From: Planktothrix agardhii NIES-204
GTDB lineage: Bacteria; Cyanobacteriota; Cyanobacteriia; Cyanobacteriales; Microcoleaceae
DNA length: 64,000 nt
Direction: 5' to 3'
Assembly (NCBI GenBank): GCA_003609755.1
Contig: AP017991.1
Location: 3,397,001 to 3,461,000 of the forward strand
The position numbers were made by a program, and so were the translations under genes. Below are positions 1 to 64,000 of the stretch, in pieces (the stretch's first letter is position 1; each line of letters opens with the position of its first letter). Below the pieces are notes generated by a model that did no database searches, had not been told where the DNA came from, and saw nothing but the letters and a program-made list of their open reading frames with translations.

Positions 1-1311
1 TCCTTTGCAGCGATCGCCATGGGAATCTTAATGAGCGTGGTCTGGCCGCCCATTGGAGCCGCGATTTCTACGGCTGCAAATGCCGCTGCATCTGGGGGAA
101 ATGTTAGTCTTACCGCCGCAATTTATGGGCTTGTAGAACGGTTATTATTACCCTTTGGATTACATCATATTTGGAATGTTCCTTTCTTTTTTCAAATCGG
201 ATCATTTCTTGATCCAATTACCAATAGAATCGTAACCGGAGACATTAATCGCTTCTTTGCTGGCGACCCAACGGCCGGAATTTTAGGGGGTGCTTATTGG
301 TTCAAAATGTTCGGTTTACCTGCGGCGGCGATCGCTATTTGGCGGACAGCAAAACCCAAAAATCGAGCGTTAACTGGCGGGATTATGATCTCTGCTGCTT
401 TCACCTCTTTCTTAACCGGAATTACCGAACCGATTGAATTTTCATTTATGTTCGTAGCCCCGCCTTTATACGCCATTCATGCAGTAATGGCGGGCTTTTG
501 TGATTGGTTATTTGTTGCCTTGGGTGGGCGCATGGGATTTACTTTTTCCCAGGGATTTATTGACTTTTTCCTGTTTAATGGATTAGGTACAAAGGCGTGG
601 TTAATTCCCGCATTGGGGCCGTTTTTTGCGGCTTTATATTTCTGTGTTTTTTACTTTGGAATCCGACAGTTTAATTTCTCCACTCCGGGTCGAGAAGATG
701 AGGTAGAAACCGTAACAACGATTACCCCAGGAACCGGAGTTGGTAGTATGGCAATGGAGTTAGTTCGAGCTTTTGGCGGACGCAGTAATATTGCTACTTT
801 GGATGCTTGTATTACTCGATTACGAATCACGGTTAATGATATTAAAAAGGTGAATAAACCCCGACTCAAAGCATTAGGAGCTTCGGGAGTTTTAGAAATG
901 GGAAATAGTGCTCAAGCTATATTTGGCCCCCGTTCGGAAAATTTAAAAACGGATATGATGGAATATCTCAAAAATGCGGGGCCAGAGGCGGATTTTGTTG
1001 AGGAAATAGCACCGGAAGCAACGGAGGTTAATGCAACGGAAGCGGAGATTTCATCCCCAATTATCTCGGATTCCGAGGCAAAAAATCGGATTCAGGAGAT
1101 CATAATTGCCTTGGGTGGAAAAAAGAATATTCAAAGCGTTGATGCTGTCGCCTTAACTCGATTACGAGTTAAAGTTATTGATAATAACCTGGTTGATGAA
1201 GATAAATTAAAAACCGCAGGTGTGGAAGGAATTTTACGTTTACCCGATGGTATTTTACATCTATTAGTCGGTTTGGGTGCGGAACAATATGCAGCCCAAA
1301 TTCAAGATTGA
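1..1311 (+). CDS. PTS glucose/N-acetylglucosamine-family EIIBC permease, 5' end outside window
   Basis: The frame is open from base 1, so the N-terminus is missing; the Met codon at 19 is internal. The first 215 or so residues are hydrophobic and match EIIC of the glucose/GlcNAc PTS family (GLHHIWNVPFF, TGITEPIEFSF). A linker leads to an EIIB domain with the phospho-acceptor cysteine in DACITRLR (Cys codon 808-810). A second EIIB-like domain follows (VDAVALTRLRV) with Ala at the Cys position (codon 1150-1152), so it cannot take the phosphate in the usual way. Expected role: phosphoenolpyruvate-dependent uptake and phosphorylation of a hexose or amino sugar at the inner membrane, needing EI, HPr and EIIA, none of which lies in this window. 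PTS permeases are uncommon in cyanobacteria. Family call firm; substrate unknown. Confidence 0.85.
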   Translation, partial: SFAAIAMGILMSVVWPPIGAAISTAANAAASGGNVSLTAAIYGLVERLLLPFGLHHIWNVPFFFQIGSFLDPITNRIVTGDINRFFAGDPTAGILGGAYWFKMFGLPAAAIAIWRTAKPKNRALTGGIMISAAFTSFLTGITEPIEFSFMFVAPPLYAIHAVMAGFCDWLFVALGGRMGFTFSQGFIDFFLFNGLGTKAWLIPALGPFFAALYFCVFYFGIRQFNFSTPGREDEVETVTTITPGTGVGSMAMELVRAFGGRSNIATLDACITRLRITVNDIKKVNKPRLKALGASGVLEMGNSAQAIFGPRSENLKTDMMEYLKNAGPEADFVEEIAPEATEVNATEAEISSPIISDSEAKNRIQEIIIALGGKKNIQSVDAVALTRLRVKVIDNNLVDEDKLKTAGVEGILRLPDGILHLLVGLGAEQYAAQIQD

Positions 1312-1360
1312 TTGCTAAAATTACTGGGTAAAATTGTTATAGTAGGGAATAGGAAACTAA

Positions 1361-1400
1361 CCCCCCGGTAGAGACGTTATGGAATGTCTCTACCGGGGGG
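1361..1400. repeat. Palindromic repeat with perfect 15-bp stem (GTAGAGAC family)
   Basis: The arms CCCCCCGGTAGAGAC and GTCTCTACCGGGGGG form a perfect 15-bp stem between two converging genes. It could help end transcription, but no T-run follows on either strand. The core GTAGAGAC/GTCTCTAC recurs at 23206-23233 and 23313-23337, so I treat it as a dispersed palindromic repeat. Confidence 0.75.
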
Positions 1401-1430
1401 AATGTGTAGCAAAAATTAAAGGATGGAATA

Positions 1431-2138
1431 TCAGATAGGTTTAAAATCAGTGTTAAGATTGAGTTGATTAGCTTGGACTCCTGGTAAAAATGCAATCAGT
1501 TCTTCTAAACCAGATTTATTAACATAAATACCCGCTCCTGTTCCATACCCGGATAAGGTTAAATCTTTAAAAGTAATTACATCATTAGTTTTATAAGCAA
1601 AGTAATCTTGACCTACAGTAAAATCACTAATAAAGGCAAAATCCGTTAAACCTCCGGCGGCGTAATAGGTGCTAGAATCAGAACTCCCTAAGTAAAATCC
1701 ATCTAATCCCGCACCCCCAACTAAAGTATCAATTTCACCCGCCCCTGGAGTGGCTGAATCAACATCAATCCCCGCAATAAAATCATCTCCAAGATCACCG
1801 GAAACATAATCATTTCCCCCGCCACCCGCTAGGAGATCAATTCCTTGACCTCCAAACAAAGAATCACTATCATTTCCTCCAAATAATAAATCTGAACCTA
1901 AGTTACCAAAAACTTGATTTTTACCTGATTCTCCAATCAGAACATCGTCCCCTTTTCCTCCAAATAGCAGATCATTCCCTGGACTACCATAAATAACATC
2001 TGCTCCTAGATTCCCATTCATCGTATCATCGCCTTCAAGACCTTTCAGGGTGTCATCTCCCCCTAGCCCGTAAATTTCATCGTTTTCAATCAATCCAGTT
2101 AGATTATCGGCTGCTTCAGTTCCTAAAATCAAAGTCAT
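1431..2138 (-). CDS. RTX (hemolysin-type) calcium-binding repeat protein
   Basis: The first 130 or so of 235 residues are nonapeptide repeats of the GGxGxDxUx type (GLGGDDTLKG, GGKGDDVLIG, GGGGNDYVSG), which fold into a calcium-bound parallel beta-roll. There is no N-terminal signal peptide. Proteins of this class usually leave the cell by a type I system using an uncleaved C-terminal signal; no type I exporter genes are in this window. The C-terminal 100 residues (DFAFISDFTVGQDYF) resemble the tail common in cyanobacterial RTX proteins. No enzymatic domain is visible, so the function beyond calcium-dependent secretion is unknown. The gene starts next to a heptamer tandem array and converges on the PTS gene. 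Confidence 0.8.
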   Translation of the reverse strand: MTLILGTEAADNLTGLIENDEIYGLGGDDTLKGLEGDDTMNGNLGADVIYGSPGNDLLFGGKGDDVLIGESGKNQVFGNLGSDLLFGGNDSDSLFGGQGIDLLAGGGGNDYVSGDLGDDFIAGIDVDSATPGAGEIDTLVGGAGLDGFYLGSSDSSTYYAAGGLTDFAFISDFTVGQDYFAYKTNDVITFKDLTLSGYGTGAGIYVNKSGLEELIAFLPGVQANQLNLNTDFKPI

Positions 2139-2143
2139 TTTTT

Positions 2144-2265
2144 TAATCAGTTATTAGTAATCAGTTATCAGTTATCATTAATAAAGCAATTGTTGGTTAT
2201 TGTCAACTAAAATTAATATTTATTTTACTTAACTGATGACTGATTACTGATGACTGATGACTGAT
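2144..2265. repeat. Short tandem heptamer repeats (AACTGAT type), two clusters
   Basis: Two runs of the heptamer ATCAGTT/AACTGAT and one-base variants lie at about 2144-2179 and 2231-2265. They match the short tandemly repeated repetitive sequences typical of filamentous cyanobacteria. The second run supplies the last codons and the stop of the comF gene. Similar arrays occur at 6909-6941, 36875-36905 and 39905-39941. Confidence 0.75.
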
Positions 2266-2909
2266 TTCTGAGTGGTGGCGATCGCCACAATACCCGCGAC
2301 AGAAATTCCCGATTTTTGAAGTTGAGAAATGGCTGATTTAACCGTTGCACCCGTTGTATAAATATCATCTAAAATTAAAACCGAACCCTGGGGAGGGCGA
2401 CGCCGGAAATCCTGACCAATATTAAACACACTTTGCATTTCTTTTAAACGTTGATCGGGCGAAAGTTCATGGAGTGCTTCCGTTTGTTTAATTCGTTCTA
2501 AACCGTGAGAAGATAGGGATAAACCCGTTAATTCACAAAAACTTTTCGCCAACAGTTCTGCTTGATTAAACCCGCGTTTTTTTAACTTAGCTGGGTGGAG
2601 GGGAATGGGTACGACGGTCACAGGGGAGATCCCTAACCCGGGAGTCGATAACCAAGTTTGTGCCAATCCATAGCCCAAAGGTTTAGCTAATTCGGTATGA
2701 TGATTATATTTGAGAGCAGCGATCGCTCGTTTGAGAACATCTTTGTACTGTCCCCAGACACAAAGCGGCACCTCGGAGGTAAATTTAACCCCAGGGGGAA
2801 ACCGACAGCGAAGTAACTGTCGTTCACAATAATCACAAAGTTCTGTTGTCGCAGGTCGGTCACATAACGGACAGTTGGGTTTGAGAAATAAACTTAGGAG
2901 CGCTTTCAC
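2244..2909 (-). CDS. comF: ComF family phosphoribosyltransferase-like protein
   Basis: This 221-aa protein has the ComF layout: an N-terminal zinc-ribbon (CPLC near residue 14 and CDYC near residue 26), a conserved block VVPIPLHPAKLKKRGFNQ, and a C-terminal type I phosphoribosyltransferase loop (VLILDDIYTTGAT). In naturally competent bacteria ComF is a cytoplasmic factor needed for uptake or processing of single-stranded DNA. The last residues (SVISHQ) and the stop are encoded by a heptamer tandem array, so the C-terminal tail is set by repeat expansion and is probably not functional. It is transcribed divergently from the PEP-synthase-like gene, with only about 45 bases between them. Confidence 0.85.
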   Translation of the reverse strand: MKALLSLFLKPNCPLCDRPATTELCDYCERQLLRCRFPPGVKFTSEVPLCVWGQYKDVLKRAIAALKYNHHTELAKPLGYGLAQTWLSTPGLGISPVTVVPIPLHPAKLKKRGFNQAELLAKSFCELTGLSLSSHGLERIKQTEALHELSPDQRLKEMQSVFNIGQDFRRRPPQGSVLILDDIYTTGATVKSAISQLQKSGISVAGIVAIATTQKSVISHQ

Positions 2910-2954
2910 AGTTCGGGTTTTCAGATCAAGTTATTACTAAATTTAGTTCAAAGT

Positions 2955-5405
2955 GTGGATAATTTTTATGGGCTTCACGAAATTCAATCTGATCATCGCG
3001 ATTTTGTTGGGGAGCCAGCCTTTTATTTAAGCCAATTACTCCATCAGGGTCATCCGGTTTTACCAGGTTTTGTAGTTACGGATCATTTATTTTGGGAGTT
3101 TTTAGAAACCATTAATTGGTTAGAACCCCGATTTGTTGATTTCCCTGAATTATCTCTGTATTTTGACATCAATCAACCCCGGCAATTACAAATTATTGCT
3201 CAACATCTTTGTCAACAAATGATGGATAGTCATTTACCTCCGTCATCGAGTCAACCTATTCAAGACAGCATTGACAAATTAAAAACCTCAGCGTTGATTT
3301 TTTATCCGAGTTTGAACACTCCCCATCACTTACAGACATCGGGACTTTTTGAATCGGTGATCGGGTGGGCGGATACTCAAAAAGCTTTAGTGGGATTAAA
3401 ACAAGCCTACTGTGAATTTTTTCGGGCAAAAAGTTTATTATATTGGCAACGATACAAAATTGAATTACAAAATTTACGTCCGGTGGTATTAGTTCAACCT
3501 CTCCAGTCTGCGATCGCTTCCGGTTTTGTGGAAATTCGCCCTAACTGTTGGGAAATAAACTCGACTTGGGGTTTGGAATTTTCCCTGTTATGGGGAGAAA
3601 GCCATCCTGATATTTATTTAATTCAACCCCAAACGGGAATAATTCAACAACAATTAGGCTCTAAAACTATTATCTATAATTTAAAATCTTCTCCTGATCA
3701 ACCGACAAAATATCCAATTCCCCAAAAGCAATTCGGAACTCCAATTTCTCAATTTCCTATTTCTGCCACCTTGATTTCTGAACCACAACAAATATTTTCC
3801 TTAACGCCGGAACAATTACAACAGTTAATTAAGATTATTCAACAAATTATACAGTCTAATCCCGCCATTACTCGATTAGATTGGCGTTTATTTCAACAGC
3901 CCCAAGATCAAGAACCTCAATTCTATCTAGTCGGGGCTAAATGTTCCGAAAACAGTCTTTATTCTAATCCGATAATATCAGATTCTAGCTCGAATCAACA
4001 GCGTTTTAGAGGACTAGCCCTAGCCTCTGGAAAATCTAGGGGAACTGCATATATCCTAACAGAAACAGATCCAATCCCATCACAATTACCTGAGAATACT
4101 GTGTTAGTTGTTACAGCGATTACTTGGGATTATTTACCATTATTAAAACAGATTGTTGCTATTGTCGCTGAACAGGGAGGAATGACCAGTCATGGTGCAA
4201 TTGTGGCGCGAGAAATAGGTATACCTGCTGTTTGTGGGATCGTGAATGCAACAATGAAAATAAAAACGGGTGAATCTATTTTTGTCGATGGTAATTACGG
4301 GGAAGTTTATATTATCAAAAAAGAATTTCCCGTTAATAAAATGTTTTCACAACCGAGTTTTCAGCAACAACAATTGGTCGAAATCTCGTCAAATGTAAAC
4401 TCCACAGCCCTGATGGTTAATATTAGTCAATTGAGTTCTCTACAGCGACTCGATTCTTTACCGATTGATGGAGTGGGTTTATTGCGTTCAGAATTAATGG
4501 CTATTGAAGTATTAGAACGTTCTGAACATCCTACTATAAATTCCTGGATTTCTCAGGAAATAGGGAGTAAATTCTATAATTTTAACGACTGGATTTTATC
4601 AGAAAAACAGCCGATATTTGTTCAAAAAATGGCTGAACAACTTGATCAGATTGTAACAATTTTATCCCCTAGACCTGTTTATTATAGAGCCTTCGATTTA
4701 CGAGAAGTAGAACAATCTGTCTCAGGATTAACTTATTTTTACCCCCACCAGCCCCTTACCAATGGGGGTAGGGGGGATCAGAAGTTATCCTCTCAGGATG
4801 GGATTGATCGAGGTAATTTTCTGGCTTCAGAATCTCCATCTTTAGAACGTCTGGCTTTATTTGATTTAGAACTTAAAGTTTTATTAGAATTGTATAAATC
4901 TGGGGATAAAAATATTCATCTTATTTTACCATTTATTCGCTCTGTCGAGGAATTTTTAATCTATAAACATCGGATTGAAGCATCACAATTAAGTCATTAT
5001 CCTGAGTTTCAAGTGTGGATTATGGCGGAAGTTCCATCAATTCTATTTTTATTACCTGATTACCTGAAAGCAGGAGTTCAAGGGATTTCAATTGGCACCA
5101 ATGATCTGACCCAATTATTATTTGGAATTGATCGAAATCAAATGCAGGTATTCCCAGGTTTATATGAAAGCAATCCGGCTTTTAAAAAAGCGATAAAACA
5201 GTTAATTGAAATGGCAAAAACCGCTAATATTCCTTGTTCAATTTGTGGAGATGCTCCCGCATTATATCCCGAATTAATTGAAGATTTAGTCCGGTGGGGA
5301 ATTACATCAATTTCCGTTAATTTAGATGCCATTGAATCTACCTATATGGCGATCGCCAAATCAGAAAAACAGATTCCCCTAGAAACCTCTCGCCATCATC
5401 TTTAG
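2955..5405 (+). CDS. PEP synthase/PPDK-like protein with degenerate ATP-binding half
   Basis: This 816-aa protein has PEP-synthase architecture: an N-terminal PPDK-type nucleotide domain (GEPAFYLSQLLHQGHPVLPGF), the swivelling phosphohistidine domain with catalytic His near residue 413 (GGMTSHGAIVAREIGIPAVCG, split here as GGMTSHGA and IPAVCG), and a C-terminal PEP/pyruvate barrel (GVGLLRSE, ISIGTNDLTQ, CSICGDAP). The usual N-terminal AVRSS and ED motifs that hold ATP are not recognisable; ALIFYPSL stands in their place. A classical ATP-to-PEP reaction is therefore doubtful. The GTG at 2955 is the chosen start because DNFYGLHEIQSDHRDFVGEPA aligns from there to related N-termini. A repeat-derived insert (HQPLTNGGRGD) lies at residues 596-608. 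Function may be regulatory or use another phosphodonor. Confidence 0.7.
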   Translation: MDNFYGLHEIQSDHRDFVGEPAFYLSQLLHQGHPVLPGFVVTDHLFWEFLETINWLEPRFVDFPELSLYFDINQPRQLQIIAQHLCQQMMDSHLPPSSSQPIQDSIDKLKTSALIFYPSLNTPHHLQTSGLFESVIGWADTQKALVGLKQAYCEFFRAKSLLYWQRYKIELQNLRPVVLVQPLQSAIASGFVEIRPNCWEINSTWGLEFSLLWGESHPDIYLIQPQTGIIQQQLGSKTIIYNLKSSPDQPTKYPIPQKQFGTPISQFPISATLISEPQQIFSLTPEQLQQLIKIIQQIIQSNPAITRLDWRLFQQPQDQEPQFYLVGAKCSENSLYSNPIISDSSSNQQRFRGLALASGKSRGTAYILTETDPIPSQLPENTVLVVTAITWDYLPLLKQIVAIVAEQGGMTSHGAIVAREIGIPAVCGIVNATMKIKTGESIFVDGNYGEVYIIKKEFPVNKMFSQPSFQQQQLVEISSNVNSTALMVNISQLSSLQRLDSLPIDGVGLLRSELMAIEVLERSEHPTINSWISQEIGSKFYNFNDWILSEKQPIFVQKMAEQLDQIVTILSPRPVYYRAFDLREVEQSVSGLTYFYPHQPLTNGGRGDQKLSSQDGIDRGNFLASESPSLERLALFDLELKVLLELYKSGDKNIHLILPFIRSVEEFLIYKHRIEASQLSHYPEFQVWIMAEVPSILFLLPDYLKAGVQGISIGTNDLTQLLFGIDRNQMQVFPGLYESNPAFKKAIKQLIEMAKTANIPCSICGDAPALYPELIEDLVRWGITSISVNLDAIESTYMAIAKSEKQIPLETSRHHL
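4739..4778. repeat. In-frame G/C-rich palindromic repeat inside PEP-synthase-like gene
   Basis: A block of about 40 bases with the arms CCCCCACC and GGTAGGGGGG around CTTACCAATG matches the repeat family found in the vWA and FGE genes near 50 kb. It is read as PHQPLTNGGRGD without breaking the frame and lies in a variable loop of the barrel domain. Confidence 0.65.
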
Positions 5406-5448
5406 AGAGTAGGTAGGGGCGAGGTCTTCTCGCCCTCAACCCTCAACC

Positions 5449-5961
5449 TTAATATTGAGTCCGTTGGAAGGCTTCTTCTGGGGAAATATTACCGTAAATT
5501 ACCGATAAAATTCCGGGTAAATAGTCATCCATCGTCGTGACACTGGTATAGATTAAATGTTTAATCAATGCCGGGTTTAGAGCCGCATCTTCCGCATCTA
5601 AACTGGTTTTATATCGAAGTTCACCATCTTGAAAATTCATTTCAAAATTTCCCACCACTGTCCCATAGTTGAGCAGGGTGATAAATGTCGCCATATTATA
5701 GCGTTTATAGTCAGGAACTTTCACTGGAGAAACGGAATAAACCGCAATTTGCCGTTCTTCTTCCCTAACAATGGTATAACAATCAAATCGGCCGTTTTTG
5801 CCCTCTACACCCAATGCCAAGACTCGCCGATGTTCAATTTCTCTATAAACCCAACCATCTAGGGTCATAAAGTCAATGAGAACATCAAATACAGGCCGAT
5901 CTGATGGGTATTCTTGAGAAAGTAATTCCGGGTTCGGGTTTTGTTCTGACACAGTAAACAT
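5449..5961 (-). CDS. YbjN domain protein (type III chaperone-like fold)
   Basis: The 170-aa product has the YbjN/T3SC-like pattern common in cyanobacteria: VFDVLIDFMTLDGW at the start, a beta-sheet core (RFDCYTIVREEERQIAVYSV), a central LLNYGTVVGNFEMNFQDGELRYKTSLD and the C-terminal helix ALIKHLIYTSVTTMDDYLPGI (here cut for length). The central block is the most diagnostic. The protein is cytoplasmic with no signal peptide. YbjN proteins in other bacteria affect surface properties and stress responses, but no molecular reaction is established. It converges on the PEP-synthase-like gene; a short inverted repeat at about 5417-5435 (GGGCGAG and CTCGCCC) sits between them. Confidence 0.75.
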   Translation of the reverse strand: MFTVSEQNPNPELLSQEYPSDRPVFDVLIDFMTLDGWVYREIEHRRVLALGVEGKNGRFDCYTIVREEERQIAVYSVSPVKVPDYKRYNMATFITLLNYGTVVGNFEMNFQDGELRYKTSLDAEDAALNPALIKHLIYTSVTTMDDYLPGILSVIYGNISPEEAFQRTQY

Positions 5962-6010
5962 CCTTAATTTTCCTATATCTACAACGTTCTATGAATAGTG
6001 GCTTTAACAA

Positions 6011-6613
6011 TTACGCTCGATGGGAGTTATCTGGCGTTGGCATATTATACGCAATTTTATTTGCTTTAGCACTCCGGTAAACAATATTAGTTAATTCATA
6101 ATAAATGGGGGGATACAAGGAGTAAAGTTGACCATAATAAAAACGATTTTGATATCGGTTATAATCTTGAATTTTTTTTCTAATTCCCGATCCTAAACGA
6201 GAATTTTTTTCAAAGGTTTTATCACTCTGTTCAATTGTCCATTTAATTTCCTCACCATCAACTCCGCGACTAATTAAATCAAAACACCGTTCAATCACTT
6301 GACGAATTCTTTCCCTATCTTTGGACTGAAATTCTAGTCCCTCTTGCTCAGAATTTCTGGGTAACAACTGCAACCGATAGCATCCATTAGGATCAGCATG
6401 GGGATACCAGCCAAGTTTTAAAGTATAACCATTTTGATTAATAATCCAGTCTGTTTCCTTAAACTCAATTGATTGAATCAATAGCAAGTTTTCATGATAA
6501 AAATGCTGATTGAGAATGCGACCATCCTGTACAAACGGATCTTCATCCCCAAAAGAATTATCAGTGATTGCCCAACCACTAGGAATATTCAGACGAACAA
6601 GGTTTGATTGCAT
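6011..6613 (-). CDS. Hypothetical protein, cyanobacterial type
   Basis: I do not recognise this 200-aa protein. It begins MQSNLVRLNIPSGWAITDN, has a mixed alpha/beta composition with many aromatic residues and no signal peptide or membrane segment. The middle (YRLQLLPRNSEQEGLEFQSK) and the tail (FYYGQLYSLYPPIYYELTNI) look well ordered. It reads like a conserved soluble protein rather than a random frame. It lies on the same strand as the YbjN gene 49 bases downstream, so the two may be co-transcribed. No function is proposed. Confidence 0.6.
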   Translation of the reverse strand: MQSNLVRLNIPSGWAITDNSFGDEDPFVQDGRILNQHFYHENLLLIQSIEFKETDWIINQNGYTLKLGWYPHADPNGCYRLQLLPRNSEQEGLEFQSKDRERIRQVIERCFDLISRGVDGEEIKWTIEQSDKTFEKNSRLGSGIRKKIQDYNRYQNRFYYGQLYSLYPPIYYELTNIVYRSAKANKIAYNMPTPDNSHRA

Positions 6614-6947
6614 AAATTAGGATTGACTGGCTCAAGAATCAAGTAAACTCAGCTATCTGGTGTGCTGTTAGCAGCCATTAATATTGCTTTCTGCCCACTT
6701 CTGACGAATTATAATGCAACTTCTGATCAATATCATGTTTTTTTATAGACCGCAAGGCAAATATCCCCGTTACCTGTTCGAGATCGAAGGCTGATAGGCG
6801 GATTAATCGAGGTGTGATTGCGTTGAAGTGAGTTTATGTTTAGCCGTTAATCAACTGTCTACTGAGCTACCCGCGCATCTAATCTTGACTATTTACCGTT
6901 CCCTTCTTAACTGATAACTGATAACTGATAACTGATGACTGAAAAGA
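6614..6947. other. Intergenic region with heptamer array
   Basis: This 334-base stretch separates ppc from the hypothetical gene. It ends in a heptamer array (AACTGAT repeats at about 6909-6941) just after the ppc stop. A segment near 6860-6885 read on the minus strand resembles the start of a tRNA but does not complete a cloverleaf. I see no convincing gene. Confidence 0.5.
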
Positions 6948-9900
6948 TCAGCCTGTATTTCGCATTCCGGCGGCAATACCGTTAATGGTTAATAGGGCGC
7001 CTCGGAGTAATTCACCCTTGCTATAACGGGAATGGACGACACCCGAAGCCACGGATTTTCCGTGTTGACGTAACCGTTTTAACAAAGCCACTTGTAATAA
7101 ACCCAAAGGAATAATCGTGGCATTGCGTAACTGCACCGAACGTTGTAGAACCGGATCATCTTCTAATAGTTGTTGATGTCCGGTAATTTCTTGGACTAAC
7201 TGAACGGTGAGATGGTATTCGGCGAGGATTTGTTGGAATAATATCTCAAACCGTTCGAGATCATCGGGATGACTTAACTCCCGAACGTAGTGATGGGCGA
7301 TTTCCATATCTACTTTAGCTAAGGTCATTTCCGTCTTGGAAATCAACACTTTAAAGAATGGCCATTTAACGTAGAAATACCGCAGGAGTTTCAGATTTTC
7401 CTGGGGTTCCTCGTTGATAAATGCCTGTAAAGCGGTTCCCACACCATACCAAGAAGGCAGTAAAAAACGGCTCTGAGTCCAGCTAAATACCCAGGGAATC
7501 GCCCTTAAACCAGAAATATCCTTTTTCTTATCACCACTGCGACGGGCGGGGCGAGAACTGATTTGTAGTTGGCTAATTTCTTGGATCGGGGTAACTTGAT
7601 GGAAGAATTCGGGTAAATCAGGTTCTTCATAAATTAAAGCCCGATAGTGCGCCCGCGATCGCATTGACAACTCCTCCATAATTTGATTCCAGGGATCAAT
7701 CTCATCAAAACCGTTATGGAGAAGACTGGCTTGGATGGCTGCGGTAGTCACGCTTTCGAGGTTAAATAAAGCCAACTGTGGGAGAGAATATTTAGACGCC
7801 AGGACTTCCCCCTGTTCGGTAATTTTAATCCGGCCATTAATACTGCGGCCCGGTTGAGCCAAAACCGCTTTGTAGGCTGGGCCACCGCCTCGACCCACCG
7901 AACCCCCGCGTCCGTGGAAGATTCGCAGACCGACTTTATAGGATTCAGACACTTTCTGCAAGGCTTTTTGGGCTTTATGAATTTCCCAGTTACTGCTCAA
8001 GAAACCCGAATCTTTATTACTATCGGAATAGCCTAACATAATCTCTTGTAGAGATAGATCGGGATCGTGACTCACAAGTTTATATTGTTCATAACCTCCG
8101 GCTAACATTGCCCGATATAAAGGTAATTCAAACAGAGTTGTCATCACCCGGGGAGCACGTTTGAGATCTTCTACCGTTTCAAACAGAGGAACAACAATAA
8201 CATTCCCAATTCCGGTGGCTGGATCATAAAGTCCGGCTTCTTTTGCTAACAGTAATACTTCCAGTAAATCACTGGCTTCATTACTCATACTAATAATATA
8301 GGTTTGGCAAATTTCCGGCTCAAATTCCTGTTGTAATTCCCGCATTACCCTAAAGGTGGTAATGGTTTCGCAGGTTTTTTCAGAAAACGGTAATTCCGCC
8401 GGAATTAGGGGGCGACGGGTTTGGAGTTCTGTTGCTAACCATAGACATCTTTCGGCTTCTGAAAGCTCGGTGTAGGGTTTGGGTAAGACTTGCAAATAGT
8501 TAGTAATTTCGTTCAGAGCATTACAATGAATTGAAGACTCTTGACGCATATCTAACCGGGCTAAACTAAACCCAAAAACCTCCACCTGACAGATGAGATT
8601 TTCCAGTTCTTGACAGTTCATTCCGGTTTCCTCTAGGTTGCGTTGAATCATTTTCAACTCCACCAAGAAATCATTCCCAGAACGGTATAATTTACTGGCT
8701 TCGTGGTCAGGAACCAGACGCTCTCGGATGCGAGACATTTCGGCATTATTGTACATTTGCCAATTGCGATCGCGAGTATTTTCTAACCGTTTTTGGACAT
8801 AAGAAAGTTTTAAACGATAGGGTTCTTGACGATAGCGAATGGCGGTTTGATCATAGATATCAGGTAATTGTCCTTGATCTCGATCCAAAGATTCTAATAA
8901 TTCGGGAAGAACATCACTCCAATGTAAGGATAAACTCAATAAACGATTGAGGCGTTTGACGGCTTCAATATATTTTTCTAGGACAACATGACGCTGATAA
9001 CAAGCAGTTTTCCAGGTAACTTCCGGTGTTACCGATGGATTTCCGTCTCGATCTGAACCCACCCAAGATCCGAATTTACAAAAATCATGTTTAGGTAATT
9101 TCAGATAGGGAAAAGAAACATTTAAAGCGTGTTTTAAGCGCTTATAAAGTTGAGGAATGGTGTCAAATATAACTTCCTGAAAGTAGTGCAGGGAATAATC
9201 TACCTCATCCAAAACCGTTGGCTTAAATTGGTGGAGTTCATCGGTACGCCACCACAGCCGAATTTCTTCGGTCAAGTTTTCATGGAGTTCTTCTGTCAAT
9301 TCCGACATAATGGAAGATTCTCCTAGCTCCTCAGTTCTGAGTCCGCCAAAACTTTCATCAATTTGATCAAGTTGTTCTAGGATAGTGGCAATGCGACGCT
9401 GTTTGGTTCTAATTGTATGGCGAACAATTTCCGTCGGGTGAGCCGTAAATACCATCCGCACATCTAGTTGATCTAATAACCTTTGGATCTTTTGGGCGGG
9501 AACATTTAACTGTCGCAACATCGGAAACAGGGAATGGAAAGTAGCCAACTCCCGATCCTGTTCGCTGTAATTGGTGACATTAGGAAGGGGACTTTCTTCT
9601 TGATCGGAAAAACGTTGATTCCGAGTATCGAAAGTAGACATGGATTTCACCGGGGAGACAGGTGACTTTGCTTTCCCTTTTCCGTGGTTATAAGCAAGCT
9701 GTTGTTCCCGTTGTTCATAGTGCTGTTCAACGATATTAATCAGTTGAAAATATAAGGCAAACCCTCTGGCCGCACGAATAGCCTGGTTAATATCAAGCTG
9801 TTCGATTAACTTGAGGGAATCCGATCCTTGAAATTCTTCAGCCTGTCCTTCCGGTGAGGTCATGGATGCTAACTGATGGAGTAAATCCACCAGTTGTTGA

Positions 9901-10073
9901 CCGCACTCTTGACAGAGAACGGACTCCCAGACATCCTCAATAATCTTGAGACGATTGCGTAAAAATAAATCCGAAGTGGTAGTTGGCGGGTTTGACGAAA
10001 CGACCGTATTTGGAGCCTGTTCGGAAGATTGGAGCAGTGAACTCATGATCGTCTTTTCCTGTGTGTGTGGCAA
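6948..10073 (-). CDS. ppc: Phosphoenolpyruvate carboxylase
   Basis: The 1041-aa product is a full-length cyanobacterial PEP carboxylase, which adds bicarbonate to PEP to give oxaloacetate and refill the TCA branch. Catalytic signatures are clear: [14 protein letters not shown] with the active-site His, [41 protein letters not shown], and the C-terminal RNTG that contributes to the active site. The N-terminal 180 residues contain a long, poorly conserved extension, typical of cyanobacterial forms. The first Met gives [15 protein letters not shown]; the second Met at residue 10 is an equally reasonable start. A small gene lies 79 bases upstream on the same strand. Confidence 0.97.
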
Positions 10074-10152
10074 GAATATCCAGTTTATTGTATTGCCTAA
10101 TTTCTCGCATAACCACAGAACTTTACAGTCAAATCTGTCACCGTTCTCTATT

Positions 10153-10437
10153 CTATTTTTTGTCTGATTCGGGAAAATGCAGAATCGGAAGGCGATCGCC
10201 TCGGAAAATTTCTTCGCTGTTGGTGCTAAGGTTCAACATAAAATCATGGAGTGCTTTGGTTCCCAGTGCAGCGATTAATAGGGGTGGAGTAGCCAAACTG
10301 ACCAACCACTCTTGGGGAAAAGCAATGGGGTCGGGACTTTTTACTGGATGATTATTGGTGGGGGTGGGTTGCATAGATGATTTGTGCTCAAGCGCAACAA
10401 CGGGGAGTTGATCTAAATTTTGGGCTAATCGTGCCAA
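10153..10437 (-). CDS. Small conserved-looking hypothetical protein
   Basis: The 94-aa frame lies just upstream of ppc on the same strand. Its second half ([27 protein letters not shown], quoted only in part: [19 protein letters not shown]) has a hydrophobic stretch followed by [15 protein letters not shown], a pattern I associate with a small cyanobacterial protein of unknown role. An antisense frame at 10061-10351 looks like noise by comparison. No function is assigned; whether it is translated is uncertain. Confidence 0.45.
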
Positions 10438-10557
10438 AATTGTAGTCGAATTCTAACATGGGTGTTGTTGTATTTTTGAACCCATCTCAGGCATTAACCC
10501 TTGAGATTAGAAATGAAATTCACAAATCGGGCCGTTTGGTAGGGGTAGGGAGTTGAA

Positions 10558-13500
10558 TTGAAGGCCAATAAAACAGTTTTAACCGGAGAGGGTTTAGCTT
10601 TAACCCAATGGGCAGAAAAAGCCGTTGGACTTGCGGATGTGCAGGTTCAAATTCGTTTGCGTGGCAATCATTTGCACGTTCTGTGTGAAGCACTGATCAG
10701 TCCCGATGAAAAAATCGCTACATCTAATTTTTCCGGGGCCTTAACCCAAACGAATCTAACGGCTTTACTACCGCCCAATCAACCAATCTACAAGATTTTT
10801 TTATCGGGTCGAAGTTTGGGGGCGGCACGACCGGATTGGACAGTTAAGCTCGAATACACGGAATTACAATTTCAGACATCTACAGGGCCTTCTAAGGCTG
10901 TTGAAAGCCCCCTAACATCAGAAAATATTCAACCTATTCCTGAGCCTAGACAGAATCCCTTAACAAAAATTACCAGCCTATTTAGACGCTCTCAGCCCCA
11001 GGAACTTGCTCCGGCCCACCGTATACAGCCAGGGGGGGTTGAGGAGACGATTCAACCCGAACCAGAACCATTTTCCTCCCTCGCCGATGAAGGTTTGGCT
11101 TTCACTTCCATGCCTTTGGAATTTAATACCGAAGCACCCGCAGCAGTGCCAGCGTCCTCCCTCCCTAATACACAATCATCAACAACCCTCAACCCTCAAC
11201 CATTAACAACTAATAACGAACCATTAATACAACCATCAATAACTGACCCTCAACCGTCAACGGTTACAGCCATTGAGGTGTCAACGGAAAGTTTAGCCCG
11301 ACAGGGTTATCCCGATGCGATCGCCAGCTACCTGAGCGAAATTTTAGGAGGATTAGGCGTTGGGGTAAAAGTGACGATTCGGGAAAAATCCCAAAAAGGC
11401 ACAAAAACCGAAGCCCCACCGGAAACCAATCCATCCGGTCGGCGGCTGTGGGTATTGTGTGAATCGGCCTATAGTCCCGATCCCTCCCTATTAGCTCAAC
11501 CCATTGCTCAACGGTTGCGACAGTTGCAGCTTGAGGGGTTTCGGGATGCTTGTATTTTGTTGCAAGTCCAGGGGGAATCTACCCCCGACTGGATGTTACG
11601 GATTGATTTAACTTCACCGGATCAGATTCTCAAACAGTGGGGGCGCTGGGGGGATGAACAGGCGATCGCCCGCTTAATCAATGACAAATTGAGTCAATTA
11701 CAGGTAGAAGTCCGAACTACCTTAAAAGAATCCACCCTACATCTGTTCTGTACAGACGTGCCAATAGCCTTCGGCATGGCTTCGCCCGGGCGCGTCTCTA
11801 CTCAAACGAACGGCGCAACCAAAAGCCGCAAGCGTCAGGTTCCTGATAAACAGGCGGTGATGGATATTGTTATCCCCCTATTGGATATCCTGGCTCCTCA
11901 AGGAATTTGTGCCGTCACGGTCTATGGTTTAGAAACCACCGCCACCCAAGCTAAACCGGGTGCTCCGATTTGGGTAGATTGGTTAAATTTACCCGCGGCC
12001 CAACATTCTGACCTCCAGCCCACGGCTCTAACCTTAGCGGAACAGGGCAATCTTTCCGCCTTGCGCTTTGTTCTGACTCGTTTAGTTAATCCCGATTTAG
12101 AGCTAAAACTAGCCACGGGGGGGATTCGGGTACTGTTATTACAAAAAGCCGAATTACTGCACGTCATGACCGAGGGAGCCACTTGTCCGTCCCAATCTCA
12201 GGTGGCTCCGGTGATTGCTCAATTTTTACGCAACCATCGGATTAGTGGTATTTCCGGGGTGAGAATTTATGGCCGTCGTTCAGGACAGAAACTTCCTCTC
12301 TGGCGTTACGGGATTTATCTAAAAACCAGTCAACCTGATACTGTCCCCTCCGTCTTACCCGATTTTGTTACTCCCCCAGAGGAGGGCGAAACCCTGGGAG
12401 AAAAGTCATCTTTACCCGATGGTTTAGTCCTGCGTCCTGACTTAAATCTGGATCATCTTGAAGCCGATGTTTCCAAACCCTCAAATCTGCTCTATCCCAA
12501 TTGGCGAGAGGTTTTAGATCGGGGGGCTGAAGTTCTCGCCCAAGGATTGGTAACTACCCGGTTATTTGCCCCACGGACGGCGATGATGGTTTCCATACCT
12601 AGCAAAACCCACCGTTATCAAAAAATTGCTTTAGCTTTAGTTTGGGCAACCTTGGGAGGATTATTTGTTGTACAGGTGGATAAAATTCTAGGGGAATTGT
12701 TAGTAGAAATTCCTCTGAGTCGGGTTGGGGAAATGGTAATCACTACTGATAATTCTAGTAATTTAGAGGAAAAAAACTCGGAAATTATCGTGGCATCAGA
12801 TATTACGGAAAGTCAGAAAAATTCCAAAGAAAATGATATCTTTAATGGCAGTAATTTTATTTCTTCCACGGTCAAAAACCAAAAATGCAATTTATCTGAT
12901 ACAAAATTAGGGTTAGAAGCCTGTAAGTTAGCTCAATTTCTTTATCCAACTTTTAAAAGCCCCCAATTAGATGAACAGTTGGCTCGATATCAACATTTTA
13001 TTTTGACGGAAAAACGCCCCCCGGATATTATGATTATTGGGAGTTCTAGGGCTTTACGGGGGATTGATCCTGGGGTTTTAGAAACGGAATTAAAAGCCCG
13101 GGGTTATGGGAAATTAAAAGTTTATAATTTTGGGGTGAATGGAGCAACTGTACAAATTGTTGATTTAATTATTCGTCAAATTTTACCCCCGGAACAATTA
13201 CCCAAGTTAATTATTCTAGCTGATGGGGTACGCGCCCTGAATAGTGGTCGAGTTGATCGTACTTATGAAACTATTTCTGCCTCGGAAGGTTATCAACAAA
13301 TTTCCCAGGGAACATTTCAAATTCAGCCCCAAATTGAGCAGAAGCAGCCTTCTATTATAGGTTGGCAATCTAGTTGGGGAAATTTAGCTAAAAAGTTTCA
13401 TCAAGGACAATTGAATTTTGAGGGGTTTCAAACGGAATTAAATCAACAGTTTGTACGCTATTCACAAGTATATGAAAAACGCGATCGCCTGCAATTTCTA

Positions 13501-14028
13501 TTACAGTCTATAGTCAGGGGAGAAGGGTTTAAAAACCAGATTGAATCCCCCGTTGACGAAGGTGAACCTTTTAATGACCAATCACTGAAAGCATCTGAGT
13601 TTTTACCCAGTGGATTTTTACCTTTATCGACTCAATTTAGCCCTGAAATTTATTATCAAAATCATTCTCAAGTTTCTGGTTATTATGATGGGGATTATAA
13701 AGGGTTTGAATTAGAGGGAAAACAAACCACTGCTTTAAAAAATTTAATTGAATATGTAGACTCTAAAAATATAAATTTGGTGTTTGTCAATATGCCTCTT
13801 ACTGAGGATTATCTAGATCAAGTGCGGATGGCTTATGAAGAAAAGTTTAGGGATTTTATGCAATCAATCAGTCAGGAAACGGGAATTACTTTTATTGATT
13901 TATCCGGCGAATTGTTACATAATTATAATTATTTTTCCGATCCAAGTCACTTAAATCAATATGGTGCGGTGGCTGTTTCTCAAAAGTTAGTTGAACTGGA
14001 TCAAATTCCTTGGCCAAGAAGGAAGTAG
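10558..14028 (+). CDS. DUF1574 family large protein with one membrane span and a C-terminal SGNH-like domain
   Basis: The 1156-aa frame starts with TTG. The N-terminal two thirds contain three or four copies of a cyanobacterial domain (LHVLCEALISPDE, LWVLCESAYSPDP, LLHVMTEGATCPSQ), separated by a proline/threonine-rich linker at about residues 115-245. One membrane helix lies near residues 686-712. The C-terminal part resembles an SGNH/AlgX-like esterase fold: IMIIGSSRALRGID near residue 824 and FSDPSHLNQYG near residue 1125. The domain could act on cell-surface polymers outside the membrane; that is inference. A repeat-derived insert is in frame at residues 401-415. It runs alone on the plus strand, upstream of the IS element. 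Confidence 0.75.
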   Translation: MKANKTVLTGEGLALTQWAEKAVGLADVQVQIRLRGNHLHVLCEALISPDEKIATSNFSGALTQTNLTALLPPNQPIYKIFLSGRSLGAARPDWTVKLEYTELQFQTSTGPSKAVESPLTSENIQPIPEPRQNPLTKITSLFRRSQPQELAPAHRIQPGGVEETIQPEPEPFSSLADEGLAFTSMPLEFNTEAPAAVPASSLPNTQSSTTLNPQPLTTNNEPLIQPSITDPQPSTVTAIEVSTESLARQGYPDAIASYLSEILGGLGVGVKVTIREKSQKGTKTEAPPETNPSGRRLWVLCESAYSPDPSLLAQPIAQRLRQLQLEGFRDACILLQVQGESTPDWMLRIDLTSPDQILKQWGRWGDEQAIARLINDKLSQLQVEVRTTLKESTLHLFCTDVPIAFGMASPGRVSTQTNGATKSRKRQVPDKQAVMDIVIPLLDILAPQGICAVTVYGLETTATQAKPGAPIWVDWLNLPAAQHSDLQPTALTLAEQGNLSALRFVLTRLVNPDLELKLATGGIRVLLLQKAELLHVMTEGATCPSQSQVAPVIAQFLRNHRISGISGVRIYGRRSGQKLPLWRYGIYLKTSQPDTVPSVLPDFVTPPEEGETLGEKSSLPDGLVLRPDLNLDHLEADVSKPSNLLYPNWREVLDRGAEVLAQGLVTTRLFAPRTAMMVSIPSKTHRYQKIALALVWATLGGLFVVQVDKILGELLVEIPLSRVGEMVITTDNSSNLEEKNSEIIVASDITESQKNSKENDIFNGSNFISSTVKNQKCNLSDTKLGLEACKLAQFLYPTFKSPQLDEQLARYQHFILTEKRPPDIMIIGSSRALRGIDPGVLETELKARGYGKLKVYNFGVNGATVQIVDLIIRQILPPEQLPKLIILADGVRALNSGRVDRTYETISASEGYQQISQGTFQIQPQIEQKQPSIIGWQSSWGNLAKKFHQGQLNFEGFQTELNQQFVRYSQVYEKRDRLQFLLQSIVRGEGFKNQIESPVDEGEPFNDQSLKASEFLPSGFLPLSTQFSPEIYYQNHSQVSGYYDGDYKGFELEGKQTTALKNLIEYVDSKNINLVFVNMPLTEDYLDQVRMAYEEKFRDFMQSISQETGITFIDLSGELLHNYNYFSDPSHLNQYGAVAVSQKLVELDQIPWPRRK
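11764..11800. repeat. In-frame dispersed repeat inside DUF1574 gene
   Basis: The segment contains GCCTTCGGCATGGCTTCG followed by CGCGTCTCTAC. Both halves look like dispersed repeat sequence: the second matches the GTCTCTAC palindrome family of this window. It reads as PIAFGMASPGRVST and interrupts a conserved domain without a stop. Confidence 0.55.
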
Positions 14029-14065
14029 ACAAGCAAAGAGAGTTGGGAGACCCAACCCCTACGAT

Positions 14066-14096
14066 AAAATGTTACAACCTATTTAGGATTGCTATA
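14066..14096. repeat. 31-base repeat, copy 1 (inverted partner at 16538)
   Basis: The sequence beginning AAAATGTTACAACCTATTT is repeated in reverse orientation at 16538-16568 with one mismatch. The two copies bracket the IS200/IS605 element and the nfeD-like gene. Confidence 0.7.
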
Positions 14097-14144
14097 GGAG
14101 TATTTCAATGGTTATCGAAAAAATGGGTTTAAAACCCCGTCGTT

Positions 14145-14546
14145 CTACGACGGCTTTTCTTGATTTTTGATGTAAGATTTTAAAACCTCCAGTGGCGCAC
14201 CACCTACCGAAGACACAAAATAACTAGGCGACCATAAAGATTGTTTCCCATAGGGTTTAGGGAATCCTGCTTGCCCATATCTACGACTAGAAACTCCTTT
14301 TAAAGCATTTACTATGACAGAAATAGAGAGTTTAGGAATATATTTGATTAAAACATGGATATGGTCTGATTCACCATTAAATTCCAGTATTTGAAAATCC
14401 ATTTTTTGGGCCACTTCTTGAAAAGACTTCTCAATTAATTTCAAGCTCTCCAGTGTCAAGATTTTACGTCGGTACTTAGTTACACAGATCAAGTGAATCT
14501 TTAGATCCGAAACACTGTGACGCTCTTTTCGTAAAAGAGTTGACAT
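14145..14546 (-). CDS. tnpA: IS200/IS605 TnpA, Y1 HUH single-strand transposase
   Basis: The 133-aa protein has the whole Y1-transposase pattern: an N-terminal sheet (HLICVTKYRRKIL), the metal-binding HUH motif in SDHIHVLI, and the C-terminal helix with the nucleophile Tyr in VLKSYIKNQ. Its length is normal and no key residue is missing, so it may be active in cutting and joining the IS ends as single strands. The stop codon lies within the left-end hairpin, so gene and transposon end overlap. Confidence 0.92.
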   Translation of the reverse strand: MSTLLRKERHSVSDLKIHLICVTKYRRKILTLESLKLIEKSFQEVAQKMDFQILEFNGESDHIHVLIKYIPKLSISVIVNALKGVSSRRYGQAGFPKPYGKQSLWSPSYFVSSVGGAPLEVLKSYIKNQEKPS

Positions 14547-14595
14547 CTACCATACTCCTAGCTATAGTTAATACAGACCAATCTAATTTTACCGC

Positions 14596-15768
14596 ATGAA
14601 GTTAAGGTATCGCTACCGAATCTATCCAACAGACCAACAAAAGGGGCTAGTATCCCGATTGTTTGGTTGTTGTCGGGTGGTTTTTAACGATGCCTTAGCC
14701 TATTGTCAAGAGCAATATCGTGCTGGCAATAAAAAACCTTCCAGTAATAAACTTTCCAAAAGACTTACGGAACTCAAGAAAACCCAGGAAAAAGAATGGT
14801 TAACAGAAGTGTCTGCTATCCCCTTACAACAAAGTTTAAGGGATTTAGAGCAGGCTTATTCAAACTTTTTTAAATCCTGTAAAGGGCAAAGAAAAGGTAA
14901 GAAAGTTAAGCCACCTAAATTTAAGAAGCGTAAGTCTAAACAGTCTGCTAAGTTCACCGACAATGGTTTTAAACTCTATCCCAATTCTGATTACATTTAC
15001 TTAGCCAAAATTGGTGATATTAAAGTAATCTGGAGTAGAGAATTACCGGCAATTCCTTCTAGTGTTACCCTGATTAAAGATAGTGCTAATCGATACTTTG
15101 TTAGTTTTGTAGTTGAATTTAATCCTCAACAATTACCCAACAATGGAAAAAGTGTTGGAATTGACTTAGGGATAACTGATTTTGCTACATTAAGTAATGG
15201 TGAAAAAGTTAAATCTCCTAAACCTTTAAAGAAACAGTTAAAGCATTTACGGAGATTGCAGCAAAATTTGTCAAGAAAACAGAAAGGGAGTAAAAGAAGG
15301 GAAGTTGCTAGAAAGAAACTAGCTAGACTTCATGCTAAGATTTCCGATACCCGAAACGATTTTCTTCATAAACTGTCAACTAAGATTATTCGTGAAAACC
15401 AAACAATAGTCTTGGAAGATTTGAATGTTTCAGGGATGGTTAAGAACAGAAAATTATCTCGCGCTATTTCTGATTTAGGTTGGCGTAGTTTTAGAACTAT
15501 GTTGGAAGCTAAATCGGTAATGTACGGGCGTGATTTTCGAGTAATTGATAGATGGACTCCAACTTCTCAAACTTGCTCTTGTTGTGGTTTTAAAGGTGGC
15601 AAAAAAGAGCTAAATGTTAGAGAGTGGATTTGTTTGAATTGCGGCACTTTTCATGATCGAGATATTAACGCCGCAGTAAATATTTTAGTCGCCGGAGGGC
15701 TTTCGGAGACTCTAAACGGACGTGGAGAGAAGGTCAGACTTTCTGCAAAGAGAGCATCGTCTCGATGA
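14596..15768 (+). CDS. tnpB: IS605 TnpB, RuvC-like RNA-guided nuclease
   Basis: The 390-aa protein is a complete TnpB: N-terminal helical and beta region (YRIYPTDQQKGLVSRLFGCC), RuvC I with the catalytic Asp in GIDLGITDFATL, RuvC II with Glu in ILEDLNVSG (read IVLEDLNVSGM), a four-Cys zinc ribbon (CSCCGF and CLNCGT), and RuvC III Asp in HDRDINAAVNIL. TnpB proteins use an RNA made from the element's right end to cut DNA and help retain the element. The guide RNA would be encoded from the tnpB 3' end to about 15876. The gene diverges from tnpA with 49 bases between the starts. Confidence 0.93.
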   Translation: MKLRYRYRIYPTDQQKGLVSRLFGCCRVVFNDALAYCQEQYRAGNKKPSSNKLSKRLTELKKTQEKEWLTEVSAIPLQQSLRDLEQAYSNFFKSCKGQRKGKKVKPPKFKKRKSKQSAKFTDNGFKLYPNSDYIYLAKIGDIKVIWSRELPAIPSSVTLIKDSANRYFVSFVVEFNPQQLPNNGKSVGIDLGITDFATLSNGEKVKSPKPLKKQLKHLRRLQQNLSRKQKGSKRREVARKKLARLHAKISDTRNDFLHKLSTKIIRENQTIVLEDLNVSGMVKNRKLSRAISDLGWRSFRTMLEAKSVMYGRDFRVIDRWTPTSQTCSCCGFKGGKKELNVREWICLNCGTFHDRDINAAVNILVAGGLSETLNGRGEKVRLSAKRASSR

Positions 15769-15897
15769 AGCGTCAACCCGTCCAGCATTTCAACAATTGT
15801 CTCCTGAGTTTGTCGAAGGGTTGATTTGTTGAAATAGATGGAATCCCCGCCCGTTTTACGGCGGGGTGGATGTCAATCCCTACTTAAGAACCCCATT

Positions 15898-16497
15898 ATG
15901 CTGACGCTGTATCTATTCTGTCTTGCTATTGGTGGGGGTTTTGTGATTCTATCAACCTTTGCTGGATTTGATGGGATTGATTTTGACACTCATTTTGAGA
16001 TGGATGTGGAACTTTCTGAACCTAAAAATGATCCAGAAACTCTCACATCCAGAAGCCATCGAAAATCCCCTAAACCATCGTTTCACTTACCCTTTTTAAC
16101 CTTACGATTTTGGACGTTTGGGAGTTGTTTTTTTGGCTTAACTGGATTTATTTTAACAAAACTTAATCCTCTGTTGCCTCCTATCCTGATTTTTGCGATT
16201 TCCTTGGGAATTGGAGTTAGCTTTGGAACCACAATTGTAGGAATTTTAGGCCGACTTCGCCGACAACAAGCCAATAGTTTAATTTTATCTGAAGATATGA
16301 TTGGATTATCGGGAACCGTTGAAATTCCCTTTGATCAAAATTGCAAAGGCAAAGTCAGATTATATCTGAAGGAATCTATGGTAGATGTTGTCGCCATTAC
16401 CGAAGATACCCATAGCTTTGAAAAAGGGGATAAAGTTTTTGTCGTTGGTAGAAGTCATAATAAAGTCTTAGTAATTTCGGAGGAAAACTTGAATTAA
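15898..16497 (+). CDS. NfeD-like membrane protein with C-terminal OB fold
   Basis: I place the start at the ATG at 15898 (MLTLYLFCLAIGGGF), not at the upstream in-frame ATG at 15838, because the first 20 codons of that frame run through the right end of the IS element. The 199-aa product has an N-terminal membrane helix, two further helices (FWTFGSCFFGLTGFIL and ILIFAISLGIGVSFG) and a C-terminal beta domain (GLSGTVEIPF ... GDKVFVVGRSHNKVLVIS) like the NfeD OB fold. NfeD proteins pair with flotillin/SPFH scaffold proteins, and two flotillin-like genes follow at once. The IS insertion has probably replaced its native upstream region. Confidence 0.75.
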   Translation: MLTLYLFCLAIGGGFVILSTFAGFDGIDFDTHFEMDVELSEPKNDPETLTSRSHRKSPKPSFHLPFLTLRFWTFGSCFFGLTGFILTKLNPLLPPILIFAISLGIGVSFGTTIVGILGRLRRQQANSLILSEDMIGLSGTVEIPFDQNCKGKVRLYLKESMVDVVAITEDTHSFEKGDKVFVVGRSHNKVLVISEENLN

Positions 16498-16537
16498 GGA
16501 TTAAGATTGAGGAGAATCCCAAAAAAATCACCGATAA

Positions 16538-16568
16538 TATAGCAATCATAAATAGGTTGTAACATTTT
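16538..16568. repeat. 31-base repeat, copy 2 (inverted relative to 14066)
   Basis: This is the reverse complement of 14066-14096 apart from one base. It lies between the nfeD-like gene and the first flotillin gene. Confidence 0.7.
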
Positions 16569-16656
16569 AAGACTGACATGAAACAGTCAGAAGTATTACC
16601 CCAGATCCGGCGTTCCCTCCCCCCCAAGCCCCCCGTGCACGGTGGGTTTGGGGGGT

Positions 16657-16694
16657 TGTTCCGGTGTTCCGGTGTTCCGGTGTTCCGGTGTTCC
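16657..16694. repeat. Octamer tandem repeat (TGTTCCGG, four copies plus a partial)
   Basis: Four exact TGTTCCGG units and a fifth partial unit lie 27 bases upstream of the first flotillin gene. Copy number may vary between strains. Confidence 0.85.
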
Positions 16695-16720
16695 CTCTTA
16701 ACTGATTAATTGGAGTAAAA

Positions 16721-18052
16721 ATGACCCAAGATTATATCCCGAAAATCAACAATTTACCGATGATTACGGAAGTTGCCCAAGTTCCTAATGCTGATCTTCC
16801 TCCTGATAATAGTTCTGGCAGTATTGGAACGGCTTTACCCGTCGCCCTTTCTATTTTTGGTATTATTATTTTTCTGTGGTTTCTTAATACCTTTCTGCAA
16901 ATTTGTAAACCCAATGAAATTTTGATTTTATCCGGTCGGAAACGTCGGAATCAAGACGGCCAGGAACTGGGTTATCGGGTAATTTTTGGCGGTCGGACAA
17001 TGTGTATTCCGATTTTAGAAACCGTTAAAACCATGGATTTACGGACAATGCCCGTGCGAGTGGAAGTTAAAAATGCCTATTCTAAAGGGGGAACTCCGTT
17101 AAATATTCAGGCGATCGCTAATGTTAAAATATCTAATGATCGGAAGATTGTAGGAAATGCAATTGAACGATTTTTAGAGCGAGATCGTTCAGAAATTTCT
17201 CGGGTTGCTAAAGAAACCTTAGAAGGAAATTTACGCGGTGTTGTGGGAACTTTAACCCCAGAACAATTAAACGAAGACCGTCTACAATTTGCCGAAAGTA
17301 TTGCCGAAGATGTCTCCCGTGATTTATCAAAATTAGGTCTACAATTAGATACCTTAAAAATTCAAAGTGTTTCCGATGATGTTGATTATCTTAACTCCAT
17401 TGGTCGCCGTCAAATTGCCTTAATTGTTCGAGATGCGGAAATCGCAGAATCTAATGCCATGGCGGAAGCTGAACAAACTGAAGCCGACTGTCGCCGACAA
17501 GCGGAAGTGGCAAAAACCCAAGCCCAAACTATTGTTTTACAGAAGGGAAATGAACTTAGAAAAATCAAAGCTGAATTAGAACAACAAGCTCGTTCTGAGG
17601 AAGAAAGAACCACCGCAGCAGGGGAAGAAGCCCGGGCAAAAGCGGAACAATTATTACAAACTGTCAGGGCAGAATTAGAGCGGTTACGGTTAGAATCCGA
17701 TGAGGTTTTACCTGCGGATGCTCAACGTCAAGCCCAGGAATTAAGAGCAAGAGGAGAGGCGGCATCTTTAACCGAAAATGCCTTAGCAGCGGCAACGGTA
17801 ACGGATTTATTAAATCAAGTTTGGCAGGAAACGGGATCAGATGCTTCGGAATTATTTAATTTACAACAAATTGAAATGATTCTTCGGGAAGCGGCTAAGG
17901 TTCCTAACCGAGTGAAGTTACAAAATATTAATGTTATTGATAGTGGGGATGGGAAATCTGTTGCGGGTGTGGTTAATATCTATCCTGAAATTTTCCGGCA
18001 GTTTTTGGAAACTGTTGAGCATATTTTGGGGGTTAAATTATCATCAAAATAA
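16721..18052 (+). CDS. Flotillin-like SPFH protein 1
   Basis: The 443-aa protein has a membrane segment at about residues 36-58, an SPFH/band-7 domain (KPNEILILSGRKRR, YSKGGTPLNIQAIANVKI, AKETLEGNLRGVVGTLTPEQ), and a long Ala/Glu-rich flotillin coiled coil (residues 225-345) before a conserved tail (NVIDSGDGKSVAGVVNIYP). Flotillins form large oligomeric scaffolds on the inner membrane that organise fluid or ordered domains. It shares its layout with the gene directly downstream; with the nfeD-like gene upstream the three probably act as one membrane-domain module. It is well above background for the family call. Confidence 0.9.
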   Translation: MTQDYIPKINNLPMITEVAQVPNADLPPDNSSGSIGTALPVALSIFGIIIFLWFLNTFLQICKPNEILILSGRKRRNQDGQELGYRVIFGGRTMCIPILETVKTMDLRTMPVRVEVKNAYSKGGTPLNIQAIANVKISNDRKIVGNAIERFLERDRSEISRVAKETLEGNLRGVVGTLTPEQLNEDRLQFAESIAEDVSRDLSKLGLQLDTLKIQSVSDDVDYLNSIGRRQIALIVRDAEIAESNAMAEAEQTEADCRRQAEVAKTQAQTIVLQKGNELRKIKAELEQQARSEEERTTAAGEEARAKAEQLLQTVRAELERLRLESDEVLPADAQRQAQELRARGEAASLTENALAAATVTDLLNQVWQETGSDASELFNLQQIEMILREAAKVPNRVKLQNINVIDSGDGKSVAGVVNIYPEIFRQFLETVEHILGVKLSSK

Positions 18053-18180
18053 TCAGGTTTTTAAGCCGTTGTTGGGCTTTAGCCCTCTTATCTTAATTTG
18101 GGAAGTTAACGTTGTTGGGCTTTAGCCCTCATGTAAAGATTGCGCTTAAGCGCAACAACATATTTTAGGAGATTTTAAAC
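18053..18180. repeat. CTAAAGCCCAACAAC-type dispersed repeat, several copies
   Basis: Between the two flotillin genes GTTGTTGGGCTTTAGCCCTC occurs twice (about 18068-18087 and 18112-18131), followed by GCGCTTAAGCGCAACAAC. Related copies in the other orientation lie at about 29698-29750 and a short one at 10388-10403. Confidence 0.7.
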
Positions 18181-19497
18181 ATGGGAATTATCATTGCATT
18201 GTTAGGGGTTCTGGGATTAGGAACGGGGGCAGGATTTTTAATCATTCGCAACCTATATTATATTTGCCAACCCAGTGAAGTGTTAATTTTTGCCGGAAGT
18301 CGTAGCACTGTTGAAGGTGGAACAGATGTTGGTTATCGTTTGGTTAAAGGTGGAAGTAGCATTAGAATTCCTTTATTAGAAGATGCTTTTCGGATGGATT
18401 TAACCAATATGATTATTGAGTTAAAAGTCTCTAATGCCTATTCTAAAGGAGGCATTCCGTTAACGGTTGAAGGGGTAGCTAATATTAAAATTGCTGGAGA
18501 AGAACCGACAATTCATAATGCAATTGAACGGTTATTAGGCAAGAGTCGGAAGGAAATTGAACAATTAGCAAAAGAAACCTTAGAAGGGAATTTACGCGGT
18601 GTTTTAGCAAGTTTAACCCCGGAACAAGTGAATGGGGATAAATTAGCTTTTGCTAAAAGTTTATTAGACGAAGCAGAAGATGATTTAGAAAAGTTGGGGT
18701 TAGTGTTGGATACCTTGCAAGTTCAAAATATCTTTGATGAAGTGGGATATTTGGATTCTATTGGGAGAAAACAACGGGCGGATTTATTCAAAGATTCTCG
18801 AATTGCTGAGGCTAAAGCCCATGCGGAATCAATTATTCAAACCGCAGAAAATCAGAAAAATACTTCCTTGAAAAAATTAGAAACCGATATTGAAGTCGCC
18901 AAAGCTGAGGCAGAAAGACGGGTTAAAGATGCCGTTACAAAACGACAAGCTGTAATTGCCGAATCGGAGTCGGAAACGGCGTCTAAGGTGGCAAAAACCC
19001 AGGCTCAGGTGTTAGTTCAGCAAGCCCGAATTAAGCAGGTCGAACAACAGTTACAAGCGGATGTAGTTGCACCCGCCGAGGCTCAATGTAAACGGGCTAT
19101 GGCTGAAGCGAAAGGGAATGCGTCTCAAATATTAGAAGCTGGAAAAGCTCAAGCGGAAGCTACTAAACGATTAGCTGAATCTTGGAAGTTAGCGGGGTCA
19201 AATGCCAGGGAGATTTTCCTATATCAAAAATTAGAAGTATTGTTAAAAACCATAGTGGAAACGGTTCCTAAAGTTGAAGTTGATAATGTTACTGTTATCA
19301 ATAGTCAGCAAGGAGGAACTGCGACAAAGTTAGCCGCATTTTTAACGGAATTAAAGCAAACAACGGGGATTGATGTGGCAGAAACTATTGAAACCATGAG
19401 TCGAAATCATTCACCATCCCAACCGATTCCTCCAATTGTACCTCAAGTGTTACAATCAGTCTCCAAAAATTTCCCCGAATCTAATTCAGAAACCTAA
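18181..19497 (+). CDS. Flotillin-like SPFH protein 2
   Basis: The 438-aa protein is a paralogue of the previous one. It opens directly with a membrane helix (MGIIIALLGVLGLGTGAG), lacks the 30-residue cytoplasmic lead of the first copy, then has the same SPFH core (YSKGGIPLTVEGVANIKI, AKETLEGNLRGVLASLTPEQ) and coiled coil. The C-terminal tail is longer and proline-rich (SPSQPIPPIVPQV). AGGAG lies just before the ATG. Two flotillins with an NfeD suggest a hetero-oligomeric scaffold; the division of labour is unknown. Confidence 0.9.
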   Translation: MGIIIALLGVLGLGTGAGFLIIRNLYYICQPSEVLIFAGSRSTVEGGTDVGYRLVKGGSSIRIPLLEDAFRMDLTNMIIELKVSNAYSKGGIPLTVEGVANIKIAGEEPTIHNAIERLLGKSRKEIEQLAKETLEGNLRGVLASLTPEQVNGDKLAFAKSLLDEAEDDLEKLGLVLDTLQVQNIFDEVGYLDSIGRKQRADLFKDSRIAEAKAHAESIIQTAENQKNTSLKKLETDIEVAKAEAERRVKDAVTKRQAVIAESESETASKVAKTQAQVLVQQARIKQVEQQLQADVVAPAEAQCKRAMAEAKGNASQILEAGKAQAEATKRLAESWKLAGSNAREIFLYQKLEVLLKTIVETVPKVEVDNVTVINSQQGGTATKLAAFLTELKQTTGIDVAETIETMSRNHSPSQPIPPIVPQVLQSVSKNFPESNSET

Positions 19498-19677
19498 TTC
19501 TGTTGTAAATTAAACCGTAGGGGCGAGGTATCCTCCCCCTAAGCGATTAGTAATGCGGTGTTTCTAACTAATAAAGGACGGCGAACTTTTCTAAACTCGA
19601 TTAATGCTTTCTCTAGGCTGGTTAACTCCCCAAGTTGCAATAACCTATAATCCCTATAAATAAGGACTAATCAACTC

Positions 19678-20130
19678 ATGACCCAATCCCTAATTCCCCT
19701 AAAATTATTGTATGATTGCGACTTTTTAAAATGGACAGAAGAAACGAGCACCCATTTACAGAATCGAGACTTTAAACAATTAGATATTGCCAACTTAATA
19801 GAGGAAATAGATTCTTTGGGGAAAGCGCAGAAAAATGCCTTTAAAGGACAAATTAGGGCATTAATAGAACATATTATAAAGCGCTACTATGTTGATATGC
19901 CCCTAGAATATCATGGCTGGGAAAGGACAATTCGCAACATTCGCCCCGAAATTGAAGACTTGATTGAAATTTCTCCTAGCTTACAGAATGACTATCCCCA
20001 AGTCCTGGATACAGTTTATCAGCAATGTCTGAAAAAGCTGCAACCCGAATATAAAAACACAAAATTTCCTGATACTTGGCAATTTACCCGCTCCTTAGAT
20101 GACCTTCTTAACCTAGATTTCTGGGAGTAA
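19678..20130 (+). CDS. DUF29 family protein
   Basis: The 150-aa protein has the typical DUF29 pattern: LYDCDFLKWTEETSTHLQ near the start, DIANLIEEIDSLGKAQKNA in the middle and helices thereafter, with WERTIRNIR and the acidic tail DDLLNLDFWE. It is a small soluble, helical protein. DUF29 proteins are present in many copies in cyanobacterial genomes and have no proven function. The gene stands alone. Confidence 0.85.
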   Translation: MTQSLIPLKLLYDCDFLKWTEETSTHLQNRDFKQLDIANLIEEIDSLGKAQKNAFKGQIRALIEHIIKRYYVDMPLEYHGWERTIRNIRPEIEDLIEISPSLQNDYPQVLDTVYQQCLKKLQPEYKNTKFPDTWQFTRSLDDLLNLDFWE

Positions 20131-20186
20131 GGCAAAGCAGTTAGGAAGCGAGGACGTATGAATACGCCCCTGCTATGGGTTGTGAC

Positions 20187-20981
20187 TTAAACACCCACCC
20201 GACGATGTTCTAATACCACTTCAAAACCTTCTCCGGGCTGGGGGTTGAGTACCCGGGTGGATAGATTTTCTTTAGCTAACATAGACCGAAAATCCTCTAA
20301 ATTACCACTGACTTTTAATAACGAAACTAACCACCCTTCATAAACCACATCCCCGGCGGCGGCCGTGGGTAACATCACTTGGGGACTGACTAATTTAGCT
20401 AACTCCAAGGCTGTTTTTTGCCCACGAATAATTGGCCCAATTAACGGTAAACTAATATCAATTAATGGGGTAATAACGACATCAATGGGGGCTAGTTCTT
20501 TTAATAGAGAATCATGATATCCATGGGGTTCATAATAAACAGTATTTTCTGTTATTAAATCTTTTAAAAGATAGGCATTTTCAAGAGTTGTTGGGCCGAT
20601 GGGAGAACCTCGTAAGGACTTAATTTCTACCTGATTTTCTAAACAATAGGTTTGTCCATGTTCCAAAGCTTGTACTTGAGTATATCCCAACTCCTGAACA
20701 AGTTTTGCCGCACTAGGAGAGCCGACAACGGGGATATTTTTGTTCAGTTGTTTTAAGGTTTCAGGATGGGCGTGATCTTCCAATCCCTGAGATAATAAAA
20801 TTAAGTCAATCTTTTCAGGAATGGGTCGGGAATTTCGTCTTTCCCCCTTAAATAACCAAGTTTGATTCCCAAAGGTTAATGCACCCACTAACCAAGGGTC
20901 AATCAAAATTTGTTTTCCGCCTATTTCCAGTAACCAAGAGTTGCTATCGAGCCAAGTAAAATACATAGAGGTTGATTCCAT
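20187..20981 (-). CDS. MBL-fold protein, UlaG-like, with altered metal motif
   Basis: The protein has a metallo-beta-lactamase fold (WLDSNSWLLEIGGKQILIDPW, given in part as SNSWLLEIGGKQILIDPW; then IDLILLSQGLEDHAHPETL, here split as LLSQGLEDHAH; then YYEPHGYHD). The canonical HxHxDH metal motif reads SQGLEDH: the first two His are replaced by Ser and Gly, while Asp and His remain. I start at the Met at 20981 (MESTSMYF); 20966 is an alternative, and the longer frame to 21011 adds ten unconvincing residues. The substrate is unknown, and activity may differ from ordinary MBL hydrolases. Confidence 0.7.
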   Translation of the reverse strand: MESTSMYFTWLDSNSWLLEIGGKQILIDPWLVGALTFGNQTWLFKGERRNSRPIPEKIDLILLSQGLEDHAHPETLKQLNKNIPVVGSPSAAKLVQELGYTQVQALEHGQTYCLENQVEIKSLRGSPIGPTTLENAYLLKDLITENTVYYEPHGYHDSLLKELAPIDVVITPLIDISLPLIGPIIRGQKTALELAKLVSPQVMLPTAAAGDVVYEGWLVSLLKVSGNLEDFRSMLAKENLSTRVLNPQPGEGFEVVLEHRRVGV

Positions 20982-21084
20982 TAGAACACTACTATTGTAG
21001 AAAAAAATCAAAAAACTGGCGAGTAATATTAAATCCCTATTAATTGGCTAGAAAGATATTAACTTACACAGCCAAAAATTCAAG

Positions 21085-23181
21085 TTAAGAGCGAGTCTGA
21101 CTGGCTTGCAACTGTTGTAACAGTTCTTCGGAGTTTTTGGCAGGTTTATTACATTTTAATCCCTGACAAACTAAGCCAATAATATCATGAGAAAGCGTGT
21201 TATCAACTTTAAAAATAGTTGAGGGGAAATACTGCACACCTAACCCTAAAATTTGTTCGGGAGAAGTCCGAACTAGGGTATTATTCCGATACCAGTCTAA
21301 CGCCGTAAATAAACTCGGACAAGCTTGGGGGGATTTTTGCATCACCGAACTAAAGGCGGTTAAACCTTGTTCCGCTTGGTCTAAAAAATCCAGATTTTCT
21401 GTTAATAAAAACAGACGCACTAAATTAGCAATAGCTACCCCATTCGCCGCCGGAGTTGCATTATCAATATAACTGCGTTCTCGAACTAATAAATCTTTTC
21501 CGGTATCTTTGGCGGTATTAAAATAACCTCCTAATTCCACACTCCAAAGTAAATCATTAAATTCTTCTTGAACTTTTTTCGCCTGTTCTAACCAATAATC
21601 TGGCTGTACTAAAGCTGTAGTTAATGTTAAACTAGCTTGGTGTAAATCAATCAAAGATTTAACTAATAACGCATAATCTTCAGACTGAGCTACAACATCC
21701 GGTTTTCCTTCATAATTAACTCGATGTAAACGTCCATCTACCCATTGATGATTCAGAATAAATTGGGCTGCTTTTGTGGCTAATTCTAAATACTCAACTT
21801 CCCCAAAAACCTTTGCAGCCTTGGCTAAACCCGAAATCATTAAACTATTCCAAGCTACAATCATTTTAATATCCGTAACCGGAGGAATTCTACCTAACCA
21901 ATTATGGGTTTTTGCCTCCTGATTATTGCGGGCGGGGGCAAATAGTTTTAATGTTTTTGGCATTTCCCCATACCGAACTTGAAACAGTTTTTCTAAACCA
22001 GATTCGATGATATCACTTAACTCATCTGCATTGCAACGTTGTAAGACATTTTTACCTTCAAAATTACCGGATTTTGTAATAGTAAATTGTTTTTGTAGGG
22101 CGGCATATTCTTCAGGAGTTAATATTTTTTCCAGTTCGCTATTATTCCAAACATAAAAAGCCCCTTCTTCCGGTTCTGACCACCCCGAAGCCTCCCCTTG
22201 GTAAGGGGGGGATGGGGGGGTAAAATTATCGGCATCTTGGGAAGCATAAAAATACCCTTCCGGGGCTGTCATTTCCCGTTTTAACCATTCAACAGTGCCT
22301 TGAATTGAACGTTTAAAGGCAGGTTTTTGAATACCAGCACTGCATAAATCCGCTAAATATTCCACAATTTGCCCGTTATCATAGAGCATTTTTTCAAAGT
22401 GGGGAACTGTCCAAGTCGGGTCAACAGTATAGCGATGAAATCCTCCCGCAACCTGGTCATAAATTCCCCCTAAAGCTAAGTCTAAACCCCGTTGAGTACA
22501 GGCTTCCTTTCCATCATATTTTGACTCAAAATTAAACCGAATTGTTCGTAATGCCATCTCGGAATAGGGAATCATCGGAAACCTTGGCCCCCCATATTCA
22601 TTGCGACTAATCACCCCAGTATTGGCTTCTAATCCTATTTGTAATAAATCTTCAGTTAATGTAGAAATAGGTAAAATTGTAGACTGCTGCAAATGCGTCA
22701 TAATTTCATCTTTAAACGCTTGCAATTTGGTTTTTTCTAAGTCATAAAATCGACGAATTGCTTGTAAAACTTCTAAAAATCCTGGTCTACCATAACGGGG
22801 TTCTAAGGGGAAATAAGTGCCGCCATAAAAGGGGATTCTTTCATCGGGAGTTAGGAATATATTTAACGGCCATCCTCCTTGACCAGTCATCATTTGTAAG
22901 GCTTGCATATAAATACTATCAATTTCTGGCCGTTCTTCTCGATCAACTTTAATTGGCAAGAAATTTTGATTCATATATTGAGCAATTCCAGGGTCAGAAA
23001 ATGCCTCTCCTTCCATTACGGTACACCAATGACAACTGGAATAACCAATCGAAAGAAATATGGGTTTATTTTGCTGATTTGCTGTTTCTAAAGCCTCGTC
23101 ACACCAGGGCCACCAATCAATGGGATTTTCTGCGTGTTTGCGAAGATAGAGACTTTTGGATTCAGAAAGACGATTAACCAT
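21085..23181 (-). CDS. DUF255 thioredoxin-like protein (YyaL/SPATA20 type)
   Basis: This 698-aa protein begins with the DUF255 thioredoxin-fold domain (LRKHAENPIDWWPW, GYSSCHWCTVMEGEAF with CHWC in the redox position, GQGGWPLNIFLTPD) followed by an (alpha/alpha)6 barrel like that of N-acylglucosamine epimerases (GGFHRYTVDPTWTVPHFEKML in part, MISGLAKA). No signal peptide is present. Cellular function is not established in bacteria. An in-frame repeat insert (PPSPPYQGEASG) lies at about residues 320-331, just before EEGAFYVW, so the structure tolerates it there. Confidence 0.88.
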   Translation of the reverse strand: MVNRLSESKSLYLRKHAENPIDWWPWCDEALETANQQNKPIFLSIGYSSCHWCTVMEGEAFSDPGIAQYMNQNFLPIKVDREERPEIDSIYMQALQMMTGQGGWPLNIFLTPDERIPFYGGTYFPLEPRYGRPGFLEVLQAIRRFYDLEKTKLQAFKDEIMTHLQQSTILPISTLTEDLLQIGLEANTGVISRNEYGGPRFPMIPYSEMALRTIRFNFESKYDGKEACTQRGLDLALGGIYDQVAGGFHRYTVDPTWTVPHFEKMLYDNGQIVEYLADLCSAGIQKPAFKRSIQGTVEWLKREMTAPEGYFYASQDADNFTPPSPPYQGEASGWSEPEEGAFYVWNNSELEKILTPEEYAALQKQFTITKSGNFEGKNVLQRCNADELSDIIESGLEKLFQVRYGEMPKTLKLFAPARNNQEAKTHNWLGRIPPVTDIKMIVAWNSLMISGLAKAAKVFGEVEYLELATKAAQFILNHQWVDGRLHRVNYEGKPDVVAQSEDYALLVKSLIDLHQASLTLTTALVQPDYWLEQAKKVQEEFNDLLWSVELGGYFNTAKDTGKDLLVRERSYIDNATPAANGVAIANLVRLFLLTENLDFLDQAEQGLTAFSSVMQKSPQACPSLFTALDWYRNNTLVRTSPEQILGLGVQYFPSTIFKVDNTLSHDIIGLVCQGLKCNKPAKNSEELLQQLQASQTRS
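22191..22221. repeat. In-frame G/C-rich palindromic repeat inside DUF255 gene
   Basis: CCTCCCCTTGGTAAGGGGGG followed by GATGGGGGGG belongs to the same family as the repeats at 49681-51797. It is read on the minus strand as PPSPPYQGEA and leaves the frame intact. Confidence 0.7.
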
Positions 23182-23205
23182 TAGAGATACCTAAAGATGT
23201 TTTGA

Positions 23206-23359
23206 GTAGATACGTTGCATGAAACGTCTCTACGGAGATTATTAATTATATCAAATCTGGGTATGGATTTTTTAATTAGCAATTCATGGTTTAATATTAA
23301 TATCGGATTAGAGAGACGCGCCGTGGCACGTCTCTACGGGGATTATTAATTATATCAAA
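23206..23359. repeat. Pair of palindromes with a duplicated 32-base flank
   Basis: Two palindromes of the GTAGAGAC family (23206-23233 and 23313-23337) are each continued by nearly the same 32 bases ending TTATTAATTATATCAAA (23224-23255 and 23328-23359, one mismatch). This looks like local duplication of a dispersed element between two divergent genes. Confidence 0.75.
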
Positions 23360-23370
23360 ATTTTAAAATC

Positions 23371-24936
23371 ATGGTTTCTCGACGACGCTTTAATCAACTT
23401 GCTGCTTATTTTTCTTTAGGATCTCTAATTCCTTCTGGTGTTTCTCAATTATTTAACTTTAGCACAAATGAAGCAGAAATTCAAGAGAAATTTAAAACTT
23501 TATTATCAATTTTAGATCCAGAAATTGAGTTATTAGTTCCGACTTATTTAGGTAATGATCAACGGCGTTTTTATGGGCGAGGAGTGCCGGAAAACCTGAA
23601 AGAAATTCATAAATTCCCATTAGGAACAGGAGTAACTTATGTGGGACGTACCCGTAAAGTTTGGAGTGGGGCGGGATGGACAGGACAACCAACTATTACC
23701 CGCGATCGCGGCAAAACCTATTTAATTATAGGAGCATTTGACCATTATTTAAGAAAAATAGAATTAGACACTCAAAAGGAAATTTGGAGATATAAATTTG
23801 ATGATGTGGTTAAAGGAACATCAAGTATTTATATTGATCAAACTGCAACAGATGAGAACCAAATTGTCGTTTTACAAGGGAGTCGTAGCAGTATGTCAAA
23901 AGGAGGATTAGCTACAAGTTTCCGGGCAATTTCCTTTAGGACGGGAAAAGAAATCTGGAAATTAGATTTACGTCCCACCCCAAGTTATAGTCGAGATAAT
24001 GATAGTTCGCCGTTATATTTAGGGGATGGAGTTATTTTTAATGCTGGGGAAAATGCGATCGGTTATTTTCTCAATAGTTCAGCTAAAACGGCGGAAAAAA
24101 AATCGGGTTTCTTACAACCTAAAATTTTATCAGAAGTCAAACTTTATCAGGATGGAGATAGTAGCAGACATGGGGGAAATTTAGTTAGTGAATCCTCTCC
24201 TTCTCGGTTAGATAATCGGATTTTTATGGCATCGGGTTCGGGACATATTTATGGAATTGATATAAAAAATAGAAAAATTATTTGGGATTTTTATACGGGT
24301 TCCGATATTGATGGGTCGGCGGTTATTTCTCAAGATGGTAAGTTATTTTGTGCGATTGAAAAACAATATATTCCGGGAAATGGAGGTGTGCTTAAACTCA
24401 ATCCTAACAAGAATCCTCAAGATAGTTTGGAATGGTTTTTACCGACAAAAAATCAAAAATTTAATACCTGGGATGGCGGTATAATAAGTTCTGTGGCGTT
24501 AAATGATGAATATAACCCCGATGGATTTCCGGCTATTTTTGCCACCAATGCCATTGACGGTTATTTATATATTGGATCTCAAATGATTACAACGGATAAA
24601 ACCGTAACTGGGCCATTAGGAAAGGGAGAATATAAAACCCCTTTAATATTAGTCCAAGAAAAAATCGGAGCTTCGATTTCAACTCCTATTTTTACCGATG
24701 GTTATAAATTAGTAACGGCGGGATATAATGGAGTTTATTTATTTAATTTATATTGGGAAGAAGCCAGAGCAAATCAAAGCAATGCTATTCCTAACCAACG
24801 GGGGGAATATTATCGGTTAAGAGTCGAAGAAAAGGGACGATTTAAACCGGAAGTTTCCTTTGAGTCAACGCCTGTGGTTTGGAATAATCAGGTGATGATT
24901 TGTGGACGGGATGGGGGATTATATACGTTAGGGTGA
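23371..24936 (+). CDS. Tat-type secreted beta-propeller (PQQ-like repeat) protein
   Basis: The 521-aa protein starts MVSRRRFNQLAAYFSLGS, a plausible twin-arginine signal. The rest is made of PQQ-like beta-propeller blades (YLIIGAFDHYLRKIELDTQKEIWRY in part: LRKIELDTQKEIWRY; ISFRTGKEIWKLDL; GIDIKNRKIIWDFYTG), which give an all-beta disc. No dehydrogenase catalytic residues are evident. It is probably a periplasmic or outer-surface binding protein. The gene begins 12 bases after the repeat flank, so its promoter may be within the repeats. Confidence 0.75.
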   Translation: MVSRRRFNQLAAYFSLGSLIPSGVSQLFNFSTNEAEIQEKFKTLLSILDPEIELLVPTYLGNDQRRFYGRGVPENLKEIHKFPLGTGVTYVGRTRKVWSGAGWTGQPTITRDRGKTYLIIGAFDHYLRKIELDTQKEIWRYKFDDVVKGTSSIYIDQTATDENQIVVLQGSRSSMSKGGLATSFRAISFRTGKEIWKLDLRPTPSYSRDNDSSPLYLGDGVIFNAGENAIGYFLNSSAKTAEKKSGFLQPKILSEVKLYQDGDSSRHGGNLVSESSPSRLDNRIFMASGSGHIYGIDIKNRKIIWDFYTGSDIDGSAVISQDGKLFCAIEKQYIPGNGGVLKLNPNKNPQDSLEWFLPTKNQKFNTWDGGIISSVALNDEYNPDGFPAIFATNAIDGYLYIGSQMITTDKTVTGPLGKGEYKTPLILVQEKIGASISTPIFTDGYKLVTAGYNGVYLFNLYWEEARANQSNAIPNQRGEYYRLRVEEKGRFKPEVSFESTPVVWNNQVMICGRDGGLYTLG

Positions 24937-24970
24937 AACTATCAGAAACCGGGTTTCTGGTGCTTATACA

Positions 24971-27900
24971 CTACTCGATGGCAATTTTATCAATTTCTTT
25001 CATTAGTTTATCCGTTTCCATCAAGGCAACAATAATTTTTTGATAATGGAATATGTCTTCAATTTCTAATTTTCGGTCTTTGCGGTCTTTGAGCCATTTT
25101 TGAGCGGGTTGATAGCCACCAATATAAAAGTTCCAAGCTATTTCGGGAACATGATTAAAATATTGGGTATTGTTGATGTAAACTTTACCGTCTTGATACT
25201 TTGGTTTTGTGACAATATTATCTCCGTCTATGGGATATTGTGTAATATATTTTTCAACGGTTGGACTTTCTAATAAATGGATTTGTCTGATTTCTTCGCC
25301 TAATTTGACCAATTGCCAAAAAGTGTTTTGGTCTTTGGGATAGGGGACTCTGGGAAAATCAATTTTCAGAAACTCTTTATATTTTTCTCGGTAAGTTAGC
25401 GAGTGTAAAACCGCATAGATATAGTCTAAAATATCTATGGGTGCAAATGTGTTTTCTGTGGTTTCTTTCTCGTTAGTAAAAGTTAATCCTAATTTTTCTG
25501 CTATTTGCTTTATAATTTCTGTGTTTAGGTTTGGTATTCTTTCGGCTGTTTGTATGATGATTTGTTGTTCAGGGTTATCAGGATAGAGGTAGAGAGGGAA
25601 GACATAACCTCTTTCTCTTGATTTGTTGGACACAAAAGAATCATCAACTATTTTATTTGTTACAAAAATATGCGAATACTCGTCCGTTACTAATTGACGG
25701 CATAAATCAATACCAACATTATCTTTATTGATAAAGTGATACATAAATTTTTCCCTGCCCCAATCAACCATAGAACTATGGTAATAAATGTATCTATCGT
25801 CAAATAATCTATACGCAATTTTTTGAATAATATCATTGTGGTTAAAACTCTGTATCGTCTTTCTCGCTTCAACCATTTTCCAACCTCTGGAATCGCCTGC
25901 TAAATATTTACCTTCCTTTTTATTTCCAAAAAATTTTCTTCTTATGGAATCATCAGTGAAGTTAATGTCCGAAAACTCTTCCATTCTTTTTTTAAGAATT
26001 GGTTTTTCAAAATCAATTACAAAACTATCTCTTGCCGTTACAACACCTGTAACATTTACTGAAAATAATTCATCAACTCTAAAACCTTTTTCGTATTCCT
26101 TTGAACCTTTATTGTTTTTTGGAACAAAAAATAAAAATGGTTTTTCTGGTTTTAATTCTTGAAAATTTACCGATTTTAATGAACTATCAGAGAGAAAATC
26201 ATATTTCATTTCTCGTTTGCCATACAAGTCAAAATGAAATACTTTTCCTAATTCGTTTGCCTTTTTCTTTCCTGTTTTTACGAAAATATTAATTGAAACA
26301 CCTTGCATAATGTCAAATACATTAACATCAGCATTTCCATCAGGTGCAGTTTCTTTTTTCTTGCTATTTCCGTGTAAGTCTATAGTATAAATTTTGTCAT
26401 AAGTTTTTAGCAAATTCCAACGCATTCCCCGAAAAGTTGGGTTGTCTAAAAATCCGTGGGGATTGATAAACGCCAAAACACCACTCCCATTTTTTTCAAT
26501 AAAATGCTGTCCGTAACGCAAGAACTTAACATAGTCATCATTTAACCAATGTTTGCGTTCATTAAAATGTACGCCATCAATATATTTATAATCTTCAATT
26601 AGTTTATTAATCCATTCGCCATTATTAGATGAAATTCCGCTATAAGGTGGATTCCCAATAACACACATTACAGGTGTATCTCTTTTAATATAATTCGCTT
26701 CATTAGCTTCGGCACTTAACCAACTTGCAAACAGCGTTCCAGTGTCGGGGTGCTGTTCTTCTAAACTGTTAGTGAGGTAAACTCTAAACCGTTGGTTATT
26801 GGTGGTTTTATAGCCCGTTTCAGTTAATAGTAAATCTAATTGAAGATGTGCCATAGCATAACTCGCCATCAGCAACTCAAAACCGTTGAGACGGGGCAAT
26901 AAATGGGTTTCTACATAGTTGCTCCAAATCCCTTGTTGTCCGACAAATTTGTTATGAATATGTTTAATAACTTCGGCCAGAAAAGTTCCAGTTCCGGCGG
27001 CGGGGTCAAGGATTTGGACTTTGTGAACTTCCTGCTCAACCTGTTTTCCCTGCACATCAACTTTGATTTTAGTTTTGCTATTGTCTGCCAGTCCTTGGGG
27101 TAAATCAAATTCGGTTTTTAAAATATCATCAACCGCTCTAACTATAAAATTTACAACGGGTGCGGGTGTGTACCAAACACCACGAGCTTTACGCAATTTT
27201 GGGTCGTATTCACTTAAAAAGGTTTCGTAAAAATGGATAATTGGGTCTTCCATTTTTGTAGATTTACCGTAATTCTTTAAAATTTCTTCGACATTACAAG
27301 CTAAAAATATTTCTACCAAATTATCGACTATCCATTTAATTCGGTCATCAATATCTGGCCCAGCAATGTATCCAAATAGCTTTCTTAAAAACGGATTTGA
27401 TTTAGGAATAAGTTCCGCAGCTTTCTGTCGGCTGAAAGTTGCTAAATCCGGGTCATGTAATCGAGCCGCAAACATCCCATAAGCAATGGTTTGAGCATAT
27501 ACATCAGCAAATTCTTTAGGGGTAATATCGTGAATGAGGATTTTCTTAAAAGCACCCATTTGGTCTTTAAGCGTACTATTTTCTTGGTTAATTTCGTCAC
27601 TCATTAAGGCTTTTTCAATTACTCCAGAAAGAAGACGAGCTTTCCCTGCCATCATTTCTGCTAGTTTTTTAGGACTTTTGATCGTTTGTCCGATGTGAGT
27701 ACAAAAATCTCTAATTAGGTTAGTAAATGTTAAAAAATTTTCCGGTAAAGATTTAATCCCTGTTTCTGTTACTTCTCCTATGGCAATTTTAGTAATAAAT
27801 TCACCTTCTCTATATAAATGAAAATCAAGATAATCGGTAAATATTAAATTATTTAAAGAAGTTTTATAACGATCAAATTGTTCTTTGTTTCCGGTTTTTT

Positions 27901-28138
27901 TAGCTCCTTTAAGGTCTTTATCCCCAATATCTTTTGCTTCTATAAAACCAACGGGTATATCTTTTTTGGTTAAAATATAATCCGGTGCTCCACAAGATTG
28001 CCGTTTAGGTTCATTGGTCGCACTAATAGTAGGAACCAAATTTTCAATCAGTTGTTGTAAATCGCCCCGAAACGTATGTTCAGTTGCATTACCTAGTTGA
28101 TAACGCTTATTGATATTTTGAATGTATTTTTCTATCAT
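24971..28138 (-). CDS. Single-polypeptide restriction-modification enzyme (type IIG / ISP-like without helicase)
   Basis: From the ATG at 28138 (MIEKYIQNINKRYQLG), which has AGAGG about nine bases upstream, the product is 1055 aa; the longer frame to 28201 overlaps the neighbour and adds a poor leader. An N-terminal PD-(D/E)xK-like nuclease region (PDY then FIEAK) is followed by a helical connector, a gamma-class N6-adenine methyltransferase (LDPAAGTGTFLAE motif I and VIGNPPYSG motif IV) and a C-terminal target-recognition region like that of type ISP enzymes. No helicase motifs are seen, so it is closer to type IIG. One protein would both methylate and cut at a specific site. All motifs look intact. 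Confidence 0.85.
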   Translation of the reverse strand: MIEKYIQNINKRYQLGNATEHTFRGDLQQLIENLVPTISATNEPKRQSCGAPDYILTKKDIPVGFIEAKDIGDKDLKGAKKTGNKEQFDRYKTSLNNLIFTDYLDFHLYREGEFITKIAIGEVTETGIKSLPENFLTFTNLIRDFCTHIGQTIKSPKKLAEMMAGKARLLSGVIEKALMSDEINQENSTLKDQMGAFKKILIHDITPKEFADVYAQTIAYGMFAARLHDPDLATFSRQKAAELIPKSNPFLRKLFGYIAGPDIDDRIKWIVDNLVEIFLACNVEEILKNYGKSTKMEDPIIHFYETFLSEYDPKLRKARGVWYTPAPVVNFIVRAVDDILKTEFDLPQGLADNSKTKIKVDVQGKQVEQEVHKVQILDPAAGTGTFLAEVIKHIHNKFVGQQGIWSNYVETHLLPRLNGFELLMASYAMAHLQLDLLLTETGYKTTNNQRFRVYLTNSLEEQHPDTGTLFASWLSAEANEANYIKRDTPVMCVIGNPPYSGISSNNGEWINKLIEDYKYIDGVHFNERKHWLNDDYVKFLRYGQHFIEKNGSGVLAFINPHGFLDNPTFRGMRWNLLKTYDKIYTIDLHGNSKKKETAPDGNADVNVFDIMQGVSINIFVKTGKKKANELGKVFHFDLYGKREMKYDFLSDSSLKSVNFQELKPEKPFLFFVPKNNKGSKEYEKGFRVDELFSVNVTGVVTARDSFVIDFEKPILKKRMEEFSDINFTDDSIRRKFFGNKKEGKYLAGDSRGWKMVEARKTIQSFNHNDIIQKIAYRLFDDRYIYYHSSMVDWGREKFMYHFINKDNVGIDLCRQLVTDEYSHIFVTNKIVDDSFVSNKSRERGYVFPLYLYPDNPEQQIIIQTAERIPNLNTEIIKQIAEKLGLTFTNEKETTENTFAPIDILDYIYAVLHSLTYREKYKEFLKIDFPRVPYPKDQNTFWQLVKLGEEIRQIHLLESPTVEKYITQYPIDGDNIVTKPKYQDGKVYINNTQYFNHVPEIAWNFYIGGYQPAQKWLKDRKDRKLEIEDIFHYQKIIVALMETDKLMKEIDKIAIE

Positions 28139-28193
28139 TTCCGACCTCTTGAATTTTATAAAATTGAATATAGAACTCAAAAAACAAAGTAGC

Positions 28194-29381
28194 CTATTCA
28201 AGTTCTTTCAGACGATTTAACACCTCTTGATAGGCAGCTTTTCGACCTAATTTGTCATAAAGTTCCGCCGCTTTTTGAAAATCCGATCTGGCGTTAATTT
28301 TATTCTTCAATTCCAGATAAGCTAAAGCTCGATTATAATAGGCATCAGCAAAACCAGGATTTAAACGAATAGCTTCGGTATAATCCTCAATTGGATTAGG
28401 GGCACGGGTGGGTTCACCAATATTAGTGGCTAAAAGAGTCCGGGCAATTCCTCGATTAAAATAGGCTTCAGGAGTGTTAGGATCTAATTCAATCGCGTGA
28501 TTAAAAGCATCAATCGCATCCCAGGTTTCACCTTGATCTAATAAAGTTAACCCTTGAAAATAAAACGCCTGATAGGTTCGCGGAAAATCCAAGGAAACGG
28601 GGTTAGCTTCCGGTAGTTTTTCATCAATGACTAAATCCGATGATTTTAAGCCTGTTTCTAACAATTTTGTGATAAATAAATTGATGGGAATAGCCGCATT
28701 GAATCCCGTTTTAATCGGGGCGACATCACCGGAACTGGTTTGAGCAAAGCCAAATTCTCCCTGTCCATGTAAGCCCACCACCCGGCCTTCAGAATCGAAA
28801 ACTGGCCCCCCACTCATCCCGCTCCAAGTCACCGCTTGATAGCGTAAATTATAGCCTTCTGGACGACTTTTCGGGCGACTGGTAACTAATCCAGGGGATA
28901 ATTCGGGTTCCCTTTCTACTCCAGTTAATCCCCCGGTTGCGGGATATCCATAAACATAAATCTGAGCACCAATAACTGCTTGTTCAGAATTACCTAATGT
29001 AGCAATCGGATAGTTTTGAGAACTTTCAAATTGAATAATAGCTAAATCCGGTTCTTTATCATCATTTTGTAACCGAACAATTTTTGTCTGTGGATGACTA
29101 TTTCCATCGGAAGTTCGCACGGTATATTTAACATTTGGATCTTCTACAACATGATTCACCGTCAAAACCGTATAAACCTTGCCATTTTTAGCAATAATCA
29201 CCCCAGACCCATCCCCTAATGGGCTGTTAATTTGTACGGTAATGGGTTCGGCGATTTCTGCCACCTGTTGCGCTGTTTTTGCCAGTACAATTGCGGACTG
29301 ACTGACAACCAGGGTGACAACCGTTGCTGTTCCCGTTAGCAGATAAAGAAGGGAATCAGACGAAAACAACCCTAAACCCAT
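28194..29381 (-). CDS. Membrane-anchored trypsin-like serine protease with TPR tail
   Basis: The 395-aa protein has an N-terminal hydrophobic helix (residues 11-33), a trypsin-like domain with an intact triad (His77 in TVNHVV, Asp112 in EPDLAII, Ser190 in SGMSGGPVFD), and TPR repeats from about residue 270 (AIDAFNHAIELDPNTPEAYFNRG in part: DAFNHAIELDPNTPEAY; EAIRLNPGFADAYYNRALAY). The protease domain should face the periplasm. No PDZ domain is visible, unlike HtrA/Deg. This trypsin-TPR fusion is frequent in filamentous cyanobacteria; substrates are unknown. The restriction enzyme starts 56 bases downstream. Confidence 0.85.
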   Translation of the reverse strand: MGLGLFSSDSLLYLLTGTATVVTLVVSQSAIVLAKTAQQVAEIAEPITVQINSPLGDGSGVIIAKNGKVYTVLTVNHVVEDPNVKYTVRTSDGNSHPQTKIVRLQNDDKEPDLAIIQFESSQNYPIATLGNSEQAVIGAQIYVYGYPATGGLTGVEREPELSPGLVTSRPKSRPEGYNLRYQAVTWSGMSGGPVFDSEGRVVGLHGQGEFGFAQTSSGDVAPIKTGFNAAIPINLFITKLLETGLKSSDLVIDEKLPEANPVSLDFPRTYQAFYFQGLTLLDQGETWDAIDAFNHAIELDPNTPEAYFNRGIARTLLATNIGEPTRAPNPIEDYTEAIRLNPGFADAYYNRALAYLELKNKINARSDFQKAAELYDKLGRKAAYQEVLNRLKELE

Positions 29382-29753
29382 AATTTAACTCCTAGATATA
29401 AATTCCCTTAATTTGTCATTATCCGTTACCCACTACCCGTCAAAAACTAGGACAAAATTCGTAAGAGGACATTTTGATCAAAAGACGCAAATTCACTAGA
29501 TTTTGTTCATCATTTTTCTGACTTTTTTTCATCTGGGTTTGGGCAGTCATCATTCTTAACCCCCGAACTAATAGTCTAATTAAGCGAATTCTATAGCTAA
29601 TTTTTAAGTCTTTACTAAGGCTAAGGGTTGATGAACTTTTAGTTGCTCGGTATTTTCCGTAATTAAATTAGCAATATTTTTAATTCCTTTAGGGGGTCTA
29701 AAGCCCAACAACTAGGAGGGCTAAAGCCCAACAACTAGCCCAACAACGGAATA
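29382..29753. other. Intergenic region with dispersed repeats and a possible gene remnant
   Basis: The 372-base stretch holds three CTAAAGCCCAACAAC-type repeats at 29698-29750. Before them, on the minus strand, 29604-29693 reads PKGIKNIANLITENTEQL and ends LALVKT and a stop with no start codon, abutting the repeats. It may be the tail of a lost gene. Nothing else stands out. Confidence 0.4.
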
Positions 29754-32255
29754 TTAGGATTGAAGTTTGGCTTTCGGACGTAAAAACTTAATAACTGCAT
29801 ATAAATCCGGGTCGGTTTTGGCCTCCTCTCGATAACGGGCACTGAGATCAATTGCTTGCTCTAAGTTTTCAACGGCTAATTCCGTTTGACGTTGTTGAGC
29901 ATAAATAATTGCTTTATTATAATAAGCATCGGCATAATCGGGTTTTAAAGTTAACGTCCGATCTAAACTTTCTAGGGCTTCTTTTCCCCTTTTTAACTTA
30001 ATTAAAACATAACCGCGATAATTCCAGGCTTTAGAATTATCCGGGTCAAATTCAATCGCCTGATCAAAGGATGTTACCGCATCTTGATATCTTCCAATTG
30101 CTTGCAATGCCATGCCTCGATTTAACCAAGCCACACTATCTTCTGGTTTGGCTTTCACCGCCTGATCAAAGGCTTCAAAGGCGTCTTGATGTTTTTGTAA
30201 TTTGCCATAGGCTACACCTAAATCTACCCAGGCTTGGTGGTAATCTGGTTTAATTTCTAGGGCTTTTTTATAGGATGCGATCGCCTCATTTTGACGTTTT
30301 AATCGACTTAATGCCATGCCTCGATTTAACCAAGATCGATAATCATTGGGTTGCAATTCTACCACTTGATGAAAGGTAGCTAAAGCATCTTCATAACGCC
30401 CCTCAGCAAACAATAAATTTCCCCTTTCGACATAATCATCAACGTTTAAAAACAACTCCGGTTTATTGGATTTTAACCGATCTAATTGCTCAGAAATGGT
30501 GTCAATTTTCTGGATCATTTCTGAAACCGCCGATTCCATTAAATCCGTTGGCGAAACGGCTAATAACTGTTGGAGAATTTCATCTTTTTTCACCAAGGCT
30601 TCCGACTGCATTGCCACTAATTCTTGGAAAATTCCCGCTTTTTGAGCATTGGCATCCGCTTGAACTTCTGTGATCTGCTCCGTTAACATTAAATCAAATT
30701 TATCTAATTTATTAAAAGTAGAATCCTTGCGGGTTTGTAAATCTCCTCTTAACTGTTCAATTACCCCAGTTACATCTTGATCAAACTTTTCTAACCGTTG
30801 GACAATTCGTTCTTTTTGGGTTTTCCATCCCGTTTGACTATCAGCAATAATGGTAGTATATTCCGCTTCTAATTGTTGTAATCGTTGTAACTTTTCATCG
30901 ACTTGAACCTGTAATTGTTGTTGATAGGTTGCTAGTTGGGTTTCCGCTTGCTTTTCTAACTGTTGAATGCGTTGGAGTTTCTGTTCCATTTGTCCTTGAA
31001 TTCTGCCTTGGGATTCGGAGAGTTGAGTCACCGCATCCTTGCCAAATTTCTCTAAATTTTTCAGGGCTAAATCAATTTGTTCTTGAGCTTTTTGTTCCGA
31101 TTTAATTCTAATTTCTTCTAGTTGCGGCGCGGAATCCGTTTCATAACGTTCTAAACGAGCAAAGACCCGATCTTTTTGGGTTTCTGCCTGTTTTTGTAGT
31201 TGGGATAATTCCTGAGCTAATTCAGTTTCAATTTGTTGTAAATTCTTGCCCACGGTATTTTTTTGACCTTCGACATCGGTTTGCCAACCGGATACGGTGG
31301 TTCTAAATTCTGTACCCACCTGTTCAAGAGTTTTGAATAGGCGATCGCGTTGATTTTGAACTTGAATTTGTAACTCGGATAATTGATTAGTTAAAGTGGC
31401 TTCTGATTGTTTGAAATTCTCTAAAACCGTATTTTTTTGACCATCCACATCCGCCTGCAACCCGGCGACATGATTCGCGTAATTTGTTCCCAGTTTATCT
31501 AAGTTTTGTAAGATTAAATCCTGTTGATTACTAGCGCGATTTTGTAAATCTGCCAATTGTTTAGAAAACTCAATTTCTAAGCGATTAATTTCCTGGGTAA
31601 CTTCTTGAGTTTCCTGTTGAAAATTTTGTAATGCTCCTTGACGAACTTGGGATAATTCAGTTAACCATTCCCCAATTTGATTGCGATGGGTTCCTAATTC
31701 ATCCTGAAAATCATCCGCTTCTGCATTCAGGTCTTGAGCAATTTTATCGGTTTCTCGAATTACCGCTTGCATTTGTTGATTAGCGACGGCAATTTTTCCT
31801 TCTAAATCCCCTAATTCATTCAGATGATTTTTAACAATAACGGTTACTTCTCGGACAACGGAACGCCGTAATAACCATAATCCCACTAAGGTTGCTGCTA
31901 ATAAAATTCCTAACAATCCTAATAGGAGATTAAACAGGGTCATTGTCTGTTTAAAGGTGCGTTGAGCTTCCGCTTGAACTTGTTCCTGTAAAAGCTGCTG
32001 TTGTCGCAGTTGTTCCAGTTCCAGCCGCTCCTTGGGGGATAGGGTTTTTGTCGGAGTGCTGGGTTTCGGTTCTGGAGACTTGGGGGACTGAGCCATGCTG
32101 ACTCCCGCCGAAAGTAATACTAAAGTCAGAATCACGCTAATGCGGGATATCCAGGCCAAAAAATTCAGGCGTCGATCCGAGATCACACCAGCATCAGTCC
32201 GTTGATAATTTTGCATGAATAGCTTTGTCTGCTTAACCAAGTCCGAGTTCTCCAA
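29754..32255 (-). CDS. Coiled-coil and TPR membrane protein
   Basis: This 833-aa protein has a hydrophobic segment at about residues 30-55 that resembles a signal peptide (ISVILTLVLLSAGVSMAQS), a Pro/Thr linker, a second membrane helix at about 108-128 (LFNLLLGLLGILLAATLVG), a 450-residue Gln/Glu-rich coiled coil, and five or six TPRs from about residue 610 (GNLLFAEGRYEDALATFHQ, NRGMALSRLKRQNEAIASYK). Met14 (MQNYQRTD) may be the true start. A scaffold role at the cell envelope is likely from the architecture only. Confidence 0.75.
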   Translation of the reverse strand: MENSDLVKQTKLFMQNYQRTDAGVISDRRLNFLAWISRISVILTLVLLSAGVSMAQSPKSPEPKPSTPTKTLSPKERLELEQLRQQQLLQEQVQAEAQRTFKQTMTLFNLLLGLLGILLAATLVGLWLLRRSVVREVTVIVKNHLNELGDLEGKIAVANQQMQAVIRETDKIAQDLNAEADDFQDELGTHRNQIGEWLTELSQVRQGALQNFQQETQEVTQEINRLEIEFSKQLADLQNRASNQQDLILQNLDKLGTNYANHVAGLQADVDGQKNTVLENFKQSEATLTNQLSELQIQVQNQRDRLFKTLEQVGTEFRTTVSGWQTDVEGQKNTVGKNLQQIETELAQELSQLQKQAETQKDRVFARLERYETDSAPQLEEIRIKSEQKAQEQIDLALKNLEKFGKDAVTQLSESQGRIQGQMEQKLQRIQQLEKQAETQLATYQQQLQVQVDEKLQRLQQLEAEYTTIIADSQTGWKTQKERIVQRLEKFDQDVTGVIEQLRGDLQTRKDSTFNKLDKFDLMLTEQITEVQADANAQKAGIFQELVAMQSEALVKKDEILQQLLAVSPTDLMESAVSEMIQKIDTISEQLDRLKSNKPELFLNVDDYVERGNLLFAEGRYEDALATFHQVVELQPNDYRSWLNRGMALSRLKRQNEAIASYKKALEIKPDYHQAWVDLGVAYGKLQKHQDAFEAFDQAVKAKPEDSVAWLNRGMALQAIGRYQDAVTSFDQAIEFDPDNSKAWNYRGYVLIKLKRGKEALESLDRTLTLKPDYADAYYNKAIIYAQQRQTELAVENLEQAIDLSARYREEAKTDPDLYAVIKFLRPKAKLQS

Positions 32256-32409
32256 CCCATCCCCTATAGTTTACCCTAGATCCAAGCGATCGGATTCTTA
32301 ATCAATTATCTGATTCCCCGATCAATGAAAACCAATTTCCCATCTGGGACTGACCCAATAATTGATCTGATCAGGGTAACAATTGCGGTAAAATTATCAA
32401 AATTCTAGG

Positions 32410-33600
32410 GTGAAAATGATGATTTTTAAGAGTCGATGGATGACTTTAATCTTAACCAGTAGTTTGTTTATTTTTAGCGGGGGATGTAGTAACACAAACC
32501 CGACAAAAACAGCAGAAGTCGCCGCAGAAATTATCAACCCTCAACCCCCCCAACCCCAATCTTATACAAAAGAAGCAGAATTAATCGCCGTGGGGGATAT
32601 TATGATGCACGGAGCTCAAATTAAATCCGGCTATAACCCAACTACAAAAACCTATAATTATGATAATTTCTTTAAGGAAGTTAAAGGAATTTTATCATCA
32701 GGAGATTGGGTGATTGGTAACTTAGAAACTACCCTATCAGGCCCGGAAACCGGATACACTGGATATCCTTTATTTAATGCTCCAGATTCTTTAGCAGATG
32801 CGATCGCCAAAGCCGGATTTAATATTATCTCAACTACAAATAATCATTCTTTGGATCGAGGAGAAAAAGGAGTTTTAAAAACCTTAGAAAATGTGAAAAA
32901 ACGAGGTTTAATTTCCGTGGGAACGGCTGCCTCGGTTGAGGAAGCTGAAAAAATAGTTATCGTTGAAAAGAATAATATTTCTATGGCAATTTTAGCTTAT
33001 AGTTATGGTACTAATGGTATCCCGATTCCCAAAGGTAAAAATTATTTAGTCTCATTAATAGATGCTAAAAAAATTACCGAAGATATTACTAAAGCTCGTA
33101 AATCAGGGGTAGATGTGGTCACGGTTATTTTACATTTTGGTTCAGAATATCAACGTCAACCAAATACCACACAAAAAACCTTAGTGAAACAGTTAGTTGA
33201 TGCTGGGGCTGATATTATTTTAGGGAGTCATCCCCATGTTGTGCAACCCTATCAAGTTTTTGAACAAACTGGGAAATTAGGAAAGTCTAAAAAAGCTGTG
33301 GTTATTTATTCTATGGGAAATTTTGTCTCTAATCAACGGGAAAAATATCGAGATTTAGGGACTATTTTTAAACTGAATATTTTAAAGAATTTCCCCAATA
33401 AAACCATTGAAATTAAAGACATTCAAACCGTACCCACTTGGGTACATCGCTATGATCAGAATGGGAAATATCAGTTTCGGATTCTGCCCATAGAACAGGT
33501 ATTAAAATCTCGCAAAGATCCCTTATTATCGGCGGGAGATTATCGACAGTTAGAAATTGACTTAAATAATATGAATCGTCATCTTAATTCTTTAAAGTAG
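32410..33600 (+). CDS. CapA-family metallophosphatase-like lipoprotein
   Basis: The 396-aa protein begins with a lipoprotein signal (SLFIFSGGC, lipobox ending at Cys). The body is the PGA_cap/CapA domain, related to calcineurin-type phosphoesterases: AVGDIMMHG near residue 60, GNLETTLSG, NNHSLDRGEKG, VILHFGSEYQ and GSHPHVVQ are the metal-ligand motifs and all are present. CapA in Bacillus takes part in poly-gamma-glutamate export, but most family members are of unknown substrate. Expected location is the periplasmic side of a membrane. The gene is monocistronic. Confidence 0.85.
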   Translation: MKMMIFKSRWMTLILTSSLFIFSGGCSNTNPTKTAEVAAEIINPQPPQPQSYTKEAELIAVGDIMMHGAQIKSGYNPTTKTYNYDNFFKEVKGILSSGDWVIGNLETTLSGPETGYTGYPLFNAPDSLADAIAKAGFNIISTTNNHSLDRGEKGVLKTLENVKKRGLISVGTAASVEEAEKIVIVEKNNISMAILAYSYGTNGIPIPKGKNYLVSLIDAKKITEDITKARKSGVDVVTVILHFGSEYQRQPNTTQKTLVKQLVDAGADIILGSHPHVVQPYQVFEQTGKLGKSKKAVVIYSMGNFVSNQREKYRDLGTIFKLNILKNFPNKTIEIKDIQTVPTWVHRYDQNGKYQFRILPIEQVLKSRKDPLLSAGDYRQLEIDLNNMNRHLNSLK

Positions 33601-33932
33601 AGTATTCAAGAAACCGGGTTTCTAATTAATTAAGATTAATTGTATCCCATCAAGATTTGTTGATTAACCCGGTTTCTGTGGTGCGATCGGGATTGTAGTA
33701 ATCAATCCACACTCTTAACTCTTGGACAAGTAAATGAACTTTTGTACTGGGATTAGCTTGTATTGGTGCAACTCCCTTTTGGGCCTGTAAAAGAATTTTA
33801 GCCCGTTCAATATTATATCCAATAATTCATCAAGTTATTACTTTTTCATTCCTTAGTCATATTTCTTGCAATAATGCGGTTGAAGTGATAAAAGAGGGAT
33901 GAGAAAACCTTTTTATTATAGAGACTAAAAAA
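33601..33932. other. Intergenic region with repeats and a start-less coding remnant
   Basis: Two copies of the AGAAACCGGGTTTCT-type palindrome lie at about 33609-33624 and 33665-33677. On the minus strand 33650-33826 is open for 58 codons (ERAKILLQAQKGVAP, VHLLVQELRVWIDYYNPD) but has no start codon. It looks like the end of a deleted gene; I cannot name its family. Confidence 0.4.
33650..33826 (-). pseudogene. Start-less gene remnant of unknown family
   Basis: The open stretch ends in TGA at 33650 and has a stop just upstream at 33827-33829. It contains a protein-like sequence (GYNIERAKILLQAQKGVAP) with no Met. The palindrome AGAAACCGGGTT is part of its end (TETGLINKS), so a repeat is embedded here as well. 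Confidence 0.35.
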
Positions 33933-33956
33933 CCCTTCCCAAAGATTTGGGAAGGG
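33925..33956 (-). terminator. Rho-independent terminator of the pnt operon
   Basis: CCCTTCCCAAA and TTTGGGAAGGG (33933-33956) make an 11-bp stem with a two-base loop; on the minus strand it is followed by TTTTTTAGTC. It lies 16 bases beyond the pntB stop. Confidence 0.9.
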
Positions 33957-33971
33957 CGAGGAAAGATGTTT

Positions 33972-35375
33972 CTACAGTTGTTTAACTTCCGAAACTAACT
34001 TAGCAACAACATCCTTAGCACTACCAAACAACATCATGGTTTTGTCTTTGTAGAACAAATCATTTTCTACCCCGGCAAACCCAGTGCTCATACCGCGTTT
34101 AATCACAATGGTATGTTTGGCTTTATCAACATCCAAAATCGGCATCCCATAAATGGGGCTATTTTTATCTTCCCGTGCCGCCGGGTTCACCACATCATTA
34201 GCTCCGATAACTAACGCCACATCGGTTTGATCAAACTGCGGGTTAATATCATCCATGTCATATAATTGAGGATAGGGAACATTCGCCTCCGCTAACAGCA
34301 CGTTCATGTGTCCGGGCATCCGTCCCGCCACCGGATGAATGGCATATTTGACATCCACCCCATTACTTTCTAATTGATCGACCAACTCCTTAACACTATG
34401 CTGCGCTTGGGCTACGGCCATTCCATATCCAGGTACAATCACCACAGAACGGGCATATCCTAACATCATCGCCCCTTCTTCGGTGTCAATACTGCGAACC
34501 GTTTGATCGGTTGCACCCGCCCCACTAGCAGTCCCAGAACCACTTTCTCCGGTTCCAAAACCAGCAAATAGCACGTTAGTTAAAGAACGGTTCATCGCCT
34601 TACACATAATCACCGTTAGGATAATCCCCGACGCCCCAACCAACGCCCCAGCAATGATTAACAGGTTGTTCATCACCACAAACCCGGCTGCTGACGCTGC
34701 CAACCCGGAAAAAGAATTTAACAGAGAAATCACCACGGGCATATCGCCGCCCCCGATGGGAATGACGAATAACACCCCCAAAATTAGGGAAATAAATACT
34801 AACCCTAAAAATACCGACACATTAAAAGGAGTTAGGCAAATATAAACACTGCCGACTCCAAAAGCAACAAACAGCAGAATATTAAACTGTTGTTGCAGAG
34901 GAAATAAGATCGGAGAACCACTCATAATTCCCTGCAATTTGGCAAAGGCAATCATCGAACCTGTAAAGGTTATTCCTCCAATTAATACTCCTAAAATCGC
35001 AGTAATTGTTGTGCCTAAAGGGGGAGTTTCTGCTAGGGCTAAATAGCGCCAAAATTCTCCCACCGCCACCATTGAAGAAGCGGCACCCCCCAAACCGTTG
35101 AGTAAACCTACCATTTGGGGCATTTCTGTCATTTGAATTTTATAAGCCATCACCGCCCCAATGACCGAACCAATCACTAAGGCAAGGATAACCCATTCAT
35201 AGTTCAAAACCTGCCGATCTAACATCGTGGCAACAACAGCAATTAACATCCCAATGGCGGCCCATAAATTGCCACTTCTAGCTGTTGCTGGAGATCCTAA
35301 CTTTTTCAATCCAAAGAAAAAGAATGTGACAGCTACTAAATAGCTGAGTTGTATTCCTGTTAAGCGAATATCCAT
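33972..35375 (-). CDS. pntB: Proton-translocating NAD(P) transhydrogenase, beta subunit
   Basis: The 467-aa protein has about eight or nine membrane helices in the first 280 residues, with QMTEMPQMVGLLNGLGGAAS and GGGDMPVVISLLNSFSGLAA, and a C-terminal NADP-binding dIII domain (YGMAVAQAQHSVKEL, HPVAGRMPGHMNVLLAEA, IGANDVVNPAAREDKNSPIYGMP in part: GANDVVNPAARED). It couples hydride transfer between NADH and NADP+ to proton entry across the membrane. It overlaps the pntAB stop by one base, so translation is coupled. All motifs are intact. Confidence 0.97.
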   Translation of the reverse strand: MDIRLTGIQLSYLVAVTFFFFGLKKLGSPATARSGNLWAAIGMLIAVVATMLDRQVLNYEWVILALVIGSVIGAVMAYKIQMTEMPQMVGLLNGLGGAASSMVAVGEFWRYLALAETPPLGTTITAILGVLIGGITFTGSMIAFAKLQGIMSGSPILFPLQQQFNILLFVAFGVGSVYICLTPFNVSVFLGLVFISLILGVLFVIPIGGGDMPVVISLLNSFSGLAASAAGFVVMNNLLIIAGALVGASGIILTVIMCKAMNRSLTNVLFAGFGTGESGSGTASGAGATDQTVRSIDTEEGAMMLGYARSVVIVPGYGMAVAQAQHSVKELVDQLESNGVDVKYAIHPVAGRMPGHMNVLLAEANVPYPQLYDMDDINPQFDQTDVALVIGANDVVNPAAREDKNSPIYGMPILDVDKAKHTIVIKRGMSTGFAGVENDLFYKDKTMMLFGSAKDVVAKLVSEVKQL

Positions 35376-35671
35376 TAGGCTTTAACCTCTTTTTTCTTGA
35401 ACATTTCCAGCATTCGATCTGTGACTAAAAAGCCACCGACAACGTTAATCATGGCGAGAATAATTGCAATAAATCCCAGAATAACGGTGACATTCCAATC
35501 GCGATCGCCAGCAATAATTAACGCTCCTAAAACGGAAATTCCTGAAATCGCATTTGCCCCAGACATCAGGGGAGTATGCAAAGTTGGGGGAACTTTCGTA
35601 ATCACTTCAAACCCCGCAAAAGTTGCTAAAACAAACACAAACAATGCGGAAATCAATGTTTCTGCGGTCAT
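35375..35671 (-). CDS. pntAB: Transhydrogenase alpha subunit, membrane part
   Basis: The 98-aa protein is the separate membrane domain of the alpha subunit (pntA-2), with three or four helices (ALFVFVLATFAGFEVI, TPLMSGANAISGISVLGALI in part: LMSGANAISGISVLG, VILGFIAIILAMINVVGGF). In E. coli it is fused to the NAD-binding part; the split form is usual in cyanobacteria. It lies between pntAA and pntB in one operon. Confidence 0.95.
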   Translation of the reverse strand: MTAETLISALFVFVLATFAGFEVITKVPPTLHTPLMSGANAISGISVLGALIIAGDRDWNVTVILGFIAIILAMINVVGGFLVTDRMLEMFKKKEVKA

Positions 35672-35698
35672 ATAATTTTAGATTTAGAGATTGTGAAC

Positions 35699-36856
35699 TT
35701 AACCAGAAATCGAGACTTGTTGACTATTTGCACTCAAAGCATCTTTAACTCGTTGAGAGCGAATTTCACCATTATGGGTTACACAAGATCCATCGAGAAT
35801 ATCATCGGCAAAATTGATCTCCAGTTGCTTATCTTTATTAATCATTAATGCCAATAAAGCCGAAATATTTTTCGCATAAACTTCACTGGCATGAATGGGC
35901 ATGGAAGCAGGTAAATTAATCGGCCCAATAATTGTCACACCATATTTGACCACATCTTTCCCGGCTTCGCTGCATTCACAATTTCCTCCCTGTTCGGCAG
36001 CCAGATCGACGATCACCGAACCGGGTTTCATTTGGGCCACCATATCCTCTGTGACCAATACCGGGGCTTTTCTGCCCGGAACTTGGGCCGTTGTCACCAC
36101 CACATCAGAAGCCGCGACGTGCTGCGTCAGGACTTCCCGGGTGCGTTCCTTGGCTTTTTCGGAAATTTCCTTAGCATAACCCCCCTCGGCCACGGTATCT
36201 TCCTCTAGGGACACATCTACAAACTTAGCCCCCAAACTTTGTACCTGTTCTTTAACTTCGGGACGAATATCAAACCCTTCGACGATAGCACCCAGACGTC
36301 GGGCCGTGGCGATCGCTTGTAACCCAGCGACTCCAGCCCCCAAAATTAACACCTTGGCGGGACGAATGGTTCCCGCGGCCGTGGTTAACATCGGAAAATA
36401 TTTCGGTAAGGCTGCTGCGGCAATTAATACCGCCTTATATCCGGCCAAGTTTGCTTGGGAGGATAGGGCATCCATGCTTTGGGCGCGACTGGTACGCGGG
36501 ATCAATTCCATACTAAAGGCGGTCACGTTCTGCGCCGCCAGTTTCTGGACTAATTCTGGGTTTCCCAAGGGGTTTAAAAAGGTAATTAACACCCCTCCAG
36601 ACTTGAGTTGAGAGACTTCAGAGTCCTCTAATACCCCGACTTTCAGCAGGACGTCCACTTCGCCCCAAAGTGTCCCCTGATCAACGATTTTCGCCCCAAC
36701 CTGTTCATAAGTTGCATCGGAAAAACAGGCCCGTTCCCCGGCCCCTGCTTCTACCCATACTTCCACACCCTGTTTAACCAAACGGGCGACAACATCAGGG
36801 ATGAGGGCAACTCGGCGCTCATCTACCTGAATCTCTTTAGCAATGCCAATTTTCAT
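35699..36856 (-). CDS. pntAA: Transhydrogenase alpha subunit, NAD(H)-binding part
   Basis: The 385-aa soluble domain I resembles alanine dehydrogenase: MKIGIAKEIQVDERRVALIP in the N-terminus, the Rossmann loop VLILGAGVAGLQAIATARRLGA (in part GAGVAGLQAIATARRLGA), the mobile-loop region and IVDLAAEQGGNCE. It binds NADH at the cytoplasmic face. It is the first gene of the three-gene operon, 27 bases before pntAB. Confidence 0.96.
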   Translation of the reverse strand: MKIGIAKEIQVDERRVALIPDVVARLVKQGVEVWVEAGAGERACFSDATYEQVGAKIVDQGTLWGEVDVLLKVGVLEDSEVSQLKSGGVLITFLNPLGNPELVQKLAAQNVTAFSMELIPRTSRAQSMDALSSQANLAGYKAVLIAAAALPKYFPMLTTAAGTIRPAKVLILGAGVAGLQAIATARRLGAIVEGFDIRPEVKEQVQSLGAKFVDVSLEEDTVAEGGYAKEISEKAKERTREVLTQHVAASDVVVTTAQVPGRKAPVLVTEDMVAQMKPGSVIVDLAAEQGGNCECSEAGKDVVKYGVTIIGPINLPASMPIHASEVYAKNISALLALMINKDKQLEINFADDILDGSCVTHNGEIRSQRVKDALSANSQQVSISG

Positions 36857-37163
36857 AAATCTCCTGATAATTTGTTCACAGTTAACAGTTAACGATTAAC
36901 AGTTATGTTGTTTCCTCCGCTTAGGCAAGTTAATGCAATATTGGTCAATCCCGATAACATGAACAAGATCGTGTTATATTATATGCGAGGTTTTGGAAAT
37001 TCGATAAGATTCCAGACATACAAGTTTAGGTTATATCTTAATACAGATAAACAAATATCCCTAAGAAAAAGCAAGTAATAGTAAAGATCAAGTACGGTTA
37101 GCTGATAGTTAGTTAGAAGATTAGCCCGGCGATCGCAAAATCTCAAGTCAAGAAACCGGGTTT
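36857..37163. other. Intergenic region upstream of pntAA
   Basis: The 307 bases contain a variant heptamer array (CAGTTAACAGTTAACGATT at about 36878-36896) directly before pntAA, so pnt promoter elements must lie beyond it, and a GAAACCGGGTTTTT repeat at 37151-37165 next to the restriction-gene tail. I see no gene. Confidence 0.5.
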
Positions 37164-38191
37164 TTAATTGAGATTAATTACATCTTTGATCAAAATATCT
37201 TGTTCCTCTGCTTCTACATTAAATTCCACACGACTTTGTAAAACGATTTCTTCAATGACGGCTGCACCTTTACCCCGTTCTAAAACCCTATCAAAATGAC
37301 TCATCAGTTCGGGAATATTAATCACTTCTTCTACAGATTCCATATATTTTTTAACAATAGCTTTAATATTATAGTTTCTGTGACTTGAAAAAATCTTCCC
37401 AGGGGTTTCATTACAAAGTCTATACCCCCATCATTTGCGTTGGTTCGACCCGTTTTATATAAAACCAAATATTCCACATTCAGTTCATCGGGTGACCAAC
37501 CCCAATATATTTGTTGGTCTGCATAATATTCCTTCAAAATGGCGTAGCTGACAATTTCAAAAACTCTTGCATCTATATTAGGTTTAAGTAAATCTTTAAT
37601 AAATTTAACCGCTTGTGAAGGATCTTGTTTCTGAATATCGATCATCTGTTGACAATAGATCATAAAGTTATTGAATGCTTGACCACGCGCTGCTATATAA
37701 GCATCAATAATATCTTTAATCGCTTCAGCAATATTTATTTGAGAATTATCAATAGAACATTTTAAGAGATTTTCATTAATCCAATATTTATTGGTTTTAG
37801 AATCTCTGATTATCGGTACATAAGATGATGTTGGAAAGTATTTTTTAAATTCTTCATTTAGTCTACTATTGAGGGCATGATTTTGCAGTTTACTTCCAAA
37901 TGGAAGTTCTCGTTGTCTCTGAAGAAGTCTTGTAAATTTTGCTCCTTCATAATCACTATAACTACCATTAATATGAAACTTATTATTTAGATAGTCGTCG
38001 ATCAAGACATATATAGCATAATGATTTGCAAATCCTGCTCGTGACTTAGAACCACGATTAGCAGCTTTTGTCTTAATATTTAGATATTGTAATAACTCGC
38101 TAGAATCTAAGATTTTACTTCCCTGTTCAGGAAAATATATATTTAAAATCTCAGTAATCTTATCGGTAAATTCATGCTGTACTGTCGGCAT
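37164..38191 (-). pseudogene. Type II restriction endonuclease, frameshifted near its 3' end
   Basis: The gene starts at ATG 38191 (MPTVQHEFTDKITEIL), overlapping the methyltransferase end by 20 bases; the longer frame to 38278 is antisense-like filler. The main frame runs to the catalytic region NDGGIDFVMKPLGRFFQVTET and stops at 37331 after a foreign tail (IILKLLLKNIWNL). From about 37365 down to a stop at 37164 a second frame continues as protein-like sequence (KAIVKKYMESVEEVINIPEL, then EEIVLQSRVEFNVEAEEQD). The nuclease has thus been broken by a frameshift, perhaps with a deletion after FFQVTET, where related enzymes as I recall them have some tens of further residues. Probably inactive. 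Confidence 0.75.
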
Positions 38192-39065
38192 TAAAAAGCT
38201 CCTGTTGAATGAAATCAAAATTTTGAGTGTTTTTATTTCTTCTAGTCTGTTTTTTCTGTGGAGGTAATAGCTTCTCACCTTTATATTCTTGCCATCCCAG
38301 AACTCGCCTCAGACCAATTTTAACATACTCCTCTTGAGATTCTATACTAATAGAATTTCTTCCTAATCGTTTGGCTACCGCACCCGATGTAAATGTACCT
38401 CCAAATGGATCAAGTACAATACCACCCTCCTGACTACTGGCAAGAATTATCCTCTCTAGCAATGCTTCAGGCTTTTGGGAAGGATGGTTTTCGTATTCTT
38501 CCATAAGATATCTAACACGAGGAAAATACCAGACATTCCCCGGTATTTTTTCCGAATTATAGGGACTAGGAACGGATTTTCTATAATCAATTAACTTCCG
38601 TTGCGCGCCTGTTTTTGCTTCTACTTTAATATTATTTGAGTTAAATACATAATTACTCTTATTTTTAACGCAATAAAGTAGGGGTTCATACATTGATCCA
38701 AAGTATTTTTTGGCTTGAACTCCTGAACTATCATAATGCCATATAATGCGGCTCAGAATTACTATTTTATTTCTTAAATAAAGATCAAAATATGGCATCG
38801 CTTGGGTACTTGCCATCACATATAAAGTTCCATTAGGCTTTAATATCCGAATACACTCATCCAGTAATTTATAAGCCCATACTGCATATTCATCATCAGA
38901 CTCCCACTTGTCGTGGAAATTTGAGAATTGTTTCCCGATATTATAGGGAGGATCAATAAAAATTAGATCTACAGATTCCGATGTTATTTCACTCGACAAA
39001 ATAGGTAAAGAATCACCGTGAAATATAATATGTCCCTGGTCTTCATATCGTTCAAACATTACCAT
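38172..39065 (-). CDS. Type II beta-class DNA adenine methyltransferase
   Basis: The 297-aa enzyme has motif IV first (IDPPYNIGKQF) and motif I near the C-terminus (VLDPFGGTFTSGAVAKRLGR), the permuted order of beta-class N6-adenine methyltransferases, with HPSQKPEALLERII between. It transfers methyl from S-adenosylmethionine to adenine in a specific site. The general pattern resembles YhdJ/AvaIII-like enzymes, but I cannot infer the site. Its partner endonuclease overlaps it downstream and is frameshifted, so the methylase may now be an orphan. The first ATG (39065) and a second two codons later are both possible starts. Confidence 0.9.
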   Translation of the reverse strand: MVMFERYEDQGHIIFHGDSLPILSSEITSESVDLIFIDPPYNIGKQFSNFHDKWESDDEYAVWAYKLLDECIRILKPNGTLYVMASTQAMPYFDLYLRNKIVILSRIIWHYDSSGVQAKKYFGSMYEPLLYCVKNKSNYVFNSNNIKVEAKTGAQRKLIDYRKSVPSPYNSEKIPGNVWYFPRVRYLMEEYENHPSQKPEALLERIILASSQEGGIVLDPFGGTFTSGAVAKRLGRNSISIESQEEYVKIGLRRVLGWQEYKGEKLLPPQKKQTRRNKNTQNFDFIQQELFNADSTA

Positions 39066-39183
39066 TGGTTAGGAAAGTAATTTGTAAAACAATAAAGTAT
39101 TAAATCCCCTTAGCGATCGCCCTAATCTAAAGTTACTAAATATCACCTTAGATCAGGACTTATTATAACCTTTTTTTCACTAT

Positions 39184-39908
39184 TTAACAACAACTAGAAC
39201 TAGCAGGAGCGCAACAGGAATCATCAGAATTTGTGATGGTAACGTGATAATGCTCTCCCTTGGTTTCTTCCGGTTTACGAATAGCATTTCGTCTACAATC
39301 GAATTCTGGGGCTGATTCTAGGGATATAGTTTCATGGGGTAAAATTCCTAAAATGTCTTGATAATAGGGGCCGTTTATGTTATTATAAATTTGATAGGTT
39401 TTATCACAAACTGCCATCCGTTCCCCCCGATATAAAATATGTCCGTCGTCGTCCATAACCTGTTTCCAAGGCCCTTTATAAATCACGGCTTGGTTTACAT
39501 CTAAACAGGGGCCGTCTTTGCCTTTAAATGCAGTAAGTAGGTGGTCATAATTAAAGTTAAAATCCTAAATGCTGTAAGCCCTTTAGAATAAGGATTTTAG
39601 CTTTCGGTTTGTTAACGTTATTTATGCCCGCCTACTTAACCGTTAGGGAACGAAACTCAATGCCATCAATAACTTGCCAAGGTTCTTCCTGTCGGGCTAA
39701 TATCTCAATACCATAAAATCCGGCCTGTTCAAAACGTTCTAAAAATTCATTTTCCCGAAACGCTCCAGCAATACAACCACTCCAAAGATCGGGATCATTT
39801 AAAATCCTAGGTGTGGGATCTTGATCGCAAACAATATCAGAAATAACTGCCCTTCCGCCCCGTTTTAAGACTCGATAAATTTCTTGAAATAGTTGATCCT
39901 TTCTTAAC
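39184..39908 (-). pseudogene. ArsM-like methyltransferase pseudogene (5' truncated, MITE-interrupted)
   Basis: Two reading pieces on the minus strand belong to one protein. The upstream piece (39908 to about 39639) reads DQLFQEIYRVLKRGGRAV, then PWQVIDGIEFRSLTVK and a stop made by an insertion. The downstream piece (39533 to 39184) reads AFKGKDGPCLDVNQAVIYKG and ends in CCAPASSSCC. Together they match the second half of cyanobacterial SAM-dependent arsenite methyltransferase-like proteins with a Cys-rich tail. The SAM-binding N-terminal half is missing: the frame begins directly at a heptamer array. Removing the TA-flanked insert at 39536-39638 gives continuous T-V-T-A-F-K-G. The frame from 39486 would give a 100-aa fragment, unlikely to be a gene. 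Confidence 0.7.
39534..39638. mobile_element. MITE of about 103 bp with 17-bp inverted ends and TA duplication
   Basis: The ends TAAGTAGGTGGTCATAA and, inverted, TAAGTAGGCGGGCATAA match at 15 of 17 positions. The element is flanked by TA (39534-39535 and 39637-39638). It has no coding capacity. TA duplication suggests mobilisation by an IS630/Tc1-type transposase, which is inference. Confidence 0.8.
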
Positions 39909-39941
39909 TGATAACTGATAACTGTTAACTGATAACTGATT
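39905..39941. repeat. Heptamer tandem array (AACTGAT type)
   Basis: Five units of AACTGAT and one-base variants lie precisely between the arsM-like pseudogene's broken 5' end and the glycosyltransferase stop, so this array marks the deletion or rearrangement joint. Confidence 0.8.
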
Positions 39942-40904
39942 TTAGCCGCCCCAGATTTTTTTAATTACTTGATCGGGAGAGATATCAGACATTTTGCCTG
40001 AAGGAGATTTAAGCCCAATTACCCGATCGCTTTTTGGTAATAATTTAGCGGGTTCAGTTGGGCCAAATAGGGCGATCGTATAGGTTCCCACCGCAACGGC
40101 TAGGTGCATCGGGGCACTATCGGTACAGAGCATTAAATTCGCCGAGGCGATCATCGCCGATAATTTACCAATATCCTCCGGTCGGGTGACTTTAACTTGG
40201 GGACAAGATTCGACAATTTGCTGCACTAAGGCCCCATCTTCTGGCCCCTGGACAATGATCACGGGGAGGTTAGGTTGGCGCTGTTGAATATCTTGAATAA
40301 TTTTTTGCCAACTGGCCACGGGGTAGATTTTATCAATGCCTTTTTGTTTGGCTAACTGGCTAGATCCCCCATGAATCAAAATATAACCACTATCCTTGAC
40401 TCCTAACCGTTTCTGTTCCGCTTCTCCCCAGTCGAGATCCAGTTTGGGCACATTAATTGATAATCCTGGGAAGGGACTAATAATATCCAACCCTTTGAGC
40501 AGGTCATAATACATTTCGGCGGCGTACTGCTCTGGTTTTAAGGGGACTGGGTTGCTAATAAATAACCCCTCACCCCCGCCTGCGTAACCAATGCGGGTGG
40601 GGATACCCGTTAACCACAATAACAACCCGACTGTCCAACTTTGACCCAGGGAGACTACCACTTCATATTCCCGGTCACGGACAATTCCTAAAAAATTTCC
40701 CCAGTCGGCTAAACTGTTCCGTCCCTTGAAATCATAGGTTAAAATTTCAGAAACGGACTTACAAACTCGATAAGCTCCCCTGGCTCTGGGTTCTACCATA
40801 ACAGAAATTTGGGCTTCGGGATAGGCTTGCTTGAGGCCATCAAGGGTGGGAAAAAACAGGATTTGATCGCCTATTCCACCTGGGACAAGGGCTAGTATTC
40901 TCAT
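39942..40904 (-). CDS. Glycosyltransferase family 9 (heptosyltransferase-like)
   Basis: The 320-aa protein has the GT9 two-domain GT-B pattern: MRILALVPGGIGDQILFFPT at the N-terminus, IRIGYAGGGEG-type loop (TRIGYAGGGEGLFI), and the C-terminal donor-site block IGKLSAMIASANLMLCTDSA with PMHLAVAVGT and ALFGPTEPA. GT9 enzymes add heptose or other sugars to lipopolysaccharide core on the cytoplasmic side of the inner membrane. Cyanobacteria usually lack heptose core, so another sugar is possible. The stop abuts a heptamer repeat. Confidence 0.88.
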   Translation of the reverse strand: MRILALVPGGIGDQILFFPTLDGLKQAYPEAQISVMVEPRARGAYRVCKSVSEILTYDFKGRNSLADWGNFLGIVRDREYEVVVSLGQSWTVGLLLWLTGIPTRIGYAGGGEGLFISNPVPLKPEQYAAEMYYDLLKGLDIISPFPGLSINVPKLDLDWGEAEQKRLGVKDSGYILIHGGSSQLAKQKGIDKIYPVASWQKIIQDIQQRQPNLPVIIVQGPEDGALVQQIVESCPQVKVTRPEDIGKLSAMIASANLMLCTDSAPMHLAVAVGTYTIALFGPTEPAKLLPKSDRVIGLKSPSGKMSDISPDQVIKKIWGG

Positions 40905-40983
40905 AATTAAAGAGTTAATCTACAAGGTCAGCTTAATTCTAATATGAACATAGAATTGTCAATCTTACCTCTAAATTTTCACA

Positions 40984-41676
40984 ATGCACCTATTAATTCC
41001 GGCGGCGGGTATGGGACGAAGAATGGGGAGCGATCGCAACAAATTGCTCCTAACTTTATTGGATAAACCCCTATTAGCCTGGACACTTGAAGCGGCGGAG
41101 GCGGCGACGGGTATTGACTGGATCGGGATCATGGGTCAACCCGTGGATTTTCCCGACTTTCAGGAAATTTTGGCCCAGCTTAATTTAACTAAACCCGTCG
41201 AGTTAATTCAGGGGGGTGAAACCCGTCAACAATCGGTTTATAATGGCTTACAGGCCTTACCAACCGATGCGGAGCGGGTGTTAATTCATGATGGGGCGAG
41301 ATGTTTGGCCACACCGGAGTTATTCGAGCGCTGTGGGATGGCTTTGCAGACTTGTTCGGGGTTAATTGCGGCGGTTCCAGTTAAGGATACGATTAAGGTT
41401 GTTGATCAAAATGGGTTAATTTTAGAGACACCCGATCGCCAACAATTATGGGCGGCGCAAACTCCCCAAGGTTTTGAGGTGAAATTATTAGAAGAATGTC
41501 ATGATCAGGGACGTCAACAGGGTTGGGAAGTCACCGACGATGCCGCTTTATTTGAAAAATGTGGGTTATCCGTTCATATTGTTATGGGAGAAGAAACTAA
41601 TTTGAAAGTGACAACTCCTGTAGATCTAAGTGTGGCCGAATTTATTTTAAGATCAAAAATCAAAAATCAGGAATAA
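40984..41676 (+). CDS. ispD: 2-C-methyl-D-erythritol 4-phosphate cytidylyltransferase
   Basis: The 230-aa enzyme has the CTP-binding N-terminus (HLLIPAAGMGRRMGSDRNKL), the substrate motif VLIHDGARCLATPE, the loop AAVPVKDTIKVV, and WAAQTPQGFEVKLL plus VTDDAALFEKCG. It makes CDP-methylerythritol in the MEP isoprenoid pathway, which in cyanobacteria feeds carotenoids, phytol and quinones. It is divergent from the GT9 gene and nearly adjacent to a membrane-protein gene (4 bases apart), which may be co-transcribed. Confidence 0.96.
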   Translation: MHLLIPAAGMGRRMGSDRNKLLLTLLDKPLLAWTLEAAEAATGIDWIGIMGQPVDFPDFQEILAQLNLTKPVELIQGGETRQQSVYNGLQALPTDAERVLIHDGARCLATPELFERCGMALQTCSGLIAAVPVKDTIKVVDQNGLILETPDRQQLWAAQTPQGFEVKLLEECHDQGRQQGWEVTDDAALFEKCGLSVHIVMGEETNLKVTTPVDLSVAEFILRSKIKNQE

Positions 41677-41680
41677 AAAT

Positions 41681-42274
41681 ATGATCGCCAAAACTACACT
41701 GAATAACTGGAAAAATATCTTAATTCGTGAGTTCATTAATCTCGGAATTATTAATTTATATTTAGCCTCATCCTTTAGTATTTTAGTAACCTTAAATTCC
41801 CTAGCTTTAGTTAAATATGGCATTAATGGCTTTAACTACGGAATTGAGATTATGGGAGCTTTAGTTTTAGGAAAGGTAATTCTTTTATCGGAAAAAATGC
41901 CAATTGTAGAACGCTATCAAGATAAGCCGTTAATTATTTCGGTGGGTTATAAATCCGTTTTATTTACCATCATTGCTTTGTTTTTTAATAGTATAGAACA
42001 TTTAATTGTAGGTTTATTTCAAAATGAATCTCTGGAACGGATTTTAATAGAATTTAAAAATCAAGTTTCTCAAATTGATTTATTTTATCAAATTTTATGT
42101 TTATTGATTGTTTTTATTCCTTTCTTTATGATGAGAGAATTGAATAAAATCTTAGGAAAGGGAACCTTATTTAATTTGTTTTTTAACAATAGGAGTTTGA
42201 AGGTTAAGGAAGTTGCTTCAATGCCTGCTCAAGAACTTCTACTCCAGCATGGGTCAGATGGGCATTTTCACTAA
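41681..42274 (+). CDS. Hypothetical multi-pass membrane protein
   Basis: The 197-aa protein has four likely membrane helices: about residues 21-42 (INLYLASSFSILVTL), 51-67 (IEIMGALVLGKVILL), 84-105 (YKSVLFTIIALFF) and 133-151 (FYQILCLLIVFIPFF). Family not recognised. It follows ispD by 4 bases and its last 24 codons overlap the 3' end of dusA on the opposite strand, so the C-terminal tail (PAQELLLQHGSDGHFH) may be only a by-product of read-through into that gene. Confidence 0.65.
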   Translation: MIAKTTLNNWKNILIREFINLGIINLYLASSFSILVTLNSLALVKYGINGFNYGIEIMGALVLGKVILLSEKMPIVERYQDKPLIISVGYKSVLFTIIALFFNSIEHLIVGLFQNESLERILIEFKNQVSQIDLFYQILCLLIVFIPFFMMRELNKILGKGTLFNLFFNNRSLKVKEVASMPAQELLLQHGSDGHFH

Positions 42275-43196
42275 TATAACGTTTCCAGGCTTTTGTCCCT
42301 GGTTGTCGGGCAAATAACTCTAAAAAATGGCGGGTCATACTATTTAATTTTACCCCTTTTTGTAACCAATATTCCAGATAGGGATACATAGCTTCTATGA
42401 CTTCTTGACGGGTCAAGGGAGGTGTCTTTTCTCCATAGATTTCTTGATCCGCCGTTGCAAACAAATAGGGGTGATCATAGGCGGCGCGTCCGATCATCAC
42501 AGCATCAACAAATTGCAATTGATCTTTAACTTCTGCTAAGGTTTTAAACCCGCCATTAATTTCAATAAATAGCTGGGGAAACTCTTGTTTTAAACGATGA
42601 ACTTCTTCATATCTTAATGGGGGAATAGTCCGGTTTTCTTTGGGGCTTAAACCCTGTAACCAAGCTTTGCGTGCATGAACAATAAAATGTTGACATCCGG
42701 CGTTAGCAACTATTCTGACAAAATGCGCCATATATTCATATTTGTCCTGGTCATCAATACCAATTCGATGTTTAATTGTCACCGGAATATTAACGACTTT
42801 TTGCATTGCTTCCACTGCTTTAGCTACTAACTCCGGTTGCGCCATTAAACAAGCCCCAAAATTACCATTCTGCACCCGATCACTGGGACATCCCACGTTT
42901 AAATTAACCTGGTCATATCCCATATCTTCGGCTATTTTAGCGCAAGTTGCCAGATGATTCGGATTATCTCCTCCTAATTGTAATACTAGGGGTTTTTCTT
43001 CGGGTGAAAATCCCAATAATTGCTCTTGATCTCCATGCAAAATTGCCGCCGTTGTCACCATTTCGGTATATAGCAAAGTTCGCCGGGTGATTTGTCGCAT
43101 AAAATAGCGATAATGGCGATCGGTGCGATCCATCATTGGTGCAATACTGAGGGGATAAACCTGATTTGAGGTGACAATTGAGGTCGGAAGATTCAT
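42204..43196 (-). CDS. dusA: tRNA-dihydrouridine(20/20a) synthase
   Basis: The 330-aa flavoenzyme has the Dus TIM barrel: IAPMMDRTDRHYRYF at the N-terminus, LQLGGDNPNHLATCAKIA (FMN site), NLNVGCPSDRVQNGNFGACLM (in part NVGCPSDRVQNGNFGACLM) with the catalytic Cys, VTIKHRIGIDD, FIVHARKAWLQGLSPKENR in the DusA-specific region, and INGGFKT plus VMIGRAAYDHPYLF. It reduces U20/U20a in tRNA with NADPH and FMN. The subfamily call rests on the RTDRHYR and KAWLQGLSPKENR motifs. It converges with the membrane-protein gene, overlapping by 71 bases. Confidence 0.95.
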   Translation of the reverse strand: MNLPTSIVTSNQVYPLSIAPMMDRTDRHYRYFMRQITRRTLLYTEMVTTAAILHGDQEQLLGFSPEEKPLVLQLGGDNPNHLATCAKIAEDMGYDQVNLNVGCPSDRVQNGNFGACLMAQPELVAKAVEAMQKVVNIPVTIKHRIGIDDQDKYEYMAHFVRIVANAGCQHFIVHARKAWLQGLSPKENRTIPPLRYEEVHRLKQEFPQLFIEINGGFKTLAEVKDQLQFVDAVMIGRAAYDHPYLFATADQEIYGEKTPPLTRQEVIEAMYPYLEYWLQKGVKLNSMTRHFLELFARQPGTKAWKRYISENAHLTHAGVEVLEQALKQLP

Positions 43197-43201
43197 GGAA
43201 T

Positions 43202-45709
43202 TTAGGATTTTGTGGCTTTTAATTCTAAGGTGATTTTGAGTTTTCCACTCACGGGGTTAGACGGTTGCCAAGTTAAGAGCGATCGGCGAATTTTATCAAT
43301 AATCATTGCCTGTTTTATATTATTATCTAAATCCAGATTAGAGTCAATATCATCAAAAATGGCTCGTTGGACATTTCCTTGATCAATAATCATTTCAAAG
43401 GTCACTTTTCCATTGATTTGATCGGCTAAATTTAAGCCTTGTAAATAACGGTTGAGGTCATTAATTAGGGTGCGATCGCTAATTCCTGCAACTTCAACAA
43501 CTGTTATTTTTACAGGACTATTTCCGACTGCATTAATATTTGTGGGTTCCGGGTTTATTCCCCAAATAGGAGGAGGCGGTGGCGCAATTTCTGGACTACG
43601 TTGACCGCCATAATTATTATAACCAGATGCAGAACGAGTTGGCCCGAAATTAATAGGAGCAGATGAGGGTAATTGAGCAGGTTTGGGTGTGCCAAAAATA
43701 CCATCATAACTCACCCCTTGGGGCAATTCTAGGGGAACTTCTACGGTTTGACGGGTTCCATTGGGATCGACTCTAACTTCTTCGCTGACGGCGATAAAAG
43801 CGGTATATTCTGATAGTAATTGATAGGATAAAGCGGTGCGTGTTACCCCTTCAACCCCTGACTTTGTTTCCCCGGAAAACATTTGATTCATCAGGTCTTT
43901 AATTCTCGCCCGTCCCCACAATTTAGCAATGGCAATGTTACCAGATTCGTTATTATTGATCTCAGGAAAATTAACGGTTAAGGTTTGTTCATAGCGATCG
44001 CCTTTTGCGGTTATTCCGGTGATTTTTAATAAGCCATTACGCCGATCTAATTTACGCCCAAACAACACTAAAGGTTGATTATCAAACAAATCTGATAAGC
44101 TGATCGGATAAATTTCGGGTTTTAATCCTTCCCCTTGCCAAGTGATTTCCATATCTGTTAGAATGGGGTTATTAATTTGTTTGAAAAAAGTTTCCACAAC
44201 GGTTTCTGTAGGTTCATCTTGACGCACAATTTGGGTTGTTCCCCGGCCGATTTCTCCCAAACGATTAAGTAAAAAAAGATTGACAGAACTTCCCACCCCA
44301 AAGGCGTACAATCTATTTCCGGGTTTAAGTTTATTTTGAACTTCTGCAATTATTTCTTGATCATTTCCAATATATCCATCTGTTAATAAAACGATACTAC
44401 GTAGGCGACCCGTCGGGGGAGAGGGAAATTTCATTACCGTCTGGATTCCATTTAATAATTCCGTCCCGCCATTAGCTTCTAATTGATTAATATAATTCAA
44501 GGCTTTTTGTCGGTTAGCGGCGGTATTTTCTAGGGGAGTTTCTGATAGGGTATTGGTGGTATTGGCAAAATCAATAATATTAAAGGTATCTTCGGAATTT
44601 AATCCTTGAATAAATCTTTTCATTAATTCTTGAGATTTTTTCAGGGGTTCTCCTTCTTGGGAACCGGAGGTATCCATCAGAAAAATAACATCTTTCGCAA
44701 TAATTTGATTAGGATTATAACTAATTGCAGGTAACAAATAGGCGGCAAAATGTCCTCCCTGTTGATCTACTTCTGTTAATACCGATGCTCTGGTATTTTC
44801 TCCTGAAATCTGATATCTTAGAATTAGATCTTTATTGGGAATTTGATCGGATTGATCTAAACTAACAAATATCCGATTTCCCTGCTGTTGGGTAATAATT
44901 TTATGGGAAGTTGATCGGACATTTTCAATCGCAACCCCCGCATCAATTTCAACATCAACTTGAATTTTATGGGGGGATTTTGTCTCTCGGTCAATAATTG
45001 GTGACGTGATCCGATCCGCATCGGGAACTTGATCGGTATTGGGTTGATTTTTATTAATTAATTGACCGGGAATATAACGGGGGCCAACTACCATCGGAAA
45101 CACAAATTCATAGTTTCCCCCTTCAAATTTTAATTGATCAATATAGCGAATCGTTACGGATATTTGTTCGCCGGGTTGAATATTAGCTACAGACTGAGTA
45201 AATATATTATCTCTTTCCTGTTCTAATAATGCGGTGGTGCGACCTTGAGCTTTAGCCCGTTGATAGATTTCCTTGGCGTCTTCTCGGGTTTCAATTTTGG
45301 ATTTTATGGTGCGATCGCCTATTTTAATTACCATCTGATCAACGGCGGCTTGATCGGGAAGGGGAAATACATAAATCGCTTCTAAAGGTTCTTTAAAAGG
45401 ATTTTCAAAGGTTTGAGAAACTTCAACCTGTGAAACATTCCCCGAAATTTTAGCCTTAACCTGGGTTTGTTTTAATGGAAAAACTTGGCTTTTAGTTTCA
45501 GATTGAACATATAAATTGCCTAATTGTTTATCCATGGTTTGTTGAGGAAGTTGTGCTAATTTTAATACTGAGGATTGACGATTCAACTGTTGAGATAAAA
45601 TAGCAAAACTTGGGGGAGTATTTACCATAAAATTCAAACTATTGAAAATCATAATTCCCAAGGAAAGCCCAGCTATATTTGATAAAGAGTTCATAAATAA
45701 AATTGTCAT
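43202..45709 (-). CDS. VIT and vWA domain surface protein
   Basis: The 835-aa protein has an N-terminal hydrophobic segment (SLSLGIMIFNSLNFM-like, from residue 10), a VIT domain (KAKISGNVSQVEVSQTFENP, IYVFPLPDQAAVDQMV, REDAKEIYQRAKAQG), and a vWA domain with an intact MIDAS (FLMDTSGSQEG, LLTDGYIGN). A Pro-rich linker precedes a C-terminal domain (TFEMIIDQGNVQRAIFDD) of the type seen in cyanobacterial TonB-like proteins. It is probably exported and metal-dependent adhesive. It lies 6 bases from the dusA start on the same strand. Confidence 0.88.
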   Translation of the reverse strand: MTILFMNSLSNIAGLSLGIMIFNSLNFMVNTPPSFAILSQQLNRQSSVLKLAQLPQQTMDKQLGNLYVQSETKSQVFPLKQTQVKAKISGNVSQVEVSQTFENPFKEPLEAIYVFPLPDQAAVDQMVIKIGDRTIKSKIETREDAKEIYQRAKAQGRTTALLEQERDNIFTQSVANIQPGEQISVTIRYIDQLKFEGGNYEFVFPMVVGPRYIPGQLINKNQPNTDQVPDADRITSPIIDRETKSPHKIQVDVEIDAGVAIENVRSTSHKIITQQQGNRIFVSLDQSDQIPNKDLILRYQISGENTRASVLTEVDQQGGHFAAYLLPAISYNPNQIIAKDVIFLMDTSGSQEGEPLKKSQELMKRFIQGLNSEDTFNIIDFANTTNTLSETPLENTAANRQKALNYINQLEANGGTELLNGIQTVMKFPSPPTGRLRSIVLLTDGYIGNDQEIIAEVQNKLKPGNRLYAFGVGSSVNLFLLNRLGEIGRGTTQIVRQDEPTETVVETFFKQINNPILTDMEITWQGEGLKPEIYPISLSDLFDNQPLVLFGRKLDRRNGLLKITGITAKGDRYEQTLTVNFPEINNNESGNIAIAKLWGRARIKDLMNQMFSGETKSGVEGVTRTALSYQLLSEYTAFIAVSEEVRVDPNGTRQTVEVPLELPQGVSYDGIFGTPKPAQLPSSAPINFGPTRSASGYNNYGGQRSPEIAPPPPPIWGINPEPTNINAVGNSPVKITVVEVAGISDRTLINDLNRYLQGLNLADQINGKVTFEMIIDQGNVQRAIFDDIDSNLDLDNNIKQAMIIDKIRRSLLTWQPSNPVSGKLKITLELKATKS

Positions 45710-45890
45710 TATTTGAGTTAGACTATTAATTGGAGATACTCACTAAGACCCGATTCTGATTATAAACGTTCCTGAGTCAGATCACTTTTTTACAGTCCCA
45801 AAACGACCGGAGGAAAAGCTACAATTTTTGTCTGTGAATAGTGATTGTATCGTTTGTTACTTCGTCTGAATCATCAGATTTTCAGGAAAA

Positions 45891-45920
45891 TTCAGCAGGG
45901 ACTAAATAAACGGCTATAAT
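45891..45920 (+). promoter_or_regulatory. Possible sigma-70-type promoter upstream of lpxB
   Basis: TATAAT at 45915-45920 is an exact -10 box; TTCAGC at 45891-45896 is a weak -35 with an 18-base spacer. It lies 65 bases upstream of the lpxB start, in a region otherwise free of genes. Confidence 0.4.
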
Positions 45921-45984
45921 CTGAGGTTGGGTTATGAATAAAACCGATCTAATCCGTTCCCAAATTATTTACTATTGAGTTCTA

Positions 45985-47205
45985 ATGCTTCCAAATCAAA
46001 CCCTAATTCGGATTTTTATAAGTACGGGAGAAGTCTCTGGCGATTTACAAGGGTCAATGTTAATTGAAGCCTTATTTAGACAAGCTAAAAATCAGAATAT
46101 CCCTATAGAAATTATAGCATTAGGCGGGGAAAAAATGGCCGCAGCCGGAGCAATATTATTAGGAAATACTACAGGAATTGGTTCCGTTGGGCTTTTAGAA
46201 TCTTTACCATATATTATTCCGACTTATTTAATTCAGCAAAAAACTAAACAATATTTAAAAAATCATCCCCCCGATATTGTAATTTTAATTGATTATATGG
46301 GGCCGAATATTGGTATCGGAAATTTTATTAAAAATCACTTCCCCAAATTGCCGATTTTTTATTATATTGCACCGCAAGAATGGGTGTGGTCATTAGGTTC
46401 AAAGAGTACGGAACAAATTATTAAATTAACCGACAAAATTTTAGCGATTTTTCCAGAAGAAGCCCGTTATTTTAAATCAAAAGGTGCCCAGGTAACTTGG
46501 GTGGGTCATCCTTTATTAGACCGGATGAAAACGGCCCCCAGTAGAGAAGAATCTCGGATCAAATTAGGGATGAAACCCGATGAAATTGCGATCGCTTTAC
46601 TTCCGGCTTCCCGATGGCAAGAAATTAAATATTTAATGCCAATATTATTAGAAGCTGCTAAACAAATTCAAGTCAAAATTCCTGGGGTTAAATTTTGGAT
46701 TCCCGTATCTTTACCCGAATATTATAAAACCATAGAAACCGCCATTAAAAACTATCAATTAAATGCGGTTTTAGTTTCAACAAAAGCAGGAAATTGTCAA
46801 ACCTTAGAAGTAATATCCGCCGCTGATTTAGCAATTACCAAATCAGGAACCGTTAACTTAGAAATTGCCTTATTAAATGTTCCCCAAGTTGTGGTTTATC
46901 GAGTCAGTAATTTAACCGCTTGGCTGGTTCGTCGTTTCTTAAATTTTTCAGTTCCGTTTATATCCCCAACTAATTTAGTCCAAATGCAAGCCATCGTGCC
47001 TGAACTTGTTCAAGAAGAAGTGACTCCTGAAAATATTGTGCGAGAGGCAATAGAATTGCTAACTAATCAACCCAAAAGACAGAAAATATTAAATCACTAT
47101 CAACAGATGAAACAGGCATTAGGAGAGGAAGGAGTGTGCGATCGGGCGGCGTTAGAAATTCTCAGTAGTATAGCAGGGAACACCGGATCAGTAAACAGTG
47201 AATGA
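45985..47205 (+). CDS. lpxB: Lipid-A-disaccharide synthase
   Basis: The 406-aa GT19 enzyme has the standard motifs: FISTGEVSGDLQGSMLIEAL (start), IALGGEKMAAAGA, GSVGLLESLPYIIP, VILIDYMGPNIGIG, YYIAPQEWVWSLGS, VGHPLLDRM, LLPASRWQEI, AADLAITKSGTVNLE and VVVYRVSNLTAW. It joins lipid X and UDP-diacylglucosamine into the lipid A disaccharide on the cytoplasmic membrane face. A slightly shorter start would also keep the core. It stands alone beside the DGR locus. Confidence 0.94.
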   Translation: MLPNQTLIRIFISTGEVSGDLQGSMLIEALFRQAKNQNIPIEIIALGGEKMAAAGAILLGNTTGIGSVGLLESLPYIIPTYLIQQKTKQYLKNHPPDIVILIDYMGPNIGIGNFIKNHFPKLPIFYYIAPQEWVWSLGSKSTEQIIKLTDKILAIFPEEARYFKSKGAQVTWVGHPLLDRMKTAPSREESRIKLGMKPDEIAIALLPASRWQEIKYLMPILLEAAKQIQVKIPGVKFWIPVSLPEYYKTIETAIKNYQLNAVLVSTKAGNCQTLEVISAADLAITKSGTVNLEIALLNVPQVVVYRVSNLTAWLVRRFLNFSVPFISPTNLVQMQAIVPELVQEEVTPENIVREAIELLTNQPKRQKILNHYQQMKQALGEEGVCDRAALEILSSIAGNTGSVNSE

Positions 47206-47401
47206 GTTTGCTGGATTTAGAAGTGTCCTAACTGTAATGCGTAGCGCTATAGTGGTCAAGCCACTGTTCAGTTAATTCCTACCAAGCGACTTGACCCAGT
47301 TTGATTTTTGGATGCTGTCGCCACCATCTCAGGCACAGGTCTGGACTCTTGATCATACTCCTCACGAATTCCCATCCGCTAGTTCCGATACTCCAGAGTC
47401 T

Positions 47402-47541
47402 TGCACACTAACCAGGGACGCACCAACAACCCAACAAACCCGAAAGCCGTTGTTGTTGTTGAAGTTGTCGGGGGTGTTCCTGTCACGATTAGCAGAACGG
47501 CAGTTATCAGGATTGTTGATCCACGAACCGCCCCGCAGACA
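47402..47541 (-). repeat. DGR template repeat (TR)
   Basis: The 140-base segment is a near-copy of 49093-49232. Read on the minus strand it has 28 adenines, 26 of them in its central half, and encodes an Asn-rich string (NFNNNNGF). Thirteen of the adenines differ in VR; none of the other 112 bases does. It lies 20 bases beyond the reverse transcriptase stop, so it probably sits on the same transcript. Confidence 0.97.
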
Positions 47542-47561
47542 TTGGGATGCCTGTCCCTTCT

Positions 47562-48620
47562 CTACTCCCTCGTCCAAGCGAGTGAAGCAAATATCTGTTG
47601 GCGCAAATGCCAGGTATCTCCGTGGGCGAGGTGGGCGAACCAACTGTTGAGCGATCGCATCACGTGAGATGAGTAGATTTTACCTTGAATGGTGTCTCGT
47701 TTGAGTCGCCTTAACCGTCTTCTTCCCCGTCTGAGGTTTTCGGTTCTGACCCGTATTGTGTGGGGAAAAACACGAAATCCCATAAAGTTTCCGCCGTGTT
47801 TGGTTTCAAATAGTTGGCTTTTTATCGGGTGAATTTTTAAGCGAAATTGGGCTAAATATTCCTCTAGGGCTATTCGACAGTCGGCTAAAAAGATAGGGTC
47901 ATCTGAGAACAGGGCAAAATCATCGACATAACGAACATATTTGCTAACTTTGAGTTGTTCTTTGATAAAATGATCGAAAGGATTTAGATAAATATTAGCA
48001 AAGGATTGACTGGTTAAATTCCCAATGGGTAAACCTCGTTTTCTTTCTAGGGGTGTTAATAAATTATCTCCAGGGAAATACTCAATCACGGGAATCTGTT
48101 CGTTACTTTGATCAATAATTAGATCAATTAACCAGAGGGTCTCTTTACATTTAATCTTACGGCGAATAACAGTTTTAAGAATTTCGTGATCAATACTGGG
48201 AAAATATTTTTTTAGATCACACAGAAGGACGTAGCGACTGGAACGGGCAAATTGAGTAAACCGTTTTAAAGCTTTATGGGTTCCAAATCCAATCCGGTTG
48301 GCGTAGGAATCGGCAATAAAGGTACGTTCAAATATAGGATAAATGACTGCACAGAGGGCATGGTGAACGACACGATCTCGATAGGGAGCGGCGGAAATCA
48401 TCCGACGTTTAGGTTCAACGATTTCAAAGGTTCTATATTCTCCAGGTGCATAGGTTTTTGTGGTTAATTCTTGTTTGAGTTGAGCCAGTTCTAGTTCTAA
48501 GTTATAGTTAAATTTGAGAACATTGGGACGAAATCTTTTACCCCGTTGGGCTTTTTTGGTGGCGGCGTAGAGGTTTTCAAAGGCAATGATTTGGGGCCAG
48601 AGGTTGCCGTATCGTTTCAT
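47562..48620 (-). CDS. DGR reverse transcriptase
   Basis: The start is the ATG at 48620, which overlaps the Avd stop as ATGA; an in-frame ATG at 48656 lies inside avd. The 352-aa protein has RT motifs in order: FRPNVLKF and [35 protein letters not shown] (catalytic Asp), [17 protein letters not shown] and [14 protein letters not shown] with the catalytic YVDD. IGNLTSQ, in place of the QGxxxSP of group II intron enzymes, is diagnostic for DGR reverse transcriptases. No maturase or endonuclease domain is attached. With Avd it would copy TR RNA into adenine-mutated cDNA that replaces VR. Confidence 0.97.
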
Positions 48621-48967
48621 GGCTTTTTCTTGCGATTTTGTTGCTGTTTTATCCATCCCCCTAAATCCGTTCCAATATCGTTAATTTGTTGTCCAGCAAA
48701 TTCATAGCGGTCTAGGGAGATGAGTTGAAAGTCTAACAACATTCGGGTTTGGTAACGCAGAATATCGAGTTGACTGTTTAACGATTCTAAATAGGAAAGT
48801 TTTTCGGCTGAATATCTTGCCAAAATTAGGGTTTCTAAGATATCATAGAGACAGTTGATCATGCGATCGCCTAACATGAATTTGTGATCCTTGGGCAAAC
48901 GGTTTAGAATGGGGACATACCATTTAATCAAATCGTAGGTTTTTTGGATAATTGGGAGTTCTTCCAT
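48617..48967 (-). CDS. avd: Avd, DGR accessory variability determinant
   Basis: The 116-aa product ([18 protein letters not shown]) is a compact four-helix-bundle protein: [20 protein letters not shown] and [18 protein letters not shown] are the typical helices, and the tail is strongly basic ([10 protein letters not shown]). Avd forms a pentameric barrel that binds the reverse transcriptase and the TR RNA. The ATG at 48967 is preferred over the TTG two codons upstream. It ends in ATGA shared with the reverse transcriptase start. No key part seems lost. Confidence 0.92.
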
Positions 48968-49082
48968 TAACAAAACTTAATGTTTTAGAAAAAAATAAAA
49001 ATCCTCGCTTCGCTCGGACACAAGGGAAGAAGGGATAAAGAAAAAAGAAGGGTAGAGGGCAAAAGAGCTAAAGAAAACAGGG

Positions 49083-49682
49083 CTAAGAAGCCTGCACACT
49101 AACCAGGGACGCACCAACAACCCAACAAACCCGAAAGCCGTAGCTGCTGTCGAAGCCGTCGGGGGCGTACCTGACACGACTAGCAGAACGGCAGTTACCA
49201 GGATTGCTGACCCACGAACCGCCCCGCAGACAATGAGATCTTTCATCACTTAATAAGTTGACTAAATTTTCAACACTATAGATTTGATAACGATTATCAT
49301 TCTTATTCTGCTCATCCCAAACTTCCCCTTGTGTTGGTGCTCCTTCATAGTTTTCATGCCAAGGGTCGGCGCACCATTCCCAGACATTACCATGTAGATC
49401 ATACAACCCAAAGGCGTTGGGAGGGAATTGACCAACAGGGGTGGTTTCCTGTCGATATATTCCCTTGGGTTCCTCTGCATAGGTTTCAGTTCCATCATAA
49501 TTGGCTAAATCACTGGTTAGGGTTTCTCCAAAGTAAAATGGGGTGGTAGTTCCAGCGCGACAAGCATATTCCCATTGGGCTTCTGAGGGTAAACGGTAGG
49601 GGCGTCCGGTGCGTTGCAGCAGTCGGGCACAAAATTCTACCGCATCGTACCAGGAAACGTTTTCTACGGGTCGGTTTGAACC
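49083..49682 (-). CDS. DGR target gene, C-terminal piece: FGE/C-type-lectin fold with VR
   Basis: This 199-codon piece is open from the repeat at 49682 and reads GSNRPVENVSWYDAVEFCAR, RLPSEAQWEYACRAGTTTPF, FGLYDLHGNVWEWCADPW, SHCLRGGSWVSNPGNCRSAS and GFRVC, the conserved second half of the formylglycine-generating-enzyme/sulfatase-modifying fold (a C-type-lectin relative). It has no start and depends on frame continuity with 49664-50920. VR occupies 49093-49232, so the variable residues form the ligand face of the lectin fold. The partial frame from 49406 is only its last 107 codons. Confidence 0.9.
   Translation of the reverse strand, partial: GSNRPVENVSWYDAVEFCARLLQRTGRPYRLPSEAQWEYACRAGTTTPFYFGETLTSDLANYDGTETYAEEPKGIYRQETTPVGQFPPNAFGLYDLHGNVWEWCADPWHENYEGAPTQGEVWDEQNKNDNRYQIYSVENLVNLLSDERSHCLRGGSWVSNPGNCRSASRVRYAPDGFDSSYGFRVCWVVGASLVSVQAS
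49093..49232 (-). repeat. DGR variable repeat (VR)
   Basis: This is the receiving copy, near the 3' end of the target gene. Relative to TR it has 13 changes, all at TR adenines (eleven A to G or T in single hits, two adjacent in one codon), giving the amino-acid changes I to V, N to S, D to G, N to S, D to V, N to Y, T to A, N to G, N to D, N to S, N to S, N to Y. The last 45 or so bases before the target's stop are identical in TR and VR and would hold the IMH. Confidence 0.97.
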
Positions 49683-50920
49683 CCCCCTAGCCCCCCCTTG
49701 AAAGGGGAGGAACTGGAAGTTTCGCTTTCTAAGGGGGGTTGGGGGGAAACTCCTGAAGCCCCCCTTTCAAGGGGGGTTGGGGGGGTATCTTTAAATTCAG
49801 AACAGTCAGGATCAAGATCCCGTTGAATTTTGGGCCAGTTAGCCACGGCTTTCCATTGGGCTTGAGTAATAGGATATTTGGCCATGAAAAAAGGAGGCAC
49901 TGTAACTTGATGTTGGGGGTCTTCGTCATCGTCTCCTTCCCCCTCCGGTGAACCCATGCGGAACGTCCCCCCAGGAATATAAACCATATCTAAGGTGACT
50001 CCATCCCCCAGGTCTTCGGTGAAATATCGGGCTTGTTCGGGTTCCTGTTTGGGTTCCTGTTTGATAATTTCACCCTTTTTGTTAACAGTAACGGTTTCAA
50101 AACTAAAGGTTTTCAGAGGAATGCGACCGAGTACACTACCCGGTTTTGCCAGTTCAACTCCCGCTAAAGTAACGGTTTCCTCCTGACCTAAATATTGTTC
50201 CCAGTCCCGTTGGGCGTTTTCGGTTTCTCGACGAATACCTCGCGCTTCGGCGCCATATCCTTTAGCCGCAATTAATAAGGGTTGATATTTTTTATCGGTT
50301 AAAACCGAGGATAGGGTTTGTGCTAATTCCGACCACTGGACTAACTCGGATTTATTATTTTCTAAATAGGCTTTTTTCAAGGATTTTGCCAACTGTTGCA
50401 CGGCTTCATCCTGTTGGTCAGTATAGGCTAAGGCAGCCCATTGTTGTCGTTCATAAAGACTCCCTAACCAATGGGGAAGTGTAGATTTTAGCTGTTTTTT
50501 TAGGTATTTAATGATAAAATCAGATAATTCTTTTAGTCGTTTTTCTCCTTCTTGGTCTGTGAGTTTGATCAATAATTGATTACGGATATCTGGTTCTATT
50601 TCATAGAGTTCTATTAATTCTTCTTCCACGGGTTGGCAAAAGTCTGATAACAATATATCCGCTACTGCATACCAAGGAAGTTCAAGTTTAGGGTGAAAAG
50701 GGACTAAAAATTTTTTCCAAAGACGATAGAGAAGGTCTGGAGTTAAAGTTAGGGGAAAGGCGGCATGGGACGCTAGGTTTAAATAGGAATTACCGTATTG
50801 TTGGGTAAAGCTATTAATTCGACTGGTGGCGTCGAAGTCCCAGTTAAGAGAACCCCCCCAACCTCCATTGGTAAGGGGGGAGTTAGAGTCTTGGGAAGTT
50901 TCTGGGGAAGAACCCCCCAA
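49664..50920 (-). CDS. DGR target gene, middle piece: helical region and FGE N-terminal half
   Basis: The frame runs for about 418 codons and lacks a natural start: it enters from a G-rich repeat (SSPETSQDSNSPLTNGGWGG) and then reads SLNWDFDATSRINSFTQQYG, a helical region (LLYRLWKKFLVPFHPKLELP) and the first half of the FGE fold (LDMVYIPGGTFRMGSPEGEG, FFMAKYPITQAQWKAVANWP). It ends in another repeat cluster (TPPTPLERGASG, FKGGLGGVQTDP) and a stop. The FGE fold continues in a different frame at 49682. One extra G in the C7 tract at 49681-49687 would join the pieces. Confidence 0.8.
   Translation of the reverse strand: MGGSSPETSQDSNSPLTNGGWGGSLNWDFDATSRINSFTQQYGNSYLNLASHAAFPLTLTPDLLYRLWKKFLVPFHPKLELPWYAVADILLSDFCQPVEEELIELYEIEPDIRNQLLIKLTDQEGEKRLKELSDFIIKYLKKQLKSTLPHWLGSLYERQQWAALAYTDQQDEAVQQLAKSLKKAYLENNKSELVQWSELAQTLSSVLTDKKYQPLLIAAKGYGAEARGIRRETENAQRDWEQYLGQEETVTLAGVELAKPGSVLGRIPLKTFSFETVTVNKKGEIIKQEPKQEPEQARYFTEDLGDGVTLDMVYIPGGTFRMGSPEGEGDDDEDPQHQVTVPPFFMAKYPITQAQWKAVANWPKIQRDLDPDCSEFKDTPPTPLERGASGVSPQPPLESETSSSSPFKGGLGGVQTDP
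49681..49785. repeat. Two adjoining G/C-rich palindromic repeats in the DGR target gene
   Basis: Runs of seven C at 49681-49687 and 49691-49697, six or more G at 49733-49746, and C/G blocks at 49760-49785 build two adjoining inverted-repeat units, about 105 bases in all. They insert a Pro/Ser/Gly-rich peptide between EFK and GSNRPVENVSW of the FGE fold and carry the frameshift. Confidence 0.85.
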
Positions 50921-52044
50921 CCCCCCTTGTTAAGGGGGGAGTTAGAGTTAGTCCCTTTAGTAAGGGGGGAGAAAGAGTCACCCCAGCGTAGCCAGCACAG
51001 CATTTTTTGATATTCTGCGGGTGTGAGGGCAAACATCGGGACTTGTTTGGGGTATATTTTGGCGATATCCTCCGCAGTCGTATCTAACCAACGGTGACGG
51101 GGGAGAGGGTTTAACCAAGCGACACGGGAAACGGTATCGGTGAGGAAGTTGAGAAATTCTACGGTTTCGTCCCAACGGTCAGGGACTGAACGTTGTTTCG
51201 CTGCGCCAGCATCACTAATAATTAAAGCAACGGTATTGTTAGGGGAAAATTGGCTTAAAATTTCGATATCTTCCCCTTTTCGCAGTTGGGGGTCAAGATA
51301 TAAGCTATCGGTTGGGCAGTTATGGAAATAGTAAACCGTCGCGTCTGACCACAGGTTAACCCAATGGCGACAAAGGGGATGAAAGGGCGCCATTGAGCCT
51401 TTTTGGTCGATGAGTAATAGGACTTTTGGAGGTATTTCTAGGGTCTGGGTGGGGGCGAAAACAGGTTTAATGAAAAAACCATCTTTGGTAATTTGTTCAA
51501 CGGTAGCGGGAATATCTATTTCTTTGAAAAAGGTTTTTGGACGTTGAGGTTTAAAGGTTTCCCATCCTTTCCGCAGTTGTTGACGACTTACGGGGAAATA
51601 ATACCTTTCTTGCCAATTTACAGAAATAGCAGTTCCCACTTGCAGGTTTTGGTTTTCAATTGTTAGGTATTCTTCTAATTCTCCATCGCCCCCATTTCCA
51701 AGGGGGGTTGGGGGGGTCTCAACAGAATTTTCTGGAGTAGTGACTAATTGTTGTTTACCTCCATCGCCCCCATTTCCAAGGGGGGTTGGGGGGGTCTTAT
51801 CGGGGTTTTTTGAACTTAAAATTAACTCTTGCCAACAGTCTTCAAACCGATGTTGTTCTTCTGGAGATTTAACCCAAACGGCTTGACAAAGGTATTTTAT
51901 TTTATCAAAATTAGTCGGATCAAAACCATCATCAATAGACTGGGTTAAGGCTTCCACAGCAAAATTATACTGGTCAATTCCTAAGGGAAAATCAGCTTTT
52001 TTGAGTAGGTTAAATAATTTTCGCAGTGGTAAAGCGGTTGTCAT
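50779..52044 (-). CDS. DGR target gene, N-terminal piece: vWA-like / SAV_2336-like region
   Basis: The ATG at 52044 begins MTTALPLRKLFNLLKKADFP. The N-terminal part resembles SAV_2336-type N-terminal regions (FDPTNFDKIKYLCQAVWVKS). A vWA-like core follows: VLLLIDQKGSMAPFH, where the MIDAS DxSxS reads DxKxS, and VALIISDAGA. From about residue 345 the frame runs into a repeat cluster (SPLTKGTNSNSPLNKGGWGV) and continues for 60 junk codons to a stop at 50779. One extra G at 50913-50918 would carry it into the next piece (SLNWDFDATS). Two 39-base repeat copies lie in frame near residue 84-122. Confidence 0.8.
   Translation of the reverse strand: MTTALPLRKLFNLLKKADFPLGIDQYNFAVEALTQSIDDGFDPTNFDKIKYLCQAVWVKSPEEQHRFEDCWQELILSSKNPDKTPPTPLGNGGDGGKQQLVTTPENSVETPPTPLGNGGDGELEEYLTIENQNLQVGTAISVNWQERYYFPVSRQQLRKGWETFKPQRPKTFFKEIDIPATVEQITKDGFFIKPVFAPTQTLEIPPKVLLLIDQKGSMAPFHPLCRHWVNLWSDATVYYFHNCPTDSLYLDPQLRKGEDIEILSQFSPNNTVALIISDAGAAKQRSVPDRWDETVEFLNFLTDTVSRVAWLNPLPRHRWLDTTAEDIAKIYPKQVPMFALTPAEYQKMLCWLRWGDSFSPLTKGTNSNSPLNKGGWGVLPQKLPKTLTPPLPMEVGGVLLTGTSTPPVELIALPNNTVIPI
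50853..50970. repeat. Three adjoining G/C-rich palindromic repeats in the DGR target gene
   Basis: Three units with AACCCCCC and TTAAGGGGGGAG-type arms lie at about 50853-50882, 50911-50942 and 50951-50970. The C6 tract at 50913-50918 (G6 on the coding strand) is where the reading frame is lost; the sister unit at 50853 has C7. Confidence 0.85.
51681..51797. repeat. Two exact 39-base copies of the G/C-rich palindrome
   Basis: 51681-51719 and 51759-51797 are identical (they begin CTCCATCGCCCCCATTTCCA). Both are in frame and give the same peptide ETPPTPLGNGGDG/KTPPTPLGNGGDG. Exact identity suggests a recent duplication or gene conversion. Confidence 0.9.
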
Positions 52045-52098
52045 TTTTGAGGTTAGGTTTTACAGGGTTATAGAGTTCTGAGATCCATTTCTGGCGTA

Positions 52099-52129
52099 GG
52101 TCTGTAGGCGCGCCTCGCCCCTACAGACC
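52099..52129. repeat. Hairpin between MoxR gene and the target gene
   Basis: GGTCTGTAGG and CCTACAGACC form a 10-bp stem around CGCGCCTCGCC in the 100-base gap. It looks like a dispersed palindrome. It could attenuate transcription between the ATPase gene and the target, but there is no T-run. Confidence 0.55.
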
Positions 52130-52144
52130 CGTTGAATCATTAGG

Positions 52145-53134
52145 TTAAATATCCTGATAACTATTAGAACTCTGATGATCTTTACATAACGTACTTGGTA
52201 GAGGAATTCCTGGTTTTTCGAGCATAGCCTTAATTTCCCCCGTAGGATAGTCATAAAGGGCTTTAAACCAATCAATTAATTCACTGGTACTAACTTGTTT
52301 AGGAAGTTCATCTTCTTCCATTGCTGCTCGCAGTTCCAGAAATTTATCTAAAGCATTTTTAACTATGATAGCCGGAGGATTCTTAAACCGACTATTAATA
52401 ATTTCGGTTAACCGTATGCTATCAGGAAATTCCACATAATGATATAAACACCGTCGCAAAAAGGCACTGGGAAGTTCCTGTTCTCGGTTAGAGGTAATAA
52501 TAATAATCGGTGGTGCAGCTTTATTAGCACGTTCCCAACGGGGTTCGCCATTGTCTTCTCGAATTTCTTTAACTAGGAATTTTTGTTGGTCAATAGCTAA
52601 TAATAAATCATTGGGTAAATCTTTATCCGCTTTATCAATTTCATCAATTAAAACAATAGTCCGACAGTCCTGTTCTCGAAAGGCATATCCTAATGGCCCC
52701 CAGTTAATAAAATTTTCTGGGGAACAGGGGTCAATACTTTTATCTTGTACCTCTTCTTTAGCTAATTGCGCGGCTTGAAGTCTCCCGACATAATCATAAG
52801 TATAAAAGCCATCCTGAGCTTTACTGGTAGATTGAATATTCCAGAGTCTATATTTCCATAGAATATCAGGATAACGTTTATTTAATTGATAAGCAACCGC
52901 CGCCGCTAACTGACTTTTACCACATCCGGGCTCTCCTTCCAAGAGTAACGGACGGTTAAGACGAATGGCTAAAGTAACCGCTTCTACTAACCCATCACTG
53001 GGATAATAGGGATAGATTTCTTGGTCAACTAAATCACTCCATTCTCCGCCTTGAGGGGGTTGAAATTCTCCAGTTTCATCTTTTTTATATTGAATTTTGG
53101 TGTTAGGGTTTATCGGTGTGGTTAGGTGTTCCAT
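52145..53134 (-). CDS. MoxR-type AAA+ ATPase
   Basis: The 329-aa ATPase has Walker A (LLLEGEPGCGKSQLAAAVAY), Walker B (TIVLIDEIDKADKDLPNDLL), sensor 1 (IIIITSNREQELPSAFLRR) and an arginine finger candidate in LRRCLYHYVEFPD. MoxR proteins act as chaperones with vWA partners, and a vWA-like gene is next. Start at 53134 overlaps the previous gene's stop by 13 bases, which suggests coupled translation. No target-binding extra domain is attached. It probably uses ATP to remodel or gate the vWA-FGE protein. Confidence 0.9.
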   Translation of the reverse strand: MEHLTTPINPNTKIQYKKDETGEFQPPQGGEWSDLVDQEIYPYYPSDGLVEAVTLAIRLNRPLLLEGEPGCGKSQLAAAVAYQLNKRYPDILWKYRLWNIQSTSKAQDGFYTYDYVGRLQAAQLAKEEVQDKSIDPCSPENFINWGPLGYAFREQDCRTIVLIDEIDKADKDLPNDLLLAIDQQKFLVKEIREDNGEPRWERANKAAPPIIIITSNREQELPSAFLRRCLYHYVEFPDSIRLTEIINSRFKNPPAIIVKNALDKFLELRAAMEEDELPKQVSTSELIDWFKALYDYPTGEIKAMLEKPGIPLPSTLCKDHQSSNSYQDI

Positions 53135-54417
53135 TGTCGAATTAAGTCCTCATATTGGCAGTTAAAAATTCTCGATATCTCCTTCAAGAGCTTAACAGTA
53201 TCAAGATCTTTCCCAGAAATTATATACTTTCCGAGTAAATTTTGAACTATGACCTGGGTTTCCGCCACCGAGTTTACAATCTTCTGATTAAATTTTGAAG
53301 ATGATTTTGCATTTAGATTGAAAATTAAATCTTCTAAATCATTTGAAGTAAATGGTGTTAAGGGCATTTCTTTAATATAAGGTTGCAAAATCTTTCTATC
53401 TTGCCATTGTGTTTGCCAATCATGTCCTGATCCTTGAGCAACTAGAAACAGCAAAATCTTTCCCTTTTGTTGACCCCTATTTTTTTCTAAAACTCTTTGC
53501 CAACAGTTTTTAATAAAATATTCTAGTTTCTCCAAATCATGCTGATCAATTTTAAAATTAAAAATTAAAAACAAATAACTATTATTCAATGTTCTACTTA
53601 AAGAATCCATTGAGTAGGTTATATTAAATTCTGTTACCATTTCCTCTTTACTTTTTTTATCATGAGTTATTTTTCTTGGCACAATTTTTAACTTATCTCG
53701 GTCTTCAATTTCATGTTGAATTCTTCGCAATACCCAGAATTTTTGACAAGGACATTTATGTACTAATAAAAAAGCTTGAGTATGATCCTCAACATCATTT
53801 TCTTTAAAGATTCTAATTTGAGAACTGTGATTAAAAGCATTTAATTCTGAAACTAGAGCCTGGACTTTAAGTATATTAATCTCAGGAGAATCACTCTTTA
53901 TTTTTTCAAAAAACAATTGATAATTTTCCGCTATACCCAAAGCATTCCAGAAAGCCGCAAAAATATCTTCTTCAATTTCTTTTTCAATCTGTAAAAATTT
54001 AATCCAATTAGGAATAGTAATATTATGAAATCTAACTTTTTTTTGTTTTGAAAGAATTAAGTTATCGATTATTTCTCCCAAAGATATTCTTGGCAGACCA
54101 GGATTGATAAAGTCTTCATTTACATATTGTATAACAATATCTTGACAAGGTTCTCCTTTCCTATTTCCTGATTCTTTCTTAACAAAAACTTCATTGTAAT
54201 TTATCCAGTCTAAAAAATCTTGTATAGGAATATCAACATCATCCTTCAGTCCGTCCTTTTTAAACTCCTTAGCAAAAGCGTTCCTAAATTGATGTTCACT
54301 CGCAAGCATTAAGGCTGTCTCACACTTATTTCGAGCCCACCCCTTCTCCTTAATTTTCTGTTTATGCGCGTTCTTAATCATTGACTTGCCAGCTTCAGAA
54401 GCTTTCCCTAGAACCAT
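53122..54417 (-). CDS. Unrecognised 431-aa protein, first gene of the DGR operon
   Basis: I do not recognise the family. The first 40 residues are basic (HKQKIKEKGWARNKCETAL); Met13 and Met38 are alternative starts. The first third is helical with EFKKDGLKDDVDIPIQDFLDW; the middle has a possible nucleotide-binding-like sheet without Walker motifs (TQAFLLVHKCPCQKFWVLRR, YLFLIFNFKIDQHDLEKLEY, GKILLFLVAQGSGHDWQTQW). The arrangement of hydrophobic strands resembles an inactive STAND-like NTPase region, but this is weak. Its place ahead of MoxR fits a sensor, adaptor or effector of the same system. Base composition is lower in G+C than neighbours. Confidence 0.75.
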   Translation of the reverse strand: MVLGKASEAGKSMIKNAHKQKIKEKGWARNKCETALMLASEHQFRNAFAKEFKKDGLKDDVDIPIQDFLDWINYNEVFVKKESGNRKGEPCQDIVIQYVNEDFINPGLPRISLGEIIDNLILSKQKKVRFHNITIPNWIKFLQIEKEIEEDIFAAFWNALGIAENYQLFFEKIKSDSPEINILKVQALVSELNAFNHSSQIRIFKENDVEDHTQAFLLVHKCPCQKFWVLRRIQHEIEDRDKLKIVPRKITHDKKSKEEMVTEFNITYSMDSLSRTLNNSYLFLIFNFKIDQHDLEKLEYFIKNCWQRVLEKNRGQQKGKILLFLVAQGSGHDWQTQWQDRKILQPYIKEMPLTPFTSNDLEDLIFNLNAKSSSKFNQKIVNSVAETQVIVQNLLGKYIISGKDLDTVKLLKEISRIFNCQYEDLIRQWNT

Positions 54418-54642
54418 ATTTCAATCAATTTGCAGCCTAAGAGTCGTCAGCGTGATCGACCCGTGATCAAAGTAGAATACTCATCTTTAGATTATGCCAT
54501 CCTATGTACAGCTTGAGAAAACAAGGGTTTAACGACTCAAAACTATCAAGCCTGAACCTTGACTGCATAGCAACCTTTCGGTTGACATGAAAGGCCATCG
54601 ATTCAGTTATCTGTTCAGACAAGTAAATCAACGGCAAAACTA

Positions 54643-55152
54643 ATGATTAGTCAGATTGTACAACAGAACAACGGTGTTTCCTCACGAGAAAGGGTTAGTC
54701 AGCCCCTGACTATCGAGAAATTCTTGATCGAAATCAAGAAAATTCCCTCTCACCTGTTAACCCTGGAAACATTCAAAGACCTGGTGACTCGCTTGCATTT
54801 ACCGAAGGAATTTTGGGAAGCATTTGTGCTGTTTCTCCCCGATCGCTATGGACATCAAATCCTGTTTCGTAATGATTATGTTGAGGCACTGGTGATTTGT
54901 TGGGCACCAGGTCAAACCTCCGGTGTCCATCCCCATAAAAATGCAGCCTTAAATGTTACGAAAGTGCTGCAAAGCTCTATTACCCAACAGCGCTATATTC
55001 CTGACGAAAAACGGAAATTATTCTGTTGGAAAGAAGAAACAGTAAGTGCGGGAGAAATTACCTGGACTGACCGTTATGAGTTTCATCAATTAGTTAATAA
55101 CAGTGGTGAAGATTGTATCACGTTGCACGTGTATTCACCCGTCAGAGACTAG
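54643..55152 (+). CDS. Cysteine dioxygenase family cupin
   Basis: The 169-aa protein has the type I cysteine dioxygenase cupin pattern: ICWAPGQTSGVHPHKNAALN, where HPH supplies two of the three His iron ligands, and EFHQLVNNSGEDCITLHVYS, the third His and the second cupin motif. The reaction would be oxidation of cysteine to cysteine sulfinate with iron and O2. The sequence is shorter than the mammalian enzyme, as in other bacteria. It stands alone between the DGR operon and a repeat-filled gap. Confidence 0.85.
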   Translation: MISQIVQQNNGVSSRERVSQPLTIEKFLIEIKKIPSHLLTLETFKDLVTRLHLPKEFWEAFVLFLPDRYGHQILFRNDYVEALVICWAPGQTSGVHPHKNAALNVTKVLQSSITQQRYIPDEKRKLFCWKEETVSAGEITWTDRYEFHQLVNNSGEDCITLHVYSPVRD

Positions 55153-55396
55153 GGATTATAGGACTCAATAGAAACCGGGTTTCTCTGAGAGAAAATGCTT
55201 TCTTGATAAAAACAAGACAAGAAACCCGGTTTCTCATTCCTTTTATGTCAATTCTGATTTTTCCCTCTGGTGAAACCTTAACTTTGTTAGTCATTCCTAA
55301 TCGTTACGCGATGAAATCCTGATCAAAACCTGATCAGAATTTTGGGTTACTGAGTCGAGTGTGAGATCGTATCAACAGCTAAGGAGGTTTTATTTT
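55153..55396. repeat. AGAAACCGGGTTTCT-type palindrome pair upstream of membrane-protein cluster
   Basis: GAAACCGGGTTTCT at 55171-55184 and GAAACCCGGTTTCT at 55221-55234 are palindromic copies of one repeat family; others are at 24943-24957, 33609-33624 and 37151-37165. The remaining sequence ends in a good ribosome-binding site (AAGGAGG at 55381-55387) for the next gene. Confidence 0.7.
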
Positions 55397-56161
55397 ATGG
55401 ATTGTTTGAGAGATCATAAACAAGGGCGTAGAAAGTGTGACTTAGTACAACTCCCCAATACAACTAAAGAGTGGATGTGTACTGAATGTAAGAGTCAGTT
55501 TATCAAAAAAGGCGAGGGTAGCAATGATTTTGATGGAGTCTGGATACTGTTGATCTTGTGTCTGCTATTCTTTGTTTTTCTGTTGAGTGGGTGTAGTAAA
55601 CAATCAACCAAGTTACTGTTAATCAGAATCGCGGATAGTAGTGCTTCAGCCCTCAATGATCCGAAGCAAGCCAAAGGATCTAAAGATACTTGTTTTGGTC
55701 TGGCAGATGGGGCAAAACCAGGGGATAAACAGGCTTTAATTCAAGTGAGTCAAGAAGTAATTGCTACTGACCCAGCGATGATCAAAGACTCCAATGATGG
55801 CTATTCAGTATGTCATCAAAAAAGCGAATCTAAAGGACACGGAACTTATGTATGTCCGGCTTTAGATTTGGCTGTTGAAATGAGCGATCGCCACCCTGAA
55901 ACCCCAATTATTGTACTGCAAATTCAAGCCAACGAAGGAGAAGAATTTTGTCCAGACACCTTAAAAAACCTCGCCAATAAAGTCTCATCCCGACAAGGAA
56001 AACTCTTGATTATTGGCAGTACAAATGATGGCAATACGGGGTTTAATACTAATCTTTGGAATAGCCTCAAAGATTTACCTAACACCCAGTTTTGCAATCA
56101 GAATATCCGAAGCTGTGTCAAAGATTCAATCAAAAATATTCGTTCTGCTCAGGAGAAGTAA
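55397..56161 (+). CDS. Membrane-anchored protein with zinc-ribbon-like N-terminus and vWA-like exterior domain
   Basis: The start is the ATG at 55397 (MDCLRDHKQGRRKC), nine bases after AAGGAGG; an upstream GTG at 55361 lacks such a site. The 254-aa protein has Cys residues in CLRDH...C and CTEC (possible metal site), one membrane helix (WILLILCLLFFVFLLSGC, which ends in Cys), and a roughly 180-residue exterior domain starting LLLIRIADSSASALN, where DSSAS recalls a DxSxS MIDAS, with several further Cys (CFGLAD, YVCPALD, EFCPDT). It may bind a metal or ligand; function unknown. Two further genes follow in the same direction. Confidence 0.6.
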   Translation: MDCLRDHKQGRRKCDLVQLPNTTKEWMCTECKSQFIKKGEGSNDFDGVWILLILCLLFFVFLLSGCSKQSTKLLLIRIADSSASALNDPKQAKGSKDTCFGLADGAKPGDKQALIQVSQEVIATDPAMIKDSNDGYSVCHQKSESKGHGTYVCPALDLAVEMSDRHPETPIIVLQIQANEGEEFCPDTLKNLANKVSSRQGKLLIIGSTNDGNTGFNTNLWNSLKDLPNTQFCNQNIRSCVKDSIKNIRSAQEK

Positions 56162-56165
56162 ACCT

Positions 56166-56339
56166 ATGATTTCCAAATTTGATGAAGACGTGATTTTACA
56201 GGAATTTATTGCTGAGAAGTTGTTACCTGAACAACTCCCCAATATCTTCGTGCTGTACCCTCGGTTAAGCCAAAATTTGACGATTTTAGCCCCATTAAAG
56301 TATGCGTTAGAAATGAAGCGACGGTATCAAGTTAGTTAA
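56166..56339 (+). CDS. Small hypothetical protein (57 aa)
   Basis: The ATG at 56166 is 2 bases past the stop of the preceding gene (56161), after GGAGAAG. The product reads MISKFDEDVILQEFIAEKLL, then IFVLYPRLSQNLTILAPLKY and a basic end. It has no membrane helix and no recognisable domain. Spacing and signal suggest a real short gene translated with the one before it. Confidence 0.5.
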   Translation: MISKFDEDVILQEFIAEKLLPEQLPNIFVLYPRLSQNLTILAPLKYALEMKRRYQVS

Positions 56340-56461
56340 TTATCCTTCCCAGTCGAACAAGTAAACTTTGTTAGGAAAGTGTTGCTATTTTCTATTTAAT
56401 GCTACTTTAGTACACTTTCCTAAATTTTTAATCCATCTTACTTTGTGAGGAAAATTATCCT

Positions 56462-57442
56462 ATGAACTTACACAAATTTATCGTTCTTTTCTGTATCACA
56501 ATTGCTGCATTAATGAATAGTCGAGCACCTTATGCGGCTTTAGCGGGATTTCCTGGCGAATGGCGCTGGGTTATTGCGATCGCAGTTAGTTTTCCTCTTG
56601 TTTATTTTACAGAATGGGCTATTGCTTATGATGTGGCATCCAGTATTAAACGGGATATTCACCATGATCAAGAGCAAATAGAAGCCAAAAAAAGAAACAC
56701 CAAAAATCAACTAATTGCAGTGCGCGCAGAAGCAGAACAAATAGTCTTTAATGCAGTTTTGAAAGACTATTTGCATCAAAAAACAAAAGTCTTTGTTGTT
56801 TTTGCCACTGGGCTTTTAATTGTTGAGTATGCAGCCACTCTATTTTATGTGCGTTTTCAAGGGGAAGATACCGATTGGATTATCTATATTGTCCCCTTAC
56901 TCGGAATCATTTTAACAATAATGACAGGATTTTATACCGGAAAAATTATTCGTTATCCTGAATATAAACGGCAAATTTCCCAAAAGTTTGATGCTTATTA
57001 TCAACAACGTTATCAAGAAAACCCCGATGGAATTAAACACGCCAGTCGTGAGTTTTGGGTCTTAGAAGAACTAACTAAGTATGTGTTAGATCATCCTCAA
57101 TCTACCCCTGAACAACGCAATCAAAAAGAAAATCAAGTTTGGATAGAACTGCTAATTCATCAATATAATCAAGTCTTGAAACAAGGGCAAAAAGCAATTC
57201 AGGAGAAAAGACGCCAGTTAAATCAAAGTCCGGTGGGGTTAATTAGTCGAGAAGCTTGGGAAACCGCCATTAATGAGGAGATAAAAGCTATTATTGAGGA
57301 GTTCCAATTAGAACTTTACCAGATTCAAAGTGAATTAAAACGACGGGGCTATTCTATGGAATCTAATCAGGTCTTATCGACTGAAAAAATGAATTCTATT
57401 AAGCCTCCTAAATGGCAACTTAAATCTGATTCTCATTCCTAA
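56462..57442 (+). CDS. Hypothetical membrane protein with long cytoplasmic coiled coil
   Basis: The 326-aa protein has membrane helices near residues 5-20, 35-55, 110-130 and 140-160 (KFIVLFCITIAALMNS, WVIAIAVSFPLVYF, VFVVFATGLLIVEYAATLFY, WIIYIVPLLGIILTIMTGFY) and a C-terminal 170 residues rich in Gln/Glu/Lys helices (EEIKAIIEEFQLELYQIQSE). No family is recognised. It is the third gene after the vWA-like one and may form with it a small envelope complex. Confidence 0.6.
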   Translation: MNLHKFIVLFCITIAALMNSRAPYAALAGFPGEWRWVIAIAVSFPLVYFTEWAIAYDVASSIKRDIHHDQEQIEAKKRNTKNQLIAVRAEAEQIVFNAVLKDYLHQKTKVFVVFATGLLIVEYAATLFYVRFQGEDTDWIIYIVPLLGIILTIMTGFYTGKIIRYPEYKRQISQKFDAYYQQRYQENPDGIKHASREFWVLEELTKYVLDHPQSTPEQRNQKENQVWIELLIHQYNQVLKQGQKAIQEKRRQLNQSPVGLISREAWETAINEEIKAIIEEFQLELYQIQSELKRRGYSMESNQVLSTEKMNSIKPPKWQLKSDSHS

Positions 57443-57496
57443 TTATTCAAGGAAGTCTCACTGATGCTAGGTGGACTTCCTTAAATTTAAGGGAAA

Positions 57497-58333
57497 TTAA
57501 GAAGAACTATCAACCTCATCATCAGAATAATCTACGGATCGATATTCAACATAATCTGTTGAATTATCATTCGGACGGCGATCTTCAGAATAGCGATATT
57601 CCGAAGAAGCAGAGGGGCGACGGCGAGATCGGGGTGCATCAGAAGCCGAAGTTGTCCAATCCTCTCGATCTACCGCAGGCGTTGCGGGAGGACGGTTAGA
57701 GCGACTTCTGGGAGGTCTTTGTTGCCGTTCTCTAGGGGGTTCTCCCCAATCCGAGGTCGGTTCTGGACGAGATTCTGAACGAGATTCTGGACGAGATTCT
57801 GGACTGGGACGACGTTTGCGAGGACGTTCCGCCGAGGTCGGGTAGTCAACGGTACTGCTTTTGCGACTAGAGGGACGCCGACGAACCGTATCATCTTCAT
57901 AAGCATCGGCTCGACTCAAACGAGTATCACGACTCCCGCGAATTTGACGGGCCATCGGCATATATTCGTCCGTCGGTTCGAGTTCATCTAATTCTGCATC
58001 CACCCGATAAACGTCACTGACATAGCGTTCATCGTCCACAATGGGCCCTCGTTCCTTAGCTTGGACAACGGCAATTCCTCTGAGGCGAACACTTTCCACC
58101 GCAAAGAAAACCGCACTTCCAGTTAATAAAAATTGACCAAAGGCTAGAATTGGATCAAGTCGCCATCCTTGAAACAACAGAATCCCGCCACAGAGTAACG
58201 CAATGGCAGCAAAGAAAATATCATGATCCCGTGCTAGTTTTGGCCGCCAAGAACGCAGGAAATATAATCCAGCACCAGAAACCGCGAGGGCAATGCCCAC
58301 TAAGCTGCTGAAATTTAAACCTAAATTAACCAT
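57497..58333 (-). CDS. ycf66: Ycf66 family protein
   Basis: The 278-aa protein has the Ycf66 N-terminus (LNFSSLVGIALAVSGAGLYF, RPKLARDHDIFFAAIALLCG, GWRLDPILAFGQFLLTGSAV: three membrane helices) and a long Arg/Ser/Pro-rich disordered tail with a short Glu/Ser/Arg repeat (RPESRSESRPEP). Ycf66 is encoded in cyanobacteria and in some moss and charophyte plastids; its role is unknown. The tail is longer than usual and probably varies by slippage. It is on the same strand as psbX, downstream of a terminator-like hairpin. Confidence 0.9.
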   Translation of the reverse strand: MVNLGLNFSSLVGIALAVSGAGLYFLRSWRPKLARDHDIFFAAIALLCGGILLFQGWRLDPILAFGQFLLTGSAVFFAVESVRLRGIAVVQAKERGPIVDDERYVSDVYRVDAELDELEPTDEYMPMARQIRGSRDTRLSRADAYEDDTVRRRPSSRKSSTVDYPTSAERPRKRRPSPESRPESRSESRPEPTSDWGEPPRERQQRPPRSRSNRPPATPAVDREDWTTSASDAPRSRRRPSASSEYRYSEDRRPNDNSTDYVEYRSVDYSDDEVDSSS

Positions 58334-58429
58334 TATTTTTTCTCCTATGCCAGTCCTATCTTAGCGATTTCTTTTGAAAATCTCTAATCACCGGAGCTTG
58401 GGGCTGGGTATTTTGGCAACAATACAACA

Positions 58430-58474
58430 TTAGGGGCTATCGATTCAGACAAAATTCTGATTCTTAGCCCCTAA
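58430..58474 (-). terminator. Hairpin between psbX and ycf66, possible terminator
   Basis: TTAGGGGCTA and TAGCCCCTAA pair perfectly over 10 bp, and the inner bases (GATTCAG, CTGATTC) extend it imperfectly. It lies 60 bases beyond the psbX stop on the minus strand. The following bases (ATGTTGTATTGTTG) are T-rich but lack a solid T-run. Confidence 0.45.
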
Positions 58475-58534
58475 GTTTATGGGTTTAACCAGGATTTTGG
58501 CAAGTCTGCCTAGACCTGTTCCCAGATAACCAAT

Positions 58535-58654
58535 CTAGGAACGAATGACTTTATCTTTTTTGCTGATAAAGAGCAGACCGACAGTTGCAGGAATCACCAC
58601 AATCAGGATTCCAGCCAGCAAACTATAGAAAAAGTTCATTAATGAAGGTGTCAT
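58535..58654 (-). CDS. psbX: Photosystem II protein PsbX
   Basis: This 39-aa gene reads MTPSLMNFFYSLLAGILIVV followed by IPATVGLLFISKKDKVIRS, which matches PsbX of cyanobacteria: one membrane helix and a basic stroma-side tail. PsbX is a small peripheral subunit of the photosystem II core, near the QB region, that supports quinone turnover and stability. It is short enough to be missed by ordinary gene lists. It is transcribed away from yggT. Confidence 0.96.
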   Translation of the reverse strand: MTPSLMNFFYSLLAGILIVVIPATVGLLFISKKDKVIRS

Positions 58655-58815
58655 AACAAATGCGATCCTTGTCTTAGATTGATTTCTTGGTTTAACAGTT
58701 TAACAAAATTTCACAATCTTGAGAAGGTATTTGTCTGTTTATGAGAAAACTTCCCAAAACCGCTAGAATTGATCCGATAAACAGTAACAAAACTTAAAAT
58801 ATTTTTTCCGATCCT

Positions 58816-59097
58816 ATGGACACAATAACAATTTTAACTTGGGGTTTAGGTTTAATTCTGGGTTTGATGACCTTTTTGTTTATTTTCAGAATCGTCCTCA
58901 CCTGGTATCCCCAAGTTAACCAGCAGCGTTTTCCATTTAACCTAGTTGTTTGGCCCACCGAACCCTTTTTAGTCATTACCCGCAAAATTGTTCCCCCCGT
59001 GGGAGGAGTTGATATCTCCCCGATTATTTGGGTGGGACTATTTAGTTTGTTACGAGAAATGCTCCTCGGTCAACAGGGATTATTAAGAATGATGTAG
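58816..59097 (+). CDS. YggT family membrane protein
   Basis: The 93-aa protein has two membrane helices (TILTWGLGLILGLMTFLFIF and the C-terminal ISPIIWVGLFSLLREMLL) around the YggT loop (RIVLTWYPQVNQQRFPFNLV, TEPFLVITRKIVPPVGGVDI). Cyanobacterial and plastid YggT/YlmG proteins affect nucleoid and thylakoid distribution and division-site selection. Whether this copy has that role is inference. It is divergent from psbX. Confidence 0.92.
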   Translation: MDTITILTWGLGLILGLMTFLFIFRIVLTWYPQVNQQRFPFNLVVWPTEPFLVITRKIVPPVGGVDISPIIWVGLFSLLREMLLGQQGLLRMM

Positions 59098-59209
59098 GTT
59101 AATCTTTGAATATTAGTGGATCAGGATTTAGATCAAAACAGTGTATTATGTCCGATACTGGCGGTTTTGTCCAGAATTTCAATAACAACTATATTGTCTA
59201 AGTTTATTT

Positions 59210-60931
59210 ATGTTACGCCGAATTATTCAATTTTTCAAACGACTGATTCAACGACTGTTCGGGAAACAACCCACTCCTCCGTCCCCATCGGTCGAAACGA
59301 CTCCAACTCGCACGGATACGGAATATGAAGCCCTATTTCTGCAACTGTTGGAAACCTTACAACCCGCCAGCAGTCGGGGACAAATTAAGGGATGGTTAAT
59401 TGGTAACAGAGTTCAAGAAGCGGAATTAGTGGCTTGGTTGGAACGCTTTGGCACCCGACTACAGGAAACACCCAGCCAACACGAAGAACTCGCACGACGT
59501 CTGGTATTTTTAGCGAGTTTGGATATTGGTGATTTAGGAGATGTGGCAGGAAGTATTGGTAGAAGCATTTTAGCCCAAATAACTCCACAAACCGAGGTTA
59601 CAACTTCAGATATTAATGAGGTTAAACCGATTATTGATGCAGATTTTATCGAGGATGGGTTGAGGGTTGCTACTCCGGTGAATCCTTCTAATAATATTGA
59701 GGTTTCTCCGATTATTAATGCGGAATTTATTGGGGGTGGTATCACCAATTCAACAGCAGCAGAAACTCCAATTATTCAGGAAACTCCCGTTAGTTACCAA
59801 CCGGATATAATTGCTGAAGAAACCCCAATTGTTGAGGAAACACCCGTTAATTACCAACCCGAAATTATTCCGGAAGAAACCCCAATTATTCAGGAAACTC
59901 CCGTTAGTTACCAACCGGATATAATTGCTGAAGAAACCCCAATTGTTGAGGAAACACCCGTTAATTACCAACCCGAAATTATTCCGGAAGAAACCCCAAT
60001 TGTTGAGGAAACGCCCGTTAGTTACCAACCGGAGATTATTCCTGAAGAAACTCCAATTATTCAGGAAACTCCCATTAGTTACCAACCGGAAATTATTCCT
60101 GAAGAAACCCCAATTATTCAGGAAACTGCTGTTAATTATCAACCGGAAATTATTGTTGAAGAAACCCCAATAATTGAGGAAACTCCTGTTAATTACCAAC
60201 CAGATATAATTCCTGAAGAAACCCCAATTATTCAGGAAATTCCTGTTAATTATCAACCGGAAATTATTGTTGAAGAAACCCCAATTGTTGAGGAAACTTC
60301 ACCGGAAGTTAAAGAATGGTTTGATCAAGGCATTAAACAAGATGAAGCCGGAGACTTTCAAGGAGCTTTAGACTTATTTGATCAGATACTTCAGCTACAA
60401 CCGAATCATGTTTGTGTTTGGTTTTATCGAGGTAATACCCTCAGAAGTCTAGGGAGAATAGAAGAAGCATTATCATCCTTTGAGCAAGCGATAATACTGC
60501 GACCTGAGTATGCAGATGCTTGGAATAATCGAGGTAGTGTATTAGAGGTTTTAGGGAATATGGAAGAAGCCTTAAAATCCTATCAACTTGCAGTTGATTT
60601 AGAACCCAATGATCCCTATATTTGGAATAATCGCGGAAACGCTTTATCGGATTTAGGACGATTAGAAGAAGCCTTAGAATCCTATCAACAGGCTATTAAA
60701 TTAGAGCCTAATTATTTTAATGCCTTATATAACCAAGGCATTTCACAACTCAATTTAGGACAATTAGAAGCAGCCTTAATTTCTTTTAATCGTGCCCTAG
60801 AATTGCAACCGGATGATGCCGATGTTTGGTATAATAAAGGTCTGACATTACAGGATTTAGGACAAACAGAAGCAGCCGTTGCCGCCTTTGAAAAAGTCAG
60901 GGAATTGCAACCGGATGAAACCGACGGTTAA
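59210..60931 (+). CDS. TPR protein with nine 19-residue Glu/Thr/Pro repeats
   Basis: The 573-aa protein has a basic N-terminal amphipathic stretch (MLRRIIQFFKRLIQRLFGKQ), a helical domain (residues 45-125), and then from about residue 183 nine tandem 19-aa units of the type ETPIIQETPVSYQPDIIAE. Five or six TPRs follow from about residue 366 (KEWFDQGIKQDEAGDFQGAL, NRGNALSDLGRLEEALESYQ). Copies 1-2 and 3-4 are nearly identical, so the array grew by duplication of pairs. The repeat region is acidic and extended, probably a flexible spacer between membrane and TPR. Function unknown. Confidence 0.85.
   Translation: MLRRIIQFFKRLIQRLFGKQPTPPSPSVETTPTRTDTEYEALFLQLLETLQPASSRGQIKGWLIGNRVQEAELVAWLERFGTRLQETPSQHEELARRLVFLASLDIGDLGDVAGSIGRSILAQITPQTEVTTSDINEVKPIIDADFIEDGLRVATPVNPSNNIEVSPIINAEFIGGGITNSTAAETPIIQETPVSYQPDIIAEETPIVEETPVNYQPEIIPEETPIIQETPVSYQPDIIAEETPIVEETPVNYQPEIIPEETPIVEETPVSYQPEIIPEETPIIQETPISYQPEIIPEETPIIQETAVNYQPEIIVEETPIIEETPVNYQPDIIPEETPIIQEIPVNYQPEIIVEETPIVEETSPEVKEWFDQGIKQDEAGDFQGALDLFDQILQLQPNHVCVWFYRGNTLRSLGRIEEALSSFEQAIILRPEYADAWNNRGSVLEVLGNMEEALKSYQLAVDLEPNDPYIWNNRGNALSDLGRLEEALESYQQAIKLEPNYFNALYNQGISQLNLGQLEAALISFNRALELQPDDADVWYNKGLTLQDLGQTEAAVAAFEKVRELQPDETDG
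59759..60284 (+). repeat. 57-base coding tandem repeat, nine copies plus a partial
   Basis: Units of 57 bases encode ETPIIQETPVSYQPEII-type peptides. Copies 1+2 (59759-59872) recur as 3+4 with few or no base changes, while later copies differ more. Frame is kept throughout. The antisense frame is also open and gave a spurious 168-aa ORF. Confidence 0.9.
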
Positions 60932-60997
60932 ACCCATTAAAGCAGGGTGCGTGTAGTGAAATACCCGCACCATTTCACTAAAATTAATATAATATTT

Positions 60998-61474
60998 ATG
61001 CGTTTTAACCCCTATTTATTAAAGATCGTAACCGTTGTTGCGATCGCATTTTCTCTAAACAGTTGTAGCAGTAAACCCGCCGATTGTATCAAACTTATGG
61101 ATATGATCAATGAAGGTCAAACCCTAGTAGTTAACCTTAGCCCTAAATTAGATGGGACAACCACCCAACAACTCTCTCAAGAATTAAACAGTATTGCCAA
61201 GGAGATAGAAACCCTAACCATTAAAGATCAATCCCTACAAACCTTTCAAAAAAACTCAACCAAACAGTTTAAAGACCTATCAAATAGTCTCAAACAAATC
61301 GCTGAATCCCTAACTATTGCGGAGAAAGTGCCCGTTACTCCCGAAGGAAGAAAACAACTATTAGAAGCTCAAAAAAAGGTCGCAGAAAATGGAGAAAAAG
61401 CCAAACAAATTGCTACAAATAATGAGGCATTATTGAAAGAATTAGTCAATTATTGCCCCAGTAAAAAACCGTAA
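60998..61474 (+). CDS. Hypothetical lipoprotein
   Basis: The ATG at 60998 (MRFNPYLLKIVTVVAIAFSL) begins a lipoprotein signal ending in SLNSCSS; the upstream in-frame GTG at 60947 would put 17 residues before it and has no signal. The mature part is a 130-residue helical protein (EGQTLVVNLSPKLDGTTTQQ, GRKQLLEAQKKVAENGEKAK) with a Cys near each end. Family unknown; typical small helical lipoprotein of cyanobacteria. Confidence 0.75.
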   Translation: MRFNPYLLKIVTVVAIAFSLNSCSSKPADCIKLMDMINEGQTLVVNLSPKLDGTTTQQLSQELNSIAKEIETLTIKDQSLQTFQKNSTKQFKDLSNSLKQIAESLTIAEKVPVTPEGRKQLLEAQKKVAENGEKAKQIATNNEALLKELVNYCPSKKP

Positions 61475-61797
61475 GGACTTGTAGGGTGCGGGCATCGTGG
61501 CGCACGCATCATCTAAGTGAAATTAACAATTAGGAAAAATGCGATTACAGCGATCGCCATTCTTGTCATATCTTTTTTAGATGCAACAATTCTTATAATA
61601 GAGGTAGCATTGCTATCTTCCTAGAATATTTGGGTGCTAATTCTCCTATAGCATTGTTTTTATTGTAATTTTTATCGAGTTGTAGTATAGTAGAGTTAGG
61701 AATGGGGAAAACTTATATTAGTACCAGCTTCAGGTACAGCAACAACAGATAAGTAACCGATTCTCTGCCAGAAAACAAGCCAATCAAGGTAAAGTAT
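61475..61797. other. Intergenic region with promoter-like sequence and repeats
   Basis: The 323 bases carry a GTAGGGTGCGGGC-type repeat at 61483-61495 (a related one is near 60945-60975), one GCGATCGC at about 61550, and a long AT-rich stretch that should hold the promoter of the GTPase gene; TATAGT at about 61685 is a possible -10. No small gene is seen. Confidence 0.45.
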
Positions 61798-64000
61798 ATG
61801 GAAACTCAACCTCTCACAGCGTCTATACAAGATTTACAAAAAAAGGTAGTAGAAACACTGCAAGAGACGGGCAAGTTAATGGGACGTGCCAGCAATTTAT
61901 TTACGATAGAGAGTGAAAAGAAAAAATATATTCAATTTCATAATCAAATCAATGAGGCACTTCCAAGTATACAAAATTTTGAACTAAGAGTTGTGATTGT
62001 TGCACCAACAAGTGCTGGTAAATCTACCCTGGTCAATGCCATGATTGGGAGAGAGTTACTCCCTAGTCGTACTCTTGATATGACAGCTTATCCGACAGAA
62101 ATAGTGTTTAAAGCAGAATTAACAGAACCCGTTTTAACCATTAGTGAAGCTACTTTATCTTTATTTAATGAAGCAATGGAAACATTGCGAATTGAAATAG
62201 TAGAATGTTTAGGATGGGATAATACTTTAGAGAAAATTGCTGATTATCCACTTCTAAAAAATTTAGCTGAGAAAGTTAAAGAAAGAGAACTAATTTTTCC
62301 ACAGCAGATTACAGGATATGGGGAGATTAAACAAGCTCTAACAGAAATCAATGATTTTGTTAGGCTTTGTAGCAAGTTGGATTCTAGCATTAATCAGATT
62401 TGGCGTAAAATTAAGGATCTACCTCGTATCGAAACACCTTTTATACAAGATGAAAAAATTAACATAACAAAAAGGCTCGGTAATTTAGTCATTATTGATA
62501 CACCTGGGCCAAATTCCAGAGAAAACAATACAGAAGAAACACCAGAAGACATTAGAAAGCAACTGATTAGAAAACAACTCAATCAAAGTTCAGTTGTTTT
62601 AGTTGTCTTAGATTATACAGTTTTTAATACTGAAGTTGATAACCAGATCAGAACTGAGATTAAAGAGATTGTAGAGGTTATTGGTGAAGATAACTTATAC
62701 ATTTTAGTGAATAAAATCGATCAACGTAAACCGGGTGACACAATAACTTCTGAACAATTGCGAGAGTCAATTATAGCCAGCTTTAATCTAAATTCTTCTG
62801 ACAACAGAAATAATAAAGTTTTTGAAGTTTCGGGAAGAAGGGCTTTTTGCGCTACTAATTTTATTCAAGAAATTAAACAATATTCTCCTGAAGCAATATC
62901 TGAACTAAAAATATCTGAACTAAAAACGGCTAAACCTTTAGCAGCAGAAGTTTTTGGGATGGACTGGCAGGAAGAACTAGAGGAGACAACAGTTGATATG
63001 CTTCAGAAAAAAGCTAGAAAGCTCTGGGGTAAATCAAAGTTCAGTGATTTTTTGGAAAATACCATTAATGTACTTTTAGTTAAGAGCGCTCCTCTTTCTC
63101 TTAAAAGTTCACTGAAGCGGAGTGAAAATCGTTTAAAGAATCTCAATAATGATCTGATATGTTGGCAGAGTGGTTTCAATAGAGATTTTAACCAAATTCA
63201 AGGCGAAATTGAATTTGTTGAAGGCGAAAAGAAACTCATTGAAACGAATGAAAATGTTTTAGCAGACAAACTCAATAAAGAGTTGAATGATTTAAATGAT
63301 TACTTGGATTATGTACTAAAAAATTGGACTGAGAATATTCGCTCTAGCGATTTAGATAAAAAGATCTCTGCTGTTGGTATTAATACCAAAACTTTAGAGT
63401 GTACAAGTGAGAAGGGGAGTAAGAATTATTCTCAAACAATAAAACAGTGTACAGAACAATATTTTAAAGATCTTCTCTCAGAGAAAGAGAAACTAATTAA
63501 GAATTGTATTTCAGCCACTGAGGAGGAATTATCTAAACTGATCAACCAACATTTGCGAGGAATACAAGATTCTGTAAAACGAGTTCGGAAAAGAATACAA
63601 ACTAATTTTTTAATTGATTTGGATCTGACCGATGAGTGGCAATTGCCAGATTTTTCTGCTGATGAAATCCCTGATGGAATGTCTAATATAAACATGGGTA
63701 TTAAGCCCCAAATTTCTATTTGGGGTCAATTGCATAATGCTTTTGTTTCACCTCTAAATTTATTGAGATTGGACATTCCGATTGTTCAAGAAAAATATTC
63801 CATTGATGTGCAACAGTATATTCAAGAAGCTACTGAGTTAATGAAAGATAATTTTGAAGAGAGAAAATCTGAAATGAAACAGTATATTAAAAACCAATTA
63901 TCTAAAGAATATATTACGAATGAAAATAATGTTTCTTACAGTGATTATATCGATCAAATATCAACGATTTTGCAGCAAATCCTTGAATCCAAAAAATTAT
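61798..64000 (+). CDS. Dynamin-like GTPase, 3' end outside window
   Basis: The frame is open from ATG 61798 to base 64000, giving at least 734 residues; it was missed as an ORF because it has no stop here. GTPase motifs: G1 APTSAGKST at residues 69-77, G3 LVIIDTPGPNSREN at about 220, G4 LVNKIDQRK at about 302. A long insertion separates G1 and G3, as in bacterial dynamin-like proteins. The following region is helical with coiled coils. No membrane paddle can be confirmed. Bacterial dynamins remodel or protect membranes, and some serve in phage defence; the role here is unknown. The neighbours give no clear link. Confidence 0.85.
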   Translation, partial: METQPLTASIQDLQKKVVETLQETGKLMGRASNLFTIESEKKKYIQFHNQINEALPSIQNFELRVVIVAPTSAGKSTLVNAMIGRELLPSRTLDMTAYPTEIVFKAELTEPVLTISEATLSLFNEAMETLRIEIVECLGWDNTLEKIADYPLLKNLAEKVKERELIFPQQITGYGEIKQALTEINDFVRLCSKLDSSINQIWRKIKDLPRIETPFIQDEKINITKRLGNLVIIDTPGPNSRENNTEETPEDIRKQLIRKQLNQSSVVLVVLDYTVFNTEVDNQIRTEIKEIVEVIGEDNLYILVNKIDQRKPGDTITSEQLRESIIASFNLNSSDNRNNKVFEVSGRRAFCATNFIQEIKQYSPEAISELKISELKTAKPLAAEVFGMDWQEELEETTVDMLQKKARKLWGKSKFSDFLENTINVLLVKSAPLSLKSSLKRSENRLKNLNNDLICWQSGFNRDFNQIQGEIEFVEGEKKLIETNENVLADKLNKELNDLNDYLDYVLKNWTENIRSSDLDKKISAVGINTKTLECTSEKGSKNYSQTIKQCTEQYFKDLLSEKEKLIKNCISATEEELSKLINQHLRGIQDSVKRVRKRIQTNFLIDLDLTDEWQLPDFSADEIPDGMSNINMGIKPQISIWGQLHNAFVSPLNLLRLDIPIVQEKYSIDVQQYIQEATELMKDNFEERKSEMKQYIKNQLSKEYITNENNVSYSDYIDQISTILQQILESKKL

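Follow-up and report, generated by a model that had tools for sequence, protein, structure and literature searches.

This locus raises the question of whether two similar repeats close to a reverse transcriptase (RT) gene make up a complete DGR, as the original prediction held, and what that DGR would diversify. We analyzed the whole 64,000-nt stretch of the Planktothrix agardhii NIES-204 chromosome in which it lies, referred to here as the window. On the minus strand, the locus runs in the order third component, MoxR-like ATPase, vWA-to-FGE target in pieces, variable repeat (VR), Avd, RT, template repeat (TR) and structured RNA. Beyond the RNA lies a gene on the opposite strand that, from reading of its protein, we take to be lpxB. 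Based on the adenine-only differences between TR and VR, the presence of Avd and a DGR-type RT, the gene order shared with relatives, and the adenine-focused divergence of the VR, the locus is very probably a chromosomal DGR of the cyanobacterial cellular clade, with RNA-guided copying by RT and Avd, replacement of the VR, and a vWA-linked target that is split here. Its own sequence and the comparison with a sister genome suggest that it was recently active.

The TR (47402–47541, minus strand) begins 20 bases past the RT stop codon, and the VR (49093–49232, minus strand) makes up the 3'-terminal part of the target's FGE/C-type-lectin-like domain. Both are 140 bases long. On recount, they differ at 13 of 140 positions, and all 13 are adenines of the TR on the minus strand; the TR holds 28 A and 112 non-A bases, and none of the 112 non-A positions differs in the VR. 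The coordinates, lengths and counts of the original prediction were thus exact. If 13 mismatches were placed at random, the probability that all would fall on the 28 A of 140 positions is about 5e-11. From TR to VR we counted 10 A>G, 3 A>T and no A>C changes, which alter 12 codons. Asn codons had been expected at nearly all variable sites; this holds for eight of the 12 altered codons, which are AAC or AAT in the TR, while the other four are ATC, GAT, GAC and ACC. A DNA search of the genome with the TR found no third TR/VR copy (next best match 21 bases, E 0.027), and a remote second target was likewise not found in the genome. Just past the VR, where BPP-1 has a hairpin, the window contains no perfect stem of at least 5 bp. 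Among 58 loci, window included, one has such a perfect hairpin after the VR, compared with 3.4 expected from shuffling. This hairpin is a feature of BPP-1 rather than an established hallmark of the cyanobacterial DGR clade.

The RT gene (47562–48656, minus strand; RVT_1 E 1.8e-22) carries the motifs IGNLTSQ and YVDD, in line with the original prediction, and its relatives suggest that translation starts at the Met at codon 13, i.e., 48620. GNLTSQ is present in 77 of 82 aligned RTs, and RYVDDF in 80 of 82. At 143 conserved columns, the window RT shows three departures, equal to the median of the 81 other RTs, and it shows no sign of decay. Its best solved relative is chain 8ub7_A (E 3.2e-46), titled only 'Reverse transcriptase', which we take to be the BPP-1 enzyme. 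Between the VR and the RT, where it had been predicted, lies the gene for the Avd accessory protein (48617–48973, minus strand), which matches NF033474 DivGenRetAVD (E 1.6e-42, 144 bits, cut-off 80) and bAvd PF22296 (E 9.5e-21). The reading frames of both RT and Avd are open. We also considered a PADLOC defence system: the top match of the RT was a general RT model, followed by DRT and unknown-group RT models, and none was claimed.

A species-genome scan with an alignment of five RTs yielded 273 relatives, and we retained the 80 best loci. Of these, six belong to Thiotrichaceae-type bacteria, one to Blastocatellia and the remainder to cyanobacteria; the window RT is 63–73% identical to them over the best segment. 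Avd lies within 900 bases upstream of the RT in 76 of the 80 loci. A TR-VR pair 100 bases long or longer was accepted in 57 of the 80, and its TR begins, at the median, 31 bases past the RT match. Taking one pair, the best, from each of these 57 loci, we found 853 of 976 differences at TR adenines, which occupy 1810 of 7338 positions; a pair needed half or more of its differences at A to be accepted, and we chose the cleanest, so this figure is biased upwards and serves as a description rather than a test. Eleven of the 57 best pairs differ at A only, and the window pair is among the clean ones. The congener Planktothrix sp. PCC 11201 (NZ_LT797711.1) carries the same DGR, with a less clean TR-VR pair than the window (12 of 16 differences at A). 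No close phage copy appeared in one scan of viral contigs, which returned two loci with RTs just 28–31% identical. Our literature search on DGRs in Planktothrix found nothing except a Nodularia genome paper naming each of the two terms once.

To see how the VR differs between genomes, we used the genome labelled as the same species as the window (G059). Its lpxB neighbour is 97% identical to that of the window, the flanks match over kilobases, and the FGE/VR end lies in the same place. Aligned with the window TR, the G059 VR shows changes at 15 of the 28 adenines and at 4 of 111 non-A bases (Fisher 2e-9), and the alignment has two gap columns. In the 428 bases before the VR, taken as a control, G059 and the window differ at four of 302 non-A positions and at none of the 126 adenines. 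Three further VRs of the genus, from RT-less loci, differ from the window TR at 13/28 versus 8/112, 18/28 versus 10/112, and 16/27 versus 11/110 positions (A versus non-A), and in none of the four comparisons does the stretch upstream of the VR show an excess at A. No TR was found in these four loci without a nearby RT, and their VRs were therefore compared with the TR of the window, so that later ordinary mutation is expected in them. The original prediction had named VR variation at C, G or T positions of the TR as a finding that would speak against it. Such variation exists in the four VRs (4/111 to 11/110), but adenines changed about 6–15 times more often. The VR is a hot spot, and its hot positions are the TR adenines. 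An ordinary duplication, in which adenine-only differences arose by chance or by adenine-specific mutation unrelated to the RT, found no supporting point in our data; it conflicts with the improbability of the random placement and with the lack of any excess at upstream adenines in the four comparisons, and Avd, RT and RNA adjoin the repeats. We regard this explanation as scarcely credible.

The same comparison revealed how the engine was lost. Homology between G059 and the window ends at window position 47195 and restarts at 48791, a 1.6-kb deletion. G059 lacks the TR, the RNA, the RT and the 3' half of Avd; of the 104 positions in the Avd model, 1–55 remain. In the whole G059 genome, we found no RT at E 1e-20 and no match to R1, the RNA model described below. 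G059 retains a frozen VR after loss of the engine. The MoxR and vWA proteins at its locus are 48% and 33% identical to those of the window, and the FGE/VR end is 92–94% identical at the DNA level; the upstream arm has been exchanged and the diversified tip retained. Another genome, G007, has a single-frame target orthologue (914 aa) without a DGR-type RT (best RT match E 1.9e-11). The window's genome and G059, two genomes of one species with and without the engine, capture diversification and then freezing.

Behind the TR, folding of the sequences of relatives gave recurring identical helices. The resulting model, R1, was built from an alignment of 39 loci that excluded the window and included the congener PCC 11201 (L112). 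The alignment contains 42 pairs, of which 29 have changes on both sides. Pairing cells amount to 96.2%, compared with 84.2% in shuffles and at most 48.2% with the strands slid; this percentage is favoured because the structure was derived from the same alignment, and the stronger evidence for covariation comes from both-sided changes, which number 242 cells, whereas shuffled versions average 61 and slid ones never exceed 46. Over the 64 kb of the window, R1 gave a single hit at E up to 1, located at 47229–47409 on the minus strand and sharing the TR's final 8 bases (125.9 bits, E 1.3e-31). Two congeners score 166–167 bits, one of which (G003) is in the model. In the window RNA, 37 of 42 pairs are standard and five are non-standard, versus one each in the two congeners and 0–6 in the 39 model sequences.

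We further analyzed the distribution of the RNA. R1 matches 37 of 41 held-out loci, a set that includes near-duplicates such as L155 and L156, at up to 1.4 kb from the RT and sometimes before it or on the opposite strand; it is absent at L106, L117, L136 and L161. All 13 loci of our first genome search have a match, although three of them are records also among the 80 and one (L024) is the model member L112. Among RT-less FGE loci, R1 was found in none of eight. Across ten Planktothrix genomes, the RNA is present in 3/3 with the RT and 0/7 without it. Of 59 genomes, 14 have an RT match with an E of 1e-40 or lower; the RNA is present in 12 of these, and in the two lacking it (G020 and G025) the RT matches are fragments. 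It also occurs in six of the 45 genomes without such an RT (G016, G018, G021, G026, G032 and G058), where no RT was found at E 1e-20.

We compared this RNA with known families. In BPP-1 (AY029185), the RNA between the TR and brt is Rfam RF03022 Phage_DGR (104.7 bits, 2750–2882). This family was unreported in the window, and the best R1 match in the first 8,000 bases of BPP-1, with filters off, was 4.5 bits and lay elsewhere. RF02921 RT-14 aligns over its full length to the window RNA with 32.6 bits, under its gathering cut-off of 48.1; a match below the cut-off was also seen at one of five loci tried (L104, 33.9 bits), and none of 11 DGR loci reached the cut-off. Over 292 cyanobacterial genomes, RT-14 finds three places at E 0.01 or better, one of them above the cut-off, and the window's genome is not among them. 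R1 matches all three places, with 111–147 bits. These matches, together with the loci missed by RT-14, suggest that RT-14 is probably a narrow model of the TR-following RNA.

In PMC12875486, the BPP-1 spacer is described to fold, recruit RT-Avd and prime cDNA synthesis. By analogy, the RNA at 47229–47409 is a probable counterpart of this 'spacer' RNA, and the cyanobacterial RNA may play the same recruiting and priming role. We consider it probable that it represents a second class of DGR guide RNA, unlike the Rfam phage class and common to cellular DGRs from cyanobacteria, giant sulphur bacteria and other groups, which would give RT-14 a function; such an RNA could outlive the RT in TR-VR-RNA or VR-RNA remnants, one of which (G286) is maybe served in trans by an RT elsewhere on its contig. 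For a Nostoc culture, PMC12691664 describes high expression of the TR-RNA together with adenine hypermutation at a low level. It also states that the TR flanks are predicted to belong to the complex; a structured flank as such is therefore not a new idea. In the literature searched, with partial coverage of key papers, we found no conserved RNA of cyanobacterial DGRs and nothing relevant on RT-14, RF02921 or RF03022. The RNA is the most novel part of the locus, and with its covariance model, cellular DGRs and what remains of them can be sought by a second marker that does not depend on proteins.

As for the target, the term 'complete' in the original prediction fits the diversifying engine, with its adenine-only differences, Avd and DGR-type RT, but not the gene to be diversified, which is split over three frames of the minus strand. 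Piece 1, the vWA (CoxE-like) part, lies in the third frame at 50779–52044 (VWA_CoxE 17.8 bits, under the Pfam cut-off of 26.4) and corresponds to residues 1–369 of the G007 orthologue. Piece 2, the middle and N-terminal FGE part, lies in the second frame at 49667–50929 (FGE-sulfatase N-terminal E 5.5e-15; residues 360–717). Piece 3, the C-terminal FGE/CLec part with the VR, has its own frame at 49086–49766 (FGE-sulfatase C-terminal E 1.3e-13; residues 723–914). The VR sits at the 3' end of a gene with a ligand-binding fold, and the G059 counterpart matches TvpA 2y3c (E 2.3e-13), among 25 FGE-like chains. Each frame break coincides with a C/G-rich palindromic repeat array without assigned strand, the first at 50852–50978 and the second at 49683–49789. 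Both belong to one family with 74 genomic sites at up to one mismatch (reversed control, one). As the sequence stands, with the target broken at dispersed C/G-rich repeats, no full-length sensor is encoded, even though the VR was rewritten recently. This lowers the claim of a working target and leaves the DGR identity untouched, and the split is possibly a sequence error. Points against the DGR reading are the split target, the RNA score lower than in congeners, the lack of a post-VR hairpin, and the 12/16 of PCC 11201.

The architecture of the target varies among relatives. In nine of the 13 RT loci from the first genome search, an open frame of 841–1001 aa ends in the FGE part, and among these nine only L027 also matches the vWA part of the window. 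The remaining four are shorter (L026, 460; L030, 574; L036, 212) or, in L034, have an FGE part that is itself divided between two frames. Because G059 and L030 encode vWA and FGE as separate genes, the first break need not be fatal. The second break, within the FGE domain, is harder to tolerate than the one between vWA and FGE.

Beside the vWA protein, and adjacent to it, lies a MoxR-like AAA+ ATPase gene (52145–53134, minus strand; AAA_5 E 2.7e-10; MadB-like E 7.9e-21, far under that model's cut-off), followed by a third component (53122–54417, minus strand). The vWA match is under the Pfam cut-off in the window, G007 and G001, and over it in the G059 counterpart. The third component is probably iSTAND-like at best: the iSTAND score is 10.7 bits in the window, under the cut-off of 24; the match is absent in the G001 homologue, 55% identical to that of the window; and the G007 homologue (29% identical) and the G059 counterpart score 36.7 and 92 bits, both over the cut-off. 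The target is the vWA-linked arm of this MoxR-vWA-(iSTAND-like) ternary system and probably acts as a sensor of invaders with an immune role. For the MoxR gene, PADLOC gave weak mad8 and IetA matches, and no defence system was claimed.

What, then, is the state of the target? One explanation is that the target is a single intact gene and that errors of sequencing or assembly at C/G homopolymers created the frame breaks. Both breaks lie within repeat arrays holding C or G runs, and at the second site G059 and G001 have different repeat arrays that remain in frame; however, in the rest of the window 2 of 35 ORFs matched from G059 at 80% or more look split (1 of 35 in the reverse direction), and neither of these two places contains a C/G run, one having runs of six T and six A. 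Such errors come close to an even prospect. We see it as a plausible, if tentative, alternative that the DGR is on its way out, i.e., that expansion of the palindromic repeats or slippage truly broke the target and the engine lingers with little to edit. Single-frame orthologues exist in G007 (914 aa) and G001 C11 (977 aa), the G003 C19 orthologue is interrupted by an apparent transposase gene, and a DGR-type RT is kept in only 3 of 10 Planktothrix genomes. Moreover, G059 has lost the RT, TR and RNA and keeps half of Avd, and in the sister genomes G059 and G007 the engine goes first while the target with its frozen VR stays. On the other hand, the VR matches the TR at each of the 112 non-A positions and the RT is well conserved, so any decay would be young, and the separate vWA and FGE genes of G059 and L030 mean that the first break may be tolerated.

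It is unlikely that the C/G tracts form a slippage switch that toggles the diversified sensor on and off within a population. The arrays at the breaks do differ among genomes, keeping the reading frame in some but not in G000, as a switch would have it; yet the palindrome occurs at 74 genomic sites, which makes it a dispersed repeat rather than a device specific to the target gene, and evidence of switching was none. All three explanations concern the target, and decay is compatible with the DGR reading.

Taken together, we propose that the DGR works as follows. The TR would be transcribed jointly with the structured RNA behind it, which would recruit RT and Avd. These would copy the TR to cDNA, with random bases placed opposite adenines, and the cDNA would replace the VR at the 3' end of the target gene. 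Each replacement would re-draw about a dozen residues on the putative ligand-binding face of the C-type-lectin/FGE domain. The DGR adds an example of bacteria rewriting a probable immune sensor, and its split target warns that adenine-only differences between TR and VR are no proof of a working sensor.

Finally, we compared the locus with known systems. Cyanobacterial DGRs of RT clade 5 have targets with N-terminal signalling and C-terminal CLec domains, VWA-CoxE being among the target domains named (Vallota-Eastman 2020, PMC7517822). The window shares with them the order target-VR, Avd, RT, TR and a CLec/FGE target; unlike them, its target lies in three frames, and no remote second target was found in its genome. 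Similar to BPP-1 of a Bordetella phage (AY029185), the locus has an Avd-type gene, an RT, a TR and a VR, and also a structured RNA behind the TR (PMC12875486). BPP-1 differs in having its TR between bbp7 (avd) and brt, and mtd as its target. Kaur 2020 (PMC7159879) and Dore 2024 (PMC10907252) describe MoxR-vWA ternary conflict systems with DGR-diversified FGS/CLec domains. Like these, the window has a MoxR ATPase, a vWA-FGE target and a third gene in a row next to the DGR, whereas its third component appears iSTAND-like, under the Pfam cut-off, and not VMAP as described there. We place the locus in the known cyanobacterial DGR clade as a new member, one that is linked to a ternary 'conflict' system of the MoxR-vWA type.

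Near-identical flanks enclose divergent MoxR (AAA+ ATPase) and vWA genes in the window (52145-54417) and in the corresponding locus of G059, a genome labelled as the same species (L064, 7452-10514), the proteins being only 48% and 33% identical, respectively, between these two genomes of one species. Despite this divergence, the FGE/VR end of the target gene is 92-94% alike in DNA.

The coding sequence of the window also contains a dispersed C/G-rich palindromic repeat (49683-49789, 50852-50978, and 51681-51798), which was found at 74 sites in the genome with at most one mismatch. Two more window ORFs, 37182-38272 and 39187-39901, appear split relative to G059. In the congener matching Planktothrix sp. 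PCC 11201 (G003, contig C19), the orthologous vWA-FGE gene is interrupted (L061, 6785-7903), and from our reading of the ORFs the interruption looks like a transposase gene.

Two loci, L180 (G018, contig C155) and L186 (G286, contig C1, near 937311), carry an FGE target, a TR, and the structured RNA, with RT and Avd absent from the fetched stretches. Their differences are biased towards adenines, with 13 of 16 at adenine in L180 and 12 of 14 in L186. A search of the G018 genome found no DGR-type RT anywhere; G286 has one near 4964919 of the same contig, which perhaps serves L186 in trans.

At four further loci (L179, L181, L182, and L187), the RNA lies at most about 140 bases behind an FGE-type gene match, and no separate TR, Avd, or RT was found. 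This FGE-then-RNA arrangement is what a VR-TR recombination event would leave. At L183 and L185, the RNA is present, but all query proteins are missing nearby.

The Fischerella DGR locus L093 holds a HEARO RNA (RF02033, 154 bits) at 2934-3150, approximately 3 kb ahead of its RT.

In the window, the conserved structured RNA lies behind TR on the minus strand (47229-47409), with covariation support from 39 loci. It does not match Rfam Phage_DGR, and it coincides with Rfam RT-14.
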